A stretch of DNA of 64,000 bases from Quercus robur (lineage: Eukaryota > Streptophyta > Magnoliopsida > Fagales > Fagaceae), in contig NC_065535.1 in assembly GCF_932294415.1 (NCBI RefSeq), positions 14,589,282 to 14,653,281 on the forward strand, read 5' to 3'. Positions 1-64,000 of the stretch are shown here, piece by piece. The position numbers and the translations under genes were made by a program. Every line of letters starts with the position of its first letter. The first letter of the stretch is position 1. The notes under the pieces are model-generated. The model had not been told where the DNA came from. It made no database searches and saw only the letters and a program-made list of their open reading frames with translations.

Positions 1-228
1 GACTTTTTGTAAGGGGAGATGAATCACAGTTTGTCTGGAGCCTAAAAGACAGTTTGATATGCAGTCCCAATAGCAGCAATCATTCAATAACAGCAATCAT
101 GCTGCCATGATAAATTTCAGGTGGCTGTTAGCCTTTAAAAAATTTACATATGAAACTAGAAAACTGGAAACTCTAGAGACACCAATTTTCACACTCAAAT
201 TTACATCATCCTTAGTATTGACACCTAA

Positions 229-2071
229 GTGCATTAGCAGTGAGGAGTATAAAATCCCCCAAATTATTTATTTTAGCACCATTCACACCAAAAACCCATT
301 TTATTTGAGTGTGTGGGTTGGGATTTGGGGTCAATGGGTTAGAGCCCGTTTGGTTTGTCATTTGAAAACACAGTGTTCAGTGTTTAAACACTGAACACTA
401 GTGTCCAAAATTTGAAACAATATGTTTGGTGACAGAGTTTAAAATAGGGCTGTTTGAAAATGGTTGCTCAAAAACCCCTGTTTGAAATATATTTTTTGAA
501 ACATGCAAGGCTGTGATTTTAAACAATGAACAGATGATTCGGATGGCACAACGATAATAAAAATTGAACTCAGTTTTGACTGTGCCCGGACCCACTGATC
601 AGCTTTTTTCTAATGTTTGTCTCCTCTCCTCTCTACTCTCATCTCTTCAGTCTTCACGCCCCAAAGAATATCATCAGTCTTCATGCCCCAAAGAATATCA
701 TCTCATCTCTCCTCTCCTCTCTACTCTCATCTCTACAAAGAATATCACAGTCCGAACTCCATTACTCCTCTGACCCAGCGGCATTCCACCTCACCCCTCA
801 CGGATCCGGCGCCATTACTCCTAACAGTAGCTTCATAAACGCGTCAAAATCCCACACACACATCATTTGGAAGAAACCCCTATTTCCAAAGTAATCCCTT
901 TCTCCCAATTAAATTCCTCACCAACGAAATCTGTTGCTAAGGACCAAACGGGCAACCTCACACAGTCCGAAGGGATAAAAAAGGGATGGAGATGAGGAGT
1001 GCAGGGGTTTGTTTTCTGTTGAGGGAATAGAAGGGATAATGGACACGCAGCGACAAAGATCACACAACTACAAAGATCACACCTCTCCACTCGATTGGTG
1101 AGGAATACAGGAAAAAAAAAACCCAAAAAACTGAGAAATCTGTGTGAGTGATTCGGAACGACGACTCGGCGGCGACAAAATACGGCTCGACGACTCGACG
1201 GCGACAAAAGCTCGATTACTTGCTGGGTCTTGGAGTGCTGACAGTGGAGATGAGCTCCGACGAACGTAAAGCTCAGCTGTGGATCTTCTTTGGCGTCAAT
1301 GGAGATGAGGACGTGCATGGGTTTGGCTTTTTGGTTTTCTGCTCTAAGGGAAGACTGAAGAGAAAGGGATAAAGACAGAAGAAAAGGGATAAAAAAGGGA
1401 TTAAAAAATTATTATTTAATACGTTGTCAGCTTTTTTTATCATTAAAAACACACATACCAAACACATATTTTACATTTTTTGAACACTGAAAAATATTGT
1501 TTAAACTATGATACCAAACACATTTTTTTGTTTTATTAACACTAAAAACACGTTGTTCAACAACACTTTTTAAACCACAATTTTCACATCTTTTTAAACA
1601 ACAATTTTTGAAAACTATGACCAAACGGGCCCTTAGGATTTTGGTGGTGGTGGTTGAGGTTCTGGTGGTGACTAGGTTTTCGATGTTTGGGTTTCTTTGC
1701 TATTGTTTGGGTTTCCTTGGTTTTCGGTAATGGCTAGTGGTGGCTAGTGATGGCTAGGTTTCTTGGTGGTGGCCTTGATATCAGTTGCCTTGATCTTGGT
1801 TTTCGGTGTTTAACTAGTGGTGGTGATGGCCAGGTTTCAATGGTTGGGACGAGTTTCGATGGTAGGTGGTTGTTGGTGGTGGGTTTGCTGAAGAGAGAGA
1901 AATGAGTTGTTTATATTTTTTTATGGGATAGGTTATATTGTTTTAATGAGTTGTATGTTAAAATAAAATCTAGGATGTAGGGTGAGTTGTGAAACTGTAT
2001 GGTAAAATAAATAAAGTAACTTTTTAGAATGTAAAATAACAAATTTTTTAAGAACCCAAATGCAAATGCTC
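229..2071. mobile_element. PIF/Harbinger-like non-autonomous element, GAGCAT family (outer, interrupted)
   Basis: Ends GTGCATTAGCAG (left) and, read inward from the right, GAGCATTTGCAT; both are flanked by TAA (226-228 and 2072-2074), the 3-bp target duplication of PIF/Harbinger elements. The right arm has AT-rich sequence shared with the copies at 28.4, 34.9 and 37.6 kb, and a G/T-rich core (~1640-1890, GGTGGTGGTGG-like). A second element (342-1632) is inserted into its left arm. No transposase is present. Confidence 0.6.
342..1632. mobile_element. PIF/Harbinger-like element, GGGCCCGTTTGG family (nested)
   Basis: Terminal inverted repeats GAGCCCGTTTGG and CCAAACGGGCCC, flanked by TTA at 339-341 and 1633-1635. 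The subterminal arms carry repeated 'AACACTGAA/TTTAAAC' motifs. The interior holds C/T-rich sequence with two short direct repeats (CCCCAAAGAATATCATC, ~660-700). There is no transposase. A 151-codon open frame on the minus strand (863-1318) has no recognisable domain and is taken as chance. A second copy in opposite orientation starts at 63643. Confidence 0.75.
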
Positions 2072-2074
2072 TAA

Positions 2075-3585
2075 GAATGTCGTAGATTTGGGAGTGGAAA
2101 TAGTTGTGTCCGTATGTGAATTGGCAACAAATTTCTATAAATTCCATAAGGGCATTCATTTAAGAAATACTTTTAAAAACTTTTTATGGAAAAAAAAAAA
2201 AAAAAAAAAAAAGCAACTTTTTATTTTGATAGTTTTTTTAAATTTCTCATAAAAGTAGTATTAAATTTTTTTTTTAAATGATTTGTTAACAAATGCTCTA
2301 AGGACACCCATTAACTAAGCCCTTAATTATATGTCACAAATGTTCTAATGGTTCATTCTTTAGCCTCCTCTTAGCTCATTATTTATTTCATTTTTAATAA
2401 TTCAATTATTATAATAAGTAGAGGTTATAATAGTTTAGCACTAGTTTTGATTCACAACTTACTAACTTGTTTATATAGTGATTGTACTTGTGCTTACTAT
2501 TCTTTTCTTTTATTTTACTGCAATTACAAAACGAGCAATTTCAATTATTAATATTGTTAAAAATAGGCTTCACATTGGGAAAAAAAATATTTTCTAAAAG
2601 GACTATTTGATTTTGTATATTGAAAGGGAAATTACTACAAAATTTAGTATAGAATAATTATTTTCGGACTTTAAAATAAATTCAAATTCCATTTTGAGAA
2701 ATGATTAATTTGAGTATATTGGAAAAATATATATTTTGTGTCTATTCTATTACTTATATTTGGTTAACTCTAAATTGATCCTTTTATTTTTCATAGTATA
2801 TTTAGTCTTGAATTTTAATATATTTTCATTTATTTATTCTAAATAAATTGGGTTAATGCTTCGGCCCCCAAAGCTAAAATTTTGATTCCATCTCTAGGTC
2901 CACGATTCATGGGCCACTACAATTTCCTTGTGAGGAAGAATTGATGGACTGTATTCTCTGTTTTTGGAGAAAGAATCCTTATAAGCAAGTAGAGAGGCCT
3001 CGGTATAAATTGTATAATCATTTTTTCATCTCACTCATGCTTGCAACCGGGCCTAAATACAGTTTTTTTTAAGGCAAATGGTGAGTGATTCTAACTGTTT
3101 TTGTAAAATTTTGATACCTTCCTCATATTACTTTTTATCTCATTTTTAGTATATTTGGAGATTTGGAATGAGATGAGAGCAGAGGGGAGTGGAGGAGAAC
3201 AGTTCTTTATTTGGATGTTTTATAATTTCTCAAAAAAAAAGAATAGATATATGTCCTTTTTGTTTGAGTGTTTTGAAAAATTAAAATAAAAATTAGAGAA
3301 AATTATAAGACATTATGTAATGTACAATTATACCCCTCTTTTGTTTAATTAAAAAAAATATGTATAAATTGATATCATAAATGCAAAATTGACCATTTTT
3401 TCAATTATTTATAAAAATAAAAATAAAAATTGAACCACTACCCCCTTTAAATTCCCTCAAATTTTCTCCATTGTTGAATATATATATCCAAACAAGATTA
3501 CTTAAATGTTATAGAAGAGAGTTAAATAGTTACTCAAGGGGGGGACTGTAATGGGATAAAGGATTATATTCTTCATTTTTTTTTT
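2075..3585. other. AT-rich intergenic, nothing recognised
   Basis: Very AT-rich with several poly(A)/poly(T) runs (for example 2189-2212). I see no coding frame, no structural RNA and no clear element ends. Confidence 0.5.
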
Positions 3586-3589
3586 TTTT

Positions 3590-3786
3590 AGTTGAAGGCG
3601 GGTTCTTGGCTGCTGACAAGAACCTGGACTTTATTTCTTTTGAATGTCCGCCAGTGGACATGGTTAATGTTTTTGAGGATGACCTCAATGGAATGTTTTT
3701 AAACCAGCTCTGCCCTGAGCCTGATGTAGATCTTTAGTTGTTTTTATGAATAGTCTTTTAACCCAAAAAAAAAAAAAAAAAAAAAA
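3590..3786 (+). mobile_element. 5'-truncated LINE 3' end with poly(A)
   Basis: From ~3594 the frame reads EGGFLAADKNLDFISF, then ECPPVD, and stops at 3735-3737. This matches the C-terminal end of plant L1 ORF2 after the RNase H domain. A short 3'UTR and a run of A (3763-3786) follow. A related stub (FESPPVD) lies on the minus strand at ~31450-31670. Confidence 0.65.
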
Positions 3787-3850
3787 CTGCGGGCAGGGAA
3801 TTTGAACCTTGAATGTTTCATCATGTGCCAACCAGTTGAGCTTCTTCAAT
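3787..3850 (-). mobile_element. tRNA-derived SINE head (fragment)
   Basis: On the minus strand there is an A box-like AGCTCAACTGGTTGG (plus 3828-3842) and a B box GGTTCAAATTCC (plus 3798-3809) at tRNA-like spacing. The fragment abuts the LINE poly(A). It is too degenerate and short to be a tRNA gene. Confidence 0.5.
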
Positions 3851-4286
3851 AGATTGAATCAAATAAAAAGGCTACCAGTTGTAGATTGAAAAGTTCATTT
3901 GTCATAGCTACAGCCACTAGGTTATTTGCTCTAGTTTACGTTTTTCTAGTTAATATTGTTGCTATTCATTCTGTCCCCCCTCGGTGTGCAGGAAAAACAC
4001 AGCAGATCAAGTGATCAACTAAACTAGTCTCTGATCATCAAGCATTGACCATACACTCAAAAAAAAAAAGGTCCACAAACACAATAATTTACCATTTTGT
4101 AGAGTTCCCAATTGGGAAGTTACAGAATGTCCCACAAATGTAGGTGCGGCTTTTCTATTTTAACCAAGTCGACTTCTTACAGAAAATAGAAGCATAAATT
4201 AACCTCAATTATTACCAAAATAGGAAGCTACAAACGTGGATTTGGAATTAGCCAGAGAAATGGAGCTGCTACTGGGACCAAACAAT
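3851..4286. other. Intergenic / 3' flank of the OPCL1-like gene
   Basis: No coding frame recognised. Sequence just before 4287 is presumably the 3'UTR of the minus-strand OPCL1-like gene. Confidence 0.4.
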
Positions 4287-7200
4287 TCAAAGTTTGGAGG
4301 TTGCAAGTTGTATCAGATCTTTCCTAAGAATCTTTCCAGACTGATTTTTGGGTATAGAAGTTGTAAATGCCACTCTCCTGATTCTCTTGTATGGAGCCAC
4401 CTGTGAATATAACAGCAGGTTAATTGAATCTGTGCTTAGAGATACAATAGTACAAGTCGTATTATCTCATCAACCTCACCTGTCCTGCAACGAACTCCAT
4501 GATTGCACTGTCAGATAAACTACTTCCCGCTTTTCGTACCACGTATGCCATGGGACACTGTCCAGCCTCCTTATCAGGAATTCTAAAACACAAGAAATTA
4601 CACTGAGGGTCCCTTTTATAAGAGATTATAAAGTAATTAGTCCTAAGAAAATCATGTTCGATTATTTTTTGTTTCTATGATGCAAAGGATTCATAAATTA
4701 CAACGAAAAATAAAGATATATTGTATTGATAAAAATAATAAATAAATAAAATAAATAACTAAAAAACTAAGACTAAGTTTCTTATATCAATAAAGATTAG
4801 AGAAGAAGATTTACGGTATGACAGCAGCGTCCAGGATTTCTGGATGAGTCAGTAATAAGGCCTCTAGTTCAGCTGGGGGGACCTAAGATGTCAAAGAGAC
4901 AAATCAGCATAGTTTTCAAGAAAAAATTTTCATGATAATATAATTTGAAATTCCTTTCTAAATGCAAGATCGAACTGTAGTTGCATCCTTATCATAAATT
5001 GCTTTGAGAATTACATCCTCATCATACGTAAAAAAAAAGCAGAGGAATTCCAGAAAGAAGGCCAAACTTAGAGAACTTCAAGTGATCAATGTCTCACCTG
5101 ATATCCTTTGTACTTAATCAGCTCCTTCAACCTATCAACCACAAAAATGAAGCCATCATCATCAATGTAGCAGAGGTCTCCAGTTTTTAACCATCCCTCT
5201 GCATCAAGAGTATTTGCTGTTGCTTCTGCATTACCAAAATAACCTGCAACAACAGCATTCCCAGTTTCAATAGAAGAAAATGTGACCTGCTGTTGATATA
5301 GCTGAAGCTCTCATACCAATTTTATTGTAAGTGTAGTTAATTTTTAGCGGGTTTATGTGAAAAAGAAATAGACAAAATAAAATCAACAATAACATGGGAA
5401 ATACAAAGTTTCATTATTTCAATCATAAACAACTCAAAACTCCACATACACCCAAAAAACTATCTCCAGGGGTACAACACAGATTCTGTTAACATCACGA
5501 CCAACTTTTATGGTATCTATTCCCATGCAAATAAAAATTTCCCAGGCATGCCAATGCAAAGAAAGGATCCGATGAATGGAAAAAAGCTATAAATTCTATT
5601 ATCAAGTATTGCACAAATCTGGTATAAACACTAACAACAAAATGAAGGAACAATCAGAATCGATGTAACATATATATGTTATATGTATACAAACTTATAT
5701 GTGAATCTTTTAATGAAATCCTGTATTAGGAAACAGGGACACTGACAAGAAAATGCCTATGAGATTGGATAGTTTAAGATATAATAAGAGTAAAAGATCC
5801 AGCTACCACTAGCCACACTACAAGGCCAGTTCAATACGAGTTGCAACTGGTAAGTATCCCTCTGCTACCATACTTTTGATTCATAGAATACCGGCCTAAC
5901 AATTTAAAACATGGCTAACTCACACAAAGCAATTTAGGGGTTTAGGAATATTTGATAGCTCAATCTCTAAAAATCAAGTAAGATGATAAATACTCATAAT
6001 CTTATAAGACGGGACCTATCAAATTGAGGAATCATATCATATGTTCTGAAAATCATGTAGCATATATTCCAAATACCTACACGGTCAATTGGTAACAATT
6101 AGGATATTTTTACAGAGTCTAGGGTCTAGAGACTCCTTACAGAAGCAAAATATCCTAGAAATTTAATTTTATATATATATATATATATATATTAAAAATG
6201 GATTTCAAATGGCTTATGTATTTTTAAAAAATATATTTGTCAGCTTCGGAAAAAACAATGCACCCATAATAATCCACTTCTAGACATCACGAAAGGACTT
6301 GCAAATAAAATCAGAAACAGATCGCTATAGTGCTATTCCTATTCACGTTTGCTTTATAAGTTTTCAGCTTTTCATCTCATGTCTAGAACGGTCCCATTCA
6401 CGTTTGCTTTATTTTATATTTTTAATCACAATGGTCCCATAACAATCATTCTATTTGAGGCTGCATGAAATGTGGGGCCTTATGCTAGCCATAGTAAATC
6501 ATTGATTTATTAGGAAAAAAAATTAGTGCACATTGTGCACTGCAAAAATACACTTAAAGTCACGTTTTTAGTTTATTTAAGTGAGTGGAATAAACACTAC
6601 CCAATTTATTATTCCAAATTCCAACGGCAACAACCAAAATAAATTTGATTGTCCGTTTGGTATTCTCAGTTCTGTTTATTTGCTTAGTGCATAGAAAGAT
6701 ATAAATTTTGATAGATTTTACAAAAAAAAAAAAAGGTTAAAACTAAAGTATTGTCCCAAACATAAACAAACAGCTCTAATAATACATCAAATTTCACAAT
6801 ATACTAAAATAAGTGATGGATAGTAGAAAATTTGCTACCTACTACTGATTATAAGAACTTACAACTTTTTATCGATTACTCACATTCTATCCTTTTAACT
6901 AGATTACTCACATTCTATCATTATAACATGTTATGAAATTTGATGTGAAGCAGATTCGGTGAAAACAAAAGTATAGCAACACAACCAATTCTACGATGGC
7001 AAAGACTTAAGTATATTGTTCGAACTGTTTTTAGGATTTTTTTTTTTTAAAGATTCTGCGATGTGAAATTTCTATTTCATAAAATGAAAATATATTTTTT
7101 TTATCTAAATAACCACGTAAATGAATCTTAATAAGGAAATCTATTGTACCTAATAGTGATTCCTAAAAGAAAAAATAATGGTGGGCCATAATCACTTGAA

Positions 7201-8493
7201 TATGGTTGTCCTAGGTAATCGATAGGCTAATAGTATTATTATATTTCCATCATACGTACCTGTCATGATAGAGCGACCTCTGAGCCAAAGCTCACCGGTC
7301 CGGTTCACCGGCAACGCCTCACCGGACTCTGGGTCCACAATCTTACCCTCCATGTCCGGAGACAACAACCCCGCCGTACCGTACCTCCTACTCTCCTCCA
7401 ACGAGTCCGTAGAAGCCCCAACTCCCGTCGATTCCGTCAACCCATACCCCTGAAGAATAGTCACCGTCGGATACCTCTCCGCAAACCCTTCTATCACCTC
7501 CTTACTCAGCGGAGCTCCGCCTGACAAAACCGACTGCAGCGAACTCAAATCGTACTTCGACCGTATCTGATCGGCACCGTTCACCAGCGCCACTAGAATT
7601 GGCGGCACCAGCGGGAGGTACGTGATTCGGTACTTCTCGATAGCTGAGAGCATATCGTGCATCTCGTACTTGGAGAGAATCACGACCGTTGTTCCTGATG
7701 CGAGCAGTGCCAAAGCGAACACTGCTAGACCGTAGATGTGAAACATAGGGACGGTGCAGATGAACCTGTGGTCCCCTTCGGTTAAGTTGAACCGTCCAAG
7801 TATGATTTGGACCATCGCTATCAGACTCTTGTGCGAGCCCACCACGCCTTTGCTGGCTCCGGTGGTGCCGGAAGAGTAGAGCAGTGTCGCCGTGTCGTCC
7901 TGGTTGACTCGGTCCCTGACTCGCCTCTCACTCGGCTGCTTTTTCAACATTTCACTCAAAGTGGTTAAGATTTTCGCGCTTTTAACATACTGCTGTGAAG
8001 GCTCGTCTTCGTCGAGGAGTACGATAGGGAGAGTCGACTCGGCGAGTTTGGGGACGAGTTGGCGAGTCGTGAAAGCGAGGATCGGTTTCGAATCGGCAAC
8101 TTGCTTGCCGATTTCTCTGGTGGTGTTGAGGGGATTCGTGGTGGTTATTACGGCGCCGATGGACATAACAGCCAAACACACGACGGGGAAGTAGATAGAG
8201 TTTGGAGTCAGTAGGAGGATGACGTGGCCCTTTCTGACGCCAATATCGGCGAGACACGTGGCGACGGAATCGACGGCTCTCCAGAGATCAGAGAAGGTGA
8301 GGTGGCGGCCCGTGGAGGCGTCGATGAAGGCGATCTTGCCATGGTGGGCCCGGGACGATATGAAAGTGGTGACGTCGAGGGAATGATTGGGTGGGTGCGG
8401 ACACAGCTTCCGTTTGCTGTAGAAGATAGAATTCGATTTGCAGAAACCACTTCTCGGATCGATGGTCACGTTTTTGTGAGACATGGTACTCAT
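4287..8493 (-). CDS. OPCL1: 4-coumarate:CoA ligase-like / OPC-8:0 CoA ligase, peroxisomal
   Basis: Acyl-activating enzyme of the ANL superfamily, closest in my recollection to Arabidopsis OPCL1 (4CLL5), which activates OPC-8:0 to its CoA ester for beta-oxidation to jasmonate in peroxisomes. Five exons join in frame with GT..AG introns: 8493-7260, 5243-5098, 4882-4815, 4582-4480 and 4400-4287, giving 554 aa, close to the usual ~545. Visible motifs: P-loop [10 protein letters not shown] at residues ~207-216, GYGLTE ~349-354, GELWLRG ~400-406, TGDLCY ~432-437, [13 protein letters not shown] ~448-460, and the C-terminal catalytic lysine in SGKILRK (K540). The protein ends SKL, a canonical PTS1 peroxisome signal. 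The first ATG (8493) is used; a second in-frame ATG lies 9 bases downstream. Exon 1 is clearly GC-richer than its surroundings. Intron 1 is ~2 kb and contains a (TA)n run. No broken frame was seen. The substrate (OPC-8:0 versus another fatty or phenylpropanoid acid) is inferred from similarity only. Confidence 0.93.
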
Positions 8494-8564
8494 ATTTTCT
8501 ATGATCTTCTTTCTGCTTCTTTGTGTTGTGTCTGCTATTTTAGCTTCTTCTACTGCCCACTGTT

Positions 8565-8572
8565 TTTTTATA
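8565..8572 (-). promoter_or_regulatory. TATA box of the OPCL1-like gene
   Basis: On the minus strand the sequence reads TATAAAAA about 72-79 bases upstream of the start codon, in the expected place for a core promoter with a ~40-base 5'UTR. No other strong TATA lies closer. This is inferred from position and motif only. Confidence 0.55.
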
Positions 8573-8679
8573 GAGGGGTTTGAATATTTGACTTTGGACT
8601 CGGAAATGTCGAAAGAGTTTACATTGGTCGGAATCGGAGGCGTAAAAAGGGACTATCTACAGCCGTTGGATGGGTTTTA

Positions 8680-9487
8680 GGTGATGTGTTTTACGAATGA
8701 GATCTGTTGAGGCGTCCCTGTCCGTATATATATAGTCTTGACTCATGATTTAATAACCTCGTTAATTGTTGGGGGTTTATCGTAAAATGAGTAATAATTT
8801 TTTATTGGGTCCGATTTAATAACCTTGTTAATTGTTAAACCATCTATTTTTCGAAAATACTTTTTCAATTTTAAAGAAAAAAAATTTCCCAAAAAAATTA
8901 ATTATTATATGCCATTAAAGAACATATTAGTGAAAATTTTTTTATTAATAGGAGAAATAATGATTAGTTTTTTATTTTTTTGAAAGAGAAACTTGTATTT
9001 CAAGAAATAATGATTAGTTGTCTATATATATTGGGCACGTGAAAATTATTTAAGTATTAAAATTGCTTTATTTTATTGTCTTATTTTTCACACAGTATAA
9101 GTGGCGGCCGTTGAGCTGTCGGTTCGTTCTTGCCGTCCCAAAAAAATGACAAGATGGAAAGTGTTTTAAAAAAGGAAAACACTTACATTTATGGGCCCTT
9201 TCGGAGATTTAAAAAAAAAATATATATATATATATATATATTTACACCTTCCAGATTTCTTTACTAGTGTGGCGCTCAGGTCCCAACTGTGAAACTTTTC
9301 TTTTTATATATATTGAATTCAACCAAAAGTAGCGAAGCTTAGCCAAGCCATGATTTCATCGAATTCTCTGGTCCCCCATCTTATCTAAAATTTCCAAAAT
9401 AAGATGCAATAATTAGCTTATATATTATAATAATAATTCTCAAAAAAATTATCTTATATATATTTTTTTAATTAATTATCTTATATA
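8680..9487. other. AT-rich intergenic with one duplicated segment
   Basis: Mostly AT-rich with (TA)n around 9221-9240. About 9060-9200 is similar to ~30280-30410 (both contain CCCAAAAAATGACAAGATGG and GGAAAACACTTA), so it provides a pre-insertion version of the site where the Tourist-like MITE at 30402 landed. Confidence 0.5.
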
Positions 9488-10033
9488 TATTAAATGAGAC
9501 GGGTTCAAGTTACACTTGTTGTAACTCCACAAAAATTACACATTTTTTAAGCTACTGATTTCCAAAAGATCAAACAATTAAAAACAAAACACTATTATCC
9601 ATGACATCTATTAAATATTTAACAAATTAATAGCATACTCATTATCTCTTTTCTTAAATGCTCCTATATTTTTCTCTCTCTCTTTATTAAGTCATTCATT
9701 GTAATTTCTTTTTCTATGCAATTCCTTCTACTATTTCCTTATTTAGTTTTTTTCTCCCCTAAATAAAAACTCATCCCTTTTTTACAAAATGTTCAAGCAC
9801 AATTGAATGAAAAGGCGTCAGAATTTATTTTTTTATTTTTAAGAATCAAGAAATCGGAAATTAGCCCAGCTCTCTCTCTTTGTGTGGAGATTAGTCGTAA
9901 CTAATTGACTAAGTGTCGTTGCAATGAAATCTAAAAATAACTTGAAAGTTAAAAACAAAACATGGGATCTGCAGGATAAAAAACAAGGTGACGAGGCAAC
10001 ACTTAGTCACCTCAACAAATCTGCGACCAAAAA

Positions 10034-10390
10034 ATGACAACACAAAAAAAAGGACGGGTACATGTCCATGAAAAAAAAGCAAATAGACACAAAAAAAAAA
10101 AAGATGGATACATGTCCATGAACAAAAGTGGACGGACACCAAAAAGAAAGATGGTCGGTTGCATGTCCATGAATAAAAGTGGAAGGACAGCCACAAACAA
10201 ACAAAAAAAAAAGAGGAAGGACGGTTGCATGTCCATGAACAAAAGTGGACGGACAGCCACCAAAAAAAAAAAAAGATGGACGGCTGCATGTCCATGAACA
10301 AAAGTGGACGGACACCCACAAAAAAAAAAAAAAAAAAAAAAAAAAAATTAACGATGCATGTCCATGAACAAAGTGGGCGGACAAAAAAAT
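10034..10390 (+). repeat. Minisatellite, ~6 units of ~55-70 bp
   Basis: Units contain CATGTCCATGAAcAAAAGTG, then GACGGACA, followed by a variable A-run, at ~10060, 10110, 10162, 10229, 10285 and 10360. Length variation lies mostly in the A-runs. TGTCC and GGACA in each unit are inverted and could pair. The array is bracketed by two related ~50-bp sequences (from ~9989 and ~10391). Open frames here on either strand are repeat artefacts. Confidence 0.85.
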
Positions 10391-10735
10391 TGATGACAAA
10401 GTAACACTCAGTCACGTCGGCAAGTCCACGACCCAAAGTAGACAGACAAAATACCTTAAGAATGGGCCGCTATTAGAGGACTACAACGCGTCCCGAAGGT
10501 TGAAAGTTCGGGCATCACGCGTCCTGGGGGTAGTGTATCAATGGCCTACCGTGTAGAAGGATGCCCAATCCTACGTATAAGCATACGACAAATGCCAACG
10601 CTGCAGCAAGACCTCAGGGCTAAACACTACAAAAGGAAGCCAACGAACACCTAATCCTCATCCCAATGGGATGGATCGACATCCAAGGGTACCAACGATC
10701 AAGGATGCCAACGGCACCTGATTCTCATTCAAAAT
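10391..10735 (+). other. LTR-retrotransposon internal sequence between two arrays
   Basis: GC-richer than the flanks, with no frame or domain that I recognise. It lies between the minisatellite and the 65-bp array and is most simply internal or 3'UTR sequence of the element whose LTR ends at 15305. Confidence 0.4.
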
Positions 10736-13700
10736 TTATGTCCTTCTACCTACAAGTGGAAGGATGAACCAAGTTACTCACGAGTATCTTGGTCGAAATT
10801 TAAGTCCTTCTACCTATGGGTGGAAAGACGAACCAAGCCACTCACAAGTGCCTTGGTCAAAATTTAAGTTTTCCTACCTAAGGGTGGGAGGATGAACCAA
10901 GCCACTCACAAGTGCCTTGGTACAGAATTTAAGTCTTTCTACCTACGAATGGGAGGACGAACCAAGTCACTTACGGGTGCAAGGACGAACCAAGTCACTT
11001 ACAGGTGCCTTGGTCAAAAATTTAAGTCTTCCTACCTTCAGGTGGAAGGACGAACAAAGCCACCAGCAAGTGTTTTGGTACAAAATTTAAGTCCTTCTAC
11101 CTACGGGTGGAAAAACGAACCAAGTCACTCACGAGTGTCTTGGTCGAAATTTAAGTCCTTCTACCAAAGGGTGGAAGGACGAACCAAGAAACTCACGAGT
11201 GCCTTAGTCAGAATTTAAGTCCTTCTACCTACAGGTGGAAGGACGAACCAATTCACTTACAGGTGCCTTGGTCGAAAATTTAAGTCTTTCTACCTACGGG
11301 TGGAAGGACAAACCAAGTCACTCACGAGTATCTTGGTCGAAATTTAAGTCCTACCTATTGGTGGAAGGACGAACCAAGTCACCTACAGGTGCCTTGGTTG
11401 AAGTTTAAAGTCCTACTACCTACGGATGGAAGGATTAACCAAGCCACCAGCAAGTGCCTTGGTACAAAATTTAAGTCCTTCTACCTACGGGTGGAAGGAC
11501 GAACCAAGCCACCAACAAGTGCCTTGGTCAAATTTTAAGTCTTGCTACCTAAGGGTGGGAGGATGAACCAAGCCACTTACAAATGCCTTGGTATAGAATT
11601 TAAGTCCTTCTACCTACGGGTGGAAGGACGAACCAACTCACTTACGGGTGCCTTGGTCGAAAATTTAGGTCTTCCTACCTAAGGATAGGAGGACGAACCA
11701 AGCCACGCACAAGTGCCTTGGTACAGAATTTAAGTCCTTTTACCTACAGGTGGAAGGACAAACCAAGTCACACACTAGTGTTTTGGTCGAAATTTAAGTC
11801 ATTCTACCTACGGGTGGAAGGACGAACCAAGCCACCAACAAGTGCCTTGGTCAAATTTTAAGTCTTGCTACCTAAGGGTGGGAGGATGAACCAAGCCACT
11901 TACAAATGCCTTGGTATAGAATTTAAGTCCTTCTACCTACGGGTGGAAGGACGAACCAACTCACTTACGGGTGCCTTGGTCGAAAATTTAGGTCTTCCTA
12001 CCTAAGGATAGGAGGACGAACCAAGCCACGCACAAGTGCCTTGGTACAGAATTTAAGTCCTTTTACCTACAGGTGGAAGGACAAACCAAGTCACACACTA
12101 GTGTTTTGGTCGAAATTTAAGTCTTTCTACCTACGGGTGGAAGGACGAACCAAGCCACCAACAAGTGCCTTGGTTAAAATTTAAGTCTTCCTACCTAAGG
12201 GTGGGAGGATGAACCAAGCCACTCACAAGTGCCTTAGTACAGAATTTAAATCCTTCTACCTATGGGTGGAAGGACTAACCAAGTCACTTACGGGTGCCTT
12301 GATCAAAAATTTAAGTCTTCCTACCTTCGGGTGGAAGAACGAACCAAGCCACCAGCAAGTGCCTTGGTACAAAATTTAAGTCCTTCTACCTATGGGTGGA
12401 AGGACGAACCAAGTCACTCACGAGTGTCTTGGTCGAAATTTAAGTCTTTCTACCTATAGGTGGAAGGACGAACCAAACCACCAACAAGTGCCTTGGTCGA
12501 AATTTAAGTCTTCCTACCTAAGGGTGGGAGGACGAACCAAGCCACTCACAAGTGCCTTGGTACAGAATTTAAGTCCTTCTACCTACGGGTGGAAGGATGA
12601 ACCAAGTCACTTATGGGTGCCTTGGTCGAAAATTTAAGTCTTCCTATCTAAGGGTGGGAGGACGAACCAAGCCACTCATAAGTGCCTTGGTACAGAATTT
12701 AAGTCGTTCTACTTATAGTGGAAGGACGAACCAAGTCACTTATGAGTGTCTTGGTCGAAATTTAAGTCCTACCTACGGGTGGAAGGACGAACCAAGTCAC
12801 CAACAAGTGCCTTGGTCAAAATTTAAGTCTTCCTACCTAAGGGTGGGAGGACGAACCAAGCCACTCATAAGTGTCTCGGTACAGAATTTAAGTCCTTCTA
12901 CCTATAGGTGGAAGGAAAAACCAAGTCACTCACGAGTGTCTTGGTCGAAATTTAAGTCCTTCTACCTATGAGTGGAAGGACGAACCAAGCCACCAACAAG
13001 TGCCTTGGTCAAAATTTAAGTCTTCCTACCTAAGGGTGGGAGGACGAACCAAGCCATTCACAAGTGCCTTGGTACAGAATTTAAGTCCTTCTACCTATGG
13101 GTGGAAGGACGAACCAAGTCACTTACGGGTGCCTTGATCGAAAATTTAAGTCTTCTTACCTTCGGTTGGAAGGACGAACCAAGCCACCAGCAAGTGCTTT
13201 GGTACAAAATTTAAGCCCTACCTACGGGTGGAAGGACAAACCAAGTCACTCACGAGTGTCTTAGTTGAAATTTAAGTCCTTCTACCTACGGGTGGAAGGA
13301 CAAACCAAGCCACCAACAAGTGCCTTGGTCAAAATTTAAGTCTTCCTACCTAAGGTTGGGAGGACGAACCAAGCCATTCACAATTGCCTTGGTATAGAAT
13401 TTAAGTCCTTCTACCTACAGGTGGAAGGACGAACCAAGTCACTCACGAGTGTCTTGGTCGAAATTTAAGTCCTTCTACCAATGGGTGGAAGGAAGAACCA
13501 AGTCACTCACGAGTGCCTTGTTCAAAATTTAAGTCTTCCTACCTAAGGGTGGGAGGACGAACCAAGCCACTTACAAGTGCCTTGGTACAGAATTTAAGTC
13601 TTACCTATGGGTGGAAGGACGAACCAAGTCACTTACTGATGCCTTGATCAAAAATGTAAGTCTTCTTACCTTCGGGTGGAAGGACAAATCAAGCCACCAG

Positions 13701-14690
13701 CAAGTGCCTTGATACAAAATTTAAGCCCTACCTACGAGTGGAAGGAAAAACCAAGTCACTCACGAGTGTCTTGGTCGAAATTTAAGTCCTTCTACCTACG
13801 GGTGGAAGGACGAACCAAGCCATCAACAAATGTCTTGGTTAAAATTTAAGTCTTCCTACCTAAGGTTGGGAGGACGAACCAAGCCACTCACAAGTGCCTT
13901 GGTACAGAATTTAAGTCCTTCTACCTACAGGTTGAAGGACGAATCAAGTCACTCACAAGTGTCTTAGTTGAAATTTAAGTCCTTCTACTAATAGGTGGAA
14001 GGACGAACCAAGTCACTCACGAGTGCCTTTGTCAAAATTTAAGTCTTCCTGCCTTCGATTGGAAAAACGAACCAAGCCACCAAAAAGTGTCTTGGGATAA
14101 AATTTAAGTCCTTCTACCTACGGGTGGAAGGACGAACCAAGTCACTCACGAGTGCCTTGGTCAAAATTTAAGTCTTCCTACTTTCGGGTGGAAGGATGAA
14201 CCAAGCCACTAGCAAGTGCTTTGGTACAAAATTTAAGTCCTTCTACCTACGGGTGGAAGGACAAACCAAGTCACTCACGAGTGTCTTGGTCGAAATTGAA
14301 GTTCTTCTACCTACGAGTGGAAGGACGAACTAAGTCACCTACGGGTGCCTTGGTTGAAGTTTAAAGTCCTACTACCTACGGGTGGAAGGACTAACCAAGC
14401 CATTAGCAAGTGTCTTGGTACAAAATTTAAGTCCTTCCACCTATAGGTGGAAGGATGAACTAAGTCACCCACAAGTATCTTGGTCGAAATTTAAGTCCTT
14501 TTACCTACGGTTGGAAGGACGAACCAAGTCACTCACGAGTGCCTTGTTGAAAATTTTAAGTCCTACTACCTACGGGTGGAAGGACCAACCAAGTCGCCCA
14601 CAAGTGCCTTGGTGAAAATTCGAAGTCTTCCTACCTACGGGAGGACAGACGAGCCATGACACCGAAAAGGGCCTTGGTCAAAATTTAAGT
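10735..14690 (+). repeat. Tandem array of ~65-bp units (~60 copies), two hairpins per unit
   Basis: The unit is roughly: AATTTAAGTC, CTTCTACCTACGGGTGGAAG, GACGAACCAAGTCACTCAC, GAGTGCCTTGGTCGA. Two segments are self-complementary: TCCTTCTACC with GGTGGAAGGA, and ACCAAG..CACTC with GAGTG..CTTGGT. Two variants of the first arm (CTTCTACC/GGTGGAAGG and CTTCCTACC/GGTGGGAGG) keep pairing. Unit length varies by a few bases and a few units are truncated. The ~323-bp block from ~11486 is repeated almost exactly from ~11809. Open frames of 60-124 codons reflect the repeat, not genes. The array sits just upstream of the polypurine tract and 3' LTR. Confidence 0.92.
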
Positions 14691-14802
14691 CCCCTGCGCC
14701 ATAAATAATTACAGGCCAGCCTGTCAAAGACTGACAAGTCTCTCAAGATCCAAATCGAACCGTCACCCCATGGGTCCTTCCACTCCGAGATCACAGACCC
14801 AT

Positions 14803-14819
14803 AGGGTGAAGGGGGCAAC
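14803..14819 (+). other. Polypurine tract ahead of the 3' LTR
   Basis: GGGTGAAGGGGGCAAC immediately precedes the LTR start (TGAAGAGG at 14820). This is the expected position of the plus-strand primer of an LTR retrotransposon and shows that the element lies on the plus strand. Confidence 0.55.
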
Positions 14820-15305
14820 TGAAGAGGAAAAATTATGCATGACGGAGCTATCTAGACATAGGTGGCATGGACAGACGTGGCATGTACAGACCGAACGGTC
14901 ACGTGGCATCCAGCCCATTATTATGTGGTCTCCAAGGAACCATAAATGGAAAATACTTGCGACACACGATTAGCCTTGGTTTGTAGAATCCCAACATAAG
15001 TAGAATTCTAGAATATACACGCATTAATGAGTATCTTCCCCATAAGGAAAAGACTTGTTCCGCAAGTAAAGGAGTCTGGCCCTACGCGACTATAAAAACC
15101 CAAAGACCCTCAAGAAAAAGGTAAGCACAATTTCTCTAAAGCTCTTACTGTCTAACATTGTTGGAGCTCTCTTCTGACTTAACCTTCGGAGGGTCTTTGA
15201 CCTGTACCACACCGGTACTCTATGTAAGGTCTTTTTCTGTGTTGGGCAGGTCTGGTATCGAGTGTGTTGGAACCGTGTGGCTCACTGGTGATTTTTTCAA
15301 CATCA
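14820..15305 (+). mobile_element. 3' LTR of a 5'-truncated LTR retrotransposon
   Basis: Homologous to the solo LTR at 44734-45285. Shared features are the start (TGA..GG.AAAAAT.AT..TGACGGA), GGAAAATACTTGCGACACAC, a TATA region (CTATAAAAACCCAAAGACCC here, TATAAAAGCCCCAATACCCT there), ACCTT.GGAGGGT.TTTG, CACCACACCGGT.CTCT and CTCACTGGTGAT. It ends CATCA. No matching 5' LTR is found upstream, so only the 3' part of the element (roughly 9.9-15.3 kb) survives. No gag-pol domain remains. Confidence 0.75.
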
Positions 15306-15310
15306 TTAGT

Positions 15311-15860
15311 TCTGATAATTAAGAAATATCAAATTACATTGTTTGATCTTGTGGAATAACAACTCACTCTTCAAAGAAAAGTTTCAAAATCAAAAACATA
15401 ATTGTCTATGCTGCGATTACTTGAGCCCTGTTAAGGATTCTACTAATACTAATCATCATACTAATTTGAGTTCAAATACAAGAGATAGAGATAAGGACAT
15501 ATCTGGCAGCCACACCAAATACAAGTCCTAAGTTTGTAGAAGTCTATCCTTAGTGATAAGATAATCAGGGCTTTAAAGAAAGCCGAGGAGCGGGGTTTAA
15601 CGAGATTCGCTTTGGTTTTTTTATCTTAGGTGATGAGGTTGTTTGCAAATCAACAAACATTTAAAAAAGATTAAAAAAATCGAGTAAGTAAAATTGGAAC
15701 ACGAGATACAAAGTACCTAAACTAAAAATAGTTAGAAGTTCCTTTCAAGAAATTTGTGGTCTTGTTGTAGTTGTTTGATGCTATTTGTAGCTCCTGTTGT
15801 GAATATTTTTGCTTGAACATTTTGTTAAAAAGGATGAGGAAAGTGATAGGTTTTATTTAG
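15311..15860. other. Middle of the long-TIR element, no gene
   Basis: Sequence between the LTR end and the right arm of the element at 9495-16336. No coding frame or known domain is seen. Confidence 0.4.
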
Positions 15861-16143
15861 TGGAGAAAAAAACTGACTAAAATAAGAAAAGCATAGAAAG
15901 ATGGAGATGGTAGAAACGTATTAGGAATTGCATAGAAAAAGGAATTACAATGAAAATTGAAAAAATTAATAAGGAGAGAGAAAAAGAGACACAAAAAGCA
16001 TTTAATAAGGAGAGAGATCATGTGTATGCTATTAATTTGGTAAATATTTAATGATATAATAATGGATAACAGTGTTTTCCTTTTAACCGTTCGATCTTTT
16101 GGGAATCTACGGCTTAAAAAGGGTGTAACTCTATAAGAGTTAC

Positions 16144-16301
16144 GGGAAATTATTGTATACTCCCGGAGTACCATAAATGCATACTCCCTCCTCTCACATG
16201 AATGGTGGGTCCCACTAATTAAATTCATAGTGAGACCTACCATTTATGTGAGAAGGGAGAGTACGCATTTATGGTACTTTGGGAGTACCTAATAATTTTC
16301 C
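16144..16301. mobile_element. Mutator-like foldback MITE with 9-bp target duplication
   Basis: 158 bp, almost entirely an inverted repeat. Left GGGAAATTATTGTATACTCC and right (minus strand) GGAAAATTATTAGGTACTCC both continue into AGTACCATAAATGC and a CTCACAT.AATGGT arm. It is flanked by AAGAGTTAC at 16135-16143 and 16302-16310, a perfect 9-bp duplication typical of Mutator-like elements. It interrupts the right arm of the element at 9495-16336. Confidence 0.85.
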
Positions 16302-16343
16302 AAGAGTTACACCAGGTGTAACTTGAACCCATCTCATATTAAA

Positions 16344-17286
16344 TATATACATTATCCATCTTATAAGATATAATTTCAATTTATAGCATTTACTCAATTA
16401 TAATTATTTTTTAAAGACATGAATTTATATGTAGAATTCACCAAAAATAATTTTTCCTAAATAATAAAGTAAAGAAAAGTTAACAAATGTTTTAAAGATA
16501 TCGATTTATGAAATATTTTGTAATGGAGGATGTTCCACCACAAGTTTTTGATGTACTTTTACCCGATTTTGACTGATTTCAGTATTTATATGATGAAGAC
16601 GGATTCTAAAAAAAAAAAAAAAAACTTATTATCTTATAATATTATGAAATAATTATCTTATGAAATGTCCTTCTTCTCCAAAGGAAAAACTTATGAAATG
16701 TCCATCTCAGATTTGGTGGATTTCACCTATTTGTGTGAAACTCATATTTATTATTTAGAACCCAACCCTAGTGGTTAGGGGAGGTCCTTTAATCCAAAGA
16801 CTGGGGGGCAATGTTAGGGATCTACAAATTGTGGACAAACCAACCGTTACCCTATGACACTATTTTATGGAATGTCCATCTCATATTTAGTAGATTTCAC
16901 ATATTCACATATTATGATGAGAGGGAATAAAAGATGCTCAATGAGATAATTCATTAAAAAAAAAAAAAAAAAAAATTCCCTCCGTGAACCTCACAACCAT
17001 ATATAACTCATACCTTACAAGATAAAAGGATGCATTAATGAAAAACATGAGATACCTTCTCAATAAGATGAGCACATATATGCTTCTGGTGAATCAGTAG
17101 GAGTAGGTGAATTAAAATCTTTTATCAAATACAAAATGGATGTAAACTTGGATTCTCATCATTAGGAGAAGATTTGGACAATGTGAACGAGTCATGAGAC
17201 TCTTGGCATAAATTTTGTCCCTGAACTCATCACTAAAACCCGAAATGTTTTATCAAATACAAAAACATAAAATTAAGATTAATATA
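16344..17286. other. AT-rich intergenic, nothing recognised
   Basis: Contains poly(A) runs (~16608-16623, ~16953-16974) and an imperfect repeat of a CTTATGAAATGTCC/TGTCCATCTCA phrase. No gene is seen. Confidence 0.4.
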
Positions 17287-19920
17287 TGTTGGAGTATTTT
17301 AATATTAAATAATTAAAATGTATAAATGTTACAATATAAGTGTAAAGATATGGAAGTGAATATGGAAGATGAGGAGTTAGTGAAAATGTTTAATCCCACA
17401 TTGAAAAGAAGAGAGACTATTTTATTCTTTTTAATCGTGGTGATTAATGGGCTAACATGAATTGTCTCAAATATTGGGCTAGATACGTGGGCAAGGGGAA
17501 GGTGAAGAGTGGAGGTATCACTACATCAGAATAATGGACCTAATTAATCAAAATAAATTGGATAGTAATTTAGTTCCTACCGATAAGATGAGTGAGGAAG
17601 AATATAGTCTCCATCAAGAAAAAATTGATAAGTATACAAAAGATGAATATAATTGTCGCTCTTATCTTTTGAATTTTCTTGCCGATCATTTCTATGATTA
17701 TTATGATACAACTTAATTGTCGCTCTTATCTTTTGAATTTTCTTGCCGATCATTTCTATGATTATTATGATACAACTTATAATTCCGCTAAGAAAATTTG
17801 AAAAGCTTTACAAAGCAAGTATGATACCAAGGAGGCGGGTGCAAAGAAGTATGCTGCTAGTAGATTTTTCTGTTATCAAATGGTGGATGGAAAATTAGTG
17901 GTGGATCAAGCATAAGACTTTCAAATGATCGTGGCAGAATTGAGATCCGAAGGCATAAAGATTGGAGACAATTTGGTGGTAGTTGGCATAATTGATAAAC
18001 TACTACAATCTTGGAGGGAGTTCCAAAAGATTTTGTTGCACAAACAAAAGGAGACATCCTTGGAGACTTTGATCACACGCATCCGTGTGGAGGAGGAGGC
18101 TAGAGGACAAGATGCACTCATGACACAAGAGAGCAATGGTAATTCCACCACAATGGTAAACCTTATTTCAGCCAATAATAATATGCCCAAAAATTATTTT
18201 CCTAGAAATGGTCAATTGAAGCCTAAAAAGAGAGCCTTTAAAAATAATAATAGGCCTCAAGGAAGGGGAAACCCAAATAAAAATTGCAATAAGAACCAAG
18301 GACCCCCCTTTACAAGATCAATTTAATAGATCCTGTTTTGTCTATGGCAAAAGTGGGCATATTGCTTGATTTTGCTAATTTCGGAAACGTGAATCTATCC
18401 CGCAAGCTAACATAACCGAAGAGCTTTTAGTAGCTATGATTACAGACATCAATATGGTGCAATACGTTGAAAGGTGGTGGACAGATTCTAGTGCTAATAG
18501 GCACATCTGCTATGACAAAAATTGATTCAAATTGTACACTCATTTTGAAGAAGAAAAAATTGTTATGCTTGGTGACTCTAGCAAAACCAAGGTTCTTGGG
18601 AGTGGTGAGGTTGAATTGCAATTCATTTCTGGACGCGTGCTAACATTGAAAGATGTTCTTTACACTCCGCCCATGAGGAAGAATTTGATGTCAAGTTTTT
18701 TGCTTAACAAGGCTGGCTTCAAGCAAATTATGGAATCTGATAATTATGTAATCACTAAAAATTGATTATTTGTGGGCAAGGGTTATGCTTGTGATGGAAT
18801 GTTTAAATTGAATGTTGAGAATAATAAAGCATCTACCAATTCAGTTTATATGCTTTCTTCTATTAATTTTTGGCATGCTCGTTTGTGTCATATAAATAGT
18901 AGATATGTGGGAATCATGAGTAATTTAGGATTAATTCCAAGACTGTCAAAAGATTTTGAAAAATGTGAAACTTGTAGACAAGCTAAGATTACAAAAAAGC
19001 CTCATAAAAGTGTTGTAAGAAATACCGAATTGCTTGAGTTAATTCACTCTGATTTATGTGAATTTGAGGGAATTTTAACTCGTTGAGGAAATAGATATAT
19101 TATCACTTTTATTGATGATTTCTAAAAATATACAATTATTTATTTGTTGAAAAATAAAAGTGATGCTTTTGAAAAATTTCAAGATTTTTTAAAAGAAATT
19201 GAAAATCAATTTGGTAGAAAAAAAAAAAAAAAAGAATAAGAAGTGATAGAGGCCGTGGGTATGAATCAAGTGCATTCAACTCATTTGTTCAGTCTTTATG
19301 AATTATCCATGAAACTACTGCACCATATTCACCTGCTTCTAATGGTGTGGCTGAAAGAAAAAAATAGAACTTTAATAGGGTGCTACATAAAAAGTCATAC
19401 AGCACACCTTTTGAGATGTGGAAAGGACATAAGCCAAATTTGGGATATTTGAGAATATGGGGTTGTCTTACTTATGTAAGGCTTACTGACCCTAAAATGC
19501 CTAAATTAGGTATAAGAGCTACTACCTGTACTTTTCTTGGTTATGCGATTAATAGTGCAGCCTATAGATTTTTTGATCTTGAAAACAAAATAATTTTTGA
19601 ATCTGGTGATGCAATTTTTCATGAAGAAAAATTTACTATTAAATTGAAAAATAGTGGGGGTGAAGAAAATATTTTGTCACAACCTTGTTCTTCTACTTCA
19701 CATCTACAAAATCAAGAAAATTTTGAAATGGAACCTAGAAGAAGTAAAAGAGCTAGAGTTGAAAATGATTTTGGTCCTGATTATTATGTTTTTAACATTG
19801 AGGAAAATCCCCAAAATTTAAAAGAGGCTTTAACATCACCTGATGCTATATTTTGGAAAGAGGTTGTAAATGATGAGATGGAATCTCTTATTTCTAATAG
19901 AACTTGGAAATTAGTAGATC
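17287..19920 (+). pseudogene. Degenerate, truncated Ty1/copia retrotransposon
   Basis: The start TGTTGGAGTATTTTAATA and 'AATCCCACATTG' look like copia LTR/leader sequence. Coding remains follow in order. Gag spans 17534-18326 (frames broken; ends in a basic region). A zinc knuckle at ~18335 reads CFVYGKSGHIA*FC, with one Cys and one Arg lost, both explicable by single C/G transitions. A protease region lies at ~18470-18760. GAG-pre-integrase is WHARLCHINSRY, followed by an integrase zinc finger. The integrase core has stops, a poly(A) expansion at ~19219 and a ~100-bp deletion between NRTL and HKKSYSTPFEMW. The N-terminus of reverse transcriptase ends at TWKLVDL. A perfect 64-bp tandem duplication (17651-17714, 17715-17778) shifts the gag frame. 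The rest of RT, RNase H and the 3' LTR are missing. Confidence 0.88.
17651..17778 (+). repeat. Perfect 64-bp tandem duplication in copia gag
   Basis: AATTGTCGCTCTTATC... to ...GATACAACTT occurs at 17651-17714 and again, identical, at 17715-17778. Since 64 is not a multiple of three it breaks the gag reading frame. Perfect identity in an otherwise decayed element implies a recent event. Confidence 0.95.
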
Positions 19921-20016
19921 TTGTGGTTGTGGTCGTGGTCGTGGGTTGCTAGATTTTGTGGTGGGTTCGGGTGTGGATGAGTTTGCAGTTGGCTTATGTT
20001 GGCTTTTAATGGTTTG
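19921..20016 (+). other. G/T-rich flank, likely part of a Harbinger-like element core
   Basis: Abrupt switch from copia coding sequence to GTGGTTGTGGTCGTGG-type sequence. The same composition resumes after the LTR element at 27988, so both pieces are probably one older element split by the LTR element. GTTTG at 20012-20016 is the left target-site copy. Confidence 0.45.
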
Positions 20017-20688
20017 TGTAAGGACTCAATTTGTAACGATCCCAAAACCAGTCTTGGGTTCGTACGTTAAAAGGCTCAAACAATATAATTTGTAGAGCGT
20101 GGGTTTGAAAGGCTTGGCCTTGATCATCGAACGGTGGTTAGTCATGGTATTCGTGGTGGACACACAGGGACGAGCCATGGTTGTCCATGGATCTTGCCTA
20201 TCCCGCCTTCTTTTTGGTGCCTAAGCCTTTACATTATATAACCCTTCACGGTTGATCCTGATCCTCCATCTGTTGATCAGGCAGGTACCTATTCGAATAC
20301 CTGTCCCATCAGCCGCCTCCCCCTACTTTCTGTTAGTTGCAACAATCGAAACCACACTGTTCAGGAGTCTTTTCCCATTAATATGGCCAGGACGTTTGTG
20401 GGCACATTCAATGCGGAGGTGACGTCTTTTCCTTGAACCACTCCTACTCTGTTCTCCCATGTGAGTCCCATTTTACTCGCCTTTTCTTCTGGGGGCGCTT
20501 CGGAGGCTGCCTTGGACGACATGCCTCTCTTCCCTTTGAAGTCTCGAGATGCCGAGGACAAGGTCATCCTCGGCTGCACCTCTAGGCTGTTTGGTCCTTC
20601 ACCACTCGTCCTCGGCAACTACTCTCCTCGGCATGGGCCCTGGGTCCTAATGGAAAGTGGGTCGGGTCATAAGTTCTCTGGCCCCACA
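20017..20688 (-). repeat. 3' LTR (left copy) of the Tat-like element
   Basis: Starts TGTAAGGACTC and ends GGCCCCACA as read on the plus strand. It contains ATTATATAAC, a near-palindromic TATA region usable on either strand, and could therefore also drive the antisense ORF that starts ~540 bases further on. Open frames inside it recur in the other LTR and are not genes. Confidence 0.85.
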
Positions 20689-21226
20689 ATAGCCCCTTAA
20701 AATCCTGCTATCCGGATCCTCGACCGGATAGGAGGGTTTTGATGACATCAGGCCTCTGTCAAAGCTTGTCAATCCTTGTCACCTATCGGTTCCCGAAACT
20801 CTTCGTCTGCCCGAGACACGTTCCTGGAGCCTTTGGAAGGTGAAACGTGTCCTCATTAAATGCAGGCGGCTCCGTGCTTCCCACGTTCAACGGCGCGATG
20901 GTGATCTAACGGTGGAGATTTCCTTGCCTTTATGGGCGGGAAAATTCGTGCAGTTATTTTCGATGGGAGGTATAAATGATTTTTGAAACTGATTTGTCTC
21001 TTCACTTTTGCACTTAAGAGTTCTAACGCGTATACCCTGGGTTCATCCAAACTTTTATCCAAATTCAAGTCTATCTCTAGCACAAAAAGCCTGTCCGAGG
21101 CACCTTTCCTCTTTTCTGTAAGTTCTCTGTTATCACTAACTCGTGCTTTTTCTTTTCTGAGTTTATTTTTCTCTTGTTCCTTTCCTTCTCCCGTCATCCA
21201 CTGAGTTTTCTTAGCAACTCTTAGAG

Positions 21227-23927
21227 ATGGTTAAATTGAAATTGAAAAAATTGGTTGATACTGAAGAGGCGATGGAAAAGTTCATCGCCAATTATAGGAT
21301 TCCCTCCAACGTGAGTTTGAGGCACTGTAAGATGGGGGAGTGGCATCTTCTGAGAAAGACGGGCGAGGTGGCAATTCTCATTCTCGCCTTTGTAGAGGGG
21401 GGTATGAGAATCCCCATGGGATCGGTAATGAAGAGTTACCTTAGGCATTTCGGATTAGCTCCCACCCAGTGCGCTGCCAATATGTTTAGGATTCTGGGTT
21501 GTGTGGATGCCTTGAACGAAAAAATGGGGCTAAGACTAACCCTTCATAACGTAAATTGGTGCTACAATCTCCAAAATTTGAATGGCAAATCTTACTACAT
21601 GAAGACGAGAGACGATAGGGTTCGGCTAATCCAGTGCCTTCCCAACTCCAAGAAAGGGTTGAACAAGGACTTTCTTATCGTATCCAGGGAATGGCATGAT
21701 GGCCTTCCATGCCCGATGGTGGAGGGAGAGCCAAGTGGGGTATAGAGAGTAGAAGGGTGCCAATCCTTTGCACCGTTTTAATATGATGCGGTTCGGTTAC
21801 TAACCATGTACATGTTTTTTTTTTTTTTTTGCAGATCCAAACGCCTTTCACCGACACTTTCATTTGGTTAACCGAGTTGATTTGGAAATTGTTCTTCAAG
21901 CGGCAGTTTTTGTAAATGAAGCGGATGGTCAAGTCAGAGCCGCTCACAAAATCTTAGGGTACACTCCCCTTTAGAAGTCATTTGCCGACCCAAAGCACGT
22001 GATCAGCGCTAACCGTCCTTGGCTTCCAAAAATTACCATAGTCGAACAAGGGTTTTTGATCTCTGAAGGATCTCCTATCCCAGAGGGCATCCCATTGGTA
22101 GGCTCTTCGTCGTCTCATCACGCAGCAGAGGACGAAGGTAATTTGGGTCAATCCGAGGAGGGTTTTGGGGCATTTGACCAAGCCGACCTATCCGAGGATC
22201 CTTCTGGTGATCTAGGTGATCCAGACTTGTCCGAAGCTAAACTGTTGTCAGTGGGAACATCCTCCCGAGCCAAGATGGGTCTTAAGAGAAAGCCCCCAAC
22301 CAGCCTGTTCGACCTCACTGAGGGCCAGCCGAGGAAGGGTGCACAGGGAAAACCGTAATCCAATGCTCCGTCTCCACTACCTCAGCCCCAGCTCGTCCAG
22401 ACCAGGTCATCCTCTACTAAGTCACAGCCACAATCTCCCGGCCCCAAACTTCCTGCTCCTCTTTAATCAGCTCTGCCTCCTCGGCCGGAGCCCACTGACT
22501 CAAAGAGAAAGAGGAGTCCCAAGGGGAAGGAACCCATGGATGGGGGAAAATCCCAATCCTCTTAGGAGAGGGATGAATCCCCGCGAGTTAAAAACAGTTA
22601 AAGATTGGGCACCAATGCAAGGGTAAAGGGATCGAAACCCAATCCGCCAAAAGCAAGGGGAAGGGGATCGAAGCCCAATCCGCGCCGAGCGCTTGACTTC
22701 TCGCCCCAATGCTCCACGGGGAGCCATTGCTGGAAACCGCATCCATGAGGGACCCTGGAGACGGCGATGGCGGTTATGTGGCCGACGCATTAGGGAGAAC
22801 CATGCTACTTCCTACTGATGTGGAAGAGTTAAAGAACATGAGGATGCATGATATTTTCCTTAGCGTGAAGAGGTACCTGGGTATGGTAAGACCCTTGAAA
22901 CCTAAGGCTCTGTCAATTCTGGCTCCTAGATTTTCATTCATAATATACTTGTCTCAATTGGCAAGCTATCTAGGCCACCTATAGGATGAAGGATGAAGTG
23001 AAGGGGCAGAGTAAGGCCGCCAAGGATGAACACACCAAACGTATAGATGCTGCGCGGACCCTCAAAGTTTCCGAGGCTGACCTCACAAAGGCTAGGGAGG
23101 ACTTAAAGGAGGCTACCCGAGAGAGGGATACTGCCTTGGCAGGGTTAACTGGTGCCCAAACACAGGCCGAGGAACAAACAAAGCACTTACTCGACGCCGA
23201 GGAGCAATTGCAGATAGCTAAGGAGCAAATCAGTGATTTGAAGAAGAAACTGATCATGGCAGAGAATGATAAGGGCGTGGCGGAGTTTGCCCGGGATGAA
23301 GCCGTGAGGGCCAAGCAGGAAGCTGAATTTGCCAGAAACGAGGCCGAAGCTGCTAGGGACAAGGCCGAGGAGGAGGGTTACGAGACGGGCATGGCTGAAA
23401 CCCAGGCCTCCCTTAAAGCTCAAATTCCTGGAGTATGCAGACTATACTGCTCCCAGGTTTGGGAAGAAGCCTTAAAACGAGCTGGGGTGGATGCTTCGTC
23501 TGATTTGTGGAAGGCGGAAAGCATATTTTATCCTCTAGCCATCCATGAGACCGCCTCCGCCAGCTCCGAGGCTATGAGCGATCAACACGAGGCAGAGGTT
23601 ATTCAGTCAGAAGATGCAAAGATCATCGTCTCTCCTAACGAGTCAATGGAAGGAGGAGAGCCTCATGATGCGATGGAAGCACCTGGAGGTATGAATCCTG
23701 AGATGCCCAAAGAGGGTGCCGAGCCTACGGTCAGCGCTCAGATCCCTGATGCTGAGGAGCCAGCCATCCTTGTTCAGCCCCTACAGGCAATTCCCCTTAC
23801 TGAGGTCCCCAAGAGCATCGAAACCGACTTTGCTCAGCCTTCCCAAGAAGGGGATGCCTCCCAGGGCCCCGAGGCTAGTCCTGCTCTGCCTTCCAAGGAC
23901 GTGGGCAAAACGACATTGAAGAAGTAG
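21227..23927 (+). pseudogene. Antisense additional ORF of the element: PF04195-like domain plus coiled coil
   Basis: The first piece, 21227-21745, reads MVKLKLKKLVDTEEAMEKF... through YRIPSNVSLR and NVNWCYNLQNL. It resembles the plant 'putative gypsy type transposon' domain (PF04195), which occurs in extra ORFs of Tat-lineage elements. An intron-like stretch with a T-run ending TTTGCAG at ~21836 follows. Coding resumes with DPNAFHRHFHLVNRVDL; the obvious GGG|GTATAG donor gives the wrong phase, so either another donor or an indel is involved. TAG at 21973 and further stops near 22357-22700 break the frame. The last part, 22986-23927, is open for 313 codons. It has a long Glu/Lys/Ala coiled coil (residues ~1-140), a conserved EEGYETGMAETQASLKAQ stretch, then an acidic/Pro-rich tail ending at a stop. 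It runs opposite to the element's transcription. Its function is unknown. Confidence 0.75.
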
Positions 23928-24300
23928 CAGCCCTGACCAACCTTCGTATTTGTTTCCAGTTTAATTATTTAACTAGTTTCCTTTTTGTTTTGAAAACCTT
24001 ATAGTTTGATTGCAGTGGAACTTATTAACGACATATATGAAATTCTTTTCTTCCTTTAAATTACATGTTAGTTGCCCTTACTAATGCTTACTATTGTTGC
24101 GGATCTCCTGATTTTTGAACTAGTTATTTTAACATGTATGAATGGTTGTGCATATGATATATTTAGGATCATATCCCGGAATTCTAACTTACCCGCGCCC
24201 ATAGGACGTTGAATTTGTGTCTGAACACACTTCTTGGGAGATATAGGCATCATCCAAGACGTCATGCATATTGTTAGGCCGAGCCTGGTATCTAGGTTTC

Positions 24301-27107
24301 CTTTAAGTAGTTGGTTTCCCCATAGGTTTGAGTTCGAGGACCATGCAATACCTTGGTTCTGCCCAAAACTTAGATATTTTCATTAAGTGGTTGGTTTCCC
24401 CATAGGTTTGAGTTCGAGGACCATACAATACCTTGGTTCTGTCCAAAACTTAGATTTCTTCATTAAATGGTTGGTTTCCCCATAGGTTTGAGTCCGAGGA
24501 CCATGCAATACCTTGGTTCTGTCCAAAACTTAGATATTTTCATTAAGTAGTTGGTTTCCCCATAGGTTTGAATCCGAGGACCATACAATACCTTGGTTCT
24601 GTCCAAAACTTAGATTTCTTCATTAAGTAGTTGGTTTCCCCATAGGTTTGAGTCCGAAGACCATACAATACCTTGGTTCTGTCCAAAACTTAGATATTTT
24701 CATTAAGTGGTTGGTTTCCTCATAGGTTTGAGTCCGAGGACCATGCAATACCTTAGTTCAGTCCAAAACTTAGATATTTTCATTAAGTAGTTGGTTTCCC
24801 CATAGGTTTGAGTCCGAGGACCATACAATACCTTGATTCTATCCAAAACTTAGATTTCTTCATTAAGTAGTTAGTTTCCCCATAGGTGTGAGTCCGAGGA
24901 CCATACAATACCTTGGTTCTGTCCAAAACTTAGATTTATTCACTAAGTGGTTGGTTTCCCCATAGGTTTGAATCCGAGGACCATGCAATACCTTAGTTCT
25001 GTCCAAAACTTAGATATTTTCATTAAGTGGTTGGTTTCCCCATAGGTTTGAGTCCGAGGACCATGCAATACCTTAGTTCTGTCCAAAACTTAGATATTTT
25101 CACTAAGTAGTTGGTTTCCCCATAGGTTTGAGTCCGAGGACCATACAATACCTTGGTTCTGTCCAAAACTTAGATTTCTTCATTAAGTAGTTGGTTTCCT
25201 CATAGGTTTGAGTCCGAGGACCATACAATATCTTGGTTCTATCCAAAACTTAGATTTCTTCACTAAGTGGTTGGTTTCCCCATAGGTTTGAATCCGAGGA
25301 CCATGCAATACCTTGGTTCTGTCCAAAACTTAGATATTTTCATTAACTAGTTAGTTTCCCCATAGGTTTGAATCTGAGGACCATGCAATACCTTGGTTCT
25401 ATCCAAAACTTAGATATTTTCATTAAGTAGTTGGTTTCCCCATAGGTTTGAGTCCGAGGACCATACAATACCTTGGTTCTGTCCAAAACTTAGATATTTT
25501 CATTAAGTGGTTGGTTTCCCCATAGGTTTGAGTCCGAGGACCATGCAATACCTTGGTTCTGCCCAAAACTTAGATATTTTCATTAAGTAGTTGGTTTCCC
25601 CATAGGTTTGAGTCCGAGGACCATACAATACCTTGGTTCTGTCCAAAACTTAGATTTCTTCATTAAGTGGTTGGTTTTCCCATAGGTTTGAATCCGAGGA
25701 CCATGCAATACCTTGGTTCTGTCCAAAACTTAGATATTTTCATTAAGTAGTTGGTTTCCCCATAGGTTTGAGTCCGAGGATCATACAATACCTTGGTTCT
25801 ATCCAAAACTTAGATTTCTTCATTAAGTGGTTGGTTTCCCCATAGGTTTGAATCCGAGGACCATGCAATACCTTGGTTCTGTCCAAAACTTAGATATTTT
25901 CATTAAGTAGTTGGTTTCCCCATATGTTTGAATCCGAGGACCATACAATACCTTGGTTCTGTCCAAAACTTAGATTTCTTCATCAAGTAGTTGGTTTCCC
26001 CATAGGTTTGAGTCTAAGGACCATACAATACCTTGGTTCTGTCCAAAACTTAGATATTTTCATTAAGTGGTTGGTTTTCCCATAGGTTTGAGTCCGAGGA
26101 CCATGCAATACCTTAGTTCAGTCCAAAACTTAGATATTTTCATTAAGTAGTTGGTTTCCCCATAGGTTTGAGTCCGAGGACCATACAATACTTTGATTCT
26201 ATCCAAAACTTAGATTTCTTCATTAAGTAGTTAGTTTCCCCATAGGTTTGAGTCTGAGGACCATACAATACCTTGGTTCTGTCCAAAACTTAGATTTATT
26301 CACTAAGTGGTTGGTTTCTCCATAGGTTTGAATCCGAGGACCACGCAATACCTTAGTTCTGTCCAAAACTTAGATATTTTCATTAAGTGGTTGGTTTCCC
26401 CATAGGTTTGAGTCCGAGGACCATGCAATACCTTAGTTCTGTCCAAAACTTAGATATTTTCACTAAGTAGTTGGTTTCCCCATAGGTTTGAGTCCGAGGA
26501 CCATACAATACCTTGGTTCTGTCCAAAACTTAGATTTCTTCATTAAGTAGTTGGTTTCCCCATTGGTTTGAGTTCGAGGACCATACAATATCTTGGTTCT
26601 GTCCAAAACTTAGATTTCTTCACTAAGTGGTTGGTTTCCCCAAAGATTTGAATCCGAGGACCATGCAATACATTGGTTCTGTCCAAAACTTAGATATTTT
26701 CATTAAGTAGTTATTTTTCCCATAGGTTTGAATCCGAGGACCATGCAATACCTTGGTTCTATCCAAAACTTAGATATTTTCATTAAGTAGTTGGTTTCCC
26801 CATAGGTTTGAGTCCGAGGACCATACAATACCTTAGTTCTGTCCAAAACTTAGATATTTTAATTAAGTGGTTGGTTTCCCCATAGGTTTGAGTCCGAGGA
26901 CCATGCAATACCTTGGTTCTGCCCAAAACTTAGATATTTTCATTAAGTAGTTGGTTTCCCCATAGGTTTGAGTCCGAGAACCATACAATACCTTGGTTCT
27001 GTCCAAAACTTAGATTTCTTCATTAAGTGGTTGGTTTTCCCATAGGTTTGAATCCGAGGACCATGCAATACCTTGGTTCTGTCCAAAACTTAGATATTTT
27101 CATTAAG
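24301..27107. repeat. 35 tandem 80-bp repeats with a 17-unit higher-order period
   Basis: The consensus unit runs CATTAAGTAGTTGGTTTCCC, CATAGGTTTGAGTCCGAGGA, CCATACAATACCTTGGTTCT, GTCCAAAACTTAGATTTCTT. Every unit is exactly 80 bp, with no net indel over 2.8 kb. Variant sites (GTAG/GTGG, AGTCC/AATCC, CATA/CATG, ATATTTT/TTTCTT) define unit types. Units 4-18 (24541-25740) correspond one to one with units 21-35 (25901-27100), an offset of 1360 bp or 17 units. They share rare variants such as GATTTATT, CCTTAGTTCA and CACTAAG, with ~26 differences in 1200 bp. The array occupies the place where gag-pol should be. Confidence 0.96.
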
Positions 27108-27297
27108 TTTGGGGGAACCAGCCCCTCGTCCCAGGTGTGGGACGTTGATTTGACGTTGGAAGCCCCAAGAACTGCCCGTGCCACTGGTACTTCAAAGCGC
27201 AGCCCCTAGTGGAACTTTACGTTAGGGCACAACAACGGACCATTGGTAGTGGTGAAGGGACTTTCTCGATCCACCGCTTGTGCCAACGCACAAGCCT

Positions 27298-27316
27298 CCC
27301 CACAAACGGCGCCAAT
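27298..27316 (-). other. Primer-binding site of the Tat-like element
   Basis: On the minus strand, directly inside the LTR, the sequence reads TTGGCGCCGTTTGTGGGGA. This resembles the TGGCGCCGTTGCCGGGGA type of primer site in Tat/Ogre-like elements. It fixes the element's orientation as minus. Confidence 0.65.
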
Positions 27317-27987
27317 TATAAGGACTCAATTTGTAACGATCCCAAAACCAGTCTTAGGTTCGTACGTTAAAAGGCCCGAACAATATAATTTGTAGAGCAT
27401 GAGTTTGAAAGGCCTGGCCTTGATCACCGAACGGTGGTTAGTCATGGTATTCATGATGGACACACAGGGACGAGCCATGGTTGTCCATGGATCTTGCCCA
27501 TCCCACCTTCTTTTTGGAGCCTAAGCCTTTACATTATATAGCCCTTCATGGTTGATCCTGATCCTCCATCTGTTGATCAGGCAGGTACCTATTCGAGTAT
27601 CTGTCCCATCAGCTGCATCCCCCTACTTTCTGTTAGTTGCAACAACCGAAGCCACACTGTTCAGGAGTCTTTTCCCATCAATATGGCCAGGACGTTTGTG
27701 GGCGCATTCAATGCGGAGGGACGTCTTTTCCTTGAACCACTCCCACTCTGTTCCCCCATGTGAGTCCCATTCTACTCGCCTTTTCTTCTGGGGGCGCTTC
27801 GGAGGTTGCCTTGGACGACATGCCTCTCTTCCCTTTGAAGTCTCGGGATGCCGAGGACAGGGTCATCCTCGGCTGCACCTCTAGGCTGTTTGGTCCTTCA
27901 CCACTCGTCCTTGGCAACTACTCTCCTCGGCACGGGCCCTAGGTCCTAATGGAAAGTGGGTCGGGTCATAAGTTCTTTGGCCCCACA
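27317..27987 (-). repeat. 5' LTR (right copy) of the Tat-like element
   Basis: Matches 20017-20688 end to end. Its outer edge at 27987 is followed by GTTTA. Because the element lies on the minus strand, this copy is the promoter LTR. Confidence 0.85.
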
Positions 27988-28409
27988 GTTTAGATTGGTG
28001 ATTAGTGGCGGTGTGCCAATTGGTGAAGAACATAGGTTTTGTGGGTTTGTGGTGGTGGATCGTGGCCGGTGGCAGATCGATGGTGGGTTTTGCCATGGAT
28101 TGGTTGTGAGTTGTGGGCTGGGTTGGGTTGACACAACAGTGAGTGGTGGTGATGGTGGTGGTGTCGTGAGGGGCTGTGGGTTGCAAAAAGGGAAGAGAGG
28201 GAGAAGACAGAGATAAAGATGAATAGTGAGAAAAAAATAATAAATAGGTGTTTATGGTATATATTATTTTATTATGATGTTTATATTATTTTATTGTATT
28301 AAAAGCTAAAATAGATCTACTGCTGCAACATGTGAGTAGGTAAAAAAGATAAAATAACTTTTTATGATGCCAAGTAGCTAAAATTGTAGCTCCACTACTT
28401 TGGATGCTC
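27988..28409. mobile_element. Right part of a GAGCAT-family Harbinger-like element
   Basis: A G/T-rich core (27993-28200) is followed by an AT-rich arm (ATATTATTTTATTGTATTAAAAGC, AGCTAAAATTGTAGCTCCAC) ending TTTGGATGCTC at 28409. The arm matches the minus strand of the intact copy's left arm at 34864. The left end is missing; 19921-20016 may be the core on the other side of the LTR element. Confidence 0.6.
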
Positions 28410-28698
28410 ATGGAGGTAGGTTTTGGTGGCAGTTTGAAACTAATGTGTTTATAGATATGGGCTCCATTGAAGGGAAGGCAACAATTGAATGGGGGTGATG
28501 ACAATTTAGCCGTGTATGGTTGTATAGGCTGTTTAGCGTTTTGCTTTTATGGTTGTGTTGGTTATTTGCTCATGTTCTATTGCAATTTTGATATGGGTTA
28601 AGTTTGTATTGCACATAATATTTTGAATTCCATTCAAAGGACCGATTCAGTTAGTTATTAGAACAAAATCTTTCAATGCCAATTTAAATTGATGTACC

Positions 28699-28745
<47 letters not shown>
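28410..28745. other. Intergenic, with a (TA)n microsatellite
   Basis: No gene is seen. A long (TA)n run at ~28703-28742 abuts the next element. Confidence 0.4.
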
Positions 28746-28747
<2 letters not shown>

Positions 28748-29764
28748 AGTTCAAGTTACACCTTTTTTACACCGTAAATTTTTTTAAAATCTAACGATTG
28801 AAAAACATCATTAAATGTTATTCATTTTCCCCTCATTACCTAATTAATACTGTAATTTTTTTTTTCACTCTTTCCTTATTAATTTCTTTCCATACTTTTT
28901 TTTTTCCTTTTTCTTTCCACCTGTAGAGCACAATATCCTTTTTTTTCTTTCTAGCCGTTAAAGAGCACTATATGGTTTTGGTGTGGGCAGAAACTTCAAT
29001 ATGAGTTATTTATTTTTTTATTTTTTTATACAGGATAGAAATTCTACTATAACCTAATTTAAGTGTATATGTGTGTGAAATTCTCTTTTGGAGACTTGAA
29101 TCCCGACTCTTACTCCCCACACCCTACAAAGTACTTATACTTGTAGAGTGACCACCGCGTATCGGGGTGCACGGTGGTGTATGAGTTTTGAATTTGAGAT
29201 GTTTTGTTACTTTTGTACGAGACTTTGCTTTATTTCTCTGGCTAACAAGCAACACATGCATAGTCTTTATGTGCTAGGATGAGTTTTAGTCTTTAGATAC
29301 ACTATATTATTTAAAAAATCATACTAACCTTTTTGCTGTGCGCCTGTGCCCACAACAAAACTATGAGATGGGTTATAATAACCTAAAAGAAATAAATACA
29401 AGAAGCCCACTGATATATATATATATATATATATATATTTAAAAAAAAGGAAAGAGGGAAGTGCTAGAGGTTTAGCAGGAAAAAAAAATGATAAAACATG
29501 GACACGACTTCGATTCCGCTGTTAAAAGCAATGAAAGAAAAGTTCAATGTTTTTTCATTCTCAATATTTACTCAGAAAATTGCTTAGAAGAAGAAGAATG
29601 GCTGGATTTGGAGGGTGGAGAGACTCATTTAATGCTTCATCACTTATTTTTAGAAAGATGATGAGATGGCTAATAGTGTGTTTTTAACAGTTGGATTTAA
29701 TAAAAATCAATAGTTTAAAAAATGTGTAACTCTTACAAAGTTACATCAGGTGTAATTTAAACTC
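28746..29764. mobile_element. Long-TIR DNA element, same family as 9495-16336
   Basis: The left end TGAGTTCAAGTTACACC and, read inward from the right, GAGTTTAAATTACACCTG are inverted arms. They match the arms at 9495 and 16336 (TGTAACTCTT, AAAATCTAACGATTG-like continuation, ATCATTAAATG). Length is ~1.0 kb. No coding capacity is seen. Flanks are (TA)n and a T/C microsatellite, so no target duplication can be read. Confidence 0.55.
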
Positions 29765-29855
29765 TTTTTTTTTTTCTCTCTCTCTATATATAAAACTTGA
29801 TCATAAATTTGTAATTAATTAAGCTATCTCATTTAACAACATAAGTTCATAAAAG

Positions 29856-29859
<4 letters not shown>

Positions 29860-29896
<37 letters not shown>
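29860..29896. repeat. Poly(T) run of ~37 bases
   Basis: Uninterrupted T tract between AT-rich sequences. Possibly the remains of a minus-strand retroposon tail; no body is recognisable next to it. Confidence 0.7.
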
Positions 29897-29902
<6 letters not shown>

Positions 29903-30401
29903 CCATTAAAATTTTAAATTTCGTACATAAAGCACAAGTGTACAACTCAAAATTTCTCCAGAATGACTCAATGACCAAAATTTAGTTGAAATGGCTAGAA
30001 TTCAACTGAAATTATGAAAGTAGTCTAATTTAGTGGCCTCAATTTTTAATTTTTCAAAATAGCCCTTGACCAAGTACAGCTAGTGTGTTTTATGCCAAAG
30101 TAATTTTTATATTTTCAAAAAACCCAGTTTCAATATATATCTTATAACAACAATATCTCTCTATAGTTTATGAAAAATAGGGATTAATGTGAGTTTCAAT
30201 TAACTCAACTAGTAACATTTTTTATCATCAAATAAAGGATATGATTTCAAATATTACACATTAAAATTGAAGCATTAACGTGTTTTATTTAATTGTCTTT
30301 TTTCACATAGTCTATGAGCAGGCTAGCAGCGATTAAGCTATGGTTTTTGTTGTCCCAAAAAATGACAAGATGGAAACTGTTTTAAAAAGGGAAAACACTT
30401 A

Positions 30402-30965
30402 GGGTATGTTTGGTAACTGTTTTTTTCCCTTATTTTCTGTTTCCAAAAATAATTTTCTATTTTTGAGACTAAAATACTTGTTTGGCAACTTAAAATGGAC
30501 AGAAAACAAAAACTGTTCTCAAAACTCAATTTGTGAAGGAAATTGAAAACATGTAAAATGCTGTTTTCAGTTTTTAATTTTCAAAAATCAATAAAAACGT
30601 GTATTTAAATTTTTTTTTTTAGAGATAATTATAACATGCTGCTAACCCCGCAGCTCGAACCCTTTCCCCCCTAGATCCCCAAGCACTTTGTGCATGGGGA
30701 GGTACCAATTCAATTACAAGGCCTTTGGCAAATGCGCATTTAATTTAATGAATCTATCTCATTTAATGAGTTAGTATTAGATTTCAAATTCTAGTAACAA
30801 CATATTTAAATATTTTCTATTTTTTTTCTTCAAAAAACTATATTTTTAATTTCAACTAACCAAACATGTTTTTTATTTTAAAAATAAAAGAAAATTGTTT
30901 TTTCTTTATATTCCTAAAAACAAGTTTTTGAAAATTGAAAACAAAAATTGTTACCAAACATAACC
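30402..30965. mobile_element. Tourist-like MITE with a SINE inside
   Basis: TIRs GGGTATGTTTGGTAAC and GTTACCAAACATAACC, flanked by TTA at 30399-30401 and 30966-30968. Length is 564 bp. The homologous copy at 62758-63197 (opposite orientation) is 440 bp and lacks the ~124-bp SINE at 30611-30737. A related unoccupied site is visible near 9185. Confidence 0.8.
30611..30737 (-). mobile_element. tRNA-derived SINE, family 1
   Basis: On the minus strand it reads from TGCCAAAGGCCTTGTAATTG (A-box region) through GGGTTCGAGCTGC (B box) to ATAATTATCTCTAAAAAA. Flanking TTTAAATTT and CATTTAATTT are a likely target duplication. It shares a body with the copy at 50637-50762. Confidence 0.75.
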
Positions 30966-30968
30966 TTA

Positions 30969-31445
30969 TTTGTTGGCCCTCATTGATTCTCTCTCTCTCT
31001 CTAAATTACAAATCCACATTGGTCTTTGTAATCTTCCACATCAATCTATGAATAATTATATAAAATCCATCCACAACTATCATAACCATGTAAATTTACA
31101 CAGACACTATTTATTTTGTATTTAGTTTTTTTATTTTTTATTTTATGTATCATGAATATGAAGAAAGAGAGTAAAATTGGTGTGTATGAATAAAAATAAA
31201 CAATTAAAAAATCAAGAAATGTTTTTTGGTATTTAATGAAATAGAGTTTAAAATAAATAATATGATGTGAGTTTGAAACATGGTTATGTAAAATTTTTTT
31301 TTAAAAAAACTTCTTAAAATAAATAGAAAAATTTGCATGAACTATTATGAATGCTTCTTAGGTTTTTACTTGCGTTGGTGCTTAGGTTTCTATTGTGAAA
31401 TTTTCATAGTTGTGTTGTTACCATTGTCTTAGTGAAGCCATGATT
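30969..31445. other. AT-rich intergenic, nothing recognised
   Basis: Contains a short (CT)n and poly(T) runs. No gene or clear element ends are seen. Confidence 0.4.
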
Positions 31446-31670
31446 TCTTTTTTTTTGGTTAAAAGGAACTTTCATAAACTAGAACGACAAAGGAGGAGCA
31501 GGGCAAAGCCTACTCAAATACAAACCACTCAAGTCAAAATCAACTAAACTAGAAATGTCCACAGGCGGACTTTCAAAAATAAAAAAACCAGCAGCTTGGC
31601 AACCACCCTTGCGAGCTAACGCATCCGCACATCTATTCATCTCAATTTCATCACAATCTCTAGTCCATGT
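31446..31670 (-). mobile_element. 5'-truncated LINE fragment (end of ORF2)
   Basis: On the minus strand the frame reads NRCADALARKGGCQAAGFF, then FESPPVD, LSGLYLSRLCPAPP, and stops at 31479-31481. RCADALARKG is the typical end of the RNase H domain of plant L1 elements. A T-run at 31449-31456 is the poly(A) tail. Confidence 0.65.
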
Positions 31671-32470
31671 TTTTATTTACATTTTACATAAATTTTGCCA
31701 AATAAGATGGAATAGTTATCTTATATGATTTTTATAAATAATTATTAAATATATGCATGATCCATCTTATATGATAAAATTTTGATTCATAGAATCAACT
31801 TAATAGTGATTGCTCTTTATCAGTAAGCCAAGACACTAATTAATATGTAAAATCCACCATAAATCATATAAAAAAAAATCCACCATAAGTAATTTATCCT
31901 ATATAATAAAGTAATTATCTTATGACATGTCTTGTGGAAGGTCCAACTCACATATTCAATGGATTGCCAAATAGCCAATTACCACAGTCCATTTGTTTTG
32001 TAAAAAATATTTACCGCTTTTTTCAAAAGTTTGGTATGGTAGAAAACGTCGTTTGTAGTTGAATAAAAATAAGTACAACAAAAGTGGAAAACATTTTCCA
32101 CTATTCAAAAGCAAAAACCATTTAAACCTAAAGGGTTGGTTTAGTGGTTTTTAAAGCATCATTATATTCATGAGATTTTAGGTATGAAAATTCTCGCCAA
32201 TATCTTGGCAACAACAATTTTCTAGAATGTTACACATTCAAAAAACTACTATAGATAAACTAAAATTTTATTTTCTTAGTCAAGGTCTATTTTCACGATT
32301 GAAAGTTTTGGTCATATACTTATTTGAAAGTAAAACAAGTGTATGTCAAATAAATTTTTTTTTTTTTTTAACACATTGCAACCAAATAGAAATCAAGAAA
32401 GATTCATTTTTCAAAAAATGCTTTCTATTAAAAAAAAAAAAAACATTAAGATTAATAAAATAAAAGATAA
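31671..32470. other. AT-rich sequence upstream of NDUFB2
   Basis: No coding frame is recognised; there are several poly(A)/poly(T) runs. The last ~200 bases before 32687 are the NDUFB2 promoter and leader. Confidence 0.4.
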
Positions 32471-32478
32471 GATTCAAT

Positions 32479-32571
32479 TGGGCCCAATTCTCACTTTGAA
32501 TCATAAATGCACCCAATTTCTGAAGGGTGAGATTGGGCCGAACGTGAGTTTGTTCAATTTCTTCTTGGGCT
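32479..32571 (+). promoter_or_regulatory. Three site II (TGGGCY) promoter elements
   Basis: TGGGCC at 32479-32484, TGGGCC at 32534-32539 and TGGGCT at 32566-32571 lie 116-208 bases before the NDUFB2 start codon. TGGGCY 'site II' motifs are known from promoters of plant nuclear genes for respiratory-chain proteins, where TCP factors bind them. Clustering of three copies just ahead of a complex I gene fits that role. Binding here is inferred. Confidence 0.6.
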
Positions 32572-32686
32572 GTCAGTGTGTCTCTCGGTCTCTTTTTTTG
32601 GTTGTTTTTATTTCAGGTATTTTCAGCTATAGACAACCATTTTCGACTGAACCTTTGCTCACAGAGATAGAGTGAGAGAGAGAAAT

Positions 32687-33565
32687 ATGGCAGGAGGGCA
32701 TGGAGCGGGAACTACTTACAAGGGCATCACGGTGCATCAACCAAAGCGCTGGCACTCCATCACCGGCAAGGGCATGTGCGCTGTCATGTGGTCAGTGTTG
32801 TGTTTGACCTTCATTTCTTCTTTTCAATTTTTGTTTTTTCTATTAATCGAACCCCTAATTTTGTTTTTCACATCCTTTAATCAATTTCTTACTATCAATC
32901 AACTGGTTATCTTCTAATTCAGTATCTCAGATCTGCTTACTTCGTGTTATTTTATCGTAATCTAGTTTCTTCACTGTCTTTCTCAGGATCTGAAATGTGC
33001 GAACGCTATATAGAATTAGTGAAAAAAATTTTATTTTTGATTTGGTGGAAATCTGTGTTATAAATTATAAGTGGGTTTTAGCTGTAAATACTAAAAACAT
33101 AGACCCCAAAAAAAAAAAAAAAAAAAATCTTGATGGGTCTCAGGATTCAACAACAGGGTTTTCGGAGCTTAGTTTATTTTTAGTATATAATTTAGTATAT
33201 ATATTTTGCCAAATAAATGAATGTTGACAATGATGGTATGTGTCCATGGTTTTTTTTTATTTTTATTTTTATTTATTATTATTATTTTTTTCTTTCTTAA
33301 TTGTGACTTTAATTTTCGGGTGTGTTTATGAACTTTATTGGAATTTGATATTTCAGGTTTTGGATTCTGTACAGAGCCAAACAAGATGCCCCTGTAGTAC
33401 TGGTAAGAGTCAATTTTGTTTCAGCTTTCTCTGTATTTGACGCCTCTTTCTTTATAATATGATTTTTTTGAATTTTTTTTTTCCCCCATGTTTCATCTTT
33501 AGGGTTGGCGACATCCTTGGGAGGGCCATGGTGATCATTCCCATGGCGATGAGCATGAACATTAG
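32687..33565 (+). CDS. NDUFB2: Mitochondrial complex I subunit NDUFB2 (B8-type, plant AGGG subunit)
   Basis: Small accessory subunit of the membrane arm of mitochondrial NADH:ubiquinone oxidoreductase. Three coding exons join in frame: 32687-32790 (ends ATG TG), 33357-33402 and 33503-33565, giving 70 aa, the normal length for the plant protein. The product starts MAGGHGAGTTYKG, has a basic stretch (PKRWHSITGKG), one hydrophobic segment (CAVMWFWILY, residues ~31-40), the conserved LGWRHPWEGHGDH block, and a His/Asp/Glu-rich end. All splice sites are GT..AG. The acceptor of exon 2 falls in a T-rich tract. The stop TAG is followed at once by GT, so a spliced 3'UTR is possible (see 37135). Three TGGGCY elements lie upstream. 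The identification rests on the nearly complete match to my memory of the plant family. Confidence 0.93.
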
Positions 33566-34147
33566 GTCTGTTGTATCTTTCTTTGCTTTTAGCTACTAAA
33601 AATTGGATGCCTAGTTATCATGAAGTGCTTTATCTACTGTTCAATCAAATGGGTTTATCCACTCTTTGGTACTTGTTTAAAAACTACTAGAGGAAGTCTT
33701 ATTGCTTTCATTTGATTGTTTATTAATGAGAATGGAATTCCTCCTTATAGGCTATACTTACAAATCTTTCTTGTTTGAATTAAAGACTAGGTTTGTGTTA
33801 AAATGGGTCATGCTTGATGGCATATATGGATGCATATACATATTCTAAATATTGCTTGTATATTGGGAAATTACTGTAGCACACTGAAAAGAACCTAGCA
33901 TTTGAAACTCTTTGACTAAACTATGTATAGGTTAATCCTAACTGATGGCAATTTAGCTTTTAAACCAACATTCTAGGAGGAATTGTTGTATACTTGTATA
34001 TTCTGCATTGTGTAGTAAGTTGATTATTTCTGTTAAGTTTGAAATATTAGATAGTCATTGCTTATCTCTTATACATTTGTCCATTAAGACAGGCAGGCAA
34101 TAGAGAAGGGAAAAAAGAAGGGTTTATTTTTTGGAAAAGGTTTGTCT

Positions 34148-34282
34148 CCGAACATGTTTGGATCCTTGGGCTCCAACCACCAATAGAAAGATGACATGTA
34201 TCCCGACTCACTTGGTTGGTTGGGTTAAGTTGATGTCATCTTCCTATTCTTGGTTGGAGCCCAAGGTTCCGAACATGTTTGG
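34148..34282. repeat. ~50-bp-arm inverted repeat (hairpin) downstream of NDUFB2 CDS
   Basis: Arms 34148-34197 and 34233-34282 pair at 44 of 50 positions with a 35-base loop. The arms include CTTGGGCTCCAACCA and AAGATGACAT. Both outer ends contain GAACATGTTTGG. It may be a small foldback element or a small-RNA precursor; it lies in the possible 3'UTR intron. Confidence 0.75.
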
Positions 34283-34863
34283 AGCCAAAATTTGTCCTTT
34301 TTTTTGGAGGGGGTGGGGAGGGGGGTGTTTGGGGAAGGATTGAAAAATTTTTATTAGAAAAGTATTTTGAGAAGTGAAACCCTTGCCTTCTTTATATATC
34401 AACTTGTGAGCCCTCTTTTGGAAACTCAAGAGGAAAACAAACAATCTTCAAACTTCCAATATCAGTATAAAAACTGGTAAAGTAATTAGCCATAGACTTT
34501 GTTTCTCTATAAACACAATGAATTTACCAGAAAAACAGCAAGTGTAAAAGGTTCAGTCATAAGTTGGCAATACTCTTTCACTTTCTGTGGATTCAGCACT
34601 TTTTTTTTAAAGGATCATCTCAGTACGAGTCTGTATCCATATTACAGTCCTTTTCCACTTGTAACCCAAGCCTAAATTCCTAACTGTCCCCAATTCATCA
34701 TGCAACACCAAGGCAGGTTAAATTCTTCTCAGATAACAAGCCATCCGGATTCAGCAACCAAATTCCTTCAGGAGAAGGGATACACCTACCTCTCTCTCTC
34801 GATAAGTAATAAGATTTTATTGAAGAAAATAAGCTACCTTATGCATACAAGATGTATGTGTAA

Positions 34864-35648
34864 GAGCATCCACATTGGTGGAGCTATAATTTTAGCTATT
34901 TGGCACCACAAAAAGCTACTTTATCTATTTTACCTTCTCACTTTACAAAACATCCAACATCAGTGCTTTTATTTTAGCTTTCAACACAATAAAATAATAT
35001 ATCCACTACAATAAAATAATATATCTATTTCAATAAACAACCATCACAACCACCACCATCGGTCAAGCACCGCTTCACACAACCCACCACCACCACTGGT
35101 CAACCACCACTTCACACAGCCCACAAATAGAACCACCAAAATCAGCCCATAACTGCCCAAGAAAATCAACCCACAACCACAATAATAAAACCCATGGCAA
35201 CCCAAGCCAACTTAGCCAAGAAAATCAACACACAGCCACAAAAGAAAAACTCAGGCGAGATCCATCACAACATGACCCACGAACCCCACGGCACAAACCG
35301 ATGACCCACCAGGGCATGACCCACGAATCAACAAAACTCATTTAACCATCGGCAACTGCAAGAAATGAAGAGTGTGAGGACTGAGGGGAGAGAGGAGCAA
35401 TGGGTAGAAATGGGAAAGGAGGTGAAAGAAAAAAAAAATTAAAATATTCTAACCATTAGTGTGAACACAACATAAAATAATTATTTATTTATTTTTAACT
35501 TTGAGCTACAGTGCACAGCCATCTTTGGCTGTGCACTGTAGCTGAGAAGCCAAAATTTTTGGCTATAGCTCCACCATTGCAGCTCCACTTTTGTGATTGG
35601 TGGTGCTAAAAAATATTGCTATTTTTAGCACCACCAATGTGGATGCTC
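34864..35648. mobile_element. PIF/Harbinger-like element, GAGCAT family (intact ends)
   Basis: A perfect inverted repeat GAGCATCCACATTGGTGG at both ends, flanked by TAA (34861-34863 and 35649-35651). 785 bp. AT-rich arms enclose an A/C-rich core (~35040-35340, ACCACCACC-type), the reverse orientation of the G/T-rich core seen in sister copies. The right arm carries an inner hairpin (GCACAGCCA..TGGCTGTGC). No transposase. Confidence 0.88.
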
Positions 35649-35651
35649 TAA

Positions 35652-37134
35652 TATAGGCTATATAGCCAAAGAATTAAAAAAGAATAGAAATTCCAAATGG
35701 AAAGAAAGAGAACCAATGAAATAAATGACATTGTCAAAATTGGTAGGCCCTAAATGCAAGACCAATCAAACAAAGTCCTAATAAAAGATGACTTCAGTTG
35801 GACCACTGAGACTTCTATGCAATCAGAAGTGCTGTGATTTCTCTCCATAATATCCATTGCAAGCGTACTGGGCTCAAATCCCAAACAAATGATGAGTGTT
35901 TACCAAATCAATTTCTCCAACCACTTAACAACACTCCCTGGAATCACCCAATGGACACCAATCATAGGGAAGACAAAAACCCTTAGACGTGTGCAACAAC
36001 ACAATGCAACAGGAGGCTGCCATAGTCTCCCCACTTTTCCTACACGTACAGCACCAATTAACCATGCTATAGGCTCTCTTCATAAGGTTGTCATATGTTG
36101 GGGTCTCTCCCCAAGCTACTGTCAAAAGAAGCACTAACCAATCTATTTTTTGTTTTGTAAGCCAACACAAACATTCCATTTATAGGAGCTTCTTATTTTC
36201 AGCAGTAGCAGGCTAGCAGCCACCTTGAGGATACCGGAACATATGAGTTGCAAATCCTCCCCAAGTTTCTAGACCAAACTCACATCTAAAATGCGAGTTT
36301 CTAGATTATACATTTGAGCTTGTTATTTTCAGCAGTAACAGCCACCTTAAGGATACCAGAACCTTAAGGAACTTTTTGCTTTTGTTATTTGGTTTATTTG
36401 TCATTATATTTGAATCTTTATTCTTTGAAGAATGGTGAAAATTTGGCATGTAATGAAAAATGTTGAGCTGCTCATGGAGAATGAGGGAGGTTAATTTTTA
36501 TTGTACTAATAAAAAAAAAAAAGATCGAGGGGGGTTATTTTAGAAAGATGTCCACTTAGGGTATAATTTATGATACTGAGGATTATGCATCTGGGCAATA
36601 TTGAGCAAAAAAGATGAAATTTCTCAATTTTTTCTTGTTTGACTCGTGTACTGTGTGAAGATTTAATAATATGGAACTTAATAATTTTATCAGCTATAAT
36701 TAAATATTTTTTTTTTAGTTCTATCCTTTTGAAATGTGCCAATGTATAAGAAAGATTATGTTTGAACTTTGAATTATAGGTGAATGTCAGGATACTTGGT
36801 TAGCTTCATTACATGATACTCAAAAAGGTTATTGGTACAGCCACTTGTTTAGGATGATCTATAGACTATAGCCCGTAGATGAGAGTGATAGCTGTGCCTA
36901 CTTCCAGAAATATGAGAGATTCAAAATAACTACAATCTAATGTGTGTTTGTTCATATCCTGTCAATGTTCATGCATGAATTCCTTCTTTACAAGAGGTAG
37001 CTGGCAAATGAGTTGCACCATGATTTGGTGGACAAATGCTTACTAAGCTCTTCTCTCAATTGTATATTTAATTTTTAATAGTATAAACTGCAAAATAAAT
37101 TGGACGAAACATGCTCAGATTCTATTATTTGCAG
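35652..37134 (+). other. Non-coding stretch between NDUFB2 CDS and its possible last exon
   Basis: No gene is seen. A local duplication occurs at ~36190-36240 and ~36320-36365 (TTATTTTCAGCAGTA..CAGCCACCTT.AGGATACC). If the 3'UTR intron exists, all of this is intronic. Confidence 0.4.
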
Positions 37135-37250
37135 GCGTCCCATTGAGCTGAAATGACAGGACAAAGAATTCTGTTGGTGGGGTTCTTGGCACAAATTTAT
37201 GTCAATTTTCTTTGTTTGTTTCAATAAAGTGATTGTGGAAAAGAGATTGT
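37135..37250 (+). other. Possible last 3'UTR exon of NDUFB2
   Basis: A T-rich tract ending TTTGCAG precedes 37135. The following ~100 bases look like a non-coding terminal exon and contain AATAAA at 37223-37228. The NDUFB2 stop codon at 33563-33565 is directly followed by GTCTGT, a possible donor. If both sites are used, a ~3.6-kb 3'UTR intron spans 33566-37134. This is inference from splice-like motifs; without transcript data it could equally be unrelated. Confidence 0.35.
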
Positions 37251-37605
37251 ATGGGCAGGATGCGATGACAAATGAACATCAAACTTCATTTCACCATGTC
37301 TGTGAGCATGAACATTACTTCGATTTTAATGTGTTATTTACGTTCCTGACCTCCTATCCTTTTGTGTAATATATTTTTAAGCAGCAGGGAATCCTATCAT
37401 TTTTCCATACATAGCTAGCTACCTGTTCTTGCCCAAAATAATGTCAATTTTTAACCTTATTGGCTTCTATTCATTTTAATTCAATTCATTGTTTATTTAG
37501 GAACACAATTCTCCCTCAAATTGAAATTACCGTAGGTTTGATTTATAGAAGAACAAGAAAAACAAGTTACAGAGATTTGTTTGGTACTCGTATATTAGTC
37601 TGTAA

Positions 37606-38323
37606 GAGCATCAATAGCCAGTTTTGCTATCTTATCTTATTTTACCATCTCAAAAGGTTACTTTATCAATTATACCATAGCATTTTACAATACACCCAAC
37701 ATCCTAAAACTCTATTTTTTTTTCCCATTTTATTTAAATATTCTTTTTTATTCCTTTTTTTTTTTCTCTTCCTTTTCTTCTCTTTCTCCCTCATCCTCTA
37801 GCACCGGCCACAACTAAACAAACAATCACAACCATGCCACCACTACCCTCGGCCCAACAAAATCCCACCGGAAACAAAAACCCAAAAAAAAAAAAATAAA
37901 TAAAACCCACCAAATACCCACTACAAACCCAGCAAACCCATAGCAACCCAACCAACCAAACGTCGGACACCAAACCCAGAAACCAGCCACCATGTCAAAA
38001 CCACCAAACCCACCAAACGCCGGTCTCTATGCCGATCTCCACGTTGGCCACCAAACCCACCAAACGCTGGTCTCTATGCCGTTCTCCACATCGGTCTCCA
38101 CGCCGATCTTCACCGCGCTGACCTTCAGCCACCAGCCTCGCCACCACGTCGATCTAGAAATCCGATTTGGCGTGAGCTCCGATCTGGCACAGACTCAACT
38201 AAGAGAAGCTTGACAATGGCGAGAGAGAGAGAGGGGATGAGAAAGAGAGAAGGAAGAGAGAGAAAAGAAAGAAAAAATGAGAGAGGAGTGAGAAATTGCC
38301 GGGTAAAACGTGGAGAGAGCATT

Positions 38324-38360
<37 letters not shown>

Positions 38361-38523
38361 CCATTCAGCTACAGTACCATCTTACATTTGAGATGGTACT
38401 GTAGCTAAATCTCAAAGAAAATTTGGCTTTTCCCGTATGGCCTTTCGGTTGTTGATCAATTTTTGGGCCTGTATGTCAAAAGTACTTTACATTTGGCATA
38501 TAACAGGCCCATTGTTGATGCTC
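37606..38523. mobile_element. PIF/Harbinger-like element, GAGCAT family
   Basis: Ends GAGCATCAATAG and, read inward from the right, GAGCATCAACAATG, flanked by TAA (37603-37605 and 38524-38526). 918 bp. AT-rich arms include an inner inverted repeat (CTACAGTACCATCT..AGATGGTACTGTAG). The core has ACCAAACCCACC-type direct repeats and a long T-run (~38328-38356). No transposase. Confidence 0.83.
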
Positions 38524-39029
38524 TAAGCACCTCAAAGTACTCCTAAGTTACCCAAGCTCACTTTACATGAATAAAATCTGTGGACACAATTTTGCGTAGT
38601 TGTTGAAATGGATTGTTAATAAAATGATCTTGATAGTAGAGTCATGTGAAAATAGTGCTATTCTAGTTACTATTTATTACCTTAATAAGTTGTAAAAAAG
38701 ATTTTGAAAAATGTATATCCATAATGTTGCACTTAAAAAGTTAAAAACACCGCACAAAATGGAAGTGCTCGATACCTTCACATGCTTAAAACTTGGACTG
38801 GCTTTTGTAGTGTGGTGTCGTTTGACTGGCTTCTCCTGTCAAATTCGGGCTAAGGCCCGTACCAGCTGATATGTTACCTCTAAAATCATTGAGTGGATTA
38901 ACAAGCTTGATTCCCATTTCTGTTAGAATTTGACTGGCCTGAGGCCTAATCCGCATTGAATTCCAGTGTAACTCTTTTGCTCCTGTTCACACTTTAAACT
39001 ATCTTCCTTCAAATTTGAGAACAAGTTTT

Positions 39030-39135
39030 TGTTTTTTGTTTTTAATACGTAATTCAATAGTTACAATCAATTAGGGGATTTGAGCTCTGAATATCTTTAA
39101 AAGACCGGCAGGAGATGTCAACTAGTTAAATTATA
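39030..39135 (-). mobile_element. Degenerate tRNA-derived SINE
   Basis: On the minus strand, AACTAGTTGACATCTCC (A-box region) and AGCTCAAATCCCC (B box) occur at tRNA-like spacing. Body and tail are decayed. Confidence 0.4.
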
Positions 39136-40160
39136 AAGTTCTTGGCAAATTTGAGAACAAGTTAAGAACCTCGCAAATCACAATTATTTGTATGGCTTCA
39201 TTAATGAGCTGAATGGAAACATTTCTTACTGCAAGACTCGCTGTGTAAGGGTCAACAGCACAAAGTATTGAAACAGTCACTGGCATCCACGTGTGTAGGA
39301 GAGCTTACCATCAGAGAAGGGCAACAAATCTGATCACCCATCCGTGTGTAATATTTCTCAAATTGATTATTTAAGAATAATAAACACATTAGATTCTCAA
39401 ATCATGTTAGCTCCCCAACTCTTCGTCATAAGTCAAGAAAATTTAAGGTTGGCATGGTTGTATAGTGTAGACAAAGGGACGACCTACCTGGCTAAGGTTT
39501 ACAATGTCATCACAATCACATGCCAATATACATAGAAAAATGCGCACGGTATCTTAACCTTCGCGAAATCTGTATATTAGCGCTGAGGTTGTCTTTCAAT
39601 TGCCCAACATGGCTAAGAGCCCTTGTCCACTGTCACAAGAGAAATGATTGTCGGGATGTTTGGTTTCTTTTGGTTATTGTTCGAAAGTGGGGAAGAATTA
39701 CTTGACATTAATCAAGGAGTATGCCGGAGCAACAAGAAAAATGGAATTGATAAGAAGCTTAATCGTCTAGCCAGACTGGGAAAATAAGTTCACATCACAT
39801 GGCAAAAAATCAAGGACCAAATAGTTGAAGGAAAAAGACAAGGCCTTAAAAGAGGAAAAAGAACATACCATGTCTTACTCGTTCTATTATCTTCTTTGCA
39901 ATGGGCAATGTGTGATTGTTCTTTGTCACTATACTTATTACTAGCGACTCACTTCTTAATCATCGCAAAATACCTAAATTGTTTCTCATGATAAGGTTGT
40001 GCTCTTTATAGTTCAACCGACACTTTTTGATATTTCCAACAAAAACGTCCAGTCAAATTCTCATCTCTTCTCTCCCTTGCAACTATCAAATTATTAACCA
40101 AAAAAAAAGTCTTGTGTTAATCGGCTAACAATAACCTCAATTTTTCCTTGAATGTGTCTG
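39136..40160. other. Intergenic, nothing recognised
   Basis: No protein domain in any frame that I could read, no repeats with clear ends. Confidence 0.4.
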
Positions 40161-40165
40161 ATAGT

Positions 40166-41098
40166 GTTTGTGATATTGTTGGTGTTAATCAAAAATTTCT
40201 AGAGTTTCTAAAGATATGACAATTATTGTCACAACAAGGAAATTATATATGTAACAACACCAGAACAACGTAGAAAATGACATGAGGAATAGATGTGCAA
40301 TGACAGTTATTGAGCAATGTAAAGGTGCACACAACAAGGACAAGTGACATCAAACTAGTTTTAAGAAGTTATATAAATAGTATCAAATATTGTGACAGAG
40401 TGTTATTCAAGCTCAATGAAAAAGAGACATGTGGAAGGAAAAATTGTTAGTACCCATCAAAGGCCTTAAGTATAAATAGAGGATTTGGTCTCAAGAAAAA
40501 GATACCACTCTCTGTTTTAACTTGCTAATACAGAGATAATTGAAATCATTTAGCTCATTGGGAGATTCTCTCGTAATTCATAGAGCTTTAGAAGGTGTTC
40601 ATACTTGTAAACGGTTTCTTGTAATTTTGTTAGTCACTTTAATCTTGTTTATACAAGTTTATTTTATTTTGATTCTAGTTCTTAATTAGTTGTTAGTCCT
40701 ATTTGATCCATAATGCATTATCTTTGATCTAATTTAATGTTTAGAATTACTAAGGCTATTATCTGTTCATTGCTTTGCACATTTTTTATTTTACCTTCAA
40801 ACTGTTTACTATTTAGATTGACTAGGCTTCGAACCACTCTGTTTATAATTAGATTTAGCGTAATAATGAATAACTTAGTTGCTTGGGATCCAATGACATT
40901 TTATCTTACTTAGAAGTTTAGACCTTGAACTTGGTAACTTAGAATTTAGTTTTTAGCTTTCCGTAGTTCATTGTTATTTGCATTTCCTCCTTCGAACATG
41001 AAAAGTCCTCTTAAAAGCTTGGTTAAAGCCTTAAAGGTATCAAACCACATCTAATCCTCTGAACACTTTGAACAGGTTGTTTAAAATACTCTCTAACA
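40166..41098 (+). other. Possible solo LTR or orphan promoter region
   Basis: Starts TGTTGGTGTT, ends CTCTCTAACA, and has TATAAATAGAGG at ~40471. A leader-like stretch without coding capacity follows. This resembles a copia-type LTR, but I found no target duplication or second copy, so the call is weak. Confidence 0.3.
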
Positions 41099-42090
41099 GA
41101 CGTGAAGCCCAACTTTCCTGCTAACCTTTTTTTCATCTGTTTCACAAGGCTCGGAATCTACCTCCAAATCCAACACTCTAGACAAGAAGTGCAAGCAAAT
41201 CCCATTGTGATCAAATGACCTTCTCAACATCAATAACCCAACCTGTCTCCTTGGTATGTTTAGAGAAAAGAAGAGAGTTTAGGGGATGAGAATTTTTGGT
41301 CAGGAAAGAAGGGAAGGAAAGAGTGGATAATCTCTCTCTCTCTCTCTCTCTCAGAGCATGGATCTTGATTGGTGGATGAGAAAGTAAGTGGGTGGGTTGG
41401 GACCTGTTAGATATTTTTTTCTTTGAAAAAAGAAGAAGATTTTGTGTCATTAAAAATAAACAATTGCATTGCTTCGTTATTCACATATGTTAAAATTTGA
41501 AGAACAGATATTATAGATATTAAAAAATAAAAGTGCCCAAAATGTAAACTGCATAAACCAATTGTGTGTTTTCACTTGAATTTTTATTCTTGAAGTCAAC
41601 ATTTAAAGTTTTGAGTTGTTACGGATTCTTCTGGTAATCCGCTCAAATATGATTCGTTGGTTTTGGTAAGGAGACTACTTAGCTTTAGAATAAATTATTC
41701 TTCCTAGTTTTCCTTGTCCGAAACTTTGTTTGACTCATTTTTAATTTACGGCCCCAAAGACATGGTTTTCATTCATTATTTAGAAAACAATTAATCAATA
41801 TGAACTCACATGGATTCATAGAGTTAAAGAAAAACCAAAAACAAAGTACATTAACAGGTTGCAGGCTTGTACAGGCTTATCTAGTAGAGTACAATAATAC
41901 AAACATGGCTAAACTGCCTTATAAGAATGAATAAAAGAATATTCTCAGGAAAAAATAAAAAAAGAAAATAATAAAATAGAATCAATGACTATATCTAGCT
42001 TTGTACTGTGCCCTAAGTGGTGAGCCAGAGAGGGCAAGCCTTTAAATTGGGTTGCCAACCTTGGGATTCCCACTGTTACGTACGTACAAC
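41099..42090. other. Intergenic / 3' flank of the DUF241 gene
   Basis: A (CT)n microsatellite at ~41330-41352. No gene is recognised. Confidence 0.4.
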
Positions 42091-42093
42091 TAG

Positions 42094-42780
42094 CTAGTTT
42101 GTTAGAATGTTGAGAAGTGAAACTCTAGTCTGGATCAAACGCCTAAACATGCAATCCAGCTCAGCCTCAAGATCTTCAATGGCAATCTCCACTGCCTCCA
42201 ATCTTTTATTCGCACTTTGAAGCGCCATTACATCGCACATATCATATAAACCTTGACTACCCACGCGTATGAACCTTGACGCAAAAGACCCTTTAGCTGA
42301 TTTTTGATCCAGCCATGGTATAGAAATGAGGGACAATAGTGACTCCACGATAGTAATACTAGTCACCTTCACTTCCTTTAGCACATCAACCACTACTTTA
42401 AGGCTCTCATCGATTGGTGAGTGATTCGAAACAATGGATTTGCTCTTAATCCCTTTTAAAGAATTCAAGCACTTCAATGTTTCCTTCTTCAACTTCTTTC
42501 TATAGTGATTATAAGCCGCAATTTTGGTACCAATATCGGGCTCGCCAATACATACCATACGTAATGTGAATTGAAGATCATGGAGTTGTTCTTTGACGAG
42601 CAATAGAACATCTTTAGAAATGCCACACACGTCCAACATTCTTAGAGATGCCTCCGAGACCTCATGAACCCACTTTTCTTGTCGATGGTGCACAAGGGAT
42701 TGTTGGATAGTGGGTGAATGAAGGAGGAGATTGGCAGAGTTGTGTAAGTCCCTAAGAGCATCAAAATTTGGGAGTGCCAT
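42094..42780 (-). CDS. DUF241 family protein (unknown function)
   Basis: Single-exon open frame of 228 aa starting MALPNFDALRDLHNSAN and ending RRLIQTRVSLLNILTN. It matches the plant DUF241 family (PF03087): the 'LRDLHNSANLLLHSPTIQQSL' opening corresponds to the family's LxDLYDCVxxLLxLPxTQQAL motif, and the end LEAELDCMFRRLIQTRVSLLNIL is the conserved C-terminal signature. The middle is rich in heptad-like leucines, consistent with coiled coil. It is shorter than typical members (~280-300 aa) because the basic/serine-rich N-terminal ~60 residues are absent; the in-frame sequence upstream of the ATG does not supply them. A possible TATA (TATATAC on the minus strand, 42868-42874) lies ~90 bases upstream. 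Molecular function is unknown. No stops or frameshifts are seen, so it may be functional, or a recently truncated copy. Confidence 0.85.
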   Translation of the reverse strand: MALPNFDALRDLHNSANLLLHSPTIQQSLVHHRQEKWVHEVSEASLRMLDVCGISKDVLLLVKEQLHDLQFTLRMVCIGEPDIGTKIAAYNHYRKKLKKETLKCLNSLKGIKSKSIVSNHSPIDESLKVVVDVLKEVKVTSITIVESLLSLISIPWLDQKSAKGSFASRFIRVGSQGLYDMCDVMALQSANKRLEAVEIAIEDLEAELDCMFRRLIQTRVSLLNILTN

Positions 42781-42959
42781 AAGAGAAAAAGATGCGACTC
42801 TGAAATGAATTTATGTTTATGAGAGTATACGTACTTCGTAGCTAATTTCTTCGTTTTGAGTTCTATTGTATATAGAAGCCTATAAAGACAGGAAATCCTG
42901 AATCAGATCTGAGGTCTTTATGTGAACAGACCATGAAGTACCCTATATAGTACGGCTGA

Positions 42960-44033
42960 GCACAATTGGCAACAGCTAAGAGACCAAGTTATTTGAAGGA
43001 ACCTTCCGTTAGAGATAGTGAGCCAAAGTGTGCAGTGGCTAAGATTTTGTTGTTGGTGAATAGACTACTATGCTAAATATTCATGCACGAGGTGGGAGGT
43101 GCCAACCTGTGTTAATTTTTAATTCGAAAGAAGACAATATGTCTTGCAAACGAGAGACATTAAAAAAATGAGCAATCAGCTAAAGGGTAGGATCTTGTCA
43201 AGAAAATAAAGAGGATAGAGATCGTAGGGTTAGTTACAACTGTTCATGGTTTTGGTTTCTTTGTGCACGACATGGAAATCTGAGACTAGCTAAGATCAAC
43301 ATTTGCGGTACCGACTTCATGGAAATTCTTGGGAAAGTTCGTCACCATCCGGATCAGCATACTTGCTAGAAAGGTTAGTGGTCATAGAAACAAGCTGAAC
43401 GATTCGGATAATGCTAGTATATGATTTCGGATAACGTATGAATTTTCACGACGGTTTGTCGAAACTCAAAATGTTTACTTTATGTGTTCTGAAAAATCAG
43501 TTTACATACAGAAGATTACATAAGAGAGAAGAGAGTAATCAACCCAAAGAGTTTTCATGATTTGGTAGTATGTGTTCACAAGAGTGAGTAGCTAATAATC
43601 CAATATATGAGAAAATTAGGCCGAATTACAACAGTTTTTATATAACATAACCTTACCAAGTATAAATCTCCAAAATACTCCTATATCCTACTCCAACAAT
43701 TTATATGAAAATTATATTTCTTTTTAAAATAGTTACAAAGGATTTTGATAGAGGTTGCCCATATTGTTTTAGCAACAAAATAAAAAAAGATTTTTATTTA
43801 TTTATTTATTTATATTTTTTATTTTTATAACTAGAGAATAAAATATTTTACTTCCTATACGCAATGTTGTAGAAACAACTCCTTTTGTTGCATTTTTACA
43901 TTTTTATGATTTTTTTATGAGATAGAGCCATGAGAACTTAATTATCTTTATGTGTGACACATATGGTATAGAGAAACTACATTTGTGGGAAAGAAACTAC
44001 TTGAAGTTACCACTCACTTATTAGGTGGGATGG
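42960..44033. other. Intergenic upstream of the DUF241 gene, nothing recognised
   Basis: No coding frame or element ends seen. Confidence 0.4.
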
Positions 44034-44041
44034 TACCTATC

Positions 44042-44636
44042 TAGGGATAGCAATTTTGCCCTACTCCGCCTTGACCTGCTCCTCCTCACTTCACCTCATG
44101 CAGGTTTTCCCCGCTTCGCATAAATGGAGGGATGGGGATGAGACAAGATTTTAGCCCTTACCACGTGGATGAGTTTAGACATTTTAGCCCCACCCTGCCC
44201 TGTGTTAATAAGGGCAATAATTATAAATTCTTTAATACCTTAAATCCTACTATTAAACAAACAAATCAATACTAGTTTATTTAAATGCATGGATATTAAG
44301 ATTTTTGTTTTTGTTGTGATATTGTCTTGTTAAAATCTTAGATAATATTATTCATTTCTTGCTAAAAATTAGTTTGATTTAATAGGATAAATTTAATTAT
44401 AATTTCAAGTATATTTATATTAATAAAACAAGTTTTATTAAAAAAATTGTAATAGTTGTAGGGCAAACTAACATGAATTAAAATTTTAAAAGGTGGGGTG
44501 GGCCCCAAGGAGCGGAGATGGGGCAAAAAAGTTTTTCCTATTATACGGAGCAAGGTGGGGATGAAGTAAGACAAAACTATGTGGAGCAAAAGTAAAAATC
44601 TCATTCTTCGCCCTGTCCCTTCCTATTGTCATCCCT
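44042..44636. mobile_element. hAT-like non-autonomous element
   Basis: Left TAGGGATAGCAATT and, read inward from the right, AAGGGATGACAATAGG are inverted ends, continuing into GCCC.ACTCCGCC/GGGCGAAG-type G/C-rich arms. Flanks TACCTATC (44034-44041) and TACCTACC (44637-44644) form an 8-bp duplication with one mismatch, typical of hAT. No transposase. Confidence 0.6.
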
Positions 44637-44733
44637 TACCTACCCAAGGTTTAGAGTTTGGGATTGAGGAAGAGAGGGTCCCAGGTTCTAACTCCAAGGA
44701 AACACTTGTTAGATTTTAACAATTAATGAATAA

Positions 44734-45285
44734 TGATAAGGGTAAAAATATAGCCTGACGGACCTCCTTTAAATGGGCTTGACGGATCCATGTTTGTGAG
44801 CCGATAGAAGGCAAGCCCAACTTGCGCAAATGCCCGTTATGGATAGATACAGCAGAAACCCCAGATGGAAAATACTTGCGACACACACTTAATTACTATA
44901 GAATCCCTAGGTAGATAGAATCCTAGCGTGAAGAGGATTCTGGAAGATACGCGCGTAAATAAAGATCTTCTCTACAAGAAAATGTCTTGTCCATCACGTT
45001 TGGGACTATTCAAGAGGATTCATATAAGGAAAAGACTTCTATGCCAAGGAAGAGAGACCAACTTTCTACTACTATAAAAGCCCCAATACCCTCACAAATC
45101 AAGGTACGCATAATTTACCATTCTCTATCACTCTAGAGTTGTGAGAATAGTTCTAACTTGACCTTTAGAGGGTATTTGGCCAGCACCACACCGGTGCTCT
45201 CTGTTAGGTCTTCTCTCTTTTCTGTGCAGATATCATTACGAGCGTGTAAGGATCGTGTAGCTCACTGGTGATATTTACAGTATCA
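44734..45285 (+). mobile_element. Intact solo LTR with 5-bp target duplication
   Basis: 552 bp with ends TGATA..TATCA, flanked by AATAA on both sides (44729-44733 and 45286-45290). Homologous along its length to the 3' LTR at 14820-15305. It contains CTATAAAAGCCCC (~45081) as a core promoter. Solo status implies recombination between two former LTRs of one insertion. Confidence 0.88.
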
Positions 45286-45290
45286 AATAA

Positions 45291-46680
45291 CATGTGCCAT
45301 CTCACTCTTAGATTCTATAAATTGAATTTTCTAATTCACCTTTTGCTGTTATTTGTGACTATATAGGGAACTATGATCACTGATCCAGCATCATGTATAT
45401 AAAAAGAATTAGAAGAGGTTAAGCCCTTTTTCTTCAGCCGACATCATACAGAACGGAGAGAGATAGAGAGAAGCCTGAATGGATCCCACAACTTTCTTTT
45501 TCCCAATAACATTAAGGTCATATTTTCTTTCATAGTTTGGAGAAGTTGTGCACGAAAAGACATCTTCTCACTCAATATGCTATAAAAAAAAAAAAAAAAG
45601 AATTGTGGAAGTAGATGACTACAGGGGGGTGACATTTTGTGCTACCTTCTAATTGGATACTGCATGGGTGATCTTAACTAATTAAAAAACGAAGTCTTTT
45701 CAAACTTTTTAATTCAATCATGATCAGATTGTCGGAAGCCTCTCCAGTCCCTCTCTTTTCAGTTGAGGCAACTGAAGATGTTACATCTGGACTCGACAAA
45801 TGGGTTCACTTGAATGGTTGGGTTAATTTGGGTTTTGGAAATTATTAGTTATTTTTTTGAATGTCGGTGAAGTGATGTTCACTTATCTTACATTTATGAT
45901 AGACCCATTATAAATAGTATGACCTATCATAAATATAAAAGGATTGAGTATCATGTTACTGTATTTCAGGAGTATTTTATAATTACTTATATATGTATTG
46001 GATTAAAACCGGACTTACTATTCCTCTAACTCTTATTCAATCTTTTACAAGGCGAGTTCAATTTGGTATGGCTTGTATTTTTTGTACGTGTAAATTTTTA
46101 TTAATATACTGTTAACCTATTTTATTTTCTACCACTCAAATCATTTTTATTTTACATGGCTCATAATCTACCACTTTAGTAGTTGTGGAAAAATTTGTTA
46201 TTAGACTTATTCATAGTATAAGGGCTAACCAAAATGGAGCGAAGGAGTAAATGATTAATGAGCAGTATTTATTACATATAAATAGTTTTATACAACTGTA
46301 ACAACAATTAAAATTGTGATGTCACTTGGAAATCGTAATTTCAAGTCATGATTTTAGTTACTTTTAAAAATGTGTAAAACTATGTAAATAGTCATGTGCA
46401 ACAAGCTTTAACTTATAATTAATTAGACAAAAGTGGATAATTATTTTTATGGCTAATTTAAGTGGATGAAATTTTTGAGAACTCATAGTAGACAAAACAA
46501 GACGAGACAAAATGAGAGTGCACATGATTCATTAGCGTTGAGCCGTTGAGGACACTGACAATGCATTCCAAGTTCTGGTTGGCGAAACTATTACAACAAA
46601 AGATTCCAAGTTCCAAGCTCTAGCTCCACGTGGTGCCTAAGGGTTCCACGGATGACCATTCTATTCATGTTTTTTGCTGT
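45291..46680. other. Intergenic / upstream region of the LOG gene
   Basis: No gene recognised; a poly(A) run at ~45583-45599. The last few hundred bases are presumably the LOG promoter. Confidence 0.4.
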
Positions 46681-46683
46681 GTC

Positions 46684-46690
46684 TATAAAT
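46684..46690 (+). promoter_or_regulatory. TATA box of the LOG gene
   Basis: TATAAAT lies 137 bases upstream of the chosen start codon. It places transcription start just before the CA-repeat/poly(A) leader, so that the upstream in-frame ATG at 46719 may lie in the 5'UTR or just at the transcript end. Confidence 0.5.
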
Positions 46691-46820
46691 GTATATCCTC
46701 TACGCTTAATTTAGGCATATGGAATCCGACTCGAAAAGTCTCAAGAATACTCTGAGCTTATCTAACCAAAGAAGGACAAGAACACACACACACACACAAA
46801 AAAAAAAAACCCAGAGAGAG

Positions 46821-48207
46821 ATGGAGGAAAATATAGTGAAGTCAAGGTTCAAAAGGGTTTGTGTTTTCTGCGGAAGCAGAACAGGCAAGAGGACTTGTTA
46901 TAGTGATGCTGCTCTGGAACTAGGCCAAGAGCTGGTACCCTTTTCATGCCTAGAAATTATTATTATTATTATTAGTATTATGTTTTTGGATTTTCAATTG
47001 CTTTACCTGTGAATTTAATCAAACTGAACATTGAATTTCAAGTATCTTCTTGGTCCTGTACTTACTGATCAAGGAGTTATCTTGGTTTTCTCGAGGAAGG
47101 TCTCTAGGAGGTTGGATCTAGTTTATGGAGGAGGAAGTGTTGGATTAATGGGCTTAGTTTCTAAACAGGTCCATCGAGGTGGTGGACATGTTATAGGGTA
47201 CAATCTCTACCATTTCTCATTATGATTTCTAGTTTGGAATAAAATCTTTGTGCCCATTTTGCGGCTTAAAGTTAACTAACTTGTTTGTTGGTTTTATTCA
47301 CAGAATCATTCCCAAATTTTTGATGGACAAGGAGGTAGTCTAGAACGTAGAATAATAATTAAACTATTAGATTCACGGATTTCATAACAGTTTTTTTTTT
47401 TTTTAATGATAATTTGTATATATTCTCTATTTTAGTCAACAAGTTCTTTGATGATTTATATTTGGTTTGTTCTTTGTTGAGCAGATAACTGGGGAAACAG
47501 TTGGGGAGGTCAGGATAGTAGCAGACATGCACCAGAGGAAAGCAGAGATGGCTCGCTATTCTGACTGTTTTATTGCTCTTCCAGGTCTCCCTCTTTCGTT
47601 TTCTCTCGGACTCTGAAATTGTGGACAATTCATGAATTGCTGATTTTTATGCATATGATTAGGTGGGTATGGAACTTTGGAAGAGTTATTGGAAGCTGTC
47701 ACATGGTCCCAACTTGGGATCCACGATAAGCCTGTAAAGCAACTTCATGATTCAGTCTAAAATTTGAAAGCTAGTTCGCACATATATTGGAAGACCAAAA
47801 CCTGACTTTTTTTTTTTTTTTTAATGCATAAATCAATAGGTGGGATTGCTTAATGTCGATGGGTACTACAACTCTCTCCTCTCTTTCATAAACACAGCCG
47901 TGGAAGATGGATTTATCAAGCCCTCTCAGCGCAATATAATCGTCTCTGCTCCAAACGCTAGAGAACTCATTCAAAAACTCGAGGTGGGTTTCTCTCTCTC
48001 TCTGTAAATAAGAATTTACGTTGTCCTAATTAATTAGCTTTCTCTTTCTCTCTTTGTGAATAAGAATTTTAAAATTGTCCTGATTTAGCCTTTTGTTTGT
48101 TTGATTAGGAATACGAGCCTGTGCATGATGGGGTAGTTGCTAAGGCCAAGTGGGAGGCAGAACAGGCGGAGTTCAATGCTTCTTTGCAGACTGATATAGC
48201 TCGTTAA
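46821..48207 (+). CDS. LOG: Cytokinin riboside 5'-monophosphate phosphoribohydrolase (LONELY GUY)
   Basis: LOG enzymes release active cytokinin bases directly from cytokinin nucleotides in the cytosol and nucleus. Seven exons join in frame: 46821-46934, 47100-47197, 47304-47334, 47485-47584, 47663-47733, 47840-47983 and 48109-48207, giving 218 aa, the family's usual length. Visible are VCVFCGS near the N-terminus, [13 protein letters not shown], the catalytic-region motif MHQRKAEMA (Arg ~99) and PGGYGTLEE (residues ~114-122, Glu ~122). All introns are GT..AG. The open frame continues upstream to an ATG at 46719, but that extension is low-complexity, contains a (CA)n/(A)n run and has no family match, so [12 protein letters not shown] is chosen as the start. 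Which of the several LOG paralogues this is cannot be decided here. The tail after LEEY-like 'QKLEEYEP' is divergent, as is common in the family. Confidence 0.93.
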
Positions 48208-49165
48208 GTCAATAGAGACCACGAGTGAATCTTTTAGGTTTCATTTTGCTTTTCTTTAACCTTGAGAAAAATGCTAAGACTAAGTAAATTTACACAACTT
48301 TTGTTGCAACTTGACATATAGTGAGATGTGAGTGGTAAAAATGTGGATCTACATGAACCAGTGGCGGAGTTAGGATTTCAAGTCAGGAGAGGCAAAATTA
48401 AAAGACAAAATTGAAGGTAAAATTAATCTAAGAAATATTAATCGATACTAATAAAAAATAAATAAACGACTATATGCCAAAGTCATTGTCATACATAATC
48501 TAATATAAAATTTTACTTTAATTCATTTTTTTTCATTTCTAATTAAATTTACTCAATTACAAATTCTACTTCGATACAAGCTCGTTTAGAATTTGACCTG
48601 TACATACTACTATGAAGTTGTATATGTTACTCAATACCGTGAATGCTTTTAAAATGTTATGTAGGCATTTGAGTTTATAGCAAAAACTTTGGTTTTTTTT
48701 TTTTTTTAGATCAGCGAAAACTCAGGTTGAGACTGAAAATGGTTGATTACAAGAGAAAAAAATTGTAAATAAGAGGCAGACTAGTGAGGTGCTACAGTTT
48801 GGTATCACTATATTTTTTTTCCCAATCCTATTCAGCGAAAGTTGTGTGCAAAACCAATGTACTAGTAGGTGAGACCCATTCTTTAATAAAAGTGCTTCTT
48901 CGGTGCTCTGTGAATGTAAAATTGTCTTCTTTGACAAGTTAGACGTACATATATGGTAAAAACCAAAAAGTTGTTTATGTCAGGAGGGGCAAATTACATT
49001 TTACTATGTTTATTAATAGTTTACTACTAATACATAGAGAATTTTTGAAAAAGTCAGGGGCAGCTGCCCCCTCAACCCCCGACATAAACCCATCACCACG
49101 TTCCTACTTCTCATAATTCGCTATGTGAAAAGTTATAGTAAAAATTATGTAAATTTACGTTGCTA
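48208..49165. other. 3' flank of LOG with a decayed repeat
   Basis: CAGTGGCGGAGTTAGGATTTC at ~48359 and CAGGGGCAGCTGCCCCCTCAA at ~49054 are phrases I associate with a common dispersed plant repeat. Ends are too unclear for a class call; a related phrase appears at ~50572. No gene. Confidence 0.35.
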
Positions 49166-49607
49166 GAGCATTAGTATTGAAGAATGCTAATGCTATATCT
49201 AAGGCATTTTTGGCATTTCATAGCTCAAAAACCTTTGCATAAAAAAATGGTATACCTCACTATATAATTCTAAACTTAGAATTGTACTGTAGCACTATGG
49301 TAAAAAAAAAAAATATATATATATATATATATATTTTATTTCACCTCTTTTCCGTTGAAATCATATTCATATATATATATTTTTTATTTCACCTCTTTTC
49401 CGTTGGAATCATATCCTTAGCTGAAAAAAAAAGTGATGATGTGAAAGAAATAATAAATAAAGATTAAAAAATAATATTTTAATGAAAAAGTAAAATAATA
49501 GAGTTTTTGGATGTAAGATGTATTGTAAAATGGTATGATATAATTGATAAAGTAACTTTTTAAGATTGTAAAATAGGATAAAGTAACATTCTTCAATACT
49601 GATGCTC
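49166..49607. mobile_element. PIF/Harbinger-like MITE, GAGCAT family
   Basis: Ends GAGCATTAGTATTGAAGAATG (left) and the same with one change (GAGCATCAGTATTG) from the right. 442 bp, AT-rich, no G/T-rich core. Flanks are CTA and TAA, so the 3-bp duplication is imperfect. It contains an internal direct repeat (TTTATTTCACCTCTTTTCCGTTG twice, ~49337 and ~49384). Confidence 0.75.
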
Positions 49608-50093
49608 TAACAATTCTCTTAGCTTCGGCGGCAAAAAAGTATCTCTTTGTTGTTTGTACTTATTGGTCTAGTCTATAAGGATAAAGTAGGAAGTTCGACT
49701 AGTCAATGTAAGAAATTCGGTAGATTGTTTTTACCTTTTTAAGGGGGAAAAAGCTCTAAAAATAGCAAATAATTTATCCCAAAAAGGAAAAGAAAAAATA
49801 TATTTTGGCACTTCAATTTTTTTACCTTAAGGGAAAATTTAAAATAGTAGCTATCTATTCTATTCTGTTGCGTTGGTTCTTGGTTCTTGTGCATGCTCTG
49901 CAGAGTAATGTTTCAGACATGATAATGTTTACAATATTTTCAAAAGAGTTGAGTTAATAAATTTTTAGTGATTTTCATCTAAAACTACCATTGACGTTAC
50001 TTTTGATGGTGATTGGTGAGTTTGATTGTGAAGTGGAAATGTATAAAGAATTAATGTTCTAACGTTTGGTCATATTATTAATTTCATCTGTGG

Positions 50094-50253
50094 GTTCCAA
50101 TTAGCTCAACTGGTAAAGTATCTGATGGTTGTATAAGAGATCTGAAGTTCAATCTTCGCCTATACCAAAAACTGATTGGTGTCTTGGTCTGATGATAAAG
50201 AGTTATCATTAGAAGCGGATGTCATAGGTTAAAACTTTTTAAAAAAAAAAAAA
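50094..50253 (+). mobile_element. tRNA-derived SINE, family 2 (near complete)
   Basis: A box TAGCTCAACTGG (50102-50113), B box GAAGTTCAATCTTCG (~50143), a body with GGTGTCTTGGTCTGATGATAAAG, and a poly(A) tail at 50241-50253. The body recurs, inverted, at ~59765-59930. It is not a tRNA gene: the 3' half of the cloverleaf is not conserved. Confidence 0.75.
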
Positions 50254-50608
50254 TCATCCAAAAACTTTCTGGAGCAATAGTATAGTGGATGGAACTTAAA
50301 ACCTCCATGATTATGGTACGTCCATCGAGTCCATTTAACCTATTATCTTATTGTCCTAAAAGGATATCTAACATAATACTATAGTTAAATGGAAGAATTA
50401 TTATAAAAAGGAAATATTTTCTCGTATAATAGTAATATGAGAATTACATTTATTATTTTTAAAATATCTTAGGTTATAAACACTCAAGAGTATTTGTCAT
50501 TATATTTCTTACAAGAATACAATATGTACGTAACTGCATTACTTAACGATTTAGAATGTAAATCTATACAGGGACGGAGACAAGCTTTGATGTGGGGGGC
50601 AATGGCAA

Positions 50609-50636
<28 letters not shown>

Positions 50637-50640
<4 letters not shown>

Positions 50641-50762
50641 TTTTTTTTGAGAAATAATTACAACATGCTGTTAACCTCGCAGTTCGAACTCTTTCCCCCC
50701 TATACCCCCAAGCACTTTGTGCATGGAGAGGTGCCAATTCAGCTACAAGCCCTTTGGCATAT
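50637..50762 (-). mobile_element. tRNA-derived SINE, family 1
   Basis: On the minus strand: TAGCTGAATTGGC (A box; plus 50732-50744), GAGTTCGAACTGC (B box; plus 50689-50701), then a tail ending ATTATTTCTCAAAAAAAAA. The body matches 30611-30737. It is inserted in a (TA)n tract; TA-rich sequence flanks both sides. Confidence 0.78.
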
Positions 50763-50765
50763 AAA

Positions 50766-50772
50766 TAAATAA

Positions 50773-50807
<35 letters not shown>

Positions 50808-52041
50808 TATATACTTGGGTACTAATTTTAACAATTTTTTTTCTATAAAATTATACATTGTCCTCCTTTAACAATATCGTTAATTTTTTTAAGAGTAATG
50901 TTATTACTACAAACTTTTCTACAACATTTTTACAAATTGTTGAGGTAGAAAATTCATATTGGTTCGCACTTGGTCCACCGCTTACACCACTATTTTACTT
51001 AGCAATAACCACTCACTACATTAATAATTTGTAAAAAAGTTTGTAACTCTAGCATTCCTCCTTGTAAAGACCATAAAAAAAATCTATAAATCTAAAATCT
51101 AAAACAAAATATACAACCCAAAAAATTAGCACAACAACAAAAATTACCAATAATAAATCTAAAGCAAAAAAAGCCCAATCAACCAATTTTACCCAAAACA
51201 AAAAACCCAGCCCTTTAAAAAATTCTAAATAAAATTATTTTGTCCTTACCCAGCAGCAACATCAAAGTCACAAACACCAAAAAAATAAGTCTCAAGTGGC
51301 TAAGTAGTAGTAGAACCAGAGGTCGAAGCTGCCGCACCTAGCCAACAACAGACCTGCCCGCCTAACTTCAAGTCCTGGCTCCTTCCCTGAATCTACATTT
51401 GTCATTATGGTTTCTAATATAGCTTTCGTCCCCCCTTAACACACACACACGCATATATATATATATATATATTCATGCTTTTTTTTTTTCGAACAATTAT
51501 CTTGCAAATAATAAAAGCTCTAACCCACGGGAATGTTCAAATATCAAGTTAGTTAAACCGGCCACTTGAACCAACCTTGGAAGTTCGAGGCTTTCCCTCC
51601 CCCTCTCAACCAATCAATGGATCATAATCGTCAAATATTTACTTTCAAATTCATAGTTTAATTTGTGCAACATCATTATTCACATGGTAGTACTATTAAC
51701 ATCACTTTTAATTTATATCAGTAACAAAATATTACTTATATATATATATATATGAAAATAATTTCATATACCATTTAAGTTAAAATTGTAGTTGTGTCAA
51801 GTGGCTATATTTCTTCTCTCTCTTAAACAAGTGACTACATTTCTATTAACTATTATAATAATTCACCTTAAATGCTTGGAAGATTACGACTGATTTTTTT
51901 TTTTTTTTTTTTTAATGAAAGTTGATAGTATTCCTTCTCAAAAAAGAAGAAGAAAAAAGTGCTTGGAAGACTAGCGGGTCCATTTGCCAGGGTTGCAACA
52001 TATATTACATAAGTATTTCTAACATTTCAAATAATAAAAAT
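50766..52041. other. AT-rich intergenic with microsatellites
   Basis: (TA)n at ~50777-50805, 51450-51471 and 51738-51754, and a T-run at ~51895-51913. A CCTGGCTCCTTCCCTGAATCTA phrase at ~51384 may be the end of the decayed repeat begun near 50570. No gene. Confidence 0.4.
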
Positions 52042-52049
52042 TTGTTATG

Positions 52050-55000
52050 GAGACGAACCAAAAACCTCCCGGCGCATGATTAGCCTTTTTTGCTATCGTG
52101 CGCTTGAGCCTATCTTGGCCGCTTCGAGAGCTCTAGCTCCGTCCTCGACCATTCCCTACCCTTCGTGGGTATTTCTCTACTCCTGAGTGAGTCTCATCTG
52201 CCCTGTTCGTGGGTTTCCTTTACTCCTTGTGAGTACTGTCTTTCTGCTACTGTTCGTCGGCCATCGATGAGTCTCACTCCGCCAGTAGTAAGTGTTTTTC
52301 TTTGGCTAGTGGGTCTCACAGTTATTTATTTTCAGCCATCACCAAATCAGTTCCAATCTTCGACAGTGATTCGTCTTTTTTGGTGAGTACTCTTCCATCT
52401 AGATTTATTATTTTTCATTGCTATAATTGCTAGGTTTCTTTGAGGTTTGATGCTATTTTTGGTTTTGGAATTGTGAAGCTATTAGACTTAGATGTTGTAG
52501 TCCTTTAATTATTGAGGGAGGGTTTTATATTAAATTGTTGCTCTTGTCTTGGGTATGAGAATTCAATCTTGGAATTGTCGGGGTGTTGGTAGAGCCCTAA
52601 CAGTCATAGCTCTCAAGGCTTTGGTTCATAGAGAAAGCCCAGATATTATCTTCATCTCTGAATCTAAAGCAAAGTCTCCTAGGGTAGAAAAAATCAAAGA
52701 ATGTTTGAAGCTTAGAGGATGCTTTTGTGTAAATGCGTAAAACAAATCTGGTGGCTTGGCTTTATATTGGGTTCATGGTGTTAGTTTGGAAGTAATCTTT
52801 GACAATAAAAATATCATTGCGTGTTTAGTATATTCTGATCCACTTACAAATGTTTGGCTTCTCCTTCTTGTTTACGGACCTCCTAAAGTTACCCATAGAG
52901 AAGCATTTTGGGATTTAGTCACAATCATTACAACAACATTTTCAGACCCATGGATGCTTTTGGGCAATTGCAATAGTTACAGTTCTAACTCCGATAAGTG
53001 TGGTGGGAGCAGTAGAGGGGATTATTCCTCCAAGCCTTTTCGTAACTTCCTATCCAATGCAGCAGCTATTGAGCTTGGGTTCCATAGGCCCCAATATACA
53101 TGGGTGGGTCGTAGAAGTGGTGGAGTTCATGTAAGAATTAGATTAGACCGGGGGCGCTGCAACCAAGAGTGGTAGGAGATGTTTCCTAATGTAGGAATAA
53201 AGCATTTGGTTGCCCCTGCCTCTGACCACAAGCCTATACTTCTCGATACTCATTTTGAAAATAACAAATCAATAAACCATTCCGCTTTGAGGCAATGTAG
53301 GTAAGAGATCCTGTGTGTGAGGAAGTCGTTGACCAAGCTTGGAGAAAAGACTTTTTTGGATCCCATGGATTCAATCTAATGAAAAAAATCTCCCATACAG
53401 GTTGCATGTTGAGTAAGTGGAACAAAACCATTTTTGGACAAACCAAAACTAAAATCCAAGATCTAGAAAGGCACATTGAGGAAATTCAGTCAAAACCTCC
53501 CAGTAAAGAAACTTTAGAGGAAGAAGCAAGTCTTATGATGGAATTAGAAGAGTGGCAAACTAGAGAAGAGCTTAGATTGAAGCAAAAGTCCCGTGACTAA
53601 TGGCTAAAAGAGGGGGACAAGAACTCAAAATTTTTCCATGCCTCGACTTTGACTAGAAGAAGAAGAAACAATATTTCAGAGATTAAATTAGAAAATGGGT
53701 AGAGAATTTATGGCAGGGAGGATATTGAAAAGTATTTTGAAAATCATTTCAATGAGCTATATAGCACTTCAAATCCATCCTTTTCTACTAACTTGGAGAT
53801 TCTAATTGAACCAAGTATCTCGGCAGCCAAAAATGAAAAGTTGCTCAAGATCCCTTTAGAAGAAGAAATTCAAAGAACTATCTTTGAGATGAACCAACTA
53901 AAAGCCCCTGGGCCAGATGGTATGCCTAGATTATTTTTCAAAAAATTATGGCATATTGTCAGGAAGCAGCTCATACAAAAAGTTCAAAGTTTTTTCAGAG
54001 ATGAATGGCTACAAAAGGATATGAACAAGACCTTCATCATCCTAATCCCAAAGGTTCAAGATGCTTATAATTTTGGGCACTTCAGACCTATTAGCTTATG
54101 CAATTTTTGTTACAAAGTTATCTCAAGAATTTTGGTGGCAAGATTACAACCTTTGTTGGATAAACTAATAGACCTTGCACAAGTTGCTTTTGTCCCTAAC
54201 AGAAATATAGCAGAGAATGTTTTGTTGGCCCAAGAAGTTGTGCACTCTTTCTCCACCACTAAGAAGAAAAAGGGGTTTATGGGATTGAAGTTAGACTTTC
54301 AAAAGGCTTATGATAGATTGGAGTGGCCTTTCCTAGTTCAAGTATTAAAAAATTTTGGTTTTCATCAGAAGTTTATAAGCTCATATATCAATGTATCTCC
54401 ACTTTGAGTTTCACTTTTTTGCTAAATGGGGGAAAGGGTCGAAGCATCAATCCTTTGAGAGGCCTAAGACAAGGGGATCTCCTATCCCCTTATCTTTTCA
54501 TTATTGGGAGTGAAGTTCTAGCTAGAATGATCAATAGAAGCACGACCCAAAGATTAATTAATGGCATTAAGATTGCCCCTTTAACACTTGGAATCTTAAA
54601 ACTCTTCTATGCAGATGATGTTTTATTGGTCTGCAAGGCAAAACATTGAAAGATCAATGAGATTATGAACATCCTAAGAAAATATTGTGAGTGATTAGGC
54701 CAACAAATCAATTTTGAGAGAATTCCTTTATTCCTCTCAAGCAGTAAGAAGAAGGAGTTTGCTTATCTCAAAGAAAATCTTGAATCTAAGGTAAGCAGTT
54801 GGAAGAGCAAATCTTTGTCATGGATGGGAAGAGCAACACTAGTGAAATCAGTAGCCTTGGCTACTCCGCTATAGACTATGTCAAGCTTTCTCATACCAAA
54901 ATGTCTATGTGAGGAGATGGATAGCATGTTAAGAAAATTTTGGTGGAGCCCATCAAAGAATTCAAACAGCTATTTTACTGCTCTAGCTTGGGACAATTTA

Positions 55001-56618
55001 TGCCAACCAAAAAATTTGGGTGGCCTTGGTTTTAGGCACTTTTCTGTATCAATATGGCCCTCCTCTCCAAAGTTGCTTGGTGGATTTTAAATCAGTCCAA
55101 TCGACCATGTGTGCAAGCACTTCTTGCCATATACAAGGTGAGAAGAAATTGGCTTAATGCTAGACCATCCAAAAAGGCTTCTTCGGCATGGAAGGGTGTA
55201 GAATCTACTAGGCAAATTCTTGTGGCTGGAGCTTGTACGCAAGTCAGCAATGGTTAGAGTATTCTTACATGGGAAGATCCTTGGGTTCCAGACCTACCAA
55301 ATCATAAACCGGTGCCTTTGTCACCTAAAAATCAATCAAATTACCTAGAGGTGTCATAGCTTCTAACTCTAGATAAATCAAGGTGGGAAGAGTCGAAACT
55401 CTATGAATTATTTACTGAAGACTCAACCAAAGCTATCAAGAGAATTCCAGTCAAAGTAAGCTAAAGGGAGGATAATTGGTTATGGCTGAAATCCCATAAT
55501 GGGAAACACTCAGAGAAGTCGGCATCTAAGGAAATTCTAGCTCTATCTAATCCCATTGAGCTTGACCAGGTGAAGTCAAAAGTCTAGAAATCAAAAGTAC
55601 ATGATAGGCTTAAAATGGTCTTATGGAGAGTTGCCTCAAATATTCTTCCCACTAAGGAAAAATTAATAAGATTCTTCCCATCCATGGACCCCAACTGTCC
55701 TCTATGTGATGCCTCACCTGAATCCACCTTACTTTTTTTTGTATTCTATCATGCAGCTAGATCTTTGTGGGTTGGTCATGTTTGGGGGGTGCAAACCAAA
55801 TGCAATGCAGTTTTATAATCCAAGTCAGTTTATAAACTTTTGTTTATCTCTCCAAGTTTCTTTCCATGGCTCTTTTGACAAGGAGGAGTTCCTTTTATTT
55901 GGGGCTTTGGTGTTGAAGCAACTATGGTTTACTAGAAATCAAGCTGTTCATAAAGGAATTAAGTTTTTCCCAAATAAAAATCTCCAAATAATCTTGAAAA
56001 AATTTAATGAACACCTTGCTGTGCTCACTAATGTCCCCCTAGTGTCCCTAAGACCATTTGTTTCTTCTTGGAACAAGCCTGAGCAAGGAGCTGTAAAGAT
56101 AAATTATGATGCGGCAGTGGGGCTGGACCATTCATTTATTGCCATTGTGGCGAGAGATTGGAGAAGGGCTCTGATTTTCTCCTTGTCTAAACGGGTGGAA
56201 ACCAACCTCCCTCTCCAAGCAAAGGCTAAAGCCATAAATTTGGTGACTCGTTTAGTAGTTGATCGTGGTTTTGAGAATGTAGTGGTCGAGAGTGATGCCA
56301 AAGCATGTATTGAAGCTCTTAAAGCCCCTACTGATGTCGTGCCTTGGAGAATCTCAACCATATCTGCCGATACTCTTTCTTGGACATTCCGTGGCCAGCA
56401 ATTTGTTTTTAGGTGGAGTCCAAGAGAATCAAACAAAGCAACCCATGTACTAGCTTCCCGGTGCTTTGGGAAAAATTTGTCGGGATGTTTTGTTCAGGGT
56501 CATGCTCCTAACCCTTTTATGGATGTAATAAATTCAGAGCAATTTAATGTTGTAATTGCTACTTAGACTCTGTTTCTTTGTGTTTGTTAATAAAACTTTA
56601 TGTTCATTTTTAAAAAAA
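52050..56618 (+). pseudogene. L1-type LINE, nearly full length, ORF2 broken, ORF1 absent
   Basis: Flanked by TTGTTATG at 52042-52049 and 56619-56626 (8 bp; likely partly decayed). After a ~500-bp C/T-rich leader, ORF2 starts at 52549 with RIQSWNCRGVGRAL. The endonuclease domain (52549-~53290) keeps LLVYGPP and SDHKPILL, but the expected GDFN is GNCN. Reverse transcriptase spans ~53793-54650: NQLKAPGPDGMP, LDFQKAYDRLEW, then a frameshift, RGLRQGDLLSPYLF and FYADDVLLV. A zinc-finger-like region (CPLCDASPES, ~55695) follows. RNase H spans ~56080-56500 (INYDAAVG, VVVESDAKACIEAL) and stops at 56563. There are more than ten stops and at least three frameshifts. The 3'UTR has AATAAA and a short A tail. 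No ORF1 is visible between leader and ORF2. Confidence 0.9.
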
Positions 56619-56629
56619 TTGTTATGATC

Positions 56630-59400
56630 GAAAAGCACTCCTTTAGGCGTAATGGTGTAATGATGAGACACGAAATTCCAATAGAGTAGAGAGCGAATAG
56701 TATAGAGAGCTTGCATTTGACTAGAAAAGAGTTACTATATTTTTGTTAATTAAATGCTGGTAGTGTGGTCTGGTGGAGATTCATATACCTTTAACTATCC
56801 GGATATTCATATATTTTTGTTAATTAAGTGCTATATTGTAGTTTCTCCTTCTACTACCAAATCAGCTTTTTTTAAACCTTTTTTTTCCATGTCAACATGA
56901 AAACGATTAGAACTAATCCATCACAAGTTTTACTTGACTAAAATAACATAACATGAAACAAGTTTAGCTTAATTTTCTTTTATTTTTATGAAAAACATTA
57001 ATTAAATAATAATTATCTCTAGTTTTTTCTACGAATTCTCTGTTTCATATTTTTATATTTATAAACATTTGGTATTATATAAAAATTAATAATATACATT
57101 TCAGTAATTAATCAATTGTCTTTTTGTTTATTTATTAATTTATTTTTTGCTTAAATATGTTTTTTATCCTCAATTTTTAGGAACAGTTTTATTTGGGTCA
57201 TCAACAATTTTTTTTAATGTCAAACAACCTGACTAACAAAAAATACTGATGTATCTAACAGAATGCTTACATGTCACATTAAAAGGCTAATTATAATATA
57301 GAAAAAAATCATTTAACTATCTTGCGGTTTTGTTAACATCTTGCTTCTACCCTGTACTGTAGTTTAAGATAGCAGCACTGCTGTCAAATGCCTAACATCT
57401 TCCTTCTAGTTGACAACCCAGAAATGGAACTCCTTTTGAGATCCTTTAGCCCATTTTAGTAGGAGCCTAAATAGTAAATACCCTTTCACTAGATTAGGGG
57501 GTCTTCTTTCTTTTGCTTCATTTTCCTCAATTTTCTTGGTAAGCAAATAGTACGAAATCAGTTCACGATCGTATTGAAATACATTCACACATTAACTAGA
57601 TAACAAATTTGAAAAGTTTAGCTCATAAGTGACTTTAGTCCTTAAAATTAAACTTATTGCTTTTAATCCTTTAGATGATGTGAACAAATAAAAAACCGAC
57701 ATGTTATATTTTTGTTAGGACTAAAACTGATTACTGTAAGTTTGTTAGGGATTAAAATCAATCACTTTAAGTTTATTAAAAACGAAATTAAAGTATTCAC
57801 TTTAACTTTGTTAGAGACTAAAATCAGTCACTTTAATCATTAACTAAAATTTAGGCACCGACTTATATTTTGGACAAAATATTTGTTAGAACTTTGAAGA
57901 CCAAAATAAAATCGATTCTAAAAATTGAGTAGCATGTTTATACTATTTTTTCAAGTGATAGAGACTCGAAGAGAAAATAACGACAAACCATGATGAGGAC
58001 ATATCCTCTCTCAAAAAAAAAAATGATGAGGACATATCAATGGCCTCTTAAGAAAATAGCTATAGGTTGTTCTCAAAAATAAAAGAAAATAGCTATAGGT
58101 CACTTGCTCTTGTTGATGCCTGCACATACCACCTATGCTACGGTAATTTTGCTCCATTGCTTTTTGTTTTCTAAACCTAGCTAGGTAGATATATCACACA
58201 AGAATATGGCTCCTCGAATATTTACTTTGAATTTGGATAGTGTATATTACACCCACCTTATTATATACATTCTTACACACACTTCAAAATGTGTATGCAT
58301 AGTGTGTAGTTTTTAAGTAGGAAGCACGGACATAGATACGAATGTTGGTATGCACACGAGTACAACACAATTACGAGTAATTTTTAAAAAATTATAACAT
58401 AAAACGACTAGTATAACATAGATACAACACAGCCCTTAATTGAAGTGTACTTGGTTCTTACTCTTTTTACCTTTGATATTTACATTCCGCAGTAGGTAGA
58501 TGACATTTATGGTCGTGTAAAATGGCGAGTTTGCATGATGTTTGTGTGAAAAGCATGATGATAGGTGTCCAAAAACCGGACACGGGACATGTATACTTCT
58601 CTGTTCGTCGTTTTTCTAATTCTGACTTCTCATGGTCATAATTCATAACATTAACAGGACTTTGTGTTGAGCTTGGTGCAACGATTCACACCTGTATCTC
58701 AATCAGTGCACTGGAGGAAGATGAGGATAGCTATCTCATGGAAGTTACGACTTAAAACTTAAAAGAGTACATAGTCTTCTTTTGGTATTATATCGAATAA
58801 TGCTAGTTTGTCACTTTGCATCTTGTTTTGTGTGAAAAATTAAAGCATGTGTATATGGAAACAAGACACAGGACACAGGACACTGGACACTTTGTTAGCT
58901 ATGCCCTATCCTAAGATCTATGACTCTGACCTCTCCTAACCTTTGAATCACTCTTGTACGGAGCTCTCGTCACTTTCTTTTCAAAACAGTTGGTATTATT
59001 TTCATAATATTTTCAATATAAATTTTAATTAATTAGTAAGTTGTTATTAGTTTTAATTTGAACTCATCATTTAAAATTATTTTTTTGCCCACTAGCCAGT
59101 AAAACTTACTACTTTTAATTTGTTATGAAAATATTGTAAATATAATATTTCTCTTAAAAACAACTCCATTTACCATCAATAAAACTAGTTACATGCTTTC
59201 TTTTCCTTTATTATTTTATATTTAAATTTATATTCTCTATTACTTACTAATTTGATAAGTAATCTTTTGCCCTATCCTGTATTTTTTTAATTGAATATCA
59301 AACGACATATTAGGACACCAACAATTTTGTAACACTCTCTATCAACTTTATACCCTAGGAGAATCAATGTAACTCTCCACAACTCTTATTTATTATTTTC
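56630..59400. other. AT-rich intergenic, no gene recognised
   Basis: Contains a ~40-bp imperfect repeat (GTTAG.GA.TAAAATCA.TCACTTTAA, ~57715-57845) and a duplicated TATATTTTTGTTAATTAA phrase (~56737 and ~56811). Short open frames have no domain that I know. Confidence 0.4.
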
Positions 59401-59402
59401 AC

Positions 59403-59600
59403 TCAATACCAACCAGCAATAAAGAGAATCATATGCATCACACAACACTGATAAGAACAGGGGGACACACAATTAAGACTCAATCGATCTAGGCCATACA
59501 CCTTGGCAATGTCAGCATCAACATCAACTGAGATGTTGACGTTCTTTGTCTTGATTGTGCACCCAAGATCTTGACACCACTTTTGGTATACAACAATCAC
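59403..59600 (-). other. Unassigned 65-codon open frame
   Basis: Reads VYQKWCQDLGCTIKTKNVN, ISVDVDADIAKVYGLD and ends at a stop. The base composition is less AT-rich than the flanks. It could be a stray exon fragment of a decayed gene. I recognise no family and see no partner exons. Confidence 0.2.
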
Positions 59601-59764
59601 AACATATTACTTAACAATTATATTAAAAAAAATTCATATACTATATAATAAAAGTTAGATTTCAAAAGTCGTAATTGCGTCAAATAACTATTTTCTTTAT
59701 ATAACAAATAACAATCTTCTCTATGGGACAAGTGGTTACACTTTTTCTTTTTTCTTTTTCATTC

Positions 59765-59930
59765 TTTTTGATAAATACAATAGTATTTCAATTTATGACG
59801 TCTGCTTTATAATAATTACTTTTTATTATCAGGTTAAGACACCAAAGTATCGAGTTAATATGGTTTACTCTAGTCAAAACTCTATCACCTAAGGTTCAAT
59901 ATATTTAAAATTCTTCTTTTTTTTTTTTTT
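59765..59930 (-). mobile_element. SINE family 2 fragment (body and tail)
   Basis: The minus strand carries TTGGTGTCTTAACCTGATAATAA, matching the body of the SINE at 50094-50253. The head is not preserved. Confidence 0.5.
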
Positions 59931-60044
59931 TGGAGAATTCGTTCAAGGACTCCCACTAAGATTCTATTATCAAAAGTTTCAACTAATTTAACATAAAATT
60001 TAATATTTATTCTACTTCGATTATATAACAAAATTTGGTAATTT

Positions 60045-60252
60045 AATATAGTTTTTTTTTAGGATAAAAAAGTATACTCTTTTAATAGATTCAACATAAT
60101 TTCAAATTATAACACCAGGATTACTCTTTATCATTTGGTATAGTCGGAATTTGAACCTTATATATCTTCTTTTTTTTTTTTTTTGAAGAGGAACCTTATA
60201 TATCTTATTTGGATAAAAAAATATTTTACTAATTGAGCTAACTATAACCCAA
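60045..60252 (-). mobile_element. SINE family 2 copy interrupted by a 22-base retroposed insertion
   Basis: The minus strand has TTAGCTCAATTAGTAAAATA (A-box region) and AGGTTCAAATTCCGAC (B box), a TACCAAATGATAAAGAGTAA body and an A-rich tail. Within it GAACCTTATATATCTT is duplicated (60153-60168 and 60191-60206) around a 22-base C(T)15GAAGAG insert. Confidence 0.6.
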
Positions 60253-60660
60253 ATTTAATATAATTAAACTAACACAATGCATACCATATTCATACCAAAT
60301 GACTCAATACTTGTATGTATTACACAACGAAAAATTAATGTATTTTTGTCCTGTTATTAATTATAAAGATAGTTAATTTTGGAACATTTGTATTAAAAAA
60401 AAAACGTTTAAATTTATATCTTCATTCAATTGTCATTAAAATCATAAAAGACTCAATTTCACCTTTTGATTTTAAGAAAGCTTTGATTAGCCATTCAATT
60501 GGATTAATATTAGTGGGAGACTGGGAGTTACCTATTTCAAATTTGAAAATTTTTGAGTTAGAATCAGAAATTTTAAAGTTGAATAAAAGATTAAATTGTA
60601 TCCAAGTTCATGATTCTACCCACATCAGTTAAAAAAAATTTGCCATTATATTAGCCTTTA

Positions 60661-61348
60661 GGGCATTCACATCTAGCCAAATTAGTTTGAGGTTAAAAAT
60701 AAAGCTAAAAACTCCAAAAACTCACACACATCAGCCTCCTCAAACTACCCGAAAATTTTAGAGATGTGAAATTGTACGCCACATCCAGCAAGCATCATTC
60801 ATCGCCAAAAGTAAAAATAATTTTTTTTTTTAACTCTCTCTCTGTCTCTCTCTCTCCTCTGCAACCTTCCTCCTCTTCCTACTATTTTCAGGCTTGCACC
60901 CCTCAAATCTGGGTTCTTGCAGTCGTGGAGGTCACCAATTCTGATATGGGTCTGCGTTTTTTGTGAGGTTGAAGAGGCTGAGGTGGGTTTGTGTTCTATG
61001 TGGGTTGTTAGTTTTTTTGTGGTTAAGGCATCTGGGTTTGTATTGTGGTTCAGACATATGAGTATTTTGTGGATGGGTTTGTGTTTATAAAGGAGAAGGT
61101 GGGTTTGTGTTTCATTGATGGTAGTGGACCAGTGGTGCGTCTGTGAAGAAGAAGATGGTGTTTTTTTGGGGAAAAATAATTAATAAAAACATTTATTTAT
61201 TTATTTTTAGAGATAGAAAAAAAAAAATTTTAATAAGGTAGAGAAATAAATATTGAAACCGATGAATGTATGTGTTTATTAAAGTAGCAAAAGTGGAGTT
61301 TTTTGGGTTAGTTTAGCAAAAATTTTGTTGAGACTGATATGAATGCTA
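60661..61348. mobile_element. PIF/Harbinger-like element, related to the GAGCAT family
   Basis: Ends GGGCATTCACATC and, from the right, TAGCATTCATATC; flanked by TTA (60658-60660 and 61349-61351). 688 bp. A (CT)n stretch and a G/T-rich core (GGTGGGTTTGTG repeated, ~60980-61110) match the organisation of the sister copies. No transposase. Confidence 0.65.
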
Positions 61349-61850
61349 TTAATAACATCCATTAACCATTGATCTTACTTCTTAATATATTTTAGCCTTT
61401 GGTGTGCTATGCAAAATTTTTAAATTTCATTAAAGCATCAAATGGGATGAAATCAAAGAAGCCCCTTTGCCAAAATATATATATAGGCGAAACTTAAGTA
61501 CAGTATCTTAAGTGTAGTTCCTTAAATTCCCCAATTACATTACTACATGTATCAATTAATCCACATCAACATAAACGGTGTTAACCTATCTTTAAACATA
61601 TCAATATTTTTGGTTTAATTAAAAAAAACAAAATTTAACCACCGTTCTCTCTTAAACAGGTCTCAACCTCCACTACTCCTCCTCCTTCCATCACAAGCTC
61701 CTTTCAACACGACTGTCAACATCATCTAGCTCGCTGACGAGTTCCCAAGCCTTTGCTTTTGTCCTCCCATGGCATGAGGGTGATCCACTGACCCACCACC
61801 TACTGACATGAACTGCTCTTCTTTCTCCTCCATTGCTCACCAACACCTCT

Positions 61851-62308
61851 TGTTAGAAACTGAGAGGAATATAAAAGAACACCCAAAGTGCGCATGTCTC
61901 TTTTATACCTCACCAAGAGTAACATCTAAGAGTTATGGAGTAATGACTTGAATCGTTACTCTACCCCACTATCTCACTCAATAAATATGGAATGGTTTGT
62001 ATATAAACACCATGAGCAATACCCACTGGACATAGAAAGAATTATGCATTTTTCATAGTGTTCATAAAGTGTTGTAAGGCTTTTAGGTTGTGGGTTATGT
62101 TTTCATTACTCTAGTAGTGTGCAACACCATCAAAGAAACGTTTTTGTTCGTGGGATTCACAAACTGGAATACATAACGAGTTTGAATTGCTGGTTTGCAT
62201 TGAGGCTAGCTTGGACAGCGTAGAACAATCTCGAAACTCCTGTGTGATCATTGGTTTAAGCTAAGAAAGGTATGTCGAAAAATGAATTGTTAATATTCCG
62301 CTACAGCA
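61851..62308 (+). mobile_element. Copia-like solo LTR
   Basis: Starts TGTTAGAAACTGAGAGG, has TATATAAACACC at ~62000 and ends AATATTCCGCTACAGCA, a 3' end typical of plant copia LTRs. No internal copia sequence is adjacent. I could not read a clean 5-bp target duplication. Confidence 0.5.
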
Positions 62309-62757
62309 TCTTTGTTTCTTACACCTTTTTCTCCTCCTCTAACTCTATCAAAATCTCTCACTTCTGGGTTTTGCTTTTTATGGGTTAGATTTCAATGGAT
62401 TAATTTATTTATGGGTTTTGCTTTTTTTTCCCCTTCTAGATTGGATTTTTCTAATGTTGGAAATTTTGGGGTTAAGACTTTTTTGTTCTTCAAAGGGATG
62501 CTAGAGAAATTTTCAACGAGATAAAGGATGTTGGTGGCAGTGTGGTGGAGTTTGGAGAGGTTGTAAGGAAAGGAGGAGAAAGAGTGGAGTTGTGGAGGTT
62601 GAGGTTAGAGAGAGACGACAATGGCTGATTGGTTTTTTTTTTTTTTTTTTTTTTCAAAGAGAAACTTTGTTAGCGTAATAAAGGAGGTTAAAACCGTTTA
62701 TGCTATCTTGGAGAAATACATGTACACCACTTGTAGTGATGTAATTGGAGAATCTAA

Positions 62758-63197
62758 GGTTATGTTTGGTAACAATTTTTGTTTTCTATATTCAAAAACT
62801 TGTTTTTTGGGAATATAAAAAAAAAAACCAATTTTCTTGTATTTTTTAAATCCAAAAACATGTTTAGTTAGTTGAAATTAAAAATATAGTTTTTTAAAAA
62901 AAAAATAGAAAATACTGAAATATGTTATTACTAGAATTTGAATTCTGATGCTAACTCATTAAATGTGACAAATTTATCAAATTAGATGCGTGTTTTCATT
63001 AACTTTTGAAAACAAGAAACTGAAAAGTTTGAAAACAGTCTTTTGCATGTTTTTAATTTCCTTCACAAATTGAGTTTTGAGAAGAGTTTTTGTTTTTTGT
63101 ACATTTTTTGTTGCCAAATAAATTTTTTAGTCTCAAAAATAGAAAATTGTTTTTGGAAATAAAAAATAAGAGGAAAAAACAGTTACCAAACATATCC
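62758..63197. mobile_element. Tourist-like MITE (without SINE)
   Basis: Ends GGTTATGTTTGGTAAC and GTTACCAAACATATCC, flanked by TAA (62755-62757 and 63198-63200). 440 bp. Opposite orientation to, and colinear with, the copy at 30402-30965 except for the SINE there. Confidence 0.82.
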
Positions 63198-63234
63198 TAA
63201 ATAACCACACCTAAGATATTATACTTAAGTTTCG

Positions 63235-63235
<1 letters not shown>

Positions 63236-63270
<35 letters not shown>

Positions 63271-63642
63271 AAAGAAATTGATAGAGCAAGTAGTAAGAAG
63301 GTAATTTTAGTTTTCAATTTGTGTGAATGATTGATCAACTTCACTCTTGGCCATGATAGTGGTTTTTTTTTTTAGTTTAAGCCTAATGTCACATCAGTTT
63401 TAATTTAGGCCACATCATTACTATGATTGATACTCAACTAGATTTAGGATGAAACATGTTGAAAAGTCGAACTAAAATTGATTAGTTTAAATTTTAGGAC
63501 TAAAATTGTTTCTATAGTAAATTTCAGGATCAACAATGTGTGTTTCTTTAAGTTTTAATACATTTTTGATATCTTATACGCCAGTTAAAGAAATACTATG
63601 ACTCACTTTGGTTTATTTTTTATTGCTTTTTTTGGACATTTT
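63236..63642. other. AT-rich intergenic, nothing recognised
   Basis: A (TA)n run at ~63236-63265. No gene. Confidence 0.4.
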
Positions 63643-64000
63643 GGGCCCGTTTGGTCATAAAGTTCAAAAATTGTTGTTTAAAAAGATGTGAAAATTGTAG
63701 TTTAAAAAGTGTTGTTGAAATACGTGTTTTTAGTGTTTATAAAACAAAAAAATGTGTTTGGTATCATGGTTTAAATAACATGTTTCAGTGTTTAAAAATA
63801 TAAAATATGTGTTTGGTATGTGTGTGTTAGATTGTACAAAAAAGTTGAGCAAAGTACAAAATTAATGCCGCTGGGTTGCTGTCTATGTGGCTGAGAGAGA
63901 TCCTTGTTAATTCGGTGTGAAGAGATGAGAGGAAGGGAGGAGACATTCTTTCAAAATAGCTGACCAGGTGGGCCAATAATAGTGTTCAACCTAATTACGA
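63643..64000. mobile_element. GGGCCCGTTTGG-family Harbinger-like element (cut by window end)
   Basis: GGGCCCGTTTGGTCATAAAG at 63643 onward is the inverted counterpart of the right end of the element at 342-1632 (GAAAACTATGACCAAACGGGCCC region), with the same TTTAAAAAGTGTTGTTGAA and GTGTTTGGTATCATGGTTTAAA subterminal sequence. The other end lies outside the window. Confidence 0.7.

What the first reader, a model, noticed from the sequence alone, without database searches (positions are those of the whole stretch)
24301..27107. 80-bp array with a 17-unit higher-order repeat and no indels
All 35 units are exactly 80 bp, and units 4-18 match units 21-35 one to one, including rare variants (GATTTATT in units 8 and 25; CCTTAGTTCA in 6 and 23; CACTAAG in 9/11/13 and 26/28/30). 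I count ~26 differences in 1200 bp (~2.2%) between the two blocks. This is centromere-satellite-like higher-order structure inside a single retrotransposon copy. It indicates a 1360-bp unequal exchange or replication-based duplication. The strict 80-bp length suggests either selection on phasing or homogenisation that rejects indels.
Basis: seen in the sequence. Interest (0 to 1): 0.78.

Follow-up and report, generated by a model that had tools for sequence, protein, structure and literature searches.

The report
Retand-like retrotransposon with duplicated repeat array
A plant jumping gene carries 35 copies of an 80-letter repeat, and fifteen neighbouring copies are a near-duplicate of fifteen others; repeat arrays of this kind are a known trait of this group of elements, and such doubling is what uneven copying or exchange within an array can produce.

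Summary
The array at 24303-27108 has 35 units of exactly 80 bp and no indels. Units 17 apart differ at 2.06 of 80 positions on average; other lags with ten or more pairs give 5.1-6.6. Units 4-18 and 21-35 differ at 26 of 1200 positions; no random unit order did as well (0 of 20,000).

The host is one 7.97-kb LTR retrotransposon on the minus strand (20017-27987). No gag or pol was found in the ORFs scanned. It carries an antisense ORF with a weak Transposase_28 match. This is the published Retand/Tat layout, where tandem arrays with 8-100-bp units and antisense Transposase_28 ORFs are common (PMC11963269).

Best reading: a homology-guided duplication of 15-17 units, at about the time of insertion or later. 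Constant length needs no selection by the LTRs' own indel rate (one per 32 substitutions). A second array in the window also has higher-order structure. Other genomic copies could not be examined, because the genome search did not complete. Centromere-like behaviour, phasing selection and satellite seeding are unsupported. Ordinary, with one tidy molecular record.

The parts
20017..20688 (-). 3' LTR (element is on the minus strand)
   Evidence: Self-BLAST pair 20019-20688 / 27319-27987, 95.1% identity; ends read from the sequence
27317..27987 (-). 5' LTR
   Evidence: 32 substitutions and one 1-bp indel in the aligned core (668 columns)
20012..20016 (.). Target-site duplication, left copy (GTTTG)
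   Evidence: Read; the right copy GTTTA is at 27988-27992, 4 of 5 bases match
27988..27992 (.). Target-site duplication, right copy (GTTTA)
   Evidence: Read
27297..27314 (-). Putative primer-binding site (begins TGGCGCC), 2 bases after the 5' LTR
   Evidence: Read; the link of such sites to tRNA primers in gypsy elements is recalled
20689..20703 (-). Putative polypurine tract next to the 3' LTR (contains AAGGGG)
   Evidence: Read by eye
24303..27108 (+). Tandem array: 35 units of exactly 80 bp plus six bases
24543..25742 (+). Block 1 of the duplication (units 4-18)
   Evidence: 26 differences in 1200 from block 2
25903..27102 (+). Block 2 of the duplication (units 21-35)
25743..25902 (+). Units 19-20 between the blocks; closest consecutive pair is units 17-18 (3 differences in 160), then 12-13 and 34-35 (4 each)
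   Evidence: 2-unit matches are not significant by permutation (677 of 1000 as good)
21227..21745 (+). Antisense ORF with Transposase_28 (TRP28, PF04195) similarity; apparently followed by an intron
   Evidence: E 3.4e-5, 24.4 bits, curated cut-off 26.2; intron judged by eye
22986..23927 (+). Antisense 313-aa ORF, coiled-coil-like by eye, no Pfam family at E 0.001

Best explanation
This is the internal tandem-repeat array of a non-autonomous Retand-like (Tat) Ty3/gypsy retrotransposon. SHOWN: an LTR element on the minus strand with a 5-bp target-site duplication (4 of 5 bases), a TGGCGCC primer site, no gag/pol in the ORFs scanned, plus-strand (antisense) ORFs one of which resembles Transposase_28, and a 35 x 80-bp array between the primer site and those ORFs. 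SHOWN: units 4-18 and 21-35 are copies of one another. INFERRED: an array of about 18 units was enlarged by one homology-guided step shifted by 15-17 units. The step was either unequal sister-chromatid exchange or gene conversion after insertion, or a template jump between co-packaged RNAs during the reverse transcription that made this copy. Because each step is guided by pairing between units, it adds whole 80-bp units and leaves no indels. INFERRED: in this family the array is a by-product of repeat instability; no function of the array itself is shown.
For: LTRs, target site and primer site. TRP28-like antisense ORF. 0 of 8 minus-strand (sense) stop-to-stop ORFs of 70 aa or more in 20689-27318 had a Pfam match at E 0.1. 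The published Retand survey describes antisense TRP28 ORFs in 97% of its clusters, non-autonomous members, and tandem arrays with 8-100-bp units and up to 85 copies that vary in number among copies of one cluster (PMC11963269: abstract, passages and section 11). Duplication signal 0 of 20,000 permutations. Timing: block divergence relative to LTR divergence, corrected for cytosine context, is 0.73 (95% 0.42-1.24) with all changes and 0.59 (0.32-1.06) with transitions only, so the duplication is unlikely to be much older than the insertion. Simulated neutral duplication and deletion gives such arrays often when exchanges may span the array: 42% of 135 and 34% of 50 accepted arrays.
Against: The Transposase_28 match is below Pfam's curated cut-off, and the lineage is defined by reverse transcriptase, which was not found. 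Derived changes are unequal between the blocks (6 in block 1, 18 in block 2, 2 ambiguous; p = 0.023), which a simple duplication does not predict. Transversions are over-represented in the array (8 of 26) compared with the LTRs (2 of 32), p = 0.032. Transversions alone give an age ratio of 2.23 (0.56-14.7), possibly older than the insertion. With array 2's indel-to-substitution ratio (0.13 gap runs per substitution from non-independent pairs), zero indels among the 36 distinct derived states of array 1 would be unlikely (about 0.008 by my arithmetic). Simulations with short exchanges (geometric, mean 3 units) almost never gave the pattern (1% of 90), so a large step is required. In 8 of the 12 simulation settings too few arrays (0-3 of 150) met the acceptance limits to be counted. 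Confidence is set at 0.72 rather than the 0.82 I first wrote, only so that it adds up with the rivals; no fact changed it.
Confidence: 0.72

Rival explanations
1. Assembly artefact: the two blocks are the two haplotypes' arrays wrongly joined end to end, so the genome really has a single array of about 18 units at this locus.
For: The 2.2% block divergence is a plausible level for allelic difference in an outcrossing plant (recalled). The junction falls inside a tandem repeat, where assemblers can fail (recalled). The unequal private changes (6:18) could fit two haplotypes of different history.
Against: The blocks abut in exact 80-bp register with no extra bases, and the sequence just outside the array has no second copy in the window. 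The differences are substitutions only, unlike long-read errors (recalled). No reads were available, so this was not tested directly.
Confidence: 0.1
2. Ongoing centromere-like homogenisation or selection on an 80/160-bp phase keeps units at constant length and creates a true higher-order repeat.
For: Two linked unit types exist: G7-G43-A74 in 14 of 35 and A7-A43-T74 in 13 of 35. No length variant is present.
Against: Only two blocks. Secondary block matches within units 1-20 do not beat permutation (677, 443 and 100 of 1000 as good for 2-, 3- and 4-unit windows). The LTR indel rate already predicts few indels. No clear RNA structure signal (z -0.10 to -1.91 in six folds; 8 to 87 of 200 shuffles as good), no Rfam family, and no significant dyad symmetry.
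Confidence: 0.04
3. The duplication is old and was inherited from the parental element, so many copies share it.
For: The transversion-only age ratio is above 1 (2.23, 95% 0.56-14.7). The whole-ratio interval reaches 1.24.
Against: Overall block divergence is lower than LTR divergence (26/1200 vs 32/668, p = 0.003; 37/1440 vs 32/668 with all 18 pairs, p = 0.012; both uncorrected).
Confidence: 0.14

Closest known systems
Retand lineage of Tat Ty3/gypsy retrotransposons (PMC11963269: abstract, passages and section 11 read; PMC7264820: passages read; Kejnovsky et al. 2006 seen only as a cited reference)
   Same: LTR of about 671 bp (reported 315-1194), antisense Transposase_28-like ORF, an internal tandem array with a unit within 8-100 bp and a copy number below 85; non-autonomous members are reported
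   Different: Here no gag/pol was found, so the array follows the leader; each cluster in that paper's Table 1 keeps some gag-pol domains
Hypervariable 3' UTR tandem repeats of Tat/Ogre elements and satellites derived from them (PMC7004042: passages and sections 8 and 10 read; Macas et al. 2009 seen only as cited there)
   Same: Short arrays within Tat elements, also in non-autonomous elements lacking pol; abnormal strand transfer between co-packaged copies is a cited hypothesis for their origin
   Different: For the nine Ogre-derived satellites in that paper the monomer was the longest period seen (arrays over 30 kb); higher-order repeats were seen in another satellite. Here a 17-unit offset exists in a 2.8-kb embedded array
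[quoted passage not shown]
   Same: Similar unit length and element class, by its title
   Different: Sequence not compared; the paper was not found in the library search
CRM1TR/CRM4TR tandem repeats from maize centromeric retrotransposons (PMC3648361: passages, incl. most of the abstract, read)
   Same: Tandem repeat arising from a gypsy element; internal repeats with composite pairs of alternating units
   Different: The unit there includes LTR sequence; a different lineage with centromeric or pericentromeric location

Membership tests
LTR retrotransposon | Paired LTRs, target-site duplication, PBS and PPT | tested here: met
   TSD 4 of 5 bases, PBS TGGCGCC; PPT short and judged by eye
Retand lineage (Tat, Ty3/gypsy) | Antisense ORF with Transposase_28 (PF04195) | tested here: inconclusive
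   E 3.4e-5, 24.4 bits against a cut-off of 26.2; orientation antisense as expected. Reported in 97% of clusters in PMC11963269 and in 23% of Retand elements in PMC6317226 (passages)
Retand lineage (Tat, Ty3/gypsy) | Reverse-transcriptase phylogeny (the formal definition) | not testable with these tools
   No RT domain found in this element, and other copies could not be searched
Retand lineage (Tat, Ty3/gypsy) | Tandem array in the long internal region (about half of members) | tested here: met
   35 x 80 bp; position relative to pol cannot be judged without pol
Retand lineage (Tat, Ty3/gypsy) | Target-site duplication length and primer-site type of the lineage | tested here: inconclusive
   5 bp with one mismatch; PBS not matched to a tRNA, and the lineage's own type was not looked up
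Satellite DNA | Long free-standing arrays outside the element | not tested
   Own-genome search did not complete; 0 exact matches of one 25-base stretch in genome contigs and viral contigs, collections of prokaryotes and viruses
Centromeric higher-order repeat | Multimer reiterated many times with high identity | tested here: not met
   Only two blocks, 2.2% apart

The most novel reading that the evidence does not exclude
The array is an early satellite caught at its first large step. A single template jump during the reverse transcription that made this very insertion doubled an array of about 18 units. The two blocks and the two LTRs would then share a birthday, and each such element copy would carry its own dated expansion event, so the question of whether Tat arrays grow in the particle or on the chromosome could be settled by comparing block and LTR ages across many copies.
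Probability: 0.2. Interest if true: 0.45.

Novelty: new member of a known kind. Interest (0 to 1): 0.2.

Why it matters
Tandem arrays inside Tat elements are a known source of plant satellite DNA, and how they arise is stated to be undetermined (PMC7004042, section 10). A large duplication inside an element whose LTRs give its insertion date lets the two ages be compared, which separates growth during replication of the element from growth on the chromosome. One copy is not enough to decide (age ratio 0.42-1.24), but the test is simple to repeat on many copies.

Tried and rejected
Clean in-situ dating: the crude figures (2.17% block vs 4.79% LTR, p = 0.003) suggested a duplication after insertion. 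After correction for CG/CHG/CHH context the ratio interval includes 1, so I do not claim it.

A two-step history (15-unit duplication plus a copied pair, units 17-18 to 19-20): suggestive markers exist (C60 only in units 1, 16 and 33; units 1-3 vs 16-18 differ by 2, 2, 3), but secondary matches are not significant by permutation. Left open.

Palindromic or structured unit: the fold looked symmetric, but alignment to its own reverse complement was no better than shuffles (680 of 2000 as good; ungapped dyad 1047 of 2000). Rejected.

Homology between the 80-bp unit and the 64/65-bp unit of array 2: forward score reached by 55 of 500 shuffles, reverse by 11 of 500, in stretches of 13-14 bases only. 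Rejected as unproven.

Rfam: no match at gathering threshold in 20000-28000. Coding: one search listed 18 stop-to-stop ORFs of 70 aa or more (8 minus, 10 plus). All 8 minus-strand ones were scanned and had no Pfam match at E 0.1; of the 10 plus-strand ones I scanned 5 and left out 5. Shorter or frame-broken remnants were not examined.

Literature: six answered searches did not list a title or abstract start about a 15-17-unit duplication inside a Retand array. I read parts of five papers only, so this is no claim that none exists.

Full report
What was checked. Tandem Repeats Finder gives one array here, 24303-27108, period 80, 35.1 copies, 0% indels. I cut 35 units from 24303 and compared all pairs. 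Lag 17 has a mean of 2.06 differences per 80 positions over 18 pairs; every other lag with ten or more pairs lies between 5.09 and 6.56. The named rare variants pair as stated. The first three lag-17 pairs (1/18, 2/19, 3/20) are looser, with 5, 4 and 2 differences.

The host element. A self-comparison with the arrays masked shows one strong direct pair around the array, 20019-20688 and 27319-27987, 95.1% identical. Read from the minus strand these are LTRs of about 671 bp starting TGTGGGGCC. They are flanked by GTTTG on the left and GTTTA on the right as a 5-bp target-site duplication with one mismatch. A TGGCGCC primer site follows two bases after the right-hand LTR, and a short purine tract lies before the left-hand one. 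So the element is on the minus strand, 20017-27987, and the array lies about 190 bp downstream of the primer site.

What it encodes. The longer open frames lie on the other strand: a 172-aa ORF (21227-21745) matching Transposase_28, PF04195, at E 3.4e-5 but just under Pfam's cut-off (24.4 vs 26.2 bits), and a 313-aa coiled-coil-like ORF (22986-23927) without a Pfam family. All 8 minus-strand stop-to-stop ORFs of 70 aa or more listed between the LTRs gave no Pfam match at E 0.1, so no gag or pol was found; shorter or frame-broken remnants were not examined. Antisense Transposase_28 ORFs, tandem arrays with units of 8-100 bp and up to 85 repeats, copy numbers that vary within a cluster, and non-autonomous members are described for the Retand lineage (PMC11963269; abstract, passages and section 11 read). 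The element is best called Retand-like and non-autonomous. Membership cannot be proved without a reverse transcriptase.

Timing. The LTR pair has 32 substitutions and one 1-bp indel in 668 aligned columns, 30 of the 32 being transitions. The blocks have 26 of 1200, 18 of them transitions. Uncorrected, the blocks are younger (p = 0.003; with all 18 pairs, 37 of 1440, p = 0.012). The LTRs are richer in CG and CHG sites, and with context classes the ratio of block to LTR divergence is 0.59 (0.32-1.06) for transitions, 2.23 (0.56-14.7) for transversions and 0.73 (0.42-1.24) for all. The duplication is therefore probably about as old as the insertion or younger. Against a simple story, private changes are unequal (6 vs 18, 2 ambiguous, p = 0.023) and transversions are in excess in the array (p = 0.032). 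I cannot explain these and they may be chance.

Constant length. The LTRs give one indel with 32 substitutions, so zero among the 26 block differences is unremarkable (probability 0.45). Using the indel ratio of array 2 (0.13 gap runs per substitution in non-independent pairs) would make it less expected. Steps guided by homology keep the register, so no selection on phase is required. Folding, Rfam and dyad tests of the unit gave nothing clearly beyond chance; the strongest fold was a 150-base minus-strand stretch, z -1.91, 8 of 200 shuffles as good.

Is it special? A neutral simulation with block duplications and deletions of any size up to the array length gave an equally strong single lag in 42% of 135 and 34% of 50 accepted arrays; with geometric sizes of mean 8, 13% of 120; with mean 3, 1% of 90. 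The other 8 of 12 settings gave too few accepted arrays to count. A large step is needed, but nothing beyond that. In the same window a second array (60 of 61 units of 61-65 bp and one of 28; anchors 10765-14650) has its own higher-order pattern, best at lag 5 with lags 8, 21 and 13 close behind (0 of 2000 permutations). Higher-order structure is thus shared by both large arrays seen here.

What could not be done. The own-genome search was asked eight times and not answered, and the genome was not available as a file, so other copies, free-standing arrays and the species remain unknown. Two public collections, of prokaryotes and of viruses, have no exact match of a 25-base stretch. A haplotype-join artefact remains possible.

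Verdict. The thing is a known kind: a Tat/Retand-like internal tandem array with one large duplication.

Noticed in passing
10765-14650: A second, more diverged tandem array with 61-65-bp units (one of 28) and clear higher-order structure: best lag 5, with lags 8, 21 and 13 nearly as good. Lags that are sums of 5 and 8 suggest two nested duplications.
   Followed up: partly
21740-21834: The antisense Transposase_28 ORF seems to continue across a short intron: a long pyrimidine run ends in gcag at 21834, and the donor is uncertain, near 21740. Judged by eye.
   Followed up: no
14935-15305 and 44854-45285: Two copies about 67-70% alike with a TATA-like stretch; they look like LTRs or solo LTRs of one family, the first close to the end of array 2.
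   Followed up: no
17650-17779: A perfect 64-bp tandem duplication just before a copia-like region (gag-related ORF at 17925-18326, integrase-related SH3-like ORF at 19380-19952).
   Followed up: no
24303-27108: Two linked unit types (G7/G43/A74 and A7/A43/T74) cover 27 of 35 units, hinting at an older 160-bp dimer.
   Followed up: partly
25903-27102: Block 2 carries three times as many private changes as block 1 (18 vs 6), with most of the transversions; unexplained.
   Followed up: partly
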